Source of the DNA: Calidithermus chliarophilus DSM 9957
Lineage (GTDB): Bacteria > Deinococcota > Deinococci > Deinococcales > Thermaceae
Direction of reading: 5' to 3'
Assembly (NCBI RefSeq): GCF_000430045.1
Contig: NZ_KE387023.1
Coordinates: 1,353,384-1,397,282, forward strand
DNA: 43,899 nucleotides
Shown: one piece after another, positions 1-43,899 of the stretch
Position numbering within the stretch: position 1 is the stretch's first letter
How the letters are laid out: every line of letters starts with the position of its first letter
The notes under the pieces: generated by a model
What the model saw: only the letters and a program-made list of their open reading frames with translations
Database searches by the model: none
Told to the model about the DNA's origin: nothing
Translations under genes and position numbers: made by a program

Positions 1-611
1 GGCAGCGAGCAGGCCCAGCCGCCCAGCGCCTCGCCCAGCCACTCGCGCTCGGCGGGGTGGTGCAGCGCGGCCCACAGTTCGGCGGGGTCGAAGGCCCCGG
101 CCCCGGCGGTGAGCTGGCCCCAGGGCGCGAAGCAGGCCACGGCGAGGCCGCTCAGGCCGGCCAGCCGGGCGACGAGGCCCCGGTCGCCGGAGTGCTCGAG
201 CGCGTCCAGCAGCGCCTGCTGCACGGCCTCGGCGGGCGGGGCCGGGAGGTGGGCGGTGACGGCCCAGCGGACGGCCTCGAGCCCCGTCTCGTGGGGCACG
301 GCGAAGACCGCGACCCCGGCCTCGAGGCAGGCCCGGCGCAGGGCCTCGGGCACGGCGGGGATGACCGCGCCCTCGTGGAGGCCCAGCGCGAGGGCGCGCC
401 CCCCCAGCGCGGCGGCGAAGGCCCGCTGCCGGTCGGGGTGGCGGCCCATCCACAAGCCGGTGGTGAGGGCGAGGGAGCCGGGCTCGAGGCCCTGGGCCTC
501 CTCGGGGAACTCCACCACCTGCACCCCCCGGACCCGGCGCGAGAGGCCGGCCTCCCCGCCGAGCCGCTTCAGCTTGAGGCCGGGGTGCTCGAGCAGTTCC
601 CCCAAGGTCAT
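1..611 (-). CDS. PucR-family transcriptional regulator, N-terminal part (runs off the left edge)
   Basis: The minus strand is open from an ATG at 611 to the window edge, giving 203 residues without a stop. The start MTLGELLEHPGLKLKR followed by VQVVEFPEEAQ and LALTTGLWMG matches the N-terminal sensor domain of PucR-type purine-catabolism regulators, in which a short helix is followed by a strand ending in the LTTG motif. The C-terminal helix-turn-helix of that family would lie outside the window. The gene is divergent from the aldolase gene at 709 with a 97-bp gap, so it is a natural candidate to control the aromatic catabolic genes to its right. That role is inferred from position. The start is supported by the family alignment; only a weak purine-rich stretch precedes it. 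Confidence 0.75.
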   Translation of the reverse strand, partial: MTLGELLEHPGLKLKRLGGEAGLSRRVRGVQVVEFPEEAQGLEPGSLALTTGLWMGRHPDRQRAFAAALGGRALALGLHEGAVIPAVPEALRRACLEAGVAVFAVPHETGLEAVRWAVTAHLPAPPAEAVQQALLDALEHSGDRGLVARLAGLSGLAVACFAPWGQLTAGAGAFDPAELWAALHHPAEREWLGEALGGWACSL

Positions 612-656
612 GTCTTCTTCTACACCAAATTCCCCAAACAGTGTGTAAACCGACCC

Positions 657-704
657 TTGTATTTGGCCCCCGGGAGGGCTACCTTCGCTTAGGACACGAG
701 GTGG
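657..704 (+). promoter_or_regulatory. Candidate promoter and RBS of the catabolic cluster
   Basis: TTGTAT at 657-662 is followed after 17 nt by TACCTT at 680-685, a plausible sigma70-type pair whose -10 fits TANNNT. A start point near 692 would leave a short leader holding the GGTGGAG ribosome-binding site just before the ATG at 709. The assignment rests on motif and spacing only. Confidence 0.4.
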
Positions 705-708
705 AGCC

Positions 709-1617
709 ATGGTAGACCGCAGCCTGATGCACGGTTCCGTCACCCCGCTGGTGACGCCCTTCAAGAACGGACACATCGACGAGGCCGCCCTCGAGCGCCT
801 CGTCGAGCGCCAGGTCGAGGCCGGCTCGCACGGCATCAGCGTGGGGGGGACCACCGGCGAGCCCGGCACGATGAGCCTGGAGGAGCGCAAGCACCTCATC
901 GAGCTGGCGGTACGCTTCGCCCGGGGCCGGGTCAAGGTGATGGCCGGGACCGGCACCCTGCGCCTCGACGAGACGCTCGAGCTCACCCAGTTCGCCCGGC
1001 GGGTGGGGGCGGCCGAGGCGCTGGTGATCACGCCCTACTACATCAAGCCCAACCAGGAGGGCCTCTACCGCTTCTTCGGGCAGGTCGCCGCCAGCGTGCC
1101 CGACATGCCGGTCGTGCTCTACAACATCCCGGGCCGCTCGGGCATCGAGATCAAGATCCCCACCGTGGCGCGCCTGCGCCGCGAGTTCAAGAACATCAAC
1201 GGGCTCAAGCACTCCTCCAAGGACGTCGAGTACGTCTCCGAGCTGCTGCGGACGGTGGGCCGCGACTTCCGCGTGTTCTGCGGCCTCGAGGCCCTCACCT
1301 TCCCCATGATGGCCGTGGGCGCCGTGGGCACCATCGCCGCCACCGCCAACTGGCTGCCGAAGGAGACCGCCGAGATGTGCGAGCTGCTCTTGCAAGGCCG
1401 CTACGCCGAGGCGCTGGAGCTCCACTACTACGGCCTCGAGGCCAACGACGCCGTCTTCTGGGACACCAACCCCATCCCGCTCAAGACGGTGCTCTCCTGG
1501 ATGGGCCTCGTGGAGAAGGAGTGGCGCGAACCGCTGGGCCCCACCACCCCGGAGGTCGAGGCCCGCCTGCGTAAGATGGCGGAGGGCTACGGCCTGCTGG
1601 TGGCCCAGGCGGGCTGA
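709..1617 (+). CDS. DapA-family (class I) pyruvate aldolase/synthase in an HPA-degradation cluster
   Basis: This 302-residue protein has the dihydrodipicolinate synthase fold signature: GTTGE at 47-51, the catalytic tyrosine in LYNIPGRSG (Y138), Arg143 in the same loop, and the Schiff-base lysine in NGLKHSS (K167). The family makes or breaks C-C bonds with pyruvate bound as an imine. Its neighbours are an HpaG-type isomerase and the HpaE dehydrogenase, and no HpaI-type (class II) aldolase is seen. It may therefore catalyse the final aldol cleavage of 4-hydroxy-2-oxoheptanedioate to pyruvate and succinic semialdehyde, or it may be a generic DapA paralogue. Family is certain, substrate is inference. 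The ATG at 709 has a good GGTGGAG site. Confidence 0.85.
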   Translation: MVDRSLMHGSVTPLVTPFKNGHIDEAALERLVERQVEAGSHGISVGGTTGEPGTMSLEERKHLIELAVRFARGRVKVMAGTGTLRLDETLELTQFARRVGAAEALVITPYYIKPNQEGLYRFFGQVAASVPDMPVVLYNIPGRSGIEIKIPTVARLRREFKNINGLKHSSKDVEYVSELLRTVGRDFRVFCGLEALTFPMMAVGAVGTIAATANWLPKETAEMCELLLQGRYAEALELHYYGLEANDAVFWDTNPIPLKTVLSWMGLVEKEWREPLGPTTPEVEARLRKMAEGYGLLVAQAG

Positions 1618-1638
1618 GCAAGCAGGAGGCGACGCGCG

Positions 1639-2406
1639 ATGAAGACCGTACGATTCTTTCACAACGGCTGGGTGCGCAAGGGCATCGTAGACCACGGGCT
1701 GGTGCTCGACGAGGCGGGCGAGCTGCACCACCCCGACAGCCTGCAGTACATGCTGCCCTTCGCCCCCGGCACCGTGGTGGGGCTGGCCCTCAACTACCGC
1801 GACCACGCCGAGGAGCTGGGCCTGGAGATGCCCAAGGAGCCGGTGCTGTTCATCAAGCCCGAGTCGAGCCTGGTGCCCCACAAGGCCCACGTGGTGCGGC
1901 CGAAGGGCGTGGAGTACATGCACTACGAGAACGAGCTGGCCGTGGTGATGGGCCGCGCCGGCAAGCCCGCCCGCCGCGTCAAGGCCGAGCGGGCCATGGA
2001 CTACGTGCTCGGCTACACCATCGTCAACGACGTGACGGTGCGCGACTTCGTGGGCAACATGTACCGCCCGCCCATCCGGGCCAAGGGCTGGGACACCTTC
2101 GGCCCCATGGGCCCCATGCTGGTCTCGGCCGACGAGATCCCCGACCCCCACAACCTCGAGCTGCGCACCTACGTCAACGGCGAGCTGCGCCAGCAGGGCA
2201 ACACCCGCGACCTCATCTTCAGCATCCCCGAGATCATCGAGTTCGTCTCGCGCTTCATGACCCTCAAGCCCTACGACGTCATCCTCACCGGCACGCCCAA
2301 GGGCATCTCCCACGTGCGCTCGGGCGACGTGATGCGCCTGGAGATCGACGGGCTGGGCGCGCTGGAGAACTCGGTGCGCGAGGAGATCATCCCCGGCGTG
2401 GGGTGA
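1639..2406 (+). CDS. hpaG: Fumarylacetoacetate hydrolase family protein, HpaG-type isomerase/decarboxylase
   Basis: The 255-residue protein carries the FAH-fold metal site: the YENE motif (E97, E99) and Asp131 in VNDVTVRDF. The conserved VGLALNYRDHA and LTGTPKGIS segments are also present. FAH-family members next to HpaE convert 5-oxopent-3-ene-1,2,5-tricarboxylate to 2-hydroxyhepta-2,4-diene-1,7-dioate by decarboxylation and isomerise the product. The gene starts 21 bp after the aldolase with an AGGAGG site about nine bases before the ATG, so the two are cotranscribed. Only one FAH domain is present, as in the split HpaG1/HpaG2 arrangement; a second half was not seen in the window. Confidence 0.85.
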   Translation: MKTVRFFHNGWVRKGIVDHGLVLDEAGELHHPDSLQYMLPFAPGTVVGLALNYRDHAEELGLEMPKEPVLFIKPESSLVPHKAHVVRPKGVEYMHYENELAVVMGRAGKPARRVKAERAMDYVLGYTIVNDVTVRDFVGNMYRPPIRAKGWDTFGPMGPMLVSADEIPDPHNLELRTYVNGELRQQGNTRDLIFSIPEIIEFVSRFMTLKPYDVILTGTPKGISHVRSGDVMRLEIDGLGALENSVREEIIPGVG

Positions 2407-2837
2407 GCATGAGCCCCCAGGAGCTCTCCCCGGTCTACCGGTCGGCCGTCTACGAGGCCGGGGGCGTGGCCTTCACCCTGGGCGAGGCCCCCGCCGGGCT
2501 CGTGCTGTTCGGGGGGCGGCCCTTCGCGGTCGTCACCGCCCACAACCCCGGCAGCCAGCCGCTCCCGGCCGAGGAGAACGCCCGGCGGCACCGGGAACTC
2601 GAGCAGGTATTGCGCGAGGGCGGCTATGAGCTCGCTCCTGGTGTGGGCTGCTCGCCGGACGGAGAATGGCGGGAGGAGGGCTTCACGGTGTTCGGCATCG
2701 GCCTCGAGGAGGCCCTGGCCGTGGGCCGGCGCTTCGGGCAGAACGCCATCGTCTACGGGGAGGGCGAGCGGGTGGGGCTGGCTTGGTGCGAGGGCGGGGG
2801 GCTCGAGTGGTTCTACCCCCGGGAGGTGGGGAGGTGA
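2403..2837 (+). CDS. DUF3293 domain protein
   Basis: A 144-residue protein whose sequence AVVTAHNPGSQPLPAEEN, followed by DGEWREEGFTVFGI and GRRFGQNAIVYG, matches DUF3293, a small domain of unknown function defined by TAxNP, EExN and RFGQxA motifs. The GTG at 2403 overlaps the stop of hpaG (GTGA), so translation is probably coupled; an ATG two codons later at 2409 is an alternative start. Position suggests cotranscription with the aromatic catabolic genes. No enzymatic role can be read from the sequence. Confidence 0.75.
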   Translation: MSMSPQELSPVYRSAVYEAGGVAFTLGEAPAGLVLFGGRPFAVVTAHNPGSQPLPAEENARRHRELEQVLREGGYELAPGVGCSPDGEWREEGFTVFGIGLEEALAVGRRFGQNAIVYGEGERVGLAWCEGGGLEWFYPREVGR

Positions 2838-2839
2838 GC

Positions 2840-2977
2840 CTATTCCTCGGGCAAAGCCCGCAAGGCCGCCCGGACCCGGGCCTCGAGGTCGTTAAGGTGG
2901 TTCTCGACCACGTCCCACTTGCGGATTCGCTCGAGGGCTTCCAGAACGTCCTCGTAGCGCAGGCGGTCATCCCTCAT
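2840..2977 (-). pseudogene. Internally deleted HepT-like toxin remnant
   Basis: The ATG at 2977 overlaps the stop of the upstream MntA-like gene (ATGA) and opens a 45-residue frame. Its first 20 residues, MRDDRLRYEDVLEALERIRK, match the N-terminus of HepT/DUF86 toxins. The rest begins WDVVENHLNDLEARV, which matches the C-terminal helix of the same family. HepT proteins are normally about 110-140 residues, so roughly the middle half, including the RX4-6HXY catalytic motif, is missing while the frame is kept. The product would lack toxin activity. What remains might still bind the antitoxin, but a decaying remnant is simpler. Confidence 0.7.
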
Positions 2978-3270
2978 AGCGGTGTGGCGTCGCGGATGGC
3001 CCGCTCGAGCACCTTCGGGCGAAGCCAATTTTCCGGGGCTACGTCCACCTTGCAGCGGAGCAGGTCCTCTAAGCCGGCGATCAGCTCACCTAAATCCCAC
3101 AAGCCACGGCCTGGCTCGAGGGTGACCAGCAAATCTACGTCACTAGCTTCGTCGGCTTGGCCACGGGCCAGTGAACCGAACACCCGCACGTTTGAGGCCC
3201 CGTGTTTAGCGGCAAGCGCGAGGATCGCCTCGCGCTTGGCCCTGAGGTCGGGCAAGCTCAAAATAGCCAT
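2974..3270 (-). CDS. MntA-like minimal nucleotidyltransferase antitoxin
   Basis: The 98-residue protein has the polymerase-beta-type minimal nucleotidyltransferase motif, GS at 32-33 followed by DVD (D44, D46) and a later aspartate in KVDVA (D76). MntA proteins AMPylate their HepT partner and neutralise it. The downstream partner overlaps by ATGA but is internally deleted. The ATG at 3270 is preceded by TACACT six nucleotides upstream, a leaderless-type start, with no Shine-Dalgarno sequence. Longer frames upstream would overlap the opposite gene hpaE. The pair lies antisense between two genes of the catabolic cluster, so it probably inserted there. Confidence 0.8.
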   Translation of the reverse strand: MAILSLPDLRAKREAILALAAKHGASNVRVFGSLARGQADEASDVDLLVTLEPGRGLWDLGELIAGLEDLLRCKVDVAPENWLRPKVLERAIRDATPL

Positions 3271-3297
3271 AAAACCAGTGTAGCAGGAGGTCGAGCC

Positions 3298-4824
3298 TTG
3301 AAACTGGACGACAAAACCGCAGGCATCCGCCCCGAGTTCATCGAGCAGGTGCGGCAGAAGCTGGCCTCGCGCACCTTCGAGCACTACGTCGGCGGGCAGT
3401 TCGTCGCAGGCGCGCGGGGCGAGGTGTTCGAGACGCTGGACCCCGCCACCAACCGGGTCCTAGCCCGGGCCTACCGCGGCCACGCCGAGGACATCGACAA
3501 GGCGGCGCAGGCCGCGCACGAGTCGTTCAAGACGGGCTGGGGCAGGCTCAAGGCCCGCGAGCGCAAGAAGTACCTGCTCAAGATCGCCGGCCTCATCGAG
3601 AAGCACGGCGACGAGCTCGCCACCATCGAGTGCCTCGACGCCGGGCAGGTGCTCAAGATCGTGCGCGGCCAGATCGCCCGCACCGCCGAGAACTTCAGCT
3701 TCTACGCCGACTGGGCCGAGAAGGCCATGGACGGGCGCACCTACCCCGTGGACGCGGAGTGGGTCTACTACACCGTGCGGGTGCCGGTGGGCGTGTGCGG
3801 CATCATCACCCCCTGGAACGCCCCCATGATGCTCTCCACCTGGCGCATCGCCCCCGCGCTGGCGACGGGCAACACCGTGGTGCTCAAGCCGGCCGAGTGG
3901 TCGCCGCTCACCGCCTGGAAGCTGGCCGAGATCATGCAGGAGGCCGACCTGCCCCCCGGCACCTTCAACGTGGTGCAGGGCTTCGGGGAGGAGGCCGGGG
4001 CCCCGCTGGTGGCCCACCCCCTGGTGCCCCTGATCACCCTCACCGGCGAGACCACCACCGGCTCGATCGTGATGAAGAACGCCGCCGACCAGCTCAAGCG
4101 GCTCTCCCTCGAGCTCGGCGGCAAGTCCCCCGCCGTCATCTTCGAGGACGCCGACTTCGAGCGGGCCGTCGACGCCACCGTCTTCCAGATCTACAGCTTC
4201 AACGGCGAGCGCTGCACGGCCAACTCGAGGGCGCTGGTGCAGGAGTCCGTCCTCGAGGAGTTCGTGGCCCGGGTGGCCGAGCGGGCCGCGCGGGTCAGGG
4301 TGGGCCACCCCCTCGACCCCGAGACCGAGGTGGGGCCGCTGATCCACCCCGAGCACCTCGAGCGCGTGCTGGGCTACGTGCACATCGGGCAGGAGGAGGG
4401 CGCGAGGCTGGTGGTGGGCGGGGAGCGCGTGGGCAGCGAGGGCAACTACCTGCGCCCGGCGCTCTTCGTGGGCGAAAACCACATGCGCATCGCGCAAGAG
4501 GAGATCTTCGGGCCGGTGCTCACCGTGATCCCCTTCAAGGACGAGGCCGACGCCTTGGCCAAGGCCAACGACGTGAAGTACGGCCTGGCCGCCTACGTCT
4601 GGACCCGCGACGTGGCCCGCGCCCACCGCATGGGGCTCGCCCTCGAGAGCGGCATGACCTGGATCAACAGCCACAACGTGCGCCACCTGCCCACCCCCTT
4701 CGGCGGGGTCAAGTTCTCGGGCACCCACCGCGAGGGCGGGGAGTACAGCCTGGAGTTCTACACCGAGATCAAAAGCATCGCCGTGCCGCTGGGCGAGCAC
4801 CCCATCCCCAAGTTCGGGAAGTGA
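3298..4824 (+). CDS. hpaE: 5-carboxymethyl-2-hydroxymuconate semialdehyde dehydrogenase
   Basis: A 508-residue aldehyde dehydrogenase with the general-base glutamate in LELGGKSP (E272) and catalytic cysteine in FNGERCTANSR (C306). The GERCTANSR form and overall length are typical of HpaE, which oxidises 5-carboxymethyl-2-hydroxymuconate semialdehyde with NAD in homoprotocatechuate degradation. The start is a TTG at 3298 because AGGAGGT at 3285-3291 sits six nucleotides upstream; the in-frame extension further upstream overlaps the antisense mntA. It lies downstream of the aldolase and HpaG genes but is separated from them by the toxin-antitoxin insertion, so it may need its own promoter. Confidence 0.85.
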   Translation: MKLDDKTAGIRPEFIEQVRQKLASRTFEHYVGGQFVAGARGEVFETLDPATNRVLARAYRGHAEDIDKAAQAAHESFKTGWGRLKARERKKYLLKIAGLIEKHGDELATIECLDAGQVLKIVRGQIARTAENFSFYADWAEKAMDGRTYPVDAEWVYYTVRVPVGVCGIITPWNAPMMLSTWRIAPALATGNTVVLKPAEWSPLTAWKLAEIMQEADLPPGTFNVVQGFGEEAGAPLVAHPLVPLITLTGETTTGSIVMKNAADQLKRLSLELGGKSPAVIFEDADFERAVDATVFQIYSFNGERCTANSRALVQESVLEEFVARVAERAARVRVGHPLDPETEVGPLIHPEHLERVLGYVHIGQEEGARLVVGGERVGSEGNYLRPALFVGENHMRIAQEEIFGPVLTVIPFKDEADALAKANDVKYGLAAYVWTRDVARAHRMGLALESGMTWINSHNVRHLPTPFGGVKFSGTHREGGEYSLEFYTEIKSIAVPLGEHPIPKFGK

Positions 4825-4845
4825 GGCGGGCGGGTAAGCTGAGGC

Positions 4846-5103
4846 ATGGACGACCCCAGCGAGATCGCCGCGCTGCGCCGCCGCCTCGACGAGCTCGAGC
4901 GCAAGCTCGCCTTCGTGATGGAAGCGCTCCGGCTGCGGTACACCGACGTCCCCGCCGCGCTCGACGGGGAGGTCGTCGAGCTCGTCAAGCGCAACCAGAT
5001 CATCGAGGCCGTCAAGCTCTACCGCGAGCAGACGGGGCTGGGCCTCAAGGAGGCCAAGGACGCGGTGGACGAGATCGCCCGCAGGCTGAGACAGGGGCTT
5101 TAG
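4846..5103 (+). CDS. Small protein with ribosomal L7/L12 C-terminal-like domain
   Basis: An 85-residue protein. Residues 1-30 are charged and predicted helical (EIAALRRRLDELERKL), consistent with a short coiled coil. The second half, VVELVKRNQIIEAVKLYRE followed by TGLGLKEAKDAVDEI, resembles the factor-binding C-terminal domain of ribosomal protein L7/L12, in which the LGLKEAKxxV motif is hallmark. Such proteins exist as stand-alone paralogues of unknown role. TAAGCT lies five nucleotides before the ATG, indicating a near-leaderless transcript. It is too short to be L7/L12 itself. Confidence 0.7.
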   Translation: MDDPSEIAALRRRLDELERKLAFVMEALRLRYTDVPAALDGEVVELVKRNQIIEAVKLYREQTGLGLKEAKDAVDEIARRLRQGL

Positions 5104-5163
5104 GGGCGGCTGGCCCATCGGCGTGCTCCCCCGGGGGCGGACGCGATACTATGGGCGAACCCG

Positions 5164-5874
5164 ATGCCGCCGCTGCCCCCCGTCCTCGAGCGGATGCAAT
5201 CCCTGATCGCCCCCTGGGAAGAGCGCGGGGACCGGCGCGCCGTCTTCCTGGGCTGCTACGCCATGATGACCCACAACATGCTCGAGGCCCTCGCCCAGGG
5301 CGAGTTCCGCGACGGGGAGTGGGTGGACCGGCTGCTGCACCGCTTCGCCGACTACTACTTCGTGGCGCTGGAGGCCTACGAGCGCGAACCCGCCCGGGCG
5401 CCCGCGGTGTGGCGGGTGGCCCACGGCGCGGCCCGCAACCCCCGCCTGCGCGGGCTGCAGTACCTGCTGCTGGGGGTCAACGCCCACATCAACTACGACC
5501 TGGTGCTGGCCCTGGCCGACCTGCTCGAGCCCGAGTGGGAGGGCCTGGACCCGGCGCACCGTCAGGCGCGCTACGCCGACCACTGCCGGGTCAACGCGGT
5601 GATCGCCCGCACGGTCGATAGCGTCCAGGACGCGGTGATCGAGCGCCTGGAGCCCGAGATGGAATTCGTGGACCGGCTGATGGGCCCGCTCGACGAGTGG
5701 CTGGTCTCGAGGCTCATCGCCGGGTGGCGGGACAGGGTCTGGCACCACGCCCTCGACCGGGTCACTGCCCCGCGGGCCGAGCGGGACCGGCTGCTGCGGG
5801 AGGTCGAGACCGCGTGCCTCGAGACCGCCCGCCTGGTCCTGCTGGGCCGGGAGGGTTATACCCGATTCGGTTAG
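5164..5874 (+). CDS. DUF5995 family protein with element-derived C-terminus
   Basis: A 236-residue protein. The segment LRGLQYLLLGVNAHINYDL is characteristic of DUF5995, a helical family of unknown function with a conserved NAHINYDL motif. The coding frame enters the MITE-like element that begins at 5856: the final codons for YTRFG and the TAG at 5872-5874 are element sequence. The native C-terminus has therefore been replaced or trimmed slightly. No catalytic site can be assigned. The start is the ATG at 5164; another ATG at 5151 is out of frame. Confidence 0.7.
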   Translation: MPPLPPVLERMQSLIAPWEERGDRRAVFLGCYAMMTHNMLEALAQGEFRDGEWVDRLLHRFADYYFVALEAYEREPARAPAVWRVAHGAARNPRLRGLQYLLLGVNAHINYDLVLALADLLEPEWEGLDPAHRQARYADHCRVNAVIARTVDSVQDAVIERLEPEMEFVDRLMGPLDEWLVSRLIAGWRDRVWHHALDRVTAPRAERDRLLREVETACLETARLVLLGREGYTRFG

Positions 5875-6072
5875 TTCGTCACCGTCCGGCGGCGCCGCCC
5901 CGCCTTGGCGGGGCGGCCGGCCGAAGTTATCCGCGTGGCGGGGGGCGGTAGCGCCCCTCGGGAGGGATACGCTTGCTTCGCCGACCGCCAGGGAGGGGTG
6001 TGCCCTGGGATTCAAAAAGATAGCCTCCGGGGCTCTTCGGATCGGATGATTATCTTTTTGAATCCGGTATAA
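5856..6072. mobile_element. MITE-like element, copy 1
   Basis: A ~217-bp non-coding element bounded by imperfect inverted termini, TTATACCCGATTC at the left and GAATCCGGTATAA at the right. A second copy lies in opposite orientation at 42556-42717. The right two-thirds align closely between copies, including GATTCAAAAAGATAGCC and TGATTATCTTTTTGAATCC. The left interior differs: this copy has a hairpin with GCCGCCCCGCC paired to GGCGGGGCGGC near 5900-5925. No transposase is encoded. Ends of TA-TACC type could indicate mobilisation by an IS630/Tc1-like transposase with TA target duplication; that is inference. Confidence 0.7.
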
Positions 6073-6092
6073 GGGGCCCTCGAGCACGTGAA

Positions 6093-6120
6093 ACCCCTGG
6101 CAGGCGACCCTGCCAGGGGT
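6093..6120 (-). terminator. Intrinsic terminator hairpin after the binding-protein gene
   Basis: A perfect 12-bp stem, ACCCCTGGCAGG pairing with CCTGCCAGGGGT around a four-base loop, lies just downstream of the minus-strand gene ending at 6168. On the minus strand the stem is followed by a short TTT, so it is a probable terminator for the five-gene unit. The run of T is weak. Confidence 0.6.
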
Positions 6121-6167
6121 GGCTGTCGGGGTTACGGCTTCCCGCGCCGCCGCGGGGAGCCAGGGCC

Positions 6168-7682
6168 TCACTTGTCGAGCCAGGTGGTGCGCAGGCCCAG
6201 GTAGGAGGTGTTGGGGAAGTGCTCGAAGCCCTTGACGTAGGTCGCCAGGCCCTCGTACTGCGCCGAGTGGAACAGCGGCACCATGGGCACGAGCTGGAGG
6301 ATGCGCTCCTGGGCGCGGTCGTAGATGGCCTTGCGGTCCTCCTGGTCGGCGGTGGCGCGGCCTTCCTCGAGGAGCTTGTCGAGGGTGGGGTCGCTGAAGT
6401 TCATGTAGTTGCCGCCGCCCTTGGTGTGGAAGGGGTTGTAGAGGAAGTCGTCGGGGTCGCCCTGCCCGGACTCGCCGATGATGGTGGCCACGAACTTCTT
6501 GCCGATGAAGTTGGGCAGGTAGACGCTCCACTCCTCGGCCTGGATGTTGACCTTGATGCCGACCTTGGCGAGCTGGGCCTGGATCACCTCGGCCGGGGCG
6601 CGCAGGAAGTCGTAGGTGCTGGTCACCTTGAGGTCGAGGGTGAAGCCGTTGGGGTAGCCGGCCTCGCGCAGCAACTGGCGGGCGCGGTCGAGGTTGGGCT
6701 TGCCGTAGGGGCTCTTGTCGTAGGAGTAGAAGCCCCCGGCCGGGATGGTGGTGCCCTTGGCGACGATGCCGCCCGCGCCGAAGAGGGCGACGTCCACGAC
6801 CTCCTGCGGGTTGAGGGCGTAGGCGATGGCCTGGCGCACCCGCACGTCGTCGAGGGGCTTCTCCTTGAGGTTGAAGTACAGCGAGCGGAAGTTGGCCGAC
6901 AGGCCGCCGACCACGTCGAGCTTGGGGTCGTTCTTGATGGTCTGGATGTCGGCGGCGGGGACGTACTCGATCCAGTCCACGCTCCCGGCGCGCAGCGCGG
7001 TGGTGCGGGCGGTGGCGTCGGGGAGGTAGATGTAGGTGATGCCGTCGAGGTAGGGCAGGCGGTTGCCCTTGCTGTCGCGCTCCCAGTAGTTGGGGTTGCG
7101 CTGCAGCACCATGCGGGTGTTGGGGATGTACTCGACGAAGACGAAGGGCCCGGTGCCCACCGGCTTGTTGCCCAGCGTGGCCGCGGCCTCCTTGGGCACG
7201 ATCACGTTGAGGGTGAAGGCCAGTTTGGCCAGCAGCGGGGCGAAGGGCTGCTTGAGCTTGAAGACCACCGTGGTGCGGTTGGGGGCGGTGACCGAATCCA
7301 CCACCGCGAAGTCGCCGGCCCGGGGCGACTTGACGGCCGGGTCCTTGATGCGGCTGATGGAATAGACCACGTCGGCGGCCTCGAGCGCGCGCCCGTTGTG
7401 GAAGCGCACGTCGGGGCGCAGGGTGAAGGTCCAGGTCAGGCCGTCGGGGCTCACGCTCCAGCGCTGGGCCAGCGAGGGCACGATCTTGCCCTTGGAGTCG
7501 AAGCGCACCAGGGTGTCGTAGACGTTCTCGAGCTGGTTGCGGGTGGCGGTGGCGCTGGTGGTGTGGGGGTCGAGGCCCACCGGGTCGGCCTGCATCCCCG
7601 CGCGCAGGACGCCGCCGCTCTTCTGGGCTCCCCCCGCGCCGAGCAAGGCCACGAGTCCGAGTGCTACTGCGAATCTTCTCAT
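6168..7682 (-). CDS. Peptide-type ABC transporter substrate-binding protein (SBP family 5)
   Basis: The 504-residue protein starts with a signal peptide (MRRFAVALGLVALLGAGGA) and shows the family-5 (DppA/OppA) signature: LDPHTTSATATRNQLENVYDTLVRF near the start, then YSISRIKDP, VGTGPFVF and RNPNYWE. It binds an oligopeptide, dipeptide or similar solute in the periplasm and delivers it to the two permeases encoded upstream. No ATPase gene is adjacent, so a shared ATPase encoded elsewhere is implied. No clear lipobox is visible. AGGAGGTAGGG precedes the ATG. It is the last gene of a unit that also contains an M24 peptidase and an XRE-cupin regulator, which points to a peptide or amino-acid derivative as substrate. 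Confidence 0.9.
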   Translation of the reverse strand: MRRFAVALGLVALLGAGGAQKSGGVLRAGMQADPVGLDPHTTSATATRNQLENVYDTLVRFDSKGKIVPSLAQRWSVSPDGLTWTFTLRPDVRFHNGRALEAADVVYSISRIKDPAVKSPRAGDFAVVDSVTAPNRTTVVFKLKQPFAPLLAKLAFTLNVIVPKEAAATLGNKPVGTGPFVFVEYIPNTRMVLQRNPNYWERDSKGNRLPYLDGITYIYLPDATARTTALRAGSVDWIEYVPAADIQTIKNDPKLDVVGGLSANFRSLYFNLKEKPLDDVRVRQAIAYALNPQEVVDVALFGAGGIVAKGTTIPAGGFYSYDKSPYGKPNLDRARQLLREAGYPNGFTLDLKVTSTYDFLRAPAEVIQAQLAKVGIKVNIQAEEWSVYLPNFIGKKFVATIIGESGQGDPDDFLYNPFHTKGGGNYMNFSDPTLDKLLEEGRATADQEDRKAIYDRAQERILQLVPMVPLFHSAQYEGLATYVKGFEHFPNTSYLGLRTTWLDK

Positions 7683-7691
7683 CCCTACCTC

Positions 7692-8555
7692 CTATTGCCT
7701 GCGCAGCCGCGGGTCGAGCAGGTCGCGCAACCCGTCGCCGAGCAGGTTGAAACCGAGTACGGTCAGGGTGATCGCCAGCCCCGGCCCGATCGAGATCCAG
7801 GGGGAGGTCTCGAGCAGTTGGCGGCCGTCGGCGATCATCTGGCCCCACGAGGGGGCGGGGGGCTGCGTGCCCAGGCCCAGGTACGACAGCGAGGCCTCGG
7901 CCAGGATGGCGAAGGCCAGCCGCAGGCTCACCTCCACGATCAAAGGCGAGGCGGCGTTGGGCAGCACGTGGCGGAAGAGGATGCGCCAGGGGCTGTTGCC
8001 CAGGGCGTGGCTGGCCTCGACGTAGGCCTCCTCGCGCACCCGCAGCACGCTGGCGCGGGCCACGCGGGCGAAGGGCGCGGAGTAGACCACGGCGATGGCG
8101 AGGGTGAGGTTCCAGAAGCCCCCGCCCAAAAACGCCAGCAGCGCGATGGCGAGCAGCACGGCCGGGAAGGCCAGCAGGATGTCGCTCAGGCGCATCACCA
8201 CCACGTCCACGTTGCCGCGGAAGAAGCCCGCCAACGCCCCGGCAATCCCCCCGGCCAGCAGGGCCAGCGTGATGGAGATGGCGGCCACCGCCAGCGAGGT
8301 GCGCGCGCCGAAGAGCACCCTCGAGAAGGTGTCGCGGCCGTAGATGTCGGTGCCCAGGGGGTGCTCGAGGCTGGGCCCCTGCAGGCGGTCGGCGGGGTTG
8401 TAGGCCACGGGGTCGAAGGGCGCCAGCAGCGGGGCGAAGAGCGCGCAGAGCACCACCAGCAGCACCAGCACGCCCCCGGTGAGGGCGCTGGGGGAGCGCA
8501 GCACGGTGCGCAGCAGGCGGGCGCGGGCGGCAGGGGCGGCCTGGGTCTGGGTCAT
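7692..8555 (-). CDS. Peptide-type ABC transporter permease (DppC-like)
   Basis: A 287-residue inner-membrane permease of the DppC/OppC type. It has the N-terminal extra segment ending in HPLGTDIYGRDTFSRVLFGARTS, which is diagnostic for this subunit, and the coupling loop EASHALGNSPWRILFRHVLPN that contacts the ATPase. About six membrane spans are visible. The ATG at 8555 overlaps the stop of the DppB-like gene (ATGA), so the two are translationally coupled. Longer upstream reading frames belong to the other frame of that gene. Confidence 0.9.
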   Translation of the reverse strand: MTQTQAAPAARARLLRTVLRSPSALTGGVLVLLVVLCALFAPLLAPFDPVAYNPADRLQGPSLEHPLGTDIYGRDTFSRVLFGARTSLAVAAISITLALLAGGIAGALAGFFRGNVDVVVMRLSDILLAFPAVLLAIALLAFLGGGFWNLTLAIAVVYSAPFARVARASVLRVREEAYVEASHALGNSPWRILFRHVLPNAASPLIVEVSLRLAFAILAEASLSYLGLGTQPPAPSWGQMIADGRQLLETSPWISIGPGLAITLTVLGFNLLGDGLRDLLDPRLRRQ

Positions 8556-9502
8556 TCGAACCTCACCCGGGGGTCGATCAGGGCGTAGAGCACGTCCACC
8601 AGCACGTTCACCAGCACGAAGGCCCCGGCCACCAGCAGCACCGCGCCCTGCACCACCGGGTAGTCGCGCAGGTTGATGCCCTCCAGCGCGAAGCGCCCGA
8701 TGCCCGGCAGGCCGAAGATCTGCTCGATGATCACGGTGCCGCCCAGCAGGTTGCCCACCTGCAGCCCCACCACCGTCACCACCGGGATCAGCGCGTTGCG
8801 CAGGGCGTGGCGGTAGACCACGGCGCGCTCGGGCAGGCCCTTGGCGCGGGCGGTGCGGGCGTAGTCGAGGGAGAGCACCTCGAGCAGGCTGCTGCGCACG
8901 ATACGGGTGGTGGCCGCCGCCAGCGACATGCCCAGCGCCAGGGCCGGCAGGAAGAGGCTGCGCAGGTTGCCCAGGGGGTCCTCGCTGAAGAGCACGTAGC
9001 CGGTGGGGGGGAACCAGCCCAGCTTGAGCGAGAACAGCAGGATGAAGAGGATGGCGAGCCAGAAGCTGGGGGCGGCGATGCCCACGAGCGCGAAGAGGCT
9101 GGCGAGGTAGTCGAGGGTCTTGCCCCGGTTCACCGCCGCCGTCACGCCCAGCGGCAGGGCTATAGCCAGGGCGATGAGCAGCGCGAAGAGGGTGAGCTCG
9201 AGGGTCACGGGGAAGCGCAGGGCCAAGTCGGTGAGCACCGGGCGGTCGGTGCGCAGGCTGGTGCCCAGGTCGCCCTGCAGCAGCGCGCCGAACCACTGCC
9301 CGAACTGCACGTGCAGGGGCAGGTCCAGGCCGAACAGCCGCCGCAGCTCCTCCCGCCGTTCCGGGCTGACGTTGCCCTCGAGGCCGATCAGGTTGGTCAC
9401 CACGTCGCCCGGCACCAGCCGCACCATGGCGAAGACCAGCACCAGCACCCCCAGCAGCGAGACCAGGGCTAAGCCGAAGCGTTTGAGCAGGAAAGGCAGC
9501 AT
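8552..9502 (-). CDS. Peptide-type ABC transporter permease (DppB-like)
   Basis: A 316-residue permease of the DppB/OppB type, with MLPFLLKRFGLALVSLLGV at the N-terminus, the periplasmic region holding LGLDLPLHVQFGQWF, and the EAA coupling loop RTARAKGLPERAVVYRHALRN. It forms the membrane channel together with the DppC-like subunit. It starts ten bases after the end of the M24 peptidase gene, so it belongs to the same transcript. The ribosome-binding site is weak, consistent with coupled translation. Confidence 0.9.
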   Translation of the reverse strand: MLPFLLKRFGLALVSLLGVLVLVFAMVRLVPGDVVTNLIGLEGNVSPERREELRRLFGLDLPLHVQFGQWFGALLQGDLGTSLRTDRPVLTDLALRFPVTLELTLFALLIALAIALPLGVTAAVNRGKTLDYLASLFALVGIAAPSFWLAILFILLFSLKLGWFPPTGYVLFSEDPLGNLRSLFLPALALGMSLAAATTRIVRSSLLEVLSLDYARTARAKGLPERAVVYRHALRNALIPVVTVVGLQVGNLLGGTVIIEQIFGLPGIGRFALEGINLRDYPVVQGAVLLVAGAFVLVNVLVDVLYALIDPRVRFE

Positions 9503-9512
9503 GGCGGGGGTC

Positions 9513-10667
9513 CTAGATCAGCTCGATCTCGCACTGGACGGGGGTGGTGACCTCGATGCCCTCGGCGTGGGTCAGGAAGTTGAGCTCGCTGCGCACCCCG
9601 AAGCCCTCGAGGTAGACGCCAGGCTCGAGGGTGAAGGCGAAGCCCGGCAGCAGGCGGCGGCGGTCGAGGGTCTCCCAGCCGTCGAGGTGGGCGGCCTCGC
9701 CGTGCACGTGCTGGCTGCCCAGGTTGTGGCCGCTGCGGTGCAGCAGGGCCGGGGCGTAGCCCGCCGCCTCGAGCACGCCCCGCACCGCCGCGTCCGCCTC
9801 GTGGCCCTCGGGGTAGTCCCGGGCGGCGAAGCGCTGCTGCAGGTACTCCAGCCCGCGCTGCTGGGCGGCCTTGACGGCGGCGAAGGCCCGGGCGAACTCG
9901 GGGCTGGGGGGGCCGCTGTGGGCCACCCAGGTGATGTCGGCGAAGGGGGCCAGGGCGGAGGGGACCTTGCAGACCATGTCCACCAGCACGGGCTGGCCGG
10001 GCTCGAGGGCGCGATGGGCGGAGGGGGCGTAGTGGGGGTCGCGGGTGGCCGTGCCGAAGCTCACCGCCGGCTCGTGCTCGGCGATCAGCCCCCGCGCCTC
10101 CACCCGCCCCGCCAGGTAGCGGGCCAGGGCCTGCTCGCTCACCGCCTCCCGGCGCTCGCGCAGCCAGGCCATGCCCTCGCGGATGGCTGCGCCCAGGCCC
10201 TGCGCTGCCGTGCGGTGGTCGGCCTGCTGCTGGGGGGAGAGGGTGAGGAGCCGCTGGGCCAGGTCGCCCGAGCTCACCACCTGCTTGCCCAGCGCCCGCA
10301 CCAGGTCCACGGTGCCCGAGTCCACCCGGCCGACGTAGGGGTTGTCCCCCTGGGGCGAGTGCTCCATGGCGAGGGTGCTCCTGCCCTCGAGCAGCTTCCG
10401 CAGCCCCCCGACCAGGCTGGCGCGGTCGTGGTAGCGCTCGAGGCGGGCCGGCCCCGGGAAGTAGGTGGCCTCGATGGCGTGGGCCAGCACGGCCGGCTCG
10501 CCCTCGCGCGGGACGAGGCAGAACCAGCGGCGCGTGACCCGCTCGGAGCCCAGATGGGTCAGGCGGTGGGCCAGGGGGTTGAGCCCCCGGAAGTCGTAGA
10601 GCAGCCAGCCGTCGAGCCCGGCCTCCTCGAGCCAGCCCTGGATTTCCTCGAGCCTCCTCCAGATCAT
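9513..10667 (-). CDS. M24 family metallopeptidase (Xaa-Pro dipeptidase-like)
   Basis: The 384-residue protein has an N-terminal creatinase-like domain (about 1-150) and a C-terminal pita-bread domain with all five metal ligands: D230, D244, H314 in RSGHNLG, E348 in FTLEPGVYL and E361 in VRSELNFL. This predicts a two-metal peptidase or amidohydrolase such as an Xaa-Pro dipeptidase; some M24 members act on non-peptide amides, so the exact substrate is open. The start at 10667 is chosen for the GAGGAGG site directly upstream. It lies between a regulator gene (31-bp gap) and permease genes (10-bp gap), suggesting that it cleaves what the transporter brings in. Confidence 0.85.
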   Translation of the reverse strand: MIWRRLEEIQGWLEEAGLDGWLLYDFRGLNPLAHRLTHLGSERVTRRWFCLVPREGEPAVLAHAIEATYFPGPARLERYHDRASLVGGLRKLLEGRSTLAMEHSPQGDNPYVGRVDSGTVDLVRALGKQVVSSGDLAQRLLTLSPQQQADHRTAAQGLGAAIREGMAWLRERREAVSEQALARYLAGRVEARGLIAEHEPAVSFGTATRDPHYAPSAHRALEPGQPVLVDMVCKVPSALAPFADITWVAHSGPPSPEFARAFAAVKAAQQRGLEYLQQRFAARDYPEGHEADAAVRGVLEAAGYAPALLHRSGHNLGSQHVHGEAAHLDGWETLDRRRLLPGFAFTLEPGVYLEGFGVRSELNFLTHAEGIEVTTPVQCEIELI

Positions 10668-10698
10668 CGCTTCCTCCTCGAAGTGGGGTGGTGCGGTT

Positions 10699-11244
10699 TT
10701 AAAGCAGCGGCGGGGTGCCGACCCACAGCACCCGCAGCTCCTCGTCGCCCTCGTTGCTCCAGATGTGCCGCAGGCCCGAGTTGAAGTGGGCGCTGTCGCC
10801 CGGGCCCAGGTGGTAGATCTGCTCGCCGATCTGCAGGCGCATGTGGCCACAGAGGATGTAGAAGAACTCCTCCCCGCCGTGCGTCACCGGCTCGGAGGTG
10901 TAGCGCGGGGGGTAGATCATCAGCAGGGGCTCGAGCTGGCGCTCGGGCGCGGTGCTGCCGATGCGCCCGTAGCGCACCAGGCTCTCGTTGAGGTTGAAGA
11001 AGCGCACCTCCGAGCCCTTGCGCACCTGCGCCGCGCTGCCCTCGGTGTCGAGGAAGTAGCTCACCGGGACGCCCAGGGCGCGGGCGATCTTGACCATCGA
11101 GGCGACGGAGGGCGTGGTGCTGCCCTTCTCGACCTGCGAGAGGAAGGGGGCGCTGAGCTCCGCCCGCTCGGCCAGCTCGCGCAGGGTGTAGCCGAGCTGC
11201 TTGCGGCGGTTCTGGATCATCCTTCCGAGTTCTTCGGGTTTCAT
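10699..11244 (-). CDS. XRE-family regulator with C-terminal cupin domain
   Basis: A 181-residue regulator. Residues 5-62 form a Cro/C1 helix-turn-helix (LRELAERAELSAPFLSQVEKG), and residues about 110-178 form a cupin sensor barrel with GGEEFFYILCGHMRLQIG and LGPGDSAHFNSGLRHIWSN. Cupin-linked XRE regulators usually sense a small metabolite of the pathway they control. The gene is first in a unit with an M24 peptidase and ABC importer, and its promoter contains a palindrome inside the spacer, so autoregulation by occlusion of RNA polymerase is likely. AGGGGA lies upstream of the ATG. Confidence 0.88.
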   Translation of the reverse strand: MKPEELGRMIQNRRKQLGYTLRELAERAELSAPFLSQVEKGSTTPSVASMVKIARALGVPVSYFLDTEGSAAQVRKGSEVRFFNLNESLVRYGRIGSTAPERQLEPLLMIYPPRYTSEPVTHGGEEFFYILCGHMRLQIGEQIYHLGPGDSAHFNSGLRHIWSNEGDEELRVLWVGTPPLL

Positions 11245-11274
11245 GGCTTTTTCCCCTGGATGAGGATGCCGTAA

Positions 11275-11303
11275 GGTATATCAAATTTTGTTTGATATGT
11301 CAA
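11275..11303 (-). promoter_or_regulatory. Promoter with palindromic operator for the XRE-cupin/peptidase/ABC unit
   Basis: On the minus strand a perfect TTGACA (11303-11298) is followed after exactly 17 nt by TATACC (11280-11275). The palindrome ATATCAAA, five bases, TTTGATAT occupies 11278-11298, filling the spacer and touching both hexamers. A protein bound there would block the promoter. The same palindrome lies about 26 bp upstream of the divergent cyclophilin gene and could affect it too. Confidence 0.75.
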
Positions 11304-11323
11304 TCGATGATAAAGTGGGAGCC

Positions 11324-11848
11324 ATGGACCCAGCCAACCCGGTGGTGCGCTTCGACACGGCCCTAGGATCGTTCCGCGTGGAGCTCTACCCGCGGCAAGC
11401 GCCGCTCACCGTCGCCAACTTCCTGCGCTACGTGCGGGAAGGGCGCTACCGGGAGGCCAGCTTCTACCGCACCGTGCGCTCCGACAACCAGCCCGACAGC
11501 CCGGTGGAGATCGAGGTGATCCAGGGCGGCTTGGGGATGGAGCCCCACCCCCTGCGCCTGCCGCCCATCGAGCACGAGACCACCGACCGCACCGGCCTCA
11601 CCCACCGCGACGGCACGATCTCGATGGGCCGCCTCGAGCCCGGCACCGCCGCCTCGGAGTTCTTCTTCTGCATCGGCGACCAGCCCGAACTCGACCGCGG
11701 CGGCCACCGCAACCCCGACGGCCAGGGCTTCGCGGCCTTCGGCCAGGCGATCGAGGGCCTCGAGGTGCTCCGCGCCATCCACCGCCAACCCTCCGTAGGC
11801 CAGTACCTCGACCCCCCGGTGCCGATCCTCGCCGTCGTGCTGGAGTGA
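11324..11848 (+). CDS. Cyclophilin-type peptidyl-prolyl cis-trans isomerase
   Basis: A 174-residue cyclophilin with the fold's start VVRFDTALGSFRVELYPRQAPLTVANFL, an active-site arginine in SFYRTV, and the downstream segments ISMGRLEPGTAASEFFFCIGDQP and GFAAFGQAIEGL. It accelerates proline isomerisation in proteins. It has no signal peptide, so it is probably cytoplasmic. The ATG at 11324 is supported by TAAAGT seven nucleotides upstream, a leaderless-type promoter box. It shares the promoter region with the divergent XRE-cupin gene. Confidence 0.88.
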   Translation: MDPANPVVRFDTALGSFRVELYPRQAPLTVANFLRYVREGRYREASFYRTVRSDNQPDSPVEIEVIQGGLGMEPHPLRLPPIEHETTDRTGLTHRDGTISMGRLEPGTAASEFFFCIGDQPELDRGGHRNPDGQGFAAFGQAIEGLEVLRAIHRQPSVGQYLDPPVPILAVVLE

Positions 11849-11855
11849 AGGGGAG

Positions 11856-11984
11856 CGGTCAGCGGCCAGCCGTCAGCTTGTGGCTCGTGTTGGGGATATC
11901 CCCCCCGGCCCCCCTTGCTAAGGGGGGTAAAGAACGGGCGTTTAGCACTCAGCTATCGGCTATGGGCTATCGACCATCACTCCA
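11856..11984. repeat. Modular interspersed repeat, copy A
   Basis: This convergent intergenic stretch holds the repeated modules CGGTCAGC...CCGTCAGCTTGTGGCTCGTG, a hairpin of CCCCCCTT and AAGGGGGG with a three-base loop (11909-11927), then GGGCGTTTAGC and a CTATCGGCTATGGGCTATCGACCATC tail split by variation. Similar blocks occur at 24131, 34428, 36610 and, inverted, at 43822. The hairpin could serve as a bidirectional terminator here. Confidence 0.75.
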
Positions 11985-12745
<761 letters not shown>

Positions 12746-12746
<1 letters not shown>

Positions 12747-13777
12747 CACCGGGCCACCTCCCGCTTGAAGCGCAGCAGCAGGGCGATGAAGAAGGGCGCG
12801 CCCAGCAGGCTGGTCACCACGCCCACCGGCAGCTCGGCGGGGGCCGCCGCCGTGCGGGCGATCAGGTCGGCCAGCACGCTCAGGATGGCCCCCAGCAGCA
12901 CCGAGCCCGGCAGCAGGTAGCGGTGGTCGGGCCCGGCCAGCAGGCGGAAGAGGTGGGGGGCCACCAGCCCGATGAAGCCCACGCTGCCCGCCGCGGCCAC
13001 CGCGGTGCCCACCGCCAGCGCGGCCAGGGCTACGGCCTTGCGCTTGAAGGGCTCGAGGCTCACCCCCAGGTGGAAGGCCTCCGACTCGCCCAGCACCAGC
13101 GCGTTCAGGGGGCGCGACAGGCGCAGCAGGCCCCACAGCGACAGCAGCGCGGTGGGCGCGATGGCCGCCAGCAGGCCCCAGGTGGCCCCGCCGTAGCCGC
13201 CCAGGGTCCAGAAGGTCAGGCTCCTGAGCTGCTCGTCGGTGGCGCGGCTCACCAGCAGCCCGATCAGGGCCCCGGCCAGCGCGTTGAGCGCGACCCCGGC
13301 GAGCAGCAGGGTCAGCACCTGCACCTGCCCGCCGCTGCTGGCCAGCGCCCACACCGCCAGCGTCGCCAGCAGCCCGCCCGCGAAGGCCATGAGGGGCAGG
13401 GCGTAGACCTCGAGCGCCCCCGCCCCCGGCAGCGCCACGATGAACGCGGCGGCCCCCAGCGCCGCCCCCGCGCTGACCCCGATCAGGCCGGGGTCGGCCA
13501 GGGGGTTGCGGAACAGGCCCTGCATCACCGCCCCGGACAGGGCCAGCAGCGCCCCGGCCACCACCGCCAGCAGCACCCGGGGAAAGCGCACCGACGTCAG
13601 CACCGCGTAGGTGGGGTTCTCGCGCTCCCACAGGACGCGCGGGATGTCCTGGGGCGCGACGGCGTAGGCCCCGCTGCCCGCCGCCAGCAGCACCACCAGC
13701 GGCAGCGCCACCCCCAGGCCCAGCAGGGCCAGCCGGTAGCGGGAAAAAGCCTTGGGCAACCGCAGAGCGCTCTGCAT
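12746..13777 (-). CDS. hmuU: Heme ABC transporter permease (FecCD family)
   Basis: A 343-residue polytopic membrane protein of the BtuC/FecCD type, with about ten membrane spans and conserved GAVMQGLFRNPLADPGLIGVSAGAALG and GTAVAAAGSVGFIGLVAPHLFR segments, the latter being the ATPase-contacting region. It forms the heme channel as a homodimer in HmuUV systems. It follows the DUF3386 gene by three bases and overlaps hmuV. The start is the ATG at 13777. Confidence 0.9.
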
Positions 13778-13780
13778 GGC

Positions 13781-14428
13781 TCAACCCAGCAGCCGGTGGC
13801 GGCTCAGGCGCAGCTCGCGCACGCTGAGGCCCTGCTCGTCGTGGCGCACCACCTGGCGGCGCTCGGGCAGCCAGACCCCCGCCACCTCGGCGTAGGCGTC
13901 GGCGAAGCTCTCCACGGCCTCGAGGCTCCCGTCGGCCCGGCGGTGGGTCACGGTGAAGTGCGCGGGGAGGTGCCTGGCGCCCGCCTCGGCGTAGGCGTGC
14001 AGGTGGATGCGGAAGGAGGAGGCGGGGAAGTTGCGCTCGACCACCCGGACCCGCCCCTCCTGCACCCACAGCGCCGAGCGCAGGGGGTCCTCGAGCTCGA
14101 CGCGGGTGCCCAGCGGGCCCTCCCCCGTGACGCGCATGGGGTACTGCCCCTCGCCCTGGGCGAAGGGGCGGGGTGAGCGGTGGGCCAGCATGGAGGCCAG
14201 CTCGCGCCGGGGCCACTCGAGCAGGTCCTCCAGCGAGGGCTCGGCCCTGCCGACCGCCAGGTGCAGCTCGATGTCCCCGGGTGTGCGGGCCACCACGCGC
14301 CCGCGGTGCCAGCTACCGTCCAGGTAGAGCTCGAGGTCGGCGCTGAAGCCGCCGAAGCCCTCGGGCAGGGTGTAGGCGCTGGCGCGGGCGAGCTCGAGCA
14401 GCTCGTAGGCCGAGGCGGTGGCGTTCAC
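13781..14428 (-). CDS. DUF3386 family protein in the heme-uptake operon
   Basis: A 215-residue protein without signal peptide or membrane segment. The pattern of an N-terminal GFGGFSADLELYLDGSWHRGRV segment, a central LLEWPRRELASMLAHRS helix and a C-terminal SLEAVESFADAYAEVAGVWLPERRQV strand region resembles DUF3386. It starts with GTG at 14428, overlapping the stop of hmuT (GTGA) behind an AAGGAGGAG site. Being embedded between binding protein and permease, it is likely to act on heme, perhaps as an intracellular heme-binding or trafficking protein. That function is inferred from position only. Confidence 0.65.
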   Translation of the reverse strand: MNATASAYELLELARASAYTLPEGFGGFSADLELYLDGSWHRGRVVARTPGDIELHLAVGRAEPSLEDLLEWPRRELASMLAHRSPRPFAQGEGQYPMRVTGEGPLGTRVELEDPLRSALWVQEGRVRVVERNFPASSFRIHLHAYAEAGARHLPAHFTVTHRRADGSLEAVESFADAYAEVAGVWLPERRQVVRHDEQGLSVRELRLSRHRLLG

Positions 14429-15336
14429 AGCTCCTCCTTGGGCCCCGCGACGTAGAGCCCGCTGCGCTCGTAGGCCCCGATGAACAGGTCGAGCGCGGCC
14501 TGCCCGGTGCGGGGGCCGAAGCCGCCCAGGTACAGGTCGTCGATCGCCACCACCCGCCCGGCCTGCCCGGCGGGGGTCTGCGACACGCCGGGGAGCTTCC
14601 TCAGGCCCTCCACCCCGCCGATGCTCTGTAGGCCCTTGGTGAAGACCACGATCAGGTCGGGCTTGGCCGCCACCACCGCCTCGGCGGTCATCTGGGCGCA
14701 GTCCTTGATGCCCCTGGCCGCGTTGGCGATGCCCGCCAGCTCCATCATCCCCACCGGGTTCGAGCCCTCCCCGCAGACGAAGGTGGTCTGGGGGCCGCGC
14801 AGGTAGAGGAAGAGCCCCCTGAGCCTCGTGCGCCGCTGCGCGAGCTTGGAGCGCAGGGCCAGCAGGTCGCGCTCCATGCGCCGGATGAGCTCTTCCCCGC
14901 GCTGCACGCGCCCCACCGCGGCGGCTATGGTGCGGATCTTCTCGCGGGCCCCCTCGAGGGTGGGCCTGTCGGGCACGCGCACCACGCTCACCCCCGCGCC
15001 CTCGAGCTGCTCGAGGACCTGCGGCGGCTTGACGTCCTCGCGCCCGAGCACCAGGGTGGGCCGCAGCGCCAGGATGCCCTCGGCGTTGAGCCGGAACTGG
15101 TACCCCACGCTGGGCAGCCGCAGCGTGGCCGCGGGGTAGTAGCTGCTGTCGTCGCGCCCCACCACCCGCTCGCCCACCCCCAGGGCGAAGAGGATCTCGG
15201 TGGTGGAACCGTTGAGGCTGACGATGCGCTCGGTGGACCGCACCGTGACGGCCTGGCCCCGCGCGTCCTTGACAGTGAAGGGCTGGGCCAGCGCCAGCCC
15301 CGCCAGCAGGGCCAGCAGCGCCGTGCCGCGCCTCAT
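14425..15336 (-). CDS. hmuT: Periplasmic heme-binding protein
   Basis: A 303-residue class III binding protein with a signal peptide (MRRGTALLALLAGLALAQ) and the family segments RIVSLNGSTTEILFALGVGERVVGRDDSSYYP and DLIVVFTKGLQSIGGVEGLRKLPGV. The YYPAATLRLPSVGYQ region contains tyrosines where HmuT proteins ligate heme iron, though the exact ligand cannot be fixed from sequence alone. The ATG at 15336 overlaps the stop of the monooxygenase gene (ATGA). It passes heme to HmuUV. Confidence 0.88.
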   Translation of the reverse strand: MRRGTALLALLAGLALAQPFTVKDARGQAVTVRSTERIVSLNGSTTEILFALGVGERVVGRDDSSYYPAATLRLPSVGYQFRLNAEGILALRPTLVLGREDVKPPQVLEQLEGAGVSVVRVPDRPTLEGAREKIRTIAAAVGRVQRGEELIRRMERDLLALRSKLAQRRTRLRGLFLYLRGPQTTFVCGEGSNPVGMMELAGIANAARGIKDCAQMTAEAVVAAKPDLIVVFTKGLQSIGGVEGLRKLPGVSQTPAGQAGRVVAIDDLYLGGFGPRTGQAALDLFIGAYERSGLYVAGPKEEL

Positions 15337-15671
15337 CGGCCGGCCTCCTGGGCCGGGGCTTCGGCGCTGTCGGTGAAGACCTCGTAGGTCTCGAGCTGGG
15401 AGTGTCCCCGGAAGGCCTCGCGCGGCAGGGTGCCGCTGCGGGCGTGCCCCTCCTTGAACTCCGGGCTGTTCACCCAGCCCTCGAAGTGGGCCCGGCTCTC
15501 CCAAAAGGTCATCACCATATAGGGCTGCTCGGCGGGGTTGGCGGGCCGCAAAACCAGGTTGCGGATAAAGCCGGGCATCCGGTCGACGAGCCGGGCGCGG
15601 CGCTGGAAGTTCTCCTCGAATTGCCGGGCGTACTCGAGGTTCACCGAAATGCGGTTCATGGTAACGAACAT
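15333..15671 (-). CDS. IsdG/HmoA-type heme-degrading monooxygenase
   Basis: A 112-residue ABM-fold protein starting MFVTMNRISVN. The catalytic triad of IsdG-type enzymes, Asn-Trp-His, is present at N6, W66 and H76, essentially the same positions as in staphylococcal IsdG. Such enzymes open the heme ring in the cytoplasm and release iron. It is the first gene of the operon, with AGGAGGT five bases before the ATG at 15671, and its stop overlaps hmuT. A more general antibiotic-biosynthesis-monooxygenase assignment is possible, but the triad and the operon favour heme. Confidence 0.85.
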   Translation of the reverse strand: MFVTMNRISVNLEYARQFEENFQRRARLVDRMPGFIRNLVLRPANPAEQPYMVMTFWESRAHFEGWVNSPEFKEGHARSGTLPREAFRGHSQLETYEVFTDSAEAPAQEAGR

Positions 15672-15723
15672 CCCTGACCTCCTCGAGAGCCAAGGCTAGG
15701 ACGAACGTCCCTTAAAGTCAAGT

Positions 15724-15768
15724 ATTCCGGTCGGAATTTAGGTATATTGAAAATGATAACTGTTATTG
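15724..15768 (-). promoter_or_regulatory. Fur-like box and second inverted repeat upstream of the heme operon
   Basis: AATGATAAC-T-GTTATTG at 15752-15768 is close to the 7-1-7 Fur consensus TGATAAT-N-ATTATCA. ATTCCG-GT-CGGAAT at 15724-15737 is a perfect inverted repeat beside it. Both lie in an AT-rich stretch just upstream of the heme operon start, suggesting iron-dependent repression and possibly a second regulator. No clean -35/-10 pair could be fixed. Confidence 0.55.
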
Positions 15769-15793
15769 CTGCCGGGAGCGGCCCAGGCTCGGC

Positions 15794-16414
15794 CTAGACG
15801 CCAGCCTCGGCGAGGGCCTGGCGGGTGGCGGTCTCGACGGCGGCCCAGTCGCCGGCCTCGAGCGCCGCCCTGGGGAAGAGGTTGGACCCCAGGCCCACCG
15901 CCAGCGCCCCGGCCCGCAGGTAGGCCGGGACTTCGGCAGGCTTGATGCCGCCGGTAGCCATGACCTGGAGGTCGGGGAAAGGCCCCAGCAGGTCCTTGAG
16001 GTAGGGGATGCCCCCGCTCGAGCCCGCCGGGAACAGCTTGACCACCTCCGCGCCCAGGGCCCGCGCCCGCACGACCTCGGTGGGGGTGAGCACGCCGGGG
16101 ACGTAGGGGACCCCCCGCGCCCGGCACAGCTCGAGCACGTCCTCCCCCAGGTGCGGGCTCACCAGGAAGGCCGCCCCCGCCCCCGCGGCGGCCTCGGCCT
16201 CGCGGGCGCCGAGCACGGTCCCGGCCCCCAAGAGCACCGCCGGCAGGCGCTCGCGCAGCTCACGCAGGGCCTCGAGCACCCCGGGGGTGGTGAAGGTGAG
16301 CTCGACGGCCCGCAGGCCACCCCGAGCCGCTGCCAGCGCCGCCTCCACCGCGGCCCGGGCCGTGGGGGCCCGCAAGACCCCCACCACTTTCGCCTCCCGC
16401 AGCGCGGCTACCAC
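15794..16414 (-). CDS. eda: KDPG/KHG aldolase
   Basis: A 206-residue class I aldolase. The Schiff-base lysine is in EVVKLFPAG (K126), and the base pair of residues R15 (VGVLRAP) and E38 (RAVELTF) matches the KDPG aldolase active site. It splits 2-keto-3-deoxy-6-phosphogluconate into pyruvate and glyceraldehyde 3-phosphate, the last Entner-Doudoroff step, and in many bacteria serves sugar-acid breakdown. The GTG at 16414 overlaps the stop of the CE7 esterase gene, so the two are coupled. The esterase partner hints at plant-polymer sugar use. Confidence 0.88.
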
Positions 16415-17376
16415 CCCAGGCCCTTCAGGAAGCGCAGCTTCTCGAGGGTGTGGAAGCTCTCGCCGCCCTCGTGGTTGTTGTAGGGGTACACCCGGATCTC
16501 CTTGGGCCCGGCGTAGTGGTTGTAGGCGGCGTAGACGGTGCTGGGCGGGCAGATGTCGTCCATCAGGCCCACCGAGAACAGCGCCGGCGCCGTGGCCCGG
16601 GCCGCGAAGTTCACCCCGTCGAAGTAGCCCAAGGTGGCGAAGACCTGCCCCACCTTGTCGCGGTGGACGCGGCAGAAGGCGGCGATCTCGTTGTAAGGCG
16701 CGGTGTCCACGACCTCGGTGGCCCGGCGGTAGTGGCAGAGGAAGGGCACGTCGGGCAGCGCCGCCTGCACGTCGGCGAGCCCGGCGACCGCGAGGGCGAT
16801 GCCCCCGCCCTGGCTCCCCCCGGCCACCGCGAGGCGGCCCGGGTCCACGGCGGGGTGGCTCCGCGCCGCCTCCACCGCCCGCACCGCGTCGGTGAAGAGG
16901 CGGCGGTAGTAGTAGGTCTTGGGGCTCAGCACGCCCCGGGTCAGGAAGCCGGGGTGCTGGGGGTTGTCGCCGTCGGGGGCGAGGTCGGGGGTGTCGCCCC
17001 TGCGCCACCTCGAGCCCTGCCCCCGCGTGTCCATGACGAGGTGGGCGTAGCCCGCGCTGGCGTAGGTCAGCCACTCCACCGGGAAGCCGCGCCCGCCGCC
17101 GTAGCCCACGTACTCCACCACACAGGGCAGCCCCCCCTCGCGCTGCCGGGGCAGCAGGAACCAGCCCTTGATGGGCTGGCCCGCGTAGCCGCTGAAGGTC
17201 ACGTCGAAGACCTCGAGCGTCCTCAGCCCGAAGTCGGCCGGCTCGAAGCGGGCGTCGAGGGGGTGCTGGCGGGCCTCGGAGAGCGTCTGCCGCCAGAAGG
17301 CGTCGAAGTCGGCGGGCTCGTCGCGCTCGGGGAGGTAGGCCTGGAGGCGCTCGAGCGGGTAGTCGAAGAGGGGCAT
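16408..17376 (-). CDS. CE7 acetylxylan esterase/cephalosporin-C deacetylase
   Basis: A 322-residue alpha/beta hydrolase of carbohydrate esterase family 7. The catalytic triad is Ser188 in GGSQGG, Asp274 in [11 protein letters not shown] and His302 in YNNHEGG, and the RGQG motif (118-121) is present. It removes acetyl groups from short acetylated xylo-oligosaccharides. There is no signal peptide, as is usual for this family, so it acts inside the cell on imported sugars. TAATCT lies five bases before the ATG at 17376, pointing to a leaderless transcript shared with eda. Confidence 0.92.
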
Positions 17377-17427
17377 ACGGCAGATTATTCGAGGGGGAGC
17401 GCGCTGTCCACCGTTTAGACTCTAGGC

Positions 17428-18141
17428 GTGTGGATCGGGATACTCAGCGACACCCACGGGGTGCTGGAGGCCGAGGCGCTCGAGGCGCTGCGCGGCGTGG
17501 ACGAGGTCTGGCACGCCGGGGACGTGGGCAGCGAGGCCGTGCTCGACGCGCTCGAGGGGCTGGGCAAGCCCCTGCGGGCGGTCTGGGGCAACGTGGACGG
17601 CCCGGAGGTGCGGGCCCGCACGCACGGGCGCCTGGAGTTCGAGGCCGAGGGGATGAAGGTGCTGCTCGTCCACCAGGCGGGCACGCCCGGCCACTACCTC
17701 CCCGAGGTGCGCCGGCGGGTGCGGGCCCGCCGCCCCGACCTCATCGTCTGCGGCCACTCGCACATCCTGCGGGTCGAGCGCGACGCGGCGGGCATCCTCT
17801 ACCTCAACCCCGGGGCCTGCGGCGAGGAGGGCATCCACCGGGTCAAGACGCTGGTGCGGCTCGAGGTCGCCGGCGGGCGCATCCGCAAGGCCGAGGCCGT
17901 CGAACTCGGCGCCCGGGTGGGGGAGAGCCGCGAGCGGGCCTGGCAGACCGTGGAGGCCTTCCTGGCGACGCGGGGCCTGCGGCTGGGCGAGGCCCAGGCC
18001 TCGGCCCTGGGCCGCCGGGCCGCCCGGGTCTGCCGCGAGCAGGGCTGGCCGGTGAACCCGGTCCACCACCCGCGCTTCGGCACGGTCAACGAGTACCCGG
18101 TCGAGGCCCTGGAGGAAGCCCTCACAGAAGGGCTCGGGTGA
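17428..18141 (+). CDS. YfcE/MJ0936-type metallophosphoesterase with C-terminal extension
   Basis: The 237-residue protein begins MWIGILSDTHG, followed by HAGDVG, WGNVDG, LVHQAG and CGHSH: the metal-binding motifs of small two-metal phosphodiesterases, complete by residue about 160. A further ~75 residues (RAWQTVEAFLATRGLRLG, then AARVCREQGWPVNPVHHPRFG and VNEYPVEAL) are not part of the usual 155-180-residue family and look like a helical add-on domain. The substrate is unknown. TAGACT lies six bases before the GTG at 17428. Its 3' end overlaps the convergent SDR gene by 20 bp. Confidence 0.8.
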   Translation: MWIGILSDTHGVLEAEALEALRGVDEVWHAGDVGSEAVLDALEGLGKPLRAVWGNVDGPEVRARTHGRLEFEAEGMKVLLVHQAGTPGHYLPEVRRRVRARRPDLIVCGHSHILRVERDAAGILYLNPGACGEEGIHRVKTLVRLEVAGGRIRKAEAVELGARVGESRERAWQTVEAFLATRGLRLGEAQASALGRRAARVCREQGWPVNPVHHPRFGTVNEYPVEALEEALTEGLG

Positions 18142-18907
18142 AGCCCCCGTCCACCACCAGGGTCTGGCCGGTGAGGTAGCTGGCGCGGCTGGAGAGCAAG
18201 AACAGCGCCACGTCGGCGATCTCCTGCGGCCGCCCCAGCCGCCCGGCCGGGATCTGCTGGGCCTGCTGCTGCAGGGCGGCCTCGAGGCTGCCCCCCTGCT
18301 GCTTGGCGCGGTACTCGAAGACCTCGGTGACCCGCTCGGTGAGGGTGTAGCCCGGGGCCAGCGTGTTGACGGTGATGCCGTGGCCGGCCACCTCGCGCGA
18401 GAGGGTCTTGAGGTAGCCGGTCACGGCGGCCCGCAGGGTGTTGGAGAGGGCCAGGTTCTCGATGGGCTCCTTCACCGCCAGCGAGGTCACGGCCAGGATG
18501 CGCCCGAAGCCCTGGGCCTTCATGCCCGGCAGGAGGCCGCCCACCAGCCGGATCAGGGGGTAGAGCAGGCTGTCGGCCGCCTGGCGGAAGTCCATGGCGC
18601 CGAGGTCCTGCGCCGGGGAGGGGCGGGGCCCGCCGGTGTTGGCCAGCAGGATCTCGACGGTGCCGAAGCTTTGGGCCTGGGCCAGGATCCCCTCGACCTC
18701 CTCGCCCCGGCTGAGGTCGGCGGGGATGGCCCTGGCCTCGCCGCCCATGGCCTCGATCTCGGCCACCAGTTGCTCGAGCTTCTCGGCGTTCCGGGCCACC
18801 GCCAGCACCCGGGCCCCCTCCTGGGCCAACCCCAGCGCGATCGCACGGCCGATCCCCTGTGAAGCGCCGGTCACCAGCGCGGTTTTCCCCCTGATTCCCA
18901 GGTCCAT
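18122..18907 (-). CDS. Atypical short-chain dehydrogenase/reductase
   Basis: A 261-residue Rossmann protein with the cofactor motif TGASQGIG (13-20), LLANTGG in place of NNAG, and PGYTLTERV after the substrate loop. The canonical catalytic YxxxK is missing: counting from Ser142, the expected Tyr is Ser155 and the Lys is Arg159 in NLALSNTLRAAV. A subgroup of SDR proteins with LSN...R at this place exists, but whether it is an active oxidoreductase is unclear. The start at 18907 gives the standard N-terminus; GAGACT lies seven bases upstream and there is no Shine-Dalgarno site. Confidence 0.8.
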   Translation of the reverse strand: MDLGIRGKTALVTGASQGIGRAIALGLAQEGARVLAVARNAEKLEQLVAEIEAMGGEARAIPADLSRGEEVEGILAQAQSFGTVEILLANTGGPRPSPAQDLGAMDFRQAADSLLYPLIRLVGGLLPGMKAQGFGRILAVTSLAVKEPIENLALSNTLRAAVTGYLKTLSREVAGHGITVNTLAPGYTLTERVTEVFEYRAKQQGGSLEAALQQQAQQIPAGRLGRPQEIADVALFLLSSRASYLTGQTLVVDGGFTRALL

Positions 18908-18954
18908 AAGGAGGAGTCTCGGGGCTCGGCCGCCGAGCGTCAAGGGGTGGGCCG

Positions 18955-19428
18955 CTAGGCCAGGCTCTTGACGTACCAGCTCAGCGACGGGCCGCTGTCG
19001 CGCAGGTGGGCGAAGCCCTGGCGCGACCAGAAGTGACGGGCGACCGGGTTGTCGCCGTAGACCACCGCGAACAGCCGCTCCACCTGGCCCCGCAGGCGGG
19101 CCTCGAGCTCGCCCAGCGCCCGGGCCCCCAGGCCCTGGCCCTGCAGGCTTTCCCGGATCAGCAGCAGGCTGATGGTCGCGGCGCCCTCCTCGGGGTAGGT
19201 GAGCTTGTAGTCGAGGTAGCCCACCACCTCCCCGTCTTGCTCGAGCAGCGAGACCCGGCGCCGGGGGTCGTGCTCGAGCACCTCGAGCTCCCGTTCGACG
19301 TCGGCCAGCGAGGGGACTTCCATGCCGATGAGGTTGAAGTAGGTGGGGCTGTCCAAATACAGGCGGTGAATCTCGGGGGCCAATGCCGGCAGTACAGGAC
19401 GGAATTGAAAACGGTCAGCGATCCTCAT
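18955..19428 (-). CDS. GNAT family N-acetyltransferase
   Basis: A 157-residue acetyltransferase. The acetyl-CoA binding motif is ISLLLIRESLQGQGLGARAL (Q/RxxGxG/A), followed by VERLFAVVYGDNPVARHFWSRQGF, the usual last strand and helix. The substrate is unknown. The C-terminus ends LSWYVKSLA. TAAAAT is centred about eleven to sixteen bases before the ATG at 19428, implying a very short leader. It is separated from the SDR gene by 47 bp on the same strand. Confidence 0.85.
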   Translation of the reverse strand: MRIADRFQFRPVLPALAPEIHRLYLDSPTYFNLIGMEVPSLADVERELEVLEHDPRRRVSLLEQDGEVVGYLDYKLTYPEEGAATISLLLIRESLQGQGLGARALGELEARLRGQVERLFAVVYGDNPVARHFWSRQGFAHLRDSGPSLSWYVKSLA

Positions 19429-19530
19429 GGTTTGCCCTGATTTTATCCCCTGGCACTCTGAGATTTGGGTTATAGGACACGGCGCAGGGGCGTTCAGGGC
19501 GCTCGTTGGTCGGATGCCGGGCGCCGGGCG

Positions 19531-19655
19531 CGGGTCGTACGGCGTACGGCGTACGCCGATAGCTCATAGCCGATAGCCGATAGCCGATAGCTAAACGCGG
19601 AAGGCAAGACGCAAAACGCCTTGACCCTAGACCCCCGACCCCCGACTCTTGATGC
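19531..19655. repeat. Modular interspersed repeat, copy H (inverted)
   Basis: The divergent gap 19429-19708 is filled mainly by repeat. It contains tandem GTACGGC units, then GCCGATAGCTCATAGCC and three further GCCGATA heptamers, GCTAAACGC, and AAGACGCAAAACGCC followed by CCTAGACCCCCGACCC. The reverse complement matches the right arm of the interrupted copy at 42721-42830. The rest of the gap shows nothing recognisable apart from the promoter box of the next gene. Confidence 0.7.
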
Positions 19656-19708
19656 CGGTGGGGAGGGGGACCCAGCGGGGAATCAGTTAAGACGGGTATC
19701 CTCTGCCC

Positions 19709-20269
19709 ATGAACCGTGTCCGCCTTCTCCTGTTAGCGGGCGCCGCCGGCTTGTTGGGGGCGTGCGCGATCCTGCCCATCACCCTCGACCTCTTGGGCCA
19801 CCTCGGGAGCCGCAAGTCGGGGAGTTATAGCCGCGAAGTGCCCAGGGGTACGGTCACCTTCGACGGGGTGACCCTGCCGCAGGAAGGCCCCTGGAGCCTC
19901 GACTTCAGCGGCCAGAACGTCCCGGTGAGCTTCAAGTCGGTCCGCCTGATCTACGAGGTGGCGCTCGCCACGAGCGGGCCGGGGCTGAGCGGCACCGTGA
20001 CCGTGCAGGCCTACCTGGCCCCGGCCGGCGTAGCCGACGTCGTGCAGGAGCGGTACAGGCTGGGCAGTTCCCAGGTCCTGGACCTTGGCGCCGGCAGCTT
20101 CGAGCTCGAGGGCAGCGCCGACCTCACCGCCGAGCAGGTGGCGGCGGTCAACGACAAGAAGGTCCAGGTGGTGCTGGTGTTCGGCGGCACCGCCACCGCC
20201 GCCGAGGGCGGCACCCTCCGGCTCGACTACGAGGTGAAGAAGCTGCTGCTGAGCTTCACCGTGATTTGA
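19709..20269 (+). CDS. Hypothetical lipoprotein
   Basis: A 186-residue protein with a lipoprotein signal peptide (MNRVRLLLLAGAAGLLGAC, lipidated Cys19). The mature part is rich in beta-strand pattern, with FDGVTLPQEGPWSLDFSGQ and LSGTVTVQAYLAPAG, and ends VKKLLLSFTVI. No family is recognised. It probably faces the periplasm, anchored to a membrane. TATCCT six bases before the ATG suggests leaderless transcription. A strong terminator follows. Confidence 0.75.
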   Translation: MNRVRLLLLAGAAGLLGACAILPITLDLLGHLGSRKSGSYSREVPRGTVTFDGVTLPQEGPWSLDFSGQNVPVSFKSVRLIYEVALATSGPGLSGTVTVQAYLAPAGVADVVQERYRLGSSQVLDLGAGSFELEGSADLTAEQVAAVNDKKVQVVLVFGGTATAAEGGTLRLDYEVKKLLLSFTVI

Positions 20270-20282
20270 CCCGCCCCGGCAG

Positions 20283-20311
20283 AAAAACCCCCGGCCGCGG
20301 CCGGGGGTTTT
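20283..20311. terminator. Bidirectional intrinsic terminator
   Basis: AAAAA, then a perfect 20-bp GC palindrome (20288-20307, arms CCCCCGGCCG and CGGCCGGGGG), then TTTT. It sits between the convergent lipoprotein and cold-shock genes and has T-tails on both strands. Confidence 0.9.
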
Positions 20312-20331
20312 GGGGTTACGAGATCAGGAGC

Positions 20332-20556
20332 CTAGAACCGCTTGGCGGGCTCGAGCACGGTCACGTTGGCCGCCTGGGGCCCCTTGCCGTTCTTGCCGCT
20401 TTCCACCTCGAAGCTCACCACGTCGCCCTCGTTGAGGGTGCGGAAGCCCTTGGAGTTGATGGCGCTGTAGTGGACGAACACGTCGCTGTCCCCCTCGCGC
20501 TCGATAAACCCGTACCCCTTCTCGGCGTTAAACCACTTCACTTTGCCTTTCTGCAT
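20332..20556 (-). CDS. Cold-shock protein
   Basis: A 74-residue single-domain cold-shock protein with RNP1 KGYGFIE (13-19) and RNP2 VFVHY (26-30). It binds single-stranded RNA and DNA and acts as an RNA chaperone. The start [10 protein letters not shown] is standard and is preceded by AAGGAG. A promoter overlapping the stop codon of the upstream dnaJ gene gives a leader of about 95-100 nt, as is usual for cold-shock genes. Confidence 0.93.
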
Positions 20557-20688
20557 ACTGCTCCTTACGTGCCGAGCGATCGCCCGCCGGGCGAGGCTCC
20601 ATCCGGGTGACGGGGTCCTGCATTGCCTTGGGGGCTACCCCAGTGGCCCAGATGCCTCAGCCTAGCACGCTCTCATCTGGCGTGTCTA
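20557..20688 (-). promoter_or_regulatory. cspA-type promoter and structured 5' leader
   Basis: TAGACA (RC of 20683-20688) and TAGGCT (RC of 20659-20664) are separated by 18 nt on the minus strand; the -35 overlaps the dnaJ stop codon. The predicted leader carries a TCGCCC-GCC-GGGCGA hairpin near 20580-20595. Long structured leaders commonly give cold-shock genes temperature-dependent translation; that function is inferred. Confidence 0.5.
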
Positions 20689-21759
20689 TCCTTTGAAAAC
20701 CCGCTTCAGCTTGTCCCAAAAGCCCTCCGGGGCGACCTCCTCGCCGGTCTCCTGGGCGAACTCGCGCAGGAGCTGGCGGGCGCGGTCGGAGAGGTTGCGC
20801 GGCACGGCAATCTCGGTGACGACCTGGAGGTTGCCGCGGTGGCGCCGCCCGGCGTGGGGCAGGCCCTTGCCCTCCATCTCGAACACCTCGCCGTGCTCGG
20901 TGCCGGGGGGGATGTCGAGGGGGATGGGGCCCTCGAGCCCCGGCACCTCCACCTTGGTGCCCAGCGCCGCCTGGGCCAGCCCCAGCTTGAGGCGGTAGAC
21001 GAGGTGGGGTCCCTCGCGCTCGAGGTGGGGGTGGGGGGCGAGGCGGGGCCGCACGAAGAGGTCGCCGGGCCCGCCCGGCCCCAGGTTGCCCATGCCCGAC
21101 ACCCGCAGGAGCTGGTTCTCGTCGATGCCTGCGGGCATCTGCACCTTGATGTGCTCCTCGCGCCGCACCCGGCCCTGGCCCTTGCAGGTGGGGCAGGTCT
21201 CGCTCATGGTGTAACCCCGGCCGCGGCAGGCCGCGCAGGGGGCCTGGGTCATCACGTTGCCGAAGATGGTGCGCTGCACCTGCTCGACCACGCCCCGCCC
21301 GTGGCAGTTCCTGCAGGGCTCGCGCTTGCCGCCCTGGCCCGCGCAGGCCTCGCAGGTCACCAGCCGCTGGTAGTTCAGCTCCTTCTCGGCACCGTGCAGC
21401 ACGTCGATGAGCTCGAGCTCGACGGTGGCCTCGAGGTCCTCCCCGCGGGGGGCCCGTCCCGGCCCGCCCGGGGAGCGGAAGCCGAAGACCTGCTCGAAGA
21501 GGTCGAACACGTCGCCGAACCCGCCGGGGAAGCCGCCCATCTGGGGGGCCTCGGTGCCGTAACGGTCGTAGTTGGCCCGCTTTTCGGGGTCGGAGAGCAC
21601 CGAGTAGGCCTCGTTGATGGCCTTGAACTTTTCCTCCGCCTCCTTGTTCCCCGGGTTCTTGTCCGGGTGGTATTGCAGGGCCAGCTTCCGGTAAGCCTTC
21701 TTGATCTCGTCCGGAGTGGCCTCACGGCTCACGCCCAAGGTTGCGTAATAGTCCTTCAT
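20686..21759 (-). CDS. dnaJ: DnaJ chaperone with zinc finger
   Basis: A 357-residue type I DnaJ. The J-domain (1-68) has HPD at 31-33, followed by a short G/F region, four CxxCxGxG repeats ([32 protein letters not shown]) and the C-terminal substrate-binding domains. It stimulates DnaK ATPase and hands over unfolded clients. Only five residues separate the first two zinc motifs, against about nine in E. coli DnaJ, so the finger is compact. No dnaK or grpE is adjacent. TAGACT eight bases before the ATG is inside an inverted repeat. Confidence 0.92.
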
Positions 21760-21764
21760 CGAAG

Positions 21765-21783
21765 TTTAGTCTAGCAGACTAAA
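21765..21783 (-). promoter_or_regulatory. Inverted repeat overlapping the dnaJ -10 box
   Basis: TTTAGTCT, AGC, AGACTAAA forms a perfect 8-bp inverted repeat with a 3-bp spacer. The minus-strand TAGACT in it is the likely -10 element of dnaJ. A repressor binding here would block transcription. The arms do not resemble the CIRCE element (TTAGCACTC). It could also fold as a small terminator of the upstream gene. Confidence 0.5.
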
Positions 21784-21815
21784 GTTTTCGCCGGGGTGCC
21801 CCTGACGCGCGGCCC

Positions 21816-22688
21816 TCAGGCCTCCGGCTGGGGGAGAGCCCAGGCCGGCTGCCGCCAGCCGATGCGGCCGCGTAGCCGTGCGGTGTCGACCTGCGGCAGG
21901 TGGGCCTCGACGAGCTCGAGCACCTCCGCGACCAGGCGCTCGAGCTCCCGCGCCCCGGCGGCCGGGTCCGCGCCGACCAAGCCCTCCAGCCGCTCGGCCA
22001 GGCCGCCGGGCTTGTGGCGCAGCCGCTCGATGAACTTGCGCATGCGCTTGAACTGGAAGGTCGAGTAGTACACCCGGTTGACCCCGGCCAGCACCCCCAG
22101 CAGGTTCTGGGCGGCCTCGAGCAGGGTCTGCTGCTGCCACAGCCAGGCGTCGCGGGGGGCGAAGTACTCCTGCATCCCCCACAGCGGGAAGAACTGCAGG
22201 TGCTTGCGCACCATGGCCTCGGCCAGGGCCGCGGGGTAGTCGGCCAGCCGGGCCTTCCACCCCTCGATGAGCGCCTCGCCGTGCAGGGCCACCCCCTCTT
22301 CCAGGCCCGAGAGCGCCTTCTGCAGGGTGGGCTCGAGGTCGAGCCGCTCGAGCACGTCGTCCAGGGTCTTCTCCCAGCGCCCCACCGTAGTGTGCACGAT
22401 CTGTACCTGCACCCCCCCGGCGTTGTAGGCCTCGACGACCGCGCCCTCCGCGCGGCTGTCGTTCACCCACAGCCGCTCGCCGCCCCCGTTCCGCCGCCGG
22501 GCCTCGGCCAGGGCCTCCTCGGTGGGCAGGGCGGCGTAGTAGAGGATGAGGTCGAGGTCGGAGCGGAAGTCGGCCTCCCCGGCGGCCGCCGAGCCTGCCA
22601 GCAGCATGGCGCGGCAGTCGGGGTGCGGGGTGTAGACGCGGGCGCTCTGCTGGGCGAGCGCCCTCAGGTAGCGGCTGGCCTCGGTCAT
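21816..22688 (-). CDS. Nucleotidyltransferase-fold protein with helical C-terminal domain
   Basis: A 290-residue protein. The N-terminal domain has the nucleotidyltransferase motif GS(32-33) followed by DLDL (D44, D46), as in aminoglycoside nucleotidyltransferases. Residues about 150-275 are helical, with YYSTFQFKRMRKFIERL, reminiscent of DUF4037/KNTase C-terminal bundles. It may nucleotidylate a small molecule or protein; the substrate is unknown. CACACT lies six bases before the ATG. It is separated from dnaJ by 56 bp on the same strand. Confidence 0.75.
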   Translation of the reverse strand: MTEASRYLRALAQQSARVYTPHPDCRAMLLAGSAAAGEADFRSDLDLILYYAALPTEEALAEARRRNGGGERLWVNDSRAEGAVVEAYNAGGVQVQIVHTTVGRWEKTLDDVLERLDLEPTLQKALSGLEEGVALHGEALIEGWKARLADYPAALAEAMVRKHLQFFPLWGMQEYFAPRDAWLWQQQTLLEAAQNLLGVLAGVNRVYYSTFQFKRMRKFIERLRHKPGGLAERLEGLVGADPAAGARELERLVAEVLELVEAHLPQVDTARLRGRIGWRQPAWALPQPEA

Positions 22689-22788
22689 GGTTCCAGTGTG
22701 GCAGGGCTCAACTCCAAAAAAATCTGGGATTGTCGAGTTGGCCCTGGGGCGATTAAGGTTGGGCTAAGCCCGTGAGTGACATGAGCGC

Positions 22789-22817
22789 TTTACACATCTC
22801 ACTACCGCTGCTATAGT
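22789..22817 (+). promoter_or_regulatory. Sigma70-type promoter of the aminotransferase leader
   Basis: TTTACA at 22789-22794, a 17-nt spacer and TATAGT at 22812-22817. Each hexamer differs from consensus at one position. Transcription would begin near 22824, leaving a leader of about 180 nt before the ATG at 23006. Confidence 0.75.
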
Positions 22818-22823
22818 CGGAGG

Positions 22824-23005
22824 CAGATGCGACCCTCCGCCCGAGCTATCCTGTAACGGCGCTCATGCTTCGCTGCATGAGGCCGTCGGGATTTGCCCAG
22901 CGGGGGGTTTTGCTATGCCCGCGCCGAGCGCAGACCGAAGGTGATAGCAGTGAAGCGTAAGCCCCTACAGCCCAGGCTCGAGGCGGCGAGTCCTCGGAGG
23001 AAACC
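22824..23005 (+). ncRNA. Structured 5' leader, candidate cis-regulatory RNA
   Basis: The leader folds into a long stacked hairpin: CCCGA (22840-22844) with TCGGG (22886-22890), CGGC (22857-22860) with GCCG (22882-22885), and CTCATGC (22862-22868) with GCATGAG (22875-22881) around TTCGCT. The internal bulge GCTATC (22845-22850) is exactly complementary to GATAGC (22943-22948), a possible long-range or pseudoknot pairing; a second GCTAT at 22912-22916 competes for the same partner. TCCT-CGG-AGGA (22991-23001) would hide the ribosome-binding site. No known riboswitch consensus was recognised. A 22-codon GTG frame from 22951 overlapping the start is an alternative leader-peptide explanation. Confidence 0.55.
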
Positions 23006-24127
23006 ATGGTCCTGCTGACCCCCGGCCCCACCCCCATCCACCCCCTGGTCCAGGCGGCGCTCGCCAAGCCGATGCGCGGCCACCTCGACCCCGAGACCCT
23101 CGCCACCAACCGGCGCATCCGCGGCTACCTCGAGGCCCTCTTCGGCGCCGGGGAGGGGGCCCTGCTCGCGGCCATGCCGGGCTCGGGCAGCCTGGGGATG
23201 GAGGCGGGCCTGACCAACCTGGCCTCGCAGGGCGACGCCGTGCTGCTGCTGGTCAACGGCACCTTCGGCGAGCGCATGGTGGAGATCGCCCACGCCTACG
23301 GGATGCGCTACACCGTGCTGCGGGCCGAGCCCGGACAGCCCGTCGACCCCGAGGCCGTGCGCCGGGCCCTCGCCGAGCGCCGCTACCAACTCGTCACGCT
23401 GGTGCACGGCGAGACCAGCACCGGGGTGATCAACCCCGCCGCCGAGATCGCGGCCCTGGTGCGCGAGCACGGGGCTTACTTCATGCTCGACGCGGTGACC
23501 ACCGCGGGCATGATGCCCCTCTCCATGACCGCCATGGGCGTGGACTACGCCTTCACCGGCAGCCAGAAGTGCCTCTCGGCCCCGCCCGGGCTGGCCCCCT
23601 TCGCCCTCTCCCGGCGCGGCCGGGAGCGGCTGGGCAAGGCCCACGTGCCGGGCTGGTACTCCGACCTGGCGCGCGTGGCGGTCTACTGGGAGCAGGAGGG
23701 CTACTTCTGCACCTCCCCGGTGCTGCTGCACTTCGCCCTCGAGGAGGCCCTGCGCCTCGCGCTGGAGGAGGGCCTGGAGAAGCGCTACCAGCGGGCCAAG
23801 CGCCTGTACGGCCAGGTGCTGGGGCTGCTCGAGGAGCTCGGCTTCCGCGCCTACGCCGCCCCCGAGGCCCGCCTGCACACCGTCCTCACCGTGCGCCCCC
23901 CTGAAGGCTTCAGCGAGGCCGACCTCCGCAAGGGCCTCTACCAGCGCGGCGTCTCGGTGGCCGGGGGCATCGGCCCCACCGCCGGCCAGGTGCTGCGCCT
24001 GGGCCTCATGGGCGAGAGCGCCCGCGAGGAGCACTACCGCGTCTTCTTCCGCGCCCTGGGCGAGGTCATGGGCAAGAACGGCCTGGAGGAGGCCTTCCTC
24101 GAGCGCGCCCAGCCAGCAGCGGTGTAA
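23006..24127 (+). CDS. Class V aminotransferase (alanine/serine-glyoxylate type)
   Basis: A 373-residue PLP enzyme of the AGXT/serine-pyruvate aminotransferase group. LLTPGPTPIHP at the N-terminus, GSGSLGMEAGLTNL for phosphate binding, HGETSTG (134-140), LDAVTTAG (D162 pairs with the PLP ring nitrogen) and TGSQKCL with the Schiff-base lysine K188 are present. Members interconvert glyoxylate, serine, alanine and pyruvate, or take part in serine or phosphonate metabolism; the exact substrate pair cannot be fixed. The GGAGGA ribosome-binding site is inside a small hairpin at the end of a long leader, so expression is probably controlled at the RNA level. Confidence 0.85.
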   Translation: MVLLTPGPTPIHPLVQAALAKPMRGHLDPETLATNRRIRGYLEALFGAGEGALLAAMPGSGSLGMEAGLTNLASQGDAVLLLVNGTFGERMVEIAHAYGMRYTVLRAEPGQPVDPEAVRRALAERRYQLVTLVHGETSTGVINPAAEIAALVREHGAYFMLDAVTTAGMMPLSMTAMGVDYAFTGSQKCLSAPPGLAPFALSRRGRERLGKAHVPGWYSDLARVAVYWEQEGYFCTSPVLLHFALEEALRLALEEGLEKRYQRAKRLYGQVLGLLEELGFRAYAAPEARLHTVLTVRPPEGFSEADLRKGLYQRGVSVAGGIGPTAGQVLRLGLMGESAREEHYRVFFRALGEVMGKNGLEEAFLERAQPAAV

Positions 24128-24130
24128 AGC

Positions 24131-24283
24131 GGTCAGCCGTCAGCTTGTAGCTCGTGGCCCGTGGCGTGTGGTGAAAGGAAGCCCTCCCCGCCGGCGGGGA
24201 GGGGTTATCCCCCCAACCCCCCTTGTTAAGGGGGGCAAAGAAAGGGCATTTAGCTATCGGCCATCGACCATCGACACATCGAC
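24131..24283. repeat. Modular interspersed repeat, copy B
   Basis: Convergent intergenic block with GCGGTCAGCCGTCAGC and TTGTAGCTCGTGG, a first hairpin of CCCTCCCCGCC and GGCGGGGAGGG (24182-24203), a second hairpin CCCCCCTT-GTT-AAGGGGGG (24217-24235), then GGGCATTTAGCTATCGGCC and ATCGACCATCGACAC. It is the most complete four-module copy together with the one at 34428. Confidence 0.8.
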
Positions 24284-25063
24284 CTAAATCCCCGGCTGCG
24301 TCAGGTAAATGTGCTCCAGCTCGGCCTCGAGCTGTCCCAGCGCCTTGTCGAGCGGGCCGCCCTCGTAGGGCAGCGCGGCGTAGGCCTGGATCTGGACGTT
24401 CTGCTTGAGGCGCTTGAACACCGGGGCCACGGCCTGGGGGCCGCCTTCTTGCAGGATCAGGAGGTAGCGGCCCTCGCCCAGGCGGAACACCAGGTCGGGG
24501 CCGCGCAGGGTCTGCAGGATGGGCTCGGGGGCCTGGTCGGGGGCGGTCTGCAGCATGAGCATCATCATGGGGCGGGCGGCGGCCATGGGCTCGAGGCTCG
24601 GCGCCAGGGCCATCAGGGCGGCCCGGTTCATGGCCCCGCCGCGCTCGCGGTAGGATTCCTGCTGCAGGCTGGGCAGGGGCGGGGTCTCCCGCTGCTGGAG
24701 GAAGTACAGGCCGCAGAGCACCGCGACGCCCGCCCCCAGCGCGGCTACCGCGGCGCTGCCCTGGTAGAAGACGGGCATGGAGGTGAGGCTTAGCGCGGCG
24801 TGGGTCGCCACCGTGTAGCCCAGCAGGCCCAGGCCAAGCACCCAGCACAGCCGCACCGCCGCCACCGCCGGGGCGCGGTTGTAGAGGCTGGCGGCGCCGG
24901 TGAGGATGAGGGCGGCCATCAGGTAGGCCAGGCCTGGGTAGAGGTCCTCGCGCTGGGAATAAAACCACAGAGGGGCTATACCCAGCAGCAGGAAGATCCA
25001 GGGCACGGCGTACAACCAGGGCATCCTCTCCAGCATAGGACATTCCGCCTCATATCCGAACAT
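24284..25063 (-). CDS. Membrane protein with degenerate GGDEF-like domain
   Basis: A 259-residue protein. Four or five membrane spans occupy about residues 15-145 ([63 protein letters not shown]). The soluble part from about 155 follows the outline of a GGDEF domain, with [15 protein letters not shown] at the position of the RxGGDEFxxLL strand-turn and [17 protein letters not shown] as the final helix. The signature is GEGRY, so diguanylate cyclase activity is not expected. It may act as a receptor or be inert. The ATG at 25063 has AAGGTGAG five bases upstream; ATG 25036 is an alternative. Confidence 0.6.
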
Positions 25064-25178
25064 CTTTCTCACCTTCTGCCTTGTTTTGCTCTCCCACACG
25101 GCAAAAACGGCCGCCACCCCAGAGGGGACGGGGTTACCCTTTGGCCGGGGCCGATGCGGGAGAATAGGTTTGGACACG

Positions 25179-26450
25179 ATGAGCCCACTCGCCGAACGCC
25201 TACGCCCCCGCCGCCTCGAGGAGGTCGTCGGGCAGGAACACCTCACCGGGCCCGGCAAGCCCCTGCGGCGGATGCTCGAGACCGGCCGCCTGCACTCCTT
25301 CTTGCTGTGGGGCCCGCCCGGAAGCGGCAAGACCACCCTCGCCCGCCTGCTGGCGCAGGGGGTGGGCAAGGAGATGATCGCGCTCTCGGCGGTCAACGCC
25401 GGGGTCAAGGAGATCAAGGAGGCGGTGGCGCGGGCGAGGGAGGTGGGCGGGCTCGTGCTTTTCCTCGACGAGATCCACCGCTTCAACAAGTCGCAGCAGG
25501 ACGCGCTGCTGCCGCACGTGGAGTCGGGGCTCTTGACCCTGATCGGGGCCACCACCGAGAACCCCAGCTTCGAGGTCAACCCGGCGCTGCGCTCGAGGGC
25601 GCGGGTCTACGTGCTCAAGCCGCTCGACGAGGACGCGGTGCGGCGGGTGCTCGAGCGGGCCCTGAACCACCCGGAGGGCCTGGAGGGGGTGGAGGCCGAG
25701 CCCGAGGCGCTCGAGCTCATCGCCCAGGCCTCGCTGGGCGACGCCCGCCGGGCCTTGTCGGCGCTGGAGATGGCCGCGCAACTCGGCCACGGGCGGGTGG
25801 ACGTGGGGGCCGTCAAGGAGGCGCTGGGCAGCCAGACCCTGGTCTTCGACAAGGGCGGCGAGGCCTTCTACGACCTGATCTCGGCGCTGCACAAGAGCGT
25901 GCGGGGCAACCACCCCGACGCGGCGCTGTACTACTTCGCGCGGATGCTCGAGGGCGGCGCCGACCCGCTGTACCTCGCCCGCCGCCTGGTGCGCATGGCC
26001 GCCGAGGACGTGGGCCTGGCCGACCCCCTGGCCCTGCGCCTGGCCGTCGCCGCCCGCGACACCTACGAGTTCCTGGGCAGCCCCGAGGGGGAGCTGGCCC
26101 TGGCCCAACTGGTGGTCTACCTGGCCCTGGCCCCCAAGTCCAACTCGGTCTACGTCGCCTGGAAGAAGGCGCAGGACCTGGCCCGCCAGCACCCCGACGC
26201 CCCGGTGCCCCTCAACCTGCGCAACGCCCCCACCGGCCTGATGAAGCAGCTCGGCTACGGCGAGGCCTACGCCTACTACCACGACGACCCCGAGGGCAGC
26301 TTCGCCCAGCCCTACTGGCCCGAGGGGATGCGCCCCGCCGAGCTCTACGAGGCCAGCGGCGAGGGCTGGGAGGAGCGGGTGCGCGAGCGGCTCAAGGGCC
26401 TGCGCGAGCGCTTCCGCAAGGCCGAAGGGTCACAGCCGCATCGCCGCTGA
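25179..26450 (+). CDS. rarA: Replication-associated recombination protein A
   Basis: A 423-residue AAA+ ATPase of the RarA/MgsA/WRNIP1 family. [19 protein letters not shown] at the start is followed by Walker A GPPGSGKT (45-52), Walker [10 protein letters not shown] (94-102), sensor 1 [10 protein letters not shown], and the C-terminal tetramerisation region with [19 protein letters not shown]. It acts at stalled forks, remodelling replication and recombination intermediates. The start at 25179 matches the family N-terminus. Its 3' end overlaps the convergent lipoprotein gene by 21 bp. Confidence 0.93.
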
Positions 26451-26969
26451 GAGGCTGAACAGCCCGCCGCCCCCCTGGAAGCTGCCCAGGTAGCTCAGCT
26501 CGAGCACGTACGTCGAGAACGCGTAGCCGCCGGTGAGCTGGTAGACCCAGCCGCTGACGGCCTGCCCGTCGACCGAGAAGCCGACCCACTGCACGCGGGG
26601 CGAGAGGTAGAAGGCCTCGAGGCCCGCCAGCAGCCCCACGTCCACGACCACCGGGATGCCCACGGTTTCGGGCACGAAGAGCACGTAGGGCAGGGTCAGG
26701 CCCGCGTCGAGGCTGAGGCCGGGCTCGAGCCGCTGCTTGACCCCGGCCCGCACCCCCAACTGCGCCGAGACGTTGAACTCGGTCTCGCCGTCGCCCCGCG
26801 CGAAGGCCAGGTACGGCAGGACGCCGCCCCCGCCCCCCGTACTCACCACCCCGCTCAGGCCCACGCTGACGCTGCTGCCGTCGACCGGCTCCGGGGTGCG
26901 GAGCACCGAGACCGGCAGGCAGCCGCTCAGGACGGCCGAGGCCGCCACCGCCAGGGCAAGTTTTCTCAT
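26430..26969 (-). CDS. Putative outer-membrane-like lipoprotein
   Basis: A 179-residue protein with a lipoprotein signal ([17 protein letters not shown], Cys17). The mature region alternates hydrophobic and polar residues, with many glycine and aromatic residues ([37 protein letters not shown]) and ends FSLSAAMRL, resembling a small beta-barrel. No family is recognised. TAGACT lies exactly six bases before the ATG at 26969, an apparent leaderless promoter. Confidence 0.7.
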
Positions 26970-26988
26970 GACCCCAGTCTAGCCGACT

Positions 26989-27519
26989 TCAGCGCTGCAG
27001 CAGCGGCCAGGACATGTCCTTCTCCGAGATCACCTCGATGGGCAGCGGCCACTCGATGCCGATGGCCGGGTCGTCGGGGCGCAGGCCGCGCTCGGTGCCG
27101 GGGGTGTAGAACTCGGAGACCAGGTAGAACACCTCGGCCCCGTCGGTGAGGGCCTGGTAGGCGTGGGCGAAGAGGGGAGGCACGTAGAGCGCCTTGCGGT
27201 TGTCGGCGCTGAGCTCGAGGCCGAACCACTTCAAGTAGGTGGGCGACTCCTGCCGCATGTCCACGATCACGTCGAAGACGGCCCCGCGGATGCAGCGCAG
27301 GAACTTGGCCTCCAGCGCCGGGGGCACCTGGTAGTGCAGCCCGCGCACCGTGCCCTTCTTGTGGTTGTAGGACATGTTGCCCTGCACGAAGCGGTCGGGG
27401 AGGCCGTGCTGGGCGAATTCCTGCTCGCAATAGGCGCGCGCGAAGAAGCCCCGGAAGTCCTCGCGCGGCTCGAGCTCGACCACGAAGGCGCCCTTCAGGG
27501 GGGTCTCGGTGAATTTCAT
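26989..27519 (-). CDS. rfbC: dTDP-4-dehydrorhamnose 3,5-epimerase
   Basis: A 176-residue cupin-fold epimerase with RGLHYQ (His62), Lys72 and Tyr132 at the catalytic positions of RmlC, plus VFDVIVDMRQESPTYLKW. It converts dTDP-4-keto-6-deoxyglucose to the 4-keto-rhamnose isomer in dTDP-L-rhamnose synthesis. The other rml genes are not in the window, so it is an isolated member, possibly serving S-layer or envelope glycan. The start at 27519 gives the standard N-terminus MKFTETPLKGAF; a GTG at 27537 is an alternative. Confidence 0.9.
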   Translation of the reverse strand: MKFTETPLKGAFVVELEPREDFRGFFARAYCEQEFAQHGLPDRFVQGNMSYNHKKGTVRGLHYQVPPALEAKFLRCIRGAVFDVIVDMRQESPTYLKWFGLELSADNRKALYVPPLFAHAYQALTDGAEVFYLVSEFYTPGTERGLRPDDPAIGIEWPLPIEVISEKDMSWPLLQR

Positions 27520-27645
27520 GGGCTCGAGTATATCCACGCGGGCCGCGAAAAAGCGCGTCGGACGGCCGGAAAGCCGCGTGAACTGGGCGTTACGGCGTTT
27601 CGGGAGGGGGGCAGAGCGATCGAGCGTGACTTTTTTGGATTCCTA

Positions 27646-27675
27646 TTGACAAGCCGAAAGTGAGAAGGTTATTAA
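27646..27675 (+). promoter_or_regulatory. Strong promoter of the PKD lipoprotein gene
   Basis: A perfect TTGACA at 27646-27651 and TATTAA at 27670-27675 with an 18-nt spacer, in a locally AT-richer stretch. A leader of about 90 nt follows, ending with GAGGAGG before the ATG at 27774. Confidence 0.65.
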
Positions 27676-27773
27676 TAGACCCGTTCCAAGGGAGTGATTC
27701 TTTGGTTCGCCCGTTACTGACGGCCTAAAGCCCTATTTCCACCCAAAACTGGGACTCCAGAGGAGGCGCTTGC

Positions 27774-30125
27774 ATGAAGCGTTGGCATACCCTACTGGCC
27801 TTATTTGCCCTAGCCGCCCCCGGTCTGCTGGCGGCGTGTACCCAAGCCCCCAAGGCCCGGCCAGCCTCGTGGGGCGCGCAGGCGGACGCGGCCGTGTCCA
27901 AGCCCAGCCGCAGGGGAGGGGGCCTGTCGGCCCAGTCTGCCCCCGGCACCGTCGCGTGGAGCCATAGCGAGGGCTACGCCGCTGAGCTGCTGGGGGTAGG
28001 GATGGGCACCACCCCGGCCTCCTCGCCCACCAACACCAACCCCGCCACCCTGGCCATCCCCGACCCCGCTAGCGCCAAGCGGGTGCTGGCCCAGGTGGTG
28101 GTCAAGGGCGGCAGCCGCCTCGGCACCGACGAGCCGGAGGTGACCTACCCCCAGTACCGCCAGCCCTACAAGGTCACCCTCACCCTCACCTGCGGTACCC
28201 AGAGCACCCCGGTCGAGCTGGCCGAGCCCAGCCACACCACCGAGTTCGGCTGGCACTATGAGCACGACTTCGCCAACCTGAGCTGTACCCAGCCGCTCAG
28301 CCTCAGCGCGCAGGTGGATGGCGCGGTCAACGACGACCCCGACCGGCCTTTCTACAGCCCGCGCAGCTTGCAGGCGGTGGTCTTCCGTCCCGCCAGCCCC
28401 TCCGCCCCCGCCAGCAGCGGCGCGGCCCCCCACGCCGATTTGTGGTGGGGTCAGGACCGGGTGACCTACTCCCTCGACCTGCCCCTCCCCTCAGCCTCGT
28501 CCGGCCGGGCGGTGGACGTGAGCTTCATCCTGGCCGACGCCGCGCCCGAGCCCGACGAGCGGGTGATGGTGGTGCGGGCCGAGGCCGGGGGGGTGGCGCT
28601 CGAGCAGACCTACCGCAACCACAACGTCGGCGACGAGCTGCGCATCGACACCCTCACCCTGCAGGGCGTGCCCGGCAGCGCCAGCTCGGTGCGGGTGACC
28701 TTCTCCTCCCCAGTCGGCGACCCCGACCGCATTGCCTTCACCGGCGGGGACTCCTTCTTCGTCAGCGGCGTGGTAGCCACCGCCAGGCCGGCTGGCTCCC
28801 CGCCTGCGAATACGGCTCCGATGATCTCGAGTTTCACCGCCAATCCTAACCCTGTGGGGGTCGGCCAGCCGGTGGCCTTCTCCTGGGTTACCTCGGACGC
28901 GGACGGTGACGCCCTGACCTGTACCATGGATCTGGGCAACGGCACCCGGCAGGCGGTTCAGGGGGATTGCAGAAGCGCGAACACCATCACCCATACCCCG
29001 GATACGGCCGGGGCGTTCACGGTGACCCTGACGGCCAGTGACGGCAGGGGAGGCACCGCTACCCGGAGCCTGACCCTCGAGGTGACCCCGCCGCAGTCCC
29101 AGCCTTACCTCGTGCCCTTCCCGGGTTCGGCGGTGCAGCAAGCCTGGCAGAAGGTGCTGGCCCTGCCGACGGTCTCGGCGCTCGGCTTGCGCTTCAACCT
29201 TGCCGAGGCGCTGGCCTCCACCTCCGGCCAGGGTGACTACTCCCTCTTCGTCCCCGAGCCCCTCCGCGCCGACTCGATCTATGAGTTTGTCCTGGTCAAT
29301 GCCGCTGTGGAGAGCGGGCGGGTGATGGGCGCGCTGCGCTACGCCTTCGACCTGCACAACGACCTGGCGGACGTGACCAACCTGCTGGAGAACCGCACCA
29401 CCCGTATCACCGGCGTGAGAAGTGCCACTACCGAGCAATTGGCCGCTGCCCTTGAGCCGGTCCTCGCTGCCCCTGCCTTCAGGTCGTCGCTAGGGTTGCT
29501 CACCCACAGAGCGGGGCCGGCGGTCGTGGCATCCACGAGTGGCTGTAACAGTTGCGCCCAACAGCTCAGCGACTACAGAATTGCACTGCAACTCTACGCC
29601 CAGACTGCCGCCAACACTCTCACCGACCTCAGCAGCATTTTCTGGGGTTACTTCGTCAGTGTCGGGGGGGTGCTGGGGACAAACATTGCTGCGGGGTGGT
29701 TCAGCTCGATCAATGTGGCGGGGGATTTGGCCGTCAATGCCCTCAATTTCGCCTTCATTGTCCGTGGCGGCCAGGCCCTGCGCGCCTACAACCGGGTATT
29801 CGCCTGCGCTCGCAGCAACGACCCGAACTACGAGACCGGCACGGCCGTCATCGCGGTGCTGTCCCCGCCCCTGCCGGGCAACCGCCTGGTCTTCGTGCAG
29901 AGTGTTCCCGAGCGCATTAGCCTAGGCAGCGGGCAGATCCGGACCGACGACCTCGAGGGCAGCGCCCGGCCCATCCTCGAGGCCGCCGTGCCCAACGCCG
30001 AGTTCGTGTTCGAGGAGTACAGCGGCCGGACAGTGCTCCCGGGCGGCAGCCAGGTGGACGCCTCGACCCTGAGCATCTCTACCGCCTACGCCACCTCGGT
30101 CACGGCACCCCTGTGTATGCCCTGA
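27774..30125 (+). CDS. Large surface lipoprotein with PKD domain
   Basis: The 783-residue protein begins with a lipoprotein signal (MKRWHTLLALFALAAPGLLAAC, Cys22 lipidated). Residues about 60-340 are beta-rich with no recognised family. Residues about 345-440 form a PKD/Ig-like domain (NPVGVGQPVAFSWVTSDADG, GAFTVTLTASDGRGG). The C-terminal ~340 residues are more hydrophobic, with a CNSC pair near 590 and LNFAFIVRGGQAL, and match no family I know. It is likely exposed on the periplasmic or cell surface. The role is unknown. A strong promoter and GAGGAGG site suggest high expression. Confidence 0.75.
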   Translation: MKRWHTLLALFALAAPGLLAACTQAPKARPASWGAQADAAVSKPSRRGGGLSAQSAPGTVAWSHSEGYAAELLGVGMGTTPASSPTNTNPATLAIPDPASAKRVLAQVVVKGGSRLGTDEPEVTYPQYRQPYKVTLTLTCGTQSTPVELAEPSHTTEFGWHYEHDFANLSCTQPLSLSAQVDGAVNDDPDRPFYSPRSLQAVVFRPASPSAPASSGAAPHADLWWGQDRVTYSLDLPLPSASSGRAVDVSFILADAAPEPDERVMVVRAEAGGVALEQTYRNHNVGDELRIDTLTLQGVPGSASSVRVTFSSPVGDPDRIAFTGGDSFFVSGVVATARPAGSPPANTAPMISSFTANPNPVGVGQPVAFSWVTSDADGDALTCTMDLGNGTRQAVQGDCRSANTITHTPDTAGAFTVTLTASDGRGGTATRSLTLEVTPPQSQPYLVPFPGSAVQQAWQKVLALPTVSALGLRFNLAEALASTSGQGDYSLFVPEPLRADSIYEFVLVNAAVESGRVMGALRYAFDLHNDLADVTNLLENRTTRITGVRSATTEQLAAALEPVLAAPAFRSSLGLLTHRAGPAVVASTSGCNSCAQQLSDYRIALQLYAQTAANTLTDLSSIFWGYFVSVGGVLGTNIAAGWFSSINVAGDLAVNALNFAFIVRGGQALRAYNRVFACARSNDPNYETGTAVIAVLSPPLPGNRLVFVQSVPERISLGSGQIRTDDLEGSARPILEAAVPNAEFVFEEYSGRTVLPGGSQVDASTLSISTAYATSVTAPLCMP

Positions 30126-30169
30126 CCTCCCTGGCCAGGGATCATTTCTGTTAGAATGGACCCGATCTG

Positions 30170-30478
30170 ATGAAAGGCCCGATCGCCGACTTCTGGTTGT
30201 GGTACAACCTCAGCTTCGCGTTCATCTGGGTGCCGGTGGCCGGCATCTTCCTGGTCGACGCCCTGCGCGGGCTCTACCACCGCTACCGGGACACCAGCGC
30301 GGCGCTGGCGTGCCGGGTCGCCCGGGCCTACCACGCGGCCTTCTGGCTCACGCTCTTCTTCGGCGTGGCCTTCCCGGCCCTGATGTTCTGGCTGGTCGAG
30401 GGGGACGGCTTCGCGGCCGGGCTGTACCTCCTGTTCTTCGGCTGGCGCTTCTACCTGTACTTCTTCGCGTGGCGGTGA
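30170..30478 (+). CDS. Small integral membrane protein
   Basis: A 102-residue protein with three hydrophobic segments: FWLWYNLSFAFIWVPVAGIF, AFWLTLFFGVAFPALMFWLV and GLYLLFFGWRFYLYFFAW. It has basic residues between the first two (RGLYHRYRD), so the N-terminus is probably outside. No family is recognised. TAGAAT at 30152-30157 precedes the ATG by 12 bases, giving a nearly leaderless transcript. The following gap, 30479-30633, shows no gene or repeat. Confidence 0.65.
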   Translation: MKGPIADFWLWYNLSFAFIWVPVAGIFLVDALRGLYHRYRDTSAALACRVARAYHAAFWLTLFFGVAFPALMFWLVEGDGFAAGLYLLFFGWRFYLYFFAWR

Positions 30479-30633
30479 GGCTGGAGGTGACCCTACCGCA
30501 TGAGCGGCTCGAGCCCGCGCCCCGCCCTCCTCTACCGCTGGTGACCCCGCGCCGTCCCTGGCGAGCATGAGCGCCCCGGCCTGCGACGGGGATGAAGGGT
30601 GCGGCTCCCCCGGCGGTGGGCCTCGTATGCGGG

Positions 30634-31404
30634 TCAGTCCGCCGCGCTCGCCAGCAGCGGCCTGGCCTTGCGGGCGAGGGCCTGGTAGAGCTCGAGGAAG
30701 CGCTCCTTGGCCCGCTGGCCCAGGAAGCCGGAGGGGGTGAGCTCGGGGGGCAGGCCGGGGTCGAGGAAGAGCAGCTTGCGGGCCTCGTGGACCAGGCGGG
30801 TGAGCTCGACGAAGGCCTCCTCGGGGGTCTGGGTTTTGGGCTCGGGCTGGGCCAGGAAGGCGCGGTAGCGCACCTGGGCGGCCTTAAGGTCGAAGGACTT
30901 CTCGATGAGCTCGACGGGGTCGGTGCTGGAGAAGCGCTGGCCCTGGAAGAGCTCGACGTAGTTTTGCAGGCCGTAGAAGCCCACCAGGTCGCGGGCGGCC
31001 TCGAGGCTGCCGTTGGGGCTGACCCACACCCCGGGGGCGGGGGTGCCGTAGCCCAGCAGCACCAGCTCGTTGCGGAAGCGGTCGCGCACGGTGCGCTTGG
31101 CCTCAGGCACGGCGTAGACCAGGATGCGCCACTGGCCGTCCCAGGGAGCGCCGTAGCTGTACAGCCGTGCCCTCACCTGCTCGACCTGCCAGGCCACGCG
31201 GGGCGAGAGGCGGTAGTAGGCCTTGCGGCCGCTGCGCTCGGGGATGATCCAGCCGCGCTTGACGCTGCGCGAGACCGCGGCCCGCACCGCCGGCTCGGAG
31301 AACTCCAACAGCTCCATCCAGCGGATGAGATCCCCCACCCAGGCCCGGTTTTCCGGGTAGAGGTGTTCCATGTAGAGGGTGAAGAGGTAGGACCGGGCCC
31401 GCAT
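30634..31404 (-). CDS. PaaX-family transcriptional regulator
   Basis: A 256-residue regulator with the PaaX N-terminal winged helix (ARSYLFTLYMEHLYPENRAWVGDLIRWMEL, then VRAAVSRSVKRGWIIPER) and the PaaX central and C-terminal domains (WDGQWRILVYAVPEAKRTVRDRFRNEL). PaaX represses phenylacetate catabolism and binds phenylacetyl-CoA, but no paa genes are present here, so the target is unknown. TAGACT six bases before the ATG at 31404 gives a leaderless start. It diverges from the M23 peptidase gene across a 207-bp gap in which nothing else is recognised. Confidence 0.85.
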   Translation of the reverse strand: MRARSYLFTLYMEHLYPENRAWVGDLIRWMELLEFSEPAVRAAVSRSVKRGWIIPERSGRKAYYRLSPRVAWQVEQVRARLYSYGAPWDGQWRILVYAVPEAKRTVRDRFRNELVLLGYGTPAPGVWVSPNGSLEAARDLVGFYGLQNYVELFQGQRFSSTDPVELIEKSFDLKAAQVRYRAFLAQPEPKTQTPEEAFVELTRLVHEARKLLFLDPGLPPELTPSGFLGQRAKERFLELYQALARKARPLLASAAD

Positions 31405-31611
31405 GGCGTCAGTCTAGCCCTACGCCCCACGGATTTCCAGCACCCCGGCCCAAAAGCGTGGGTTTGTGCCCTGGCTCAAGACGATTCTAACCCGTCGGCA
31501 CCTGCTCTGGCTCCAGGGAAAGCCGTGGGCGAAGGTGAAGAAGGCTTTAACACCGGCCATGGTGGTTCGTCCGTCACGTGGGTAACGCGGGGCGACCGGT
31601 AAAGTAGGGCG

Positions 31612-32535
31612 ATGCGCCTGTCGCGCCCCCGCTCCAGCCCTGCGCAGTGGCTCTCCAAGGGAGTCAGCCTGCCGCTTTGGGCCTTCGTGCTGGGGTGGGG
31701 CCTCCTGATCGGGATGGTGCTCTACCTCGGACTCAGCCTGGGCCGCTCCGGGCAGCAGGACGCCCGCCTCGAGCAGCTCATGCAGCAGGCCCGCAAGCTG
31801 CAGCTCGAGCTGCGCGCCGAGCGGAGCCGCAACGAGGCCTACGCCCTGGAGGTCGTGCAGATGCGCCAGAGCCTGCAGGCGCTGGAAGGGGAGATCAACC
31901 GCCTGCGCAGCAAGAACGGGCTGCCCAAGGTGCGCCTCCTCCCCGACCCCGCCAGCGCCCCGCCGCGCCCGCAGGACCCCAAGGAGCCCAGGGGCGGCGC
32001 CGGGGAGCCGGTGGAGCTCGGCGACCTGCTCATCGAGCTGCGGGTACAGGCCGAGGCCTTCAGTTACGAGCTCGAGAACCTCGAACAGTCCATCGCCAAC
32101 GCCCTCCCCGACGAGATCCTCCTCACCGAGCCCCGCGGCACGCCGCTGCGGGTGGCGAGCCGGGTGACCTCGCTCTTCGGCTACCGCGGCAACCCCTTCG
32201 GCGGGGGGAACCTCGAGTTCCACAACGGCCTCGACCTCGCCGCCCCGGCCGGCACCCCCGTCTACGCCACCGCCCAGGGCGTGGTGGAGGAGGCGGGCTG
32301 GAACCCCATCTTCGGCCTGATGGTGCTGCTCGACCACAACAACGGCTACCGCACCCTCTACGGCCACCTCTCGAGCCTCGCCGTGAGCCAGGGCCAGCGC
32401 GTGCGCATGGGCCAGATGCTCGGCCAGGTGGGCTCCACCGGGCGTTCCACCGGCCCCCACCTGCACTACTCGGTGTTCCGCTACGGCCTGGCCGTAGACC
32501 CCCAGGCCTACGTCTTCGCGCGGGCCTCGCGCTAA
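31612..32535 (+). CDS. M23 family endopeptidase (LytM domain), membrane-anchored
   Basis: A 307-residue protein with one N-terminal membrane span (about 21-43), a coiled coil (about 48-100), a proline-rich linker and a C-terminal LytM domain. The zinc motif HNGLD (H204, D208) and HLH (H283, H285) are intact, with H252 also conserved, so it should be an active peptidoglycan endopeptidase. It probably trims cell-wall crosslinks during growth or division. TAAAGT lies six bases before the ATG, a leaderless-type promoter; the same GGTAAAGT octamer precedes the sigma-factor gene at 33202. Confidence 0.9.
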   Translation: MRLSRPRSSPAQWLSKGVSLPLWAFVLGWGLLIGMVLYLGLSLGRSGQQDARLEQLMQQARKLQLELRAERSRNEAYALEVVQMRQSLQALEGEINRLRSKNGLPKVRLLPDPASAPPRPQDPKEPRGGAGEPVELGDLLIELRVQAEAFSYELENLEQSIANALPDEILLTEPRGTPLRVASRVTSLFGYRGNPFGGGNLEFHNGLDLAAPAGTPVYATAQGVVEEAGWNPIFGLMVLLDHNNGYRTLYGHLSSLAVSQGQRVRMGQMLGQVGSTGRSTGPHLHYSVFRYGLAVDPQAYVFARASR

Positions 32536-32541
32536 AGGGAG

Positions 32542-32564
32542 AACCCGGCCCCTGAGGCCGGGTT
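32542..32564. terminator. Convergent terminator hairpin
   Basis: AACCCGGCC and GGCCGGGTT form a 9-bp stem around CCTGA between the convergent M23 and CHRD genes. T-tails are short (TT), so the hairpin is clear but termination strength is uncertain. Confidence 0.65.
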
Positions 32565-32580
32565 CCGGGTTTGGCCGGGC

Positions 32581-33033
32581 TTACTGCTTCACCAACTGGC
32601 CGCGGATCTCGCCGCTGGTGTGGGTGACGCTGTGCACGTTGATGTAGAGGTTGCCGGCCTCGAGCGCGGCCTTCTGCTCGGCGTCGAGCTTGACCTCGCC
32701 GCTGAAGGTGCCGCTGAGCAGGTCGGAGGCGGCCTGGACGCTCAGGGCACTCACCACTTCGCCGTTGACGCCGGGAGCGCCGATGTGCAGGTGTACCCCG
32801 CCCCCGACCGCGGTGGCGAGCTGGGAGCTGAGGTCCTTGAAGCTGCCGTTGATCACCAGCGTGCCGTCCGCCCGGAGGGTCGCGGTAGCCGTGCCCGTGG
32901 CGCTGGTGACGACCGGCGGGTTCTCGTTCTGCCCTTTGAGCTCGCTCTTGTAGGTGGCCGTGGTGGTCTGGGTGCAAGCGCCCAGGGCCAGGGTAAGAGC
33001 CAGCAATCCGACGATTCCGAATGTCTTTCGCAT
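32581..33033 (-). CDS. CHRD-domain lipoprotein
   Basis: A 150-residue protein with lipobox LALGAC (Cys20) and a complete CHRD domain: LKGQNENPPVVTSATGTATATL, VHLHIGAPGVNGEVV and LYINVHSVTHTSGEIRGQL. CHRD domains were first noted in chordin and occur in many secreted bacterial proteins of unclear function. GGAGGTGA precedes the ATG at 33033. It diverges from the ECF sigma gene and could be one of its targets, which is inference from position. Confidence 0.88.
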   Translation of the reverse strand: MRKTFGIVGLLALTLALGACTQTTTATYKSELKGQNENPPVVTSATGTATATLRADGTLVINGSFKDLSSQLATAVGGGVHLHIGAPGVNGEVVSALSVQAASDLLSGTFSGEVKLDAEQKAALEAGNLYINVHSVTHTSGEIRGQLVKQ

Positions 33034-33201
33034 CGTTCACCTCCGATCTCACCGTACGTGAGCCAGGTAAAGCTTAGATTTGAAATGGGAGGGTTCTTCG
33101 AGAAACTTCAAAAGCGCTTAACTTAACCCCTCGCGGTAACGCCGCCGGAGCCTGTTCCAATCCGCCGGGAAGGGGCACTACGTATGGTAAAGTGTGCCCG
33201 C

Positions 33202-33762
33202 ATGAGCCTCGAGCACTTCTCCGACGAAGCTCTGCTGGCCCTGGTGGCCCGCGGGGACGAGGAGGCGCTGCGGTGGCTCTACCGGCGGTACGCGGGGTCG
33301 GTGCTGGCCCTGGCCAAGCGCATGGGCCTGGACGCGGCGGCACGGGAGGACTGTGTGCAGGAGGTGTTTCAGCGCATCTGGCGGGGGGCGGCCAGCTTCG
33401 ACCCCCGCAAAACCCAGGCCCGCAGTTGGCTGCTAGCGGTGGCCCACCACATGGCGGTGGACCTGGTGCGCCGGGACGCGGCCCGCCCCAAAGCCCTCGA
33501 GCCCGCCCGCGACGAGGAGGAGCTCGAGGCCTTCGACCTGCCGGGCCCCGGCCTCGACGAGGGGGGCGCCCTGGACCGCGTCCGCATCCAGCGGGCTTTG
33601 GCCGCCCTCTCGCCCGACGAGCGCCGCGTCATCGAGGTGCTCTACTACCAGGGCTACGCCCACGGCGAGGCCGCCGAGCGCCTGGGGATCCCGCTGGGGA
33701 CGCTCAAGACCCGTGCGCGCCGCGCGCTGGAGAAGCTGAGGGAGGTGCTGGGTGAAGCCTGA
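33202..33762 (+). CDS. ECF-type RNA polymerase sigma factor
   Basis: A 186-residue sigma factor with region 2 (about 10-80; LYRRYAGSVLALAKRMGLD, CVQEVFQRIWRGAASFDP, RSWLLAVAHHMAVDLVRRD) and region 4 (about 130-180; LSPDERRVIEVLYYQGYAHGEAAERLGIPLGTLKTRARRALEKL, quoted by segments). It lacks region 3, as ECF factors do, and is paired with a RskA-type anti-sigma factor, so it belongs to the SigK-like group. The ATG at 33202 is preceded by TAAAGT eight bases upstream. The gene overlaps the anti-sigma gene by 11 bp. Confidence 0.9.
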   Translation: MSLEHFSDEALLALVARGDEEALRWLYRRYAGSVLALAKRMGLDAAAREDCVQEVFQRIWRGAASFDPRKTQARSWLLAVAHHMAVDLVRRDAARPKALEPARDEEELEAFDLPGPGLDEGGALDRVRIQRALAALSPDERRVIEVLYYQGYAHGEAAERLGIPLGTLKTRARRALEKLREVLGEA

Positions 33763-34420
33763 GGAAGCCCGCGAGCTCCTGCCGCTGTACGCCCTGGACG
33801 CGCTCTCCCCCGAGGAGCGGGCCCGGGTGGAGGCAGCCCTGGGGGCCTCCCCCCAGCTCCAGGCCGAGCTACGGGAGTTGCAGGCCGCCGCCGCCGACCT
33901 GGCCCTGGCCCTGCCCCCCGAGCCGCTGCCGGAGGGGCTCGAGGAGCGGGTGCTGGCCTCCCTGCCACCCCCCGACGCCTTCCCCGCGCCCATCCCCCTC
34001 CCGCCCGTCCGCCGCCGGGTCAGGCCCCTGCGCTGGCTGGCCCCCGCCGTCGCCGCCGCGGCCTTGCTGGTAGTGGCCTGGGTGGGCAGCCTGGGCTGGG
34101 GCTGGGTGCAGGCCCTGGGCGACCCCCAGTCCCGCCTCGTCACCCTGGTCGACGCCCAGGGCAACACCGTGGGCCGCGCCCTCGTGCGCCCCGACCGCCA
34201 GACCCTGATGGTGCTCAACCTCCCGCGCCCTGCCCCAGGCAAGGTCTACCAGGCCTGGGGCGTAGGCGGCACCGTAGCCCAGCCGATCCCCCTCGAGACC
34301 TTCCGCGGCCGCGTGGTCACACTGAAACTGCCCTCACCCGCCGTTGCCCTCGCCATCTCCGAGGAGCCGGGCGGGGGAAGCCAGACGCCTACGGACATCC
34401 GGGCGTTGCCGAAGCTTTGA
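33752..34420 (+). CDS. RskA-type anti-sigma factor
   Basis: A 222-residue membrane protein. The N-terminal ~60 residues (EEARELLPLYALDALSPEER) match anti-sigma-K factors, a single membrane span lies at about 95-115 (WLAPAVAAAALLVVAWVG), and the C-terminal RskA domain follows (LVLNLPRPAPGKVYQAWGV split from VALAISEEPGGGSQTP). It holds the sigma factor at the membrane until a signal triggers release or proteolysis. The GTG at 33752 lies inside the end of the sigma gene, so translation is coupled. Confidence 0.9.
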   Translation: MKPEEARELLPLYALDALSPEERARVEAALGASPQLQAELRELQAAAADLALALPPEPLPEGLEERVLASLPPPDAFPAPIPLPPVRRRVRPLRWLAPAVAAAALLVVAWVGSLGWGWVQALGDPQSRLVTLVDAQGNTVGRALVRPDRQTLMVLNLPRPAPGKVYQAWGVGGTVAQPIPLETFRGRVVTLKLPSPAVALAISEEPGGGSQTPTDIRALPKL

Positions 34421-34427
34421 GGGGCGG

Positions 34428-34605
34428 GCAGCGGTCAGCTATCAGCCGTCAGCTTGTAGCTAGTGGCTCGTGGTGAAAAAGGAACCCCTCCCTGCCGGCA
34501 GGGAGGGAATATCCCCCCTAGCCCCCCTTGTTAAGGGGGGTAAAGAAGGGGCGTTTTGCTTTTAGCTATGGGCTATGGGCTATCGGCTATAGGCTATCGA
34601 CCACC
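34428..34605. repeat. Modular interspersed repeat, copy C
   Basis: Convergent intergenic block with all modules: GCGGTCAGC, ATCAGCCGTCAGCTTGTAGC, the hairpin CCCTCCCTGCC with GGCAGGGAGGG, the hairpin CCCCCCTT-GTT-AAGGGGGG, GGGGCGTTTTGC, and a tail of GGGCTAT and CGGCTAT heptamers ending ATCGACCACC. Confidence 0.8.
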
Positions 34606-34607
34606 AG

Positions 34608-35150
34608 CTACCCGCCATCACCATCCCGCACGCCCAAGAACAACACCATGTGCTCCTCGTCCACGTAGGTGCTGCCCACCTTGAGCGCCTGGTGCTCGAG
34701 CCCCCACACCTGGAAGCCCAAGCTGCGGTAGAGCCTGCGGGCCGCTTCCTGGGGCGTGGCCACGGCGAGGTGGACCTGCTCGAGGCCGCCGTACTGGGCG
34801 ACTCGGCCCAGTAGCTGCACCAGCAGGGCCTTCGCCAGGCCCTTGCCGCGGGCTTCGGGGGCGACGTACATGCCCCAGACGGTGCCCTTGTGCTGCATCT
34901 TGGGCCCGTCGCTGCGCACGAAGCCCACGATGCCCACCAACTGCCCGCCCTCGAAGGCCCCAAGTGTGAAGTTGCCCTCGGGCCACTCCTGGAGCCGGCG
35001 GGCGACCTGTTCCAGCGGCGTGTCGCGGTACTCCTCGGCCGAGCGGCCGAAGGCCAGGGGCTCTTCCTCCAGCGCCCGCAGGCGCAAAGCATGGAAGGCC
35101 TCGGCGTCGGCCTCGGTGAGCACGCGGATTTCGGCGGTTCCTACCAGCAT
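34608..35150 (-). CDS. GNAT family N-acetyltransferase
   Basis: A 180-residue acetyltransferase with the acetyl-CoA motif WGMYVAPEARGKGLAKALL (RGKGLA) and the C-terminal ATPQEAARRLYRSLGFQVWG. The YRDTPLEQVARRL segment before it is typical of the group that includes small-molecule and peptide N-acetyltransferases. The substrate is unknown. The ATG at 35150 has AAGAGGT five bases upstream, and the gene begins 11 bp after the MATE gene ends, so the two are cotranscribed. Confidence 0.88.
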   Translation of the reverse strand: MLVGTAEIRVLTEADAEAFHALRLRALEEEPLAFGRSAEEYRDTPLEQVARRLQEWPEGNFTLGAFEGGQLVGIVGFVRSDGPKMQHKGTVWGMYVAPEARGKGLAKALLVQLLGRVAQYGGLEQVHLAVATPQEAARRLYRSLGFQVWGLEHQALKVGSTYVDEEHMVLFLGVRDGDGG

Positions 35151-35161
35151 GGCTGACCTCT

Positions 35162-36502
35162 TCAAGCCTGGGGTGCGGGTTGGGCCTCGAGGCGGAACCA
35201 GCGGCCCGTGCGGTAGCGCAGCACGAACATGCTGATGCGCACCAGCTCCTCACCCAGCAGCCTTCCCAGGAATATACCCCACAGCCCCAGCCCCAGGCCA
35301 AACCCCAGCCAGTAGGCCAGCGGCAGCCCCACCACGAACACCGTCACGAAGTCGGAGAGCAGCAGGTAGCGGGTGTCGCCCCCGCTGCTGAGCACGCCGA
35401 AGAAGATCATGTTGGAGACCTTGACCGGCTGGAACAGCGCGTTGAGCAGCACCGCCCACACCGCCCACTGCTGCACCTGGGGGCTGGTGTTGGGGTAGAG
35501 CAAGGGCAGCAGCAGGCTGCTCAGGGCCATCAGCAGCCCGAAGGCCGCCGCGCTCAGCAGGCCGATGCGCCAGATGGCCCCCGCCACGCGCCAGGTGCCC
35601 CCGTCGTCGCGCCGCCCGATGGCCTGGGCCACCAGGATGGTCGCGGCCACGTTGAACCCCAGCGAGGCCGTGATGAACACGCCCTCGAGGGTGTTGGCGA
35701 TCTGGAACACCGCCAGCTCGGCGGTGCCCAGCCGCTCGAAGAGCAGCGCGAAGAGGAAGGAGCCCCCGCTGAAGACGATCTCGGTGATGAACAGCGGCAG
35801 CACCAGCGGCACCATGCGGCCCAGGATCTGCCGGGCTTGGCCCAGGTCGGGCCAGTTCCAGGCGATGCCCCAGCGGCTGAAGAACAAAAACCCCACCAGC
35901 GTCAGCGCCCGCAAGCCCTGCGCGGTCAGGGCGGCGATGGCGGCCCCCACCGCCCCCAGCCCCAGCGGCAGCACCAGCAGCCAGGAGAGCAGCGGGGTGA
36001 GGGCCAGCGCGATCATCGTCACCGTCATGGGCAGCCGCGCCTCCCCGACGGTGCGGAAGACCGAACTCGCCACCGTGCTGGCGGTGATGAGCGGCAGGGT
36101 GAAGGCGATGAGGGCCAGGAACGGCGCCCCGATCTCGGCGATCTCGGGGTTGGCGCCCACGCCGCGCAGGAACGGCCCGGCGAAGAGCGCCAGCGGCAGG
36201 GCCAGCAGCAGCGAGAGCAGGGTGGCGAAGACCAGGGAGAAGCTCGAGATGCGCGCCACCATTACGCCGTCCCCCGCGCCGCGGGCCCTCGAGGCCAGTA
36301 TCGCGCACCCCGAGCCCAGCGTGCTCAAGCAGAGGATGCCGATGAACATCACGTTGTTGGACAGCCCCACCGCCGCGATGGTGGCCGTGCCCAGGATGCC
36401 CACGATGACCTGGTTGATGAAGCCCAGCACCAGTTGGAAGGAGGACTCGAGGCTCACCGGAATGGCGATCTTGAAAATCTCGCGGCGCGTTTCAGGGCTC
36501 AT
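35162..36502 (-). CDS. MATE family multidrug/metabolite exporter
   Basis: A 446-residue polytopic protein with about twelve membrane spans in two similar halves. MSPETRREIFKIAIPVSLESSFQLVLGFINQ is the typical MATE start, and FNVAATILVAQAIGRRDDGG corresponds to the start of the second half. It exports cationic drugs or metabolites against Na+ or H+. TAGTGT lies nine bases before the ATG. The acetyltransferase encoded directly downstream suggests a joint role in modifying and exporting a compound, an inference from the operon. Confidence 0.9.
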   Translation of the reverse strand: MSPETRREIFKIAIPVSLESSFQLVLGFINQVIVGILGTATIAAVGLSNNVMFIGILCLSTLGSGCAILASRARGAGDGVMVARISSFSLVFATLLSLLLALPLALFAGPFLRGVGANPEIAEIGAPFLALIAFTLPLITASTVASSVFRTVGEARLPMTVTMIALALTPLLSWLLVLPLGLGAVGAAIAALTAQGLRALTLVGFLFFSRWGIAWNWPDLGQARQILGRMVPLVLPLFITEIVFSGGSFLFALLFERLGTAELAVFQIANTLEGVFITASLGFNVAATILVAQAIGRRDDGGTWRVAGAIWRIGLLSAAAFGLLMALSSLLLPLLYPNTSPQVQQWAVWAVLLNALFQPVKVSNMIFFGVLSSGGDTRYLLLSDFVTVFVVGLPLAYWLGFGLGLGLWGIFLGRLLGEELVRISMFVLRYRTGRWFRLEAQPAPQA

Positions 36503-36609
36503 AACCTTGCCACACTACCACCGCGGGCCGGGGGCAAAGTGATCGAGGTGGCGATAAGGGACCAACCTCGCGACGAGGGCAGGAGGAAGGGCGGGCACGG
36601 GACCCGCCC

Positions 36610-36845
36610 CTGTGCTTGGTGTTCAGCCATCAGCCATCAGCGGTCAGCCGTCAGCTAGTGGCCTGTGCTTACCCCACCCCGTCCCTCCCCGCGCGCGGGG
36701 AGGGGGTATCCCCCCTAGCCCCCCTTGCTAAGGGGGGTAAACAAACGGCGTTTTGCGTATTGCGTACGATGTACGACCCGCGCTTAGCGTTCGGCCATCG
36801 GCTATCAGCTATCAGCTATCAGCTATTGGCTATCGACCATCGCCA
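36610..36845. repeat. Modular interspersed repeat, copy D
   Basis: The longest copy, filling most of the 345-bp gap 36503-36847. It has repeated CAGCCATCAGC/CAGCGGTCAGC units, a hairpin CCCTCCCCGCG with CGCGGGGAGGG, a hairpin CCCCCCTT-GCT-AAGGGGGG, GCGTTTTGCGTATTGCG, and four or five tandem CTATCAG heptamers ending ATCGACCATCG. The rest of the gap (36503-36609) shows nothing recognisable besides the MATE promoter box. Confidence 0.8.
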
Positions 36846-36847
36846 AC

Positions 36848-38272
36848 TCAATGCTTCACCATCACGTGCCGCACCACGGTGTAGTCCTCGAGCGCGTACA
36901 TGCTCATGTCCTTGCCGTAGCCCGACTGCTTGAGCCCGCCGTGGGGCATCTCGTTGACCAGCATGAAGTGGGTGTTGATCCAGGTGCAGCCGTACTGCAG
37001 GCGGCTGGCGATGCGCATGGCCTTGCCCACGTCGCGGGTCCAGACCGAAGAAGCCAGGCCGTAGTCGGAGTCGTTGGCCCAGGCGATGGCCTGCTCGGTG
37101 TCGGTGAAGCGGGTGACGCTCACTACCGGCCCGAACACCTCGCGCCGCACGATCTCGTCGTCCTGCTGGGCCCCGGCGATCACGGTGGGCTCGTAGAAGA
37201 AGCCCTTGCCCGGCCCCGGCCTGCCCCCTGCCGTGACCTCGATGTGCTTCTGCATCTTGGCCCGCTCCACGAAGCTAGCCACGCGCGAGCGCTGCCGCTC
37301 GGTGATGAGGGGGCCCATCTCCACCCCGTCCTCGTTCTGGCTGCCCACCTTGATGCGGCTCACCGCGTCGGAGAGCTCGGCCACGAACCTGTCGTAGATG
37401 CCGGCCCCGGCGTAGACCCGGCAGGCGGCGGTGCAGTCCTGGCCCGCGTTGTAGTAGCCGAAGACCTTGATGCCCTCCACGGCGGCCTCGAGGTCGGCGT
37501 CGTCCATCACGATCACGGGGGCCTTGCCGCCGAGTTCCAGGTGGGTGCGCTTGAGGCTGGAGGTCGCGGCCTCGAGCACCCGCTTGCCCGTCGCCACGTC
37601 ACCGGTGAGCGAGATCATGCGCACCTGGGGCTGGTGGATCAGGGCCGAGCCCACCGTCTCGCCCACGCCGGTGATCACGTTGACCACGCCGGGCGGGAAG
37701 AGCTCGGCCAGCAGTTCGGCCAGCTTGAGCGTGGTGAGGGGGGTCTGCTCGGAGGGCTTGATCACGCTGGTGTTGCCCGCCGCCAGCACCGGGCCCAGCT
37801 TCCAGGCCGCCATCATCAGCGGGTAGTTCCACGGCGCGATGGAGGCCACCACCCCGATGGGGTCGCGCCGGATCATGCTGGTATGCCCCGCCAGGTACTC
37901 CCCGGCCACCGCCCCCGTCATGGCCCGCGCCGCCCCCGCGAAGAAGCGGAAGCAGTCGGAGATGGCGGGAATTTCGTCGTTGAGCACGGCCAGGTAGGGC
38001 TTGCCGCAGTTGAGCGACTCGAGCCGCGCGAACTCCTCGGCCCCCTCCTCGATCCTGTCGGCCAGCTTCAGCAACAACAGCGAGCGGTCCTTGGGCGTCG
38101 TCTGCGACCAGGCGTCGAAGGCGGCCTCGGCGGCGGCCACGGCGGCCTTGACCTGCTCGAGCGAGGCCTCAGGCACCTTGGTGAGGGCCTCCCCGGTCGC
38201 GGGGTTGAGGATCTCGTAGGGGGCCCCCTCCCCCAGAACGAACTCGCCGTTGATGAGTTGCTTGATCTGCAT
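36848..38272 (-). CDS. patD: Gamma-aminobutyraldehyde dehydrogenase
   Basis: A 474-residue aldehyde dehydrogenase, the same length as E. coli YdcW/PatD, with general base Glu246 (LELGGKAP) and catalytic Cys280 in [11 protein letters not shown], the form typical of aminobutyraldehyde dehydrogenases. It oxidises 4-aminobutanal (or a related aminoaldehyde) to GABA with NAD. It is the last gene of an import operon whose order matches E. coli ydcSTUVW. AAGGAG lies upstream of the ATG. The putrescine transaminase needed to make the aldehyde is not in the window. The 88-bp gap to the permease gene shows nothing recognisable. Confidence 0.88.
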
Positions 38273-38360
38273 GGGTAAAACTCCTTTCAGCTATGAGCGG
38301 GTACGGGGTTGAGGACGACGGGTGTAGGGGCGTCCTCCGGCGTTTGGCGTCGGGCGTCAC

Positions 38361-39170
38361 TCAGCTCGTCTTCCCGCCCCCGTGCAGGTCGTCGGTGTCG
38401 CGGGTGAGCCACTGCGCGAGCACGATGGGCAGGAAGGTTATGAGCATCACGAACACCGCGACCACGTTGGTCACAGGGCGCTCCCTGGGCCGGAAGAGCT
38501 CGTTGAGGAACCAGATGGGCAGGGTCTTCTGGTCGGCGGCGGTGAAGGTGGTGACGATGACCTCGTCGAAGGAGAGGGCGAAGGAGAGCATGCCCCCGGC
38601 CAGCAGCGCGGTGGCGATGCTGGGCAGCACCACGAAGCGCCAGGTGCGAAACCAGTCGGCCCCGAGGTCCATGCTGGCCTCGACCTGCGAGTAGCCGGTG
38701 CGGCGGAAGCGCGCCACCACGTTGTTGTAGACGGTCACGATGCAGAAGGTGGCGTGCCCGATGACGATGGTCCAGAAGCCGGGCTCGAGGGCCAGCCGCT
38801 TGAAGGTGGTGAGCAGCGCGATGCCGGTGAGGATGCCCGGCAGGGCGATGGGCAGGATCAGCAGCAGGGTGATGGCGTCCTTGCCCCGGAACTGGAAGCG
38901 GTACATGGCCGCCGCCACCATCGTCCCCAGGACCAGGGCGATGAACGTCGCCATCCCCGCCACCTGCAGCGACAACAGCAGCGCCCGCCACATGTCCTGC
39001 CGCTCGAGGGCCTCCCCGAACCACTTCAGCGTCAGCCCCGGCGGCGGGAAGCGGTACGTGCGGTCCTCGGTGGTGAGCGCGTAGAGCACGATGATGACGA
39101 TGGGGAAGTGCAAAAACAGCATTCCCGCCCAGAACGCCAGGCGCAGGCCGAGGGAGGGCTTATTCGGCAT
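38361..39170 (-). CDS. ydcV: Polyamine-type ABC transporter permease (YdcV/PotC-like)
   Basis: A 269-residue inner-membrane permease with about six spans. The start [24 protein letters not shown] and the coupling loop [22 protein letters not shown] are characteristic of the PotC/YdcV subunit. It pairs with the PotB-like permease encoded upstream, 17 bp away. The ATG at 39170 has a GGAGGC site. A longer in-frame extension upstream belongs to the shadow of the neighbouring permease gene. Confidence 0.9.
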
Positions 39171-39187
39171 GGCTGCCTCCAGGCACG

Positions 39188-40123
39188 CTACAGCGCATTG
39201 AACGCCCCCATCCGGCGCACGACCAGCAGGTAGACGGCGATGATCACCACCGGCACCACCGAGAAGGCGGCGGCCAGCGGCAGGTTGCCCGCCGTGCCCT
39301 GCTGCACGTACACCATCTGCCCGATGAAGAAGCCGGGCTGGCCCACCACCTGCGGGATGATGTAGTCGCCCAGCGTCAGCGAGAAGGTGAAGATCGAGCC
39401 GGCGGCCACCCCCGGCACGGTCAGCGGCCAGATCACCTTCCAGAAGGTCTGGCGCGGCCTGGCCCCGAGGTCGGCGGAGGCCTGCACCAGCGACTTGGGG
39501 ACGCGCTCCAGCGCCGCGATGATCGGCAGGATCATGTAGGGCAGCCAGATGTAGGTGAACACCAGGAACATCCCCAGGTAGCTGTTGGAGAGGCTGGTGC
39601 CCCCCACCACCGGCACGCTGAGGAGGCCCTCCAGCAGCCACCCCAGCCCCAGCGCGTCGAAGAACCAGCTCACCACGCCCTCGCTCGCCAGGATCAGTCG
39701 CCAGGCGTACACCTTGATCAGGTAGCTCGACCACAGCGGCAGCAGCACCATCAAGTACCAGAAGGTCTTGCTGCCGCCCCGCGTGTAGAAGGCGATGTAG
39801 TAGGCGATGGGGAAGGCGATCACGGCGCAGGCCAGCGTCACGGCCAGGGCCATGAGCGTGGTGCGCACGACGATGTCGATGTTGGCCGGCGAGGAGAAGA
39901 GCTGCCCGAAGGCCGACAGCGAGAAGCGGTACTCGACCTGCCCGGTGAAGTCGTTGAGCGAGTAGAAGCTGTAGAGCAGCAGGTTGAACAGCGAGCCCAG
40001 GTAGATGATGCCCAGCCACAACAGCGGCGGGATCAGCAACAAGAGCAGCAGGAAGCGCGGGCGGAGGTAGAACAGGTCGGAGACTCGCCGCCGCAGGGTC
40101 TTGGCCGGGAGGGACACGCTCAC
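39188..40123 (-). CDS. ydcU: Polyamine-type ABC transporter permease (YdcU/PotB-like)
   Basis: A 311-residue permease with six spans and the PotB-type sequence [29 protein letters not shown] and coupling loop [21 protein letters not shown]. It forms the import channel together with YdcV. The GTG at 40123 overlaps the stop of the ATPase gene (GTGA), so the two are translationally coupled. Confidence 0.9.
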
Positions 40124-41112
40124 CGCGCCACCTCCAGCTCCCGCAGCGCCGAGGGCTCCCAGCCCAGCGTCACCGGGCCGCCGATGGGAAGCTCCTGCTC
40201 GTCGGAGGAGGCGATGGCGGTGAGGCGCTGGTTGCCCACCCGCACCTCGTAGCGGGTCTGCGAGCCGAGGTAGTGCACGTCGAGCAGCTCACCCGCCAGG
40301 CAGTTGGGGCCGCCGTGGTGCCCGGCCTGCACGCGGATGCGCTCGGGGCGCAGGGCGTACTTACCCTCGAGCCCGATGGCGGAGCCCTCGAGCACGTTGG
40401 CGCTCCCCACGAAGCGGGCCACGAACTCGGTGCGGGGGTATTCGTAGAGCCGCTTGGGCGTGTCGAGCTGCTCGATGCGCCCCTGGTTGAACACCGCCAC
40501 CCGGTCGCTCATCGAAAGGGCCTCGCTCTGGTCGTGGGTGACGTAGATGAAGGTGATGCCCAGGCTGCGCTGGAGGGCCTTGAGCTCGATCTGCATCTCC
40601 TCGCGCAGCTTGAGGTCGAGGGCGCCTAAGGGCTCGTCGAGCAGCAGCAGCTTGGGCTGGTTGATGAGCGCGCGCGCCAGCGCGACCCGCTGCCGCTGCC
40701 CGCCCGAGAGCTGGCCCGGCCGCCGGTCACCGAAGCCCGCGAGCTTGACTTGCTCGAGCATCTCCTCGGCCCGGCGGTAGCGCTCGGCCCTGCCCACCCC
40801 GCGCACCATCAGCGCGTAGGCCACGTTGTCGCGCACGTTCATGTGCGGGAACAGCGCGTAGTCCTGGAAGACGGTGTTCACGTCGCGGGCGTAGGGCGGC
40901 AGGCGGCCGGCGTCCTGCCCGAAGAGCCGGATGGCCCCGGCGCTGGGCTGCTCGAAACCCCCGATCAGGCGCAGGCAGGTGGTCTTGCCCGAGCCCGAAG
41001 GCCCCAGCATGGAGAAGAACTCCCCGGGGCGGACCTCGAGGTCCACCCCGTCCACGGCCCGCACGGGCCCAAAGTGGCAGGAAAGGTTGATCAGCTCGAC
41101 GGCGTTGGACAT
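40120..41112 (-). CDS. ydcT: Polyamine-type ABC transporter ATP-binding protein (YdcT/PotA-like)
   Basis: A 330-residue ABC ATPase with Walker A GPSGSGKT (37-44), signature LSGGQRQ (135-141), Walker B LLLLDE (155-160) and a C-terminal TOBE regulatory domain (about 255-325). The start [20 protein letters not shown] at 41112 is the standard one. No Shine-Dalgarno site is visible upstream: repeat copy F ends within about 15 bp of the ATG, so the repeat may have replaced native leader sequence. The longer upstream reading frame is only repeat sequence. Confidence 0.9.
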
Positions 41113-41178
41113 AGAGGCGTCGATGGTCGGTGGTCGATCGCCGATAGCTAAATACGGACGACCGACCACCGACGTGTG
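41113..41178. repeat. Modular interspersed repeat, copy F (short, inverted)
   Basis: GTCGATGGTCGGTGGTCG, then GCCGATAGCTAAATACGG and ACGACCGACCACCGACG, matching the tail module of the family in inverted orientation. It lies between the binding-protein and ATPase genes of one operon. Confidence 0.65.
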
Positions 41179-41180
41179 GG

Positions 41181-42359
41181 CTATCTGCCTCCCTGGATGG
41201 CGATGTAGTCGCTCACCCAGCGGCTATAGGGCACGCACTTGTTGTTCTGGGTCTTGCACTGGGTGGTGGGGGTGCGCCAGAACCAGATGTTGTCGAAGTC
41301 GAAGTAGCCCTGCTTCTGGCAGCCGTCGGCGGCCAGCAGCGAGCCGCTCACCGTGCAGCCTTTGGGCACCACGGGGTTGGAGCCGAACCAGCCGGCGATG
41401 TCGGCCTGCACCTTGGGCGTGAGCTGCCAGTCGAGCCACTTGTAGGCGCAGTTGGGGTTCTTGGCCTTGGCCGCGAGCATGGTGGTGTCGGCCCAGCCGG
41501 TGGCCCCTTCCTTGGGCACCACCCAGTCGATGGGTTGGTCGTTGGCCTTGAGGGTGTTGACCTGGAAGATCCAGGTGGTCGAGGCCACCACGCCCTCGTT
41601 GGTGAAGTCCTGCACCTGGGCGTTGGCGTCGTTCCAGTAGCGCTGCAGGATGGCCCGCTGCTGGCGCAGCAGCTTGAGCACTTCCTGGTACTGCCGCTCG
41701 TTGAGCTCGTAGGGGTCCTTGATGCCGAGCTCGGGGCGGGTCTTCATCAGGAAGAGCGCGGCGTCGGCGACGTAGATGGGGCCGTAGTAGGCCTGGATGC
41801 GGCCCTTGTTGCTCTTGCCGTCGGGGAGGGTCATCTCCTTGAAGACGATGGCCCAGGTGGTGGGGGGCTTGGGGAAGACCTTGGTGTTGTAGGCCAGCAC
41901 GTTGACGCCGAACTGGTAGGGCACGCCGTAAGGCACGCCGTTGACGGTGTACCACGGCGCCCCGATGAGGCGCTTGTCGAGGTTGACGGTGTTGGGGATG
42001 AGCTTGTAGTTGATGGGCACCACCACGTTGCCCGAGATCAGGCGCTGGGTGGCGTCGCCGGAGGCGGTCACGAGGTCGTAGCCGCCCTGGTTCATCAGGC
42101 GCACCGCCTCGTCGGAGGAGCTGAAGACCTTGACGTTGACCTTGCAGCCCGTCGCCTGCTCGAACGGGGTCACCCAGTCAGCGCTCTTGTCGGTGGAGCC
42201 GTTTTCCACGTAGCCCGGCCAGGCCAGGATGTTGAGCTGGCCCTCGAGCTTGCCGATGGACTGCTGCGCCCGGCTGGCCGGGATCTGGGCCATCACCAGC
42301 CCGCCCGCCACCGCCAGCGAAACCGCGCCTAATGCCCACAACCACGCTTTTCTTCTCAT
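41181..42359 (-). CDS. ydcS: Putrescine-type ABC transporter substrate-binding protein (YdcS-like)
   Basis: A 392-residue periplasmic binding protein with a signal peptide ending near PASRAQQ. LNILAWPGYVENGSTDKSADWV, GGYDLVTASGDATQRLI and WADTTMLAAKAKNPNCAYKW resemble E. coli YdcS closely along the whole length, and the C-terminus RWVSDYIAIQGGR is nearly identical in pattern. It would capture putrescine or a related polyamine and feed YdcTUV. YdcS has also been linked to polyhydroxybutyrate. AGGAGGAAGGC precedes the ATG. Confidence 0.9.
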   Translation of the reverse strand: MRRKAWLWALGAVSLAVAGGLVMAQIPASRAQQSIGKLEGQLNILAWPGYVENGSTDKSADWVTPFEQATGCKVNVKVFSSSDEAVRLMNQGGYDLVTASGDATQRLISGNVVVPINYKLIPNTVNLDKRLIGAPWYTVNGVPYGVPYQFGVNVLAYNTKVFPKPPTTWAIVFKEMTLPDGKSNKGRIQAYYGPIYVADAALFLMKTRPELGIKDPYELNERQYQEVLKLLRQQRAILQRYWNDANAQVQDFTNEGVVASTTWIFQVNTLKANDQPIDWVVPKEGATGWADTTMLAAKAKNPNCAYKWLDWQLTPKVQADIAGWFGSNPVVPKGCTVSGSLLAADGCQKQGYFDFDNIWFWRTPTTQCKTQNNKCVPYSRWVSDYIAIQGGR

Positions 42360-42420
42360 GCCTTCCTCCTATGCCATGAGCCACAACACCGATGCCTCGA
42401 GCAAGCCCGGGCCCGGTCGA

Positions 42421-42473
42421 ACAACGTTGTCGTGCTGCGGGGTAGCATACGCACCACCCCGGGACGGGAACAA
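42421..42473 (-). promoter_or_regulatory. Promoter and palindromic operator of the ydc-type operon
   Basis: On the minus strand TTGTTC (RC of 42468-42473) is followed after 18 nt by TATGCT (RC of 42444-42449). ACAACGTTGT (42421-42430), a perfect 10-bp palindrome with a central CG, lies about 7-16 bases past the expected start point, a position typical of repressor operators. Confidence 0.5.
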
Positions 42474-42515
42474 GAAAGCTGAGGATATGGCAGTTATCGG
42501 GGGAAACGATGGATG

Positions 42516-42830
42516 AGGAGCGGACAGCCGTCAGCGGTAAGCGTGTTGCTCGTAGTTATACCGGATTCAAAAAGATAATCATCCAACCCAGAACCCTGGA
42601 GGCTATCTTTTTGAATCCTAGAGCACACCCCTCCCTGACGGCCGGCGAAGAAAGCGTATCCCTTCGGTCGGGTCAGTTCGTCACCGTTCGGTGACGAACT
42701 GACCGAATCTGGTATTACCCCTCCCGCCGCCGTCGAGGGTCCAGGGTCGAGGGCCAAGGCGTCTTGCGTCTCGCGTTTTGCGTTTAGCTATCGGCTATCG
42801 GCTATGAGCTATCGGCCTACGACGCAGGAC
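42516..42830. repeat. Modular interspersed repeat, copy G, interrupted by the MITE-like element
   Basis: The left arm (42516-42555) has GACAGCCGTCAGCGGTAAGC and TTGCTCGTAG, matching the first module of copies B and C. The right arm (42721-42830) has CCCCTCCC, GGTCCAGGGTCGAGGG, GCGTCTCGCGTTTTGCG, and TAGCTATCGGCTATCGGC tandem heptamers, ending ACGACGCAGGACGTACGACG. The MITE-like element sits between them. Together they explain nearly all of the 509-bp gap 42360-42868. Confidence 0.7.
42556..42717. mobile_element. MITE-like element, copy 2 (inverted relative to copy 1)
   Basis: A 162-bp element with termini TTATACCGGATTC and GAATCTGGTATTA. Near the right end GGTCAGTTCGTCACCG and its exact complement flank TT (42671-42704), a perfect 16-bp stem. 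Copy 1 keeps only one arm of that stem. No coding capacity for a transposase. Confidence 0.72.
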
Positions 42831-42868
42831 GTACGACGCCGTACGCAGGAACACGACCCCCGCCCCCC

Positions 42869-43786
42869 TCACGCCAACTCCTCCGTGTACTGGTGCAGCC
42901 TCGAGTGCTCCCCCACGATCACCAAAAACTGCCGGGCGGTCTCGGAGAGCTCGCTGCCCTTGCGCCAGGCCACGCCGATCTCGAGGCGGGGCAACTCGCC
43001 GGTGAGGGGGCGTGACTCCAGGCGGTCGCCCTCGAGCGACCAGGGGCGGTACATCAGGTGGGGCAGCACGGCCACGCCGATGCCCACGGCCACCAGGCTG
43101 CGCATGGCCTCGATGGACTCGGTGCGCACGGTGATCTTGGGGTATCCGGCCAGCCGGTGCACCTGCTGGGTCACCTCGTCGAGCTCGTCGTTCTTGAGCA
43201 CCAGCAGCCGCTCGCTCTGGAGCTCCTCGAGCGCGACGGCCTCCCGCTTGAGCAGGGGGTGGTTGGAGGGCAGCCACACCCGCCAGGGCGCGCGCAGCAG
43301 GGTGCGGGTCTCCAAGGCCTGCTTGTCCACGCTCGAGACGTTCATGATCGCCACGTCGAGCTCGCCGTTGATGAGCAGGTGCTCGATGTAGCCGCGCCGG
43401 TCCTCGACGAGCAGCACCTCCACGCCCGGGAAGACCCGCTCGAAGCGGTCGAGGAGGTAGGGGAGGTAGTAGGCCGTGACCAGGCTGCTCACCCCCAGGT
43501 TGAGCCGCCCGGTCATGGTGTCGGGGCGTTCGCGGATGGCCTGCTCGGCGTTGCGCAGGGCGGCCAGCACCTCGTGGGCGTGCCGCAAAAACTGATGCCC
43601 CGCGTGGGTGAGCACCATCCCCCGCGCGTGCCGGTTGAAGAGCTGGGTCCCCAGGCTTTCCTCGAGCTTCTTGATCGCTTCAGTCACTACCGACTGCGCC
43701 ACGTCCAGCGAAGCCAGGGCACGCGAGATGGACCCTGCCTCGGCCACGGCGATGAAGTAGACCAGTTGCTTGAGCGAGATCTGCAT
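42869..43786 (-). CDS. LysR-family transcriptional regulator
   Basis: A 305-residue LysR protein. The N-terminal winged helix (MQISLKQLVYFIAVAEAGSISRALASL with QSVVTEAIKKLEESLGTQLF) is followed by the effector-binding domain with GRLNLGVSS and LLINGELDVAIMN. It sits upstream of and in the same orientation as the polyamine-type operon, so it may regulate that operon, though the 509-bp repeat-filled gap weakens the case. The start at 43786 matches the family; TATACT at 43813-43818 (minus strand) is a possible -10 box. Confidence 0.88.
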   Translation of the reverse strand: MQISLKQLVYFIAVAEAGSISRALASLDVAQSVVTEAIKKLEESLGTQLFNRHARGMVLTHAGHQFLRHAHEVLAALRNAEQAIRERPDTMTGRLNLGVSSLVTAYYLPYLLDRFERVFPGVEVLLVEDRRGYIEHLLINGELDVAIMNVSSVDKQALETRTLLRAPWRVWLPSNHPLLKREAVALEELQSERLLVLKNDELDEVTQQVHRLAGYPKITVRTESIEAMRSLVAVGIGVAVLPHLMYRPWSLEGDRLESRPLTGELPRLEIGVAWRKGSELSETARQFLVIVGEHSRLHQYTEELA

Positions 43787-43821
43787 GGCGGGAATCGGTT
43801 TTGCCGATACCCAGTATACGG

Positions 43822-43899
43822 CGGTGGTCGATGGTCGATGGTCGATAGCTGATAGCCGATAGCTAAATGCCAAACGCCCCTTGTTTACCCCCCTTAGCA
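43822..43899. repeat. Modular interspersed repeat, copy E (inverted, cut by the window end)
   Basis: GGTGGTCGATGGTCGATGG, then GCTGATAGCCGATAGC, AAACGCCCCTTG and TTTACCCCCCTTAGCA, the reverse complement of the hairpin and tail modules of copies A-D. It continues beyond the right edge. It abuts the LysR promoter region. Confidence 0.75.

Follow-up and report, generated by a model that had tools for sequence, protein, structure and literature searches.

Leader and reading frame upstream of the aminotransferase gene

The gene at 23006-24127 (+ strand) of the window, by which we mean the whole stretch of 43,899 nucleotides analysed here, encodes a class V aminotransferase of the alanine-glyoxylate aminotransferase-like type. 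Among solved structures, the closest to it are 2yri/2yrr, which carry the annotation aminotransferase class V, and 1vjo, an alanine--glyoxylate aminotransferase. When compared with the NCBIfam equivalog models, the enzyme stayed under every cut-off. A literature search found no paper on TTHA0173, which we take to be the locus tag for 2yri/2yrr, and no function assigned to the 2yri/2yrr family. A dnaJ-like gene is located beside the aminotransferase gene (20686-21759, - strand) and is directly divergent from it in Calidithermus roseus and Meiothermus. In the window, a 290-aa ORF (21816-22688) without a match in NCBIfam lies between the two genes.

The promoter, which the original prediction had described as good, was confirmed at 22789-22817 (+ strand, as are all features below): a -35 element TTTACA and an extended -10 element TATAGT, separated by 17 nt, score 10/12 against the consensus, with 0.0 expected in shuffled sequences. 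Direct translation of the following sequence gave a predicted ORF of ten codons at 22827-22856 (ATG CGA CCC TCC GCC CGA GCT ATC CTG TAA), encoding MRPSARAIL* (hereafter the uORF). The uORF lies within the first ~90 nt of the leader, and its ATG stands nine nucleotides past the end of the -10 element. A similar arrangement was found in the relatives, where the distance from the end of the -10 element to the uORF start is 8 nt in 40 of the 59 leaders with a clear promoter, and where a Shine-Dalgarno (SD)-like sequence precedes only 2 of 80 uORFs. Near-leaderless starts are a common mode of expression in Deinococcota (PMC12340547), and the spacing from promoter to uORF, together with the near-absence of SD sequences, fits this mode.

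The uORF contains the codon pair CGA-GCT (Arg-Ala) at 22842-22847, which is invariant and conserved in frame, and whose GCT (22845-22847) we propose to be the control codon. Both codons are rare in the six ORFs of the window that were counted (CGA, 1 of 150 Arg codons; GCT, 3 of 212 Ala codons). Genes for tRNA-Ala(GGC), tRNA-Ala(TGC) and tRNA-Arg(ACG) are present.

Folding of the leader showed that the uORF is also part of a long stem. The 5' arm of the outer helix P1 (GACCCTCCGC, 22831-22840) corresponds to codons 2-5 of the uORF, and its 3' arm (GCGGGGGGTT, 22900-22909) runs into a U-run at 22908-22911 that resembles the end of an intrinsic terminator. Inside P1, the helix P1b pairs ATCCTG (22848-22853) with CGGGAT (22887-22892), and the hairpin P2 (22856-22886), directly 3' of the uORF stop, consists of ACGGC/GCCGT (22856-22860/22882-22886) and CTCATGC/GCATGAG (22862-22868/22875-22881) with a bulged G and a 6-nt loop. 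The stacked hairpin that had been predicted near 22840-22890 is thus real, its three helices being those of P1b and P2 at 22848-22892. The original description of a structured leader holds to this extent, but it overlooked the uORF, the pairing of P1 and the U-run. The whole leader folds only moderately more strongly than shuffled sequences (z -2.05).

The U-run has 4 U in the window, 5 in C. roseus and more in most Meiothermus. The stem abuts the U-run in most leaders; the run is short in the window, and in part of Thermus it is displaced from the hairpin. The 5' arm of P1 lies within the uORF in Thermaceae, in family f4 (G058) and in family f3 of our comparison. We also noted that the U-run is often followed at once by ATGC (10 tallied leaders, e.g. 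L231, L232 and L250 before alaS and L101-L103 in f3). The remaining segment up to the SD and ATG of the aminotransferase gene (22912-23005) is a spacer found only in the window genome and C. roseus, and is outside the conserved element. It carries a second mini-ORF, MPAPSADRR* (22915-22944), 3' of the U-run, with a GTG-started counterpart VLTPCSDRR* in C. roseus. This mini-ORF may be a chance occurrence.

Conservation of the frame and of the pairing

The nearest relative in the comparison is Calidithermus roseus NBRC 110900. A DNA search showed that in other Thermaceae the element sits directly upstream of the same aminotransferase gene. In the upstream regions of 77 aminotransferase orthologues of the phylum, most of which are leaders related by descent, CGAGCT or CGAGCG occurred 71 times in the frame of a tiny ORF and once in each of the other two frames; a tiny ORF was counted when, in frame with the motif, a start codon lay no more than 36 nt and a stop codon no more than 24 nt away. 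For the same motif in all compared DNA the rates were 7, 2 and 2% per frame, and these rates are conservative because their pool contains the leaders themselves. The pattern is present in families f1, f3, f4 and f5. The uORFs encode 39 different peptides with unrelated N-termini, e.g. MLLTARA*, MKPLHPARATL* and MRRSDARALGLR*, all of which have R-A near the end. They are 7-15 residues long, mostly 7-12, and terminate 0-4 codons past the Ala; the residue after R-A is T, S, I, R, L or F, or there is a stop. The CGA codon is invariant in the motif-bearing aminotransferase leaders. That the wobble bases of CGA-GCT are invariant as well points to an additional constraint at the codon or RNA level, which counts against the attenuation proposed below.

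Some Meiothermus leaders (G018/L037, G019/L050, G007/L040, G014/L039) carry an insertion in the uORF region. In the uORFs broken by the insertion, a new in-frame start codon is found downstream of it, just before CGA-GCT; in G018 the regained start and the stop codon of the broken ORF overlap (ATGA). Upstream of aminotransferase relatives outside Deinococcota (Chloroflexi, Acidobacteria, Actinomycetes MAGs and others) the leader was absent, and one Anaerolineales upstream region carries a CGAGCT mini-ORF of a different shape. Two relatives of ~48% identity without the leader (L142 and L147) come from MAGs labelled Propionibacteriaceae and Actinomycetes, for which transfer or mis-binning is possible.

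The pairing was analyzed in 48 leaders aligned to a model made from nine of them. Paired cells amounted to 93.6%, compared with 78.4% in shuffles, and two-sided changes numbered 216, compared with 68 in shuffles, a value reached in 0 of 500 shuffles. Two-sided changes were found in 22 of the 29 base pairs overall, including 9 of 10 in P1 and all 11 in P2 (helices 4-6 of the test; P1b is helix 3), and shifting the pairing partners abolished the signal. Since this alignment is fitted to the structure, we added a test of the unaligned P1 arms. Arms of the same leader paired at a mean of -15.3 kcal/mol, whereas permuted arms gave -11.2 +/- 0.4 kcal/mol, the lowest of 5000 permutations being -12.75. 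The covariation is strong, and the original prediction was right in that the leader is a structured cis-regulatory element, conserved and absent from Rfam. That the hairpin is a plain terminator or a structured 5' UTR without regulatory function appears most improbable: the window hairpin does fold like a strong terminator, and a whole-leader z of about -2 would suit such a reading, but it leaves unexplained the position between promoter and gene in several families, the conserved uORF, the covariation and the copy before alaS described below.

The original prediction had seen in the leader a possible riboswitch with switching GCTATC/GATAGC pairings and a sequestered SD sequence; a metabolite aptamer of this design is not supported. 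The segments GCTATC (22845-22850), GATAGC (22943-22948) and the competing GCTAT (22912-22916) do exist, but their pairing is at the level of chance (5 perfect 6-nt complementary pairs in the leader, 4.8 in shuffles) and is not conserved. C. roseus has GATTGC, and the other relatives examined lack the segment or have unrelated sequence after the U-run, so the pairing is impossible in other genera. The hairpin at 22991-23001, which had been thought to hide the SD sequence, has at most about 3 bp, and the other genera have an exposed SD just past the U-run. SD sequestration was rejected as not conserved.

The scan with Rfam covariance models, which had been proposed as a check, found no family at the gathering threshold. 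In a permissive scan of the leader, the best sub-threshold match was S6-S18-Chlorobi (E 0.006; 26.4 of 47.4 bits); a ribosomal protein leader of this kind was rejected, as the score is below gathering and the downstream gene encodes an aminotransferase. A SAH-like match, AACGGCGCUCA, had an E value of 1.9. The T-box model gave no match in the leader, either at the gathering threshold or with E values up to 10.

It could still be argued that the internal loop with CGAGCU, invariant between covarying helices in Thermaceae, is the ligand pocket of a metabolite riboswitch; indeed, the GC of GCT is also paired in the fold within the family (48/48 and 46/48 leaders). We regard this as very unlikely. 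The invariant CGAGCT corresponds to two codons of the uORF. Its frame, with start and stop codons, is kept in four families, among them Trueperaceae, which lack a P1 derived from the uORF. The sequences of P1 and P2 vary freely, and the leader matches no known aptamer family in Rfam.

A second target and the proposed attenuation

A genome-scan model was built from the aminotransferase leaders only. In the 4.7-Mb genome of the window, its second-best site (E 7e-8) was directly before alaS, the gene for alanyl-tRNA synthetase, which passes the NCBIfam alaS cut-off; the leader peptide at this site is MKPLNPARATR*. Across 50 family genomes, the 63 matches at E <= 0.01 comprised 48 before the aminotransferase gene, 13 before alaS and 2 marginal others. 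Both Calidithermus and both g2 genomes carry a CGA-GCT uORF before alaS, as do several Meiothermus, one f3 genome (MKHTARA*) and, probably, one f5 genome; most alaS genes of the phylum are without it. Several alaS leaders have Gln or Lys in place of the Arg of the motif, or no such residue, and keep or multiply the Ala: MRASASAAS* (four Ala), MTVLLPTQAA*, MLTCSTIKAAI*, MLIYSTTQAAI* and MKPSSFAQATR*. Since these leaders drop the Arg and yet keep the Ala, Ala is the common denominator, and alanyl-tRNA charging is therefore the natural signal. The original prediction had named alanine among the possible ligands, but that alaS is the second target speaks for the charging of tRNA-Ala as the signal, and not for a free ligand.

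This observation also bears on the possibility that the R-A dipeptide or the rare CGA causes a programmed arrest or slow decoding that senses a metabolite or the general state of translation. The arrest motifs of SecM (RAGP) and ApdP (RAPP) contain R-A, which is a lead only, and CGA is both rare in the window genes and invariant in the motif-bearing aminotransferase leaders. The loss of Arg from several alaS leaders that retain Ala, however, argues against it, as does the shortness of the peptides, mostly 7-12 residues with an end 0-4 codons past the Ala; nor would a general sensor predict alaS as the second target. An arrest peptide of the SecM/ApdP type was rejected in view of this length and of the variable residue, or stop, after R-A. 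We consider an arrest-based mechanism quite unlikely.

The uORF with its conserved frame, the covariation, the distance from promoter to ATG and the restriction of the element to aminotransferase and alaS genes are established by the present comparison. The uORF lies between promoter and gene, with frame, start and stop conserved, and its Ala codon, often a single one, is cognate to both alaS and an alanine-glyoxylate-type aminotransferase. We consider it quite likely that the leader acts as a ribosome-mediated transcription attenuator and that its signal is the charging of tRNA-Ala.

The attenuation could proceed as follows. Judging from the position of the -10 element, transcription would start ~2-3 nt ahead of the ATG, and the ribosome would therefore load on an almost leaderless ORF, whose codons 2-5 would double as the 5' strand of the P1 terminator, with the 3' strand abutting the U-run. 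With Ala-tRNA in good supply, the ribosome would complete the 10-codon ORF and be released, P2, P1b and P1 would form, and transcription would end before the gene, presumably at the U-run. When charged tRNA-Ala is scarce, the ribosome would stall with GCT in the A site and cover the 5' arm of P1, so that no terminator could form and the aminotransferase would be expressed, and likewise alaS in those genomes where alaS carries the element. Control in this direction is what we infer from the arrangement. The mutually exclusive states of the original prediction would thus be real in a different sense: they are better explained by a ribosome on the uORF competing with the P1 terminator than by an aptamer. 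Since a ribosome at the stop codon would also cover part of P1, the decision on termination would depend on timing. Constrained folding with a ribosome footprint at the Ala codon abolished the native P1 in leaders of f1, f3 and f4 and took ~20-30 kcal/mol from their folding energy.

Trueperaceae (f5) differ in that their terminator is a local hairpin apart from the uORF, which the modelled stalled ribosome leaves intact. In the leaders L089, L088 and L087, P2 and the terminator hairpin GACC..GGTC-UUUUU both form whatever the position of the ribosome. A search for a Trueperaceae antiterminator found no co-evolving pairing beyond P2 and the terminator, the best other pairing having p 0.02 among 12 tests. 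This architecture is a weak point of the attenuation model, as are the many leaders with one control codon and the weak U-run of the window.

The same uORF and the same signal might act mainly on translation, with P1 hindering 30S loading and the stalled ribosome opening P1. The SD sequence stands ~5-15 nt past P1 in Meiothermus and Thermus, and in several Thermus leaders the stem is not followed at once by a U-run, both of which would suit such control. On the other hand, ~90 nt separate P1 from the downstream SD in Calidithermus, the stem runs directly into a U-run in Meiothermus, f3 and alaS leaders, and the separate hairpins and U-runs of Trueperaceae are well upstream of the start codon. 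Mainly translational control seems unlikely to us, and transcription attenuation remains the preferred mechanism.

Because its control is shared with alaS, the analysis suggests that the aminotransferase helps to supply alanine; if the attenuator is indeed as proposed, such sharing implies this role for the class V enzyme. Since alanine dehydrogenase is present nearly everywhere in the phylum, the aminotransferase is probably not the only source of alanine. For the same reason, the distribution of the dehydrogenase was uninformative as to whether it complements the aminotransferase. We lean towards the fuller proposal of a phylum-wide alanyl-tRNA attenuator with a single control codon, in which a leaderless ORF of 7-12 codons forms half of the terminator and links alaS to an alanine-supplying aminotransferase.

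For an aminotransferase family with solved structures (2yri/2yrr), this would provide a physiological role that can be tested. The leader would also represent a very small natural sensor of tRNA charging, in which a single control codon on a near-leaderless mRNA can suffice, and Thermus genetics and in vitro transcription-translation exist for such organisms. The case is also a caution that what looks like an invariant RNA motif in a structured leader may be a pair of codons.

Comparison with known attenuators

Ribosome-mediated attenuation itself is a known kind of control. The leader shares with the classical attenuators (trp, his, leu, ilv, phe, thr) a short ORF with cognate codons, a hairpin with a U-run, and a biosynthetic or aminoacyl-tRNA synthetase gene downstream. 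The classical systems usually have several regulatory codons and a separate antiterminator hairpin, whereas the Deinococcota leader often has one codon and apparently masks the 5' arm of the terminator directly. Most leaders here have one to three Ala codons, and many have just one, while classical attenuators have two or more regulatory codons; theory favours several, as a high regulatory fraction confers sensitivity (PMC1183508).

Other systems resemble the leader in part. As in E. coli pyrBI, where the leader ribosome directly blocks the terminator, a translating leader ribosome would prevent termination, but pyrBI senses UTP via RNA polymerase pausing and not tRNA charging. The tRNA-Ala T-box leaders of Firmicutes alaS respond to the signal proposed here, tRNA-Ala charging, and have the same target; they differ in binding the tRNA directly, through conserved specifier and T-box sequences and with no leader ORF. 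SAM/SAH, glycine and other riboswitches are likewise structured leaders of amino-acid genes, and none of them reaches its gathering score here.

The nearest precedent is AlaL of Streptomyces lividans TK24 (MNVIGRNIFATARATSSPVAAA*), a leader peptide encoded upstream of alaS for which alanine-dependent attenuation was proposed, as a type not described before (PMC8079986); our literature search found no alanine attenuator besides it. In both systems a putatively alanine-dependent leader peptide precedes alaS. AlaL, however, has 22 residues with 6 Ala and is known from RNA-seq in a single species, with no aminotransferase target, whereas the Deinococcota leader peptides have 7-15 residues, mostly with 1-3 Ala, occur phylum-wide before two target genes and, in Thermaceae and relatives, are encoded by an ORF that shares sequence with the terminator. 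What is new is that the system occurs in Deinococcota and is conserved throughout the phylum, that an aminotransferase gene is among its targets, and that its near-leaderless sensor ORF is fused to the stem of the terminator.
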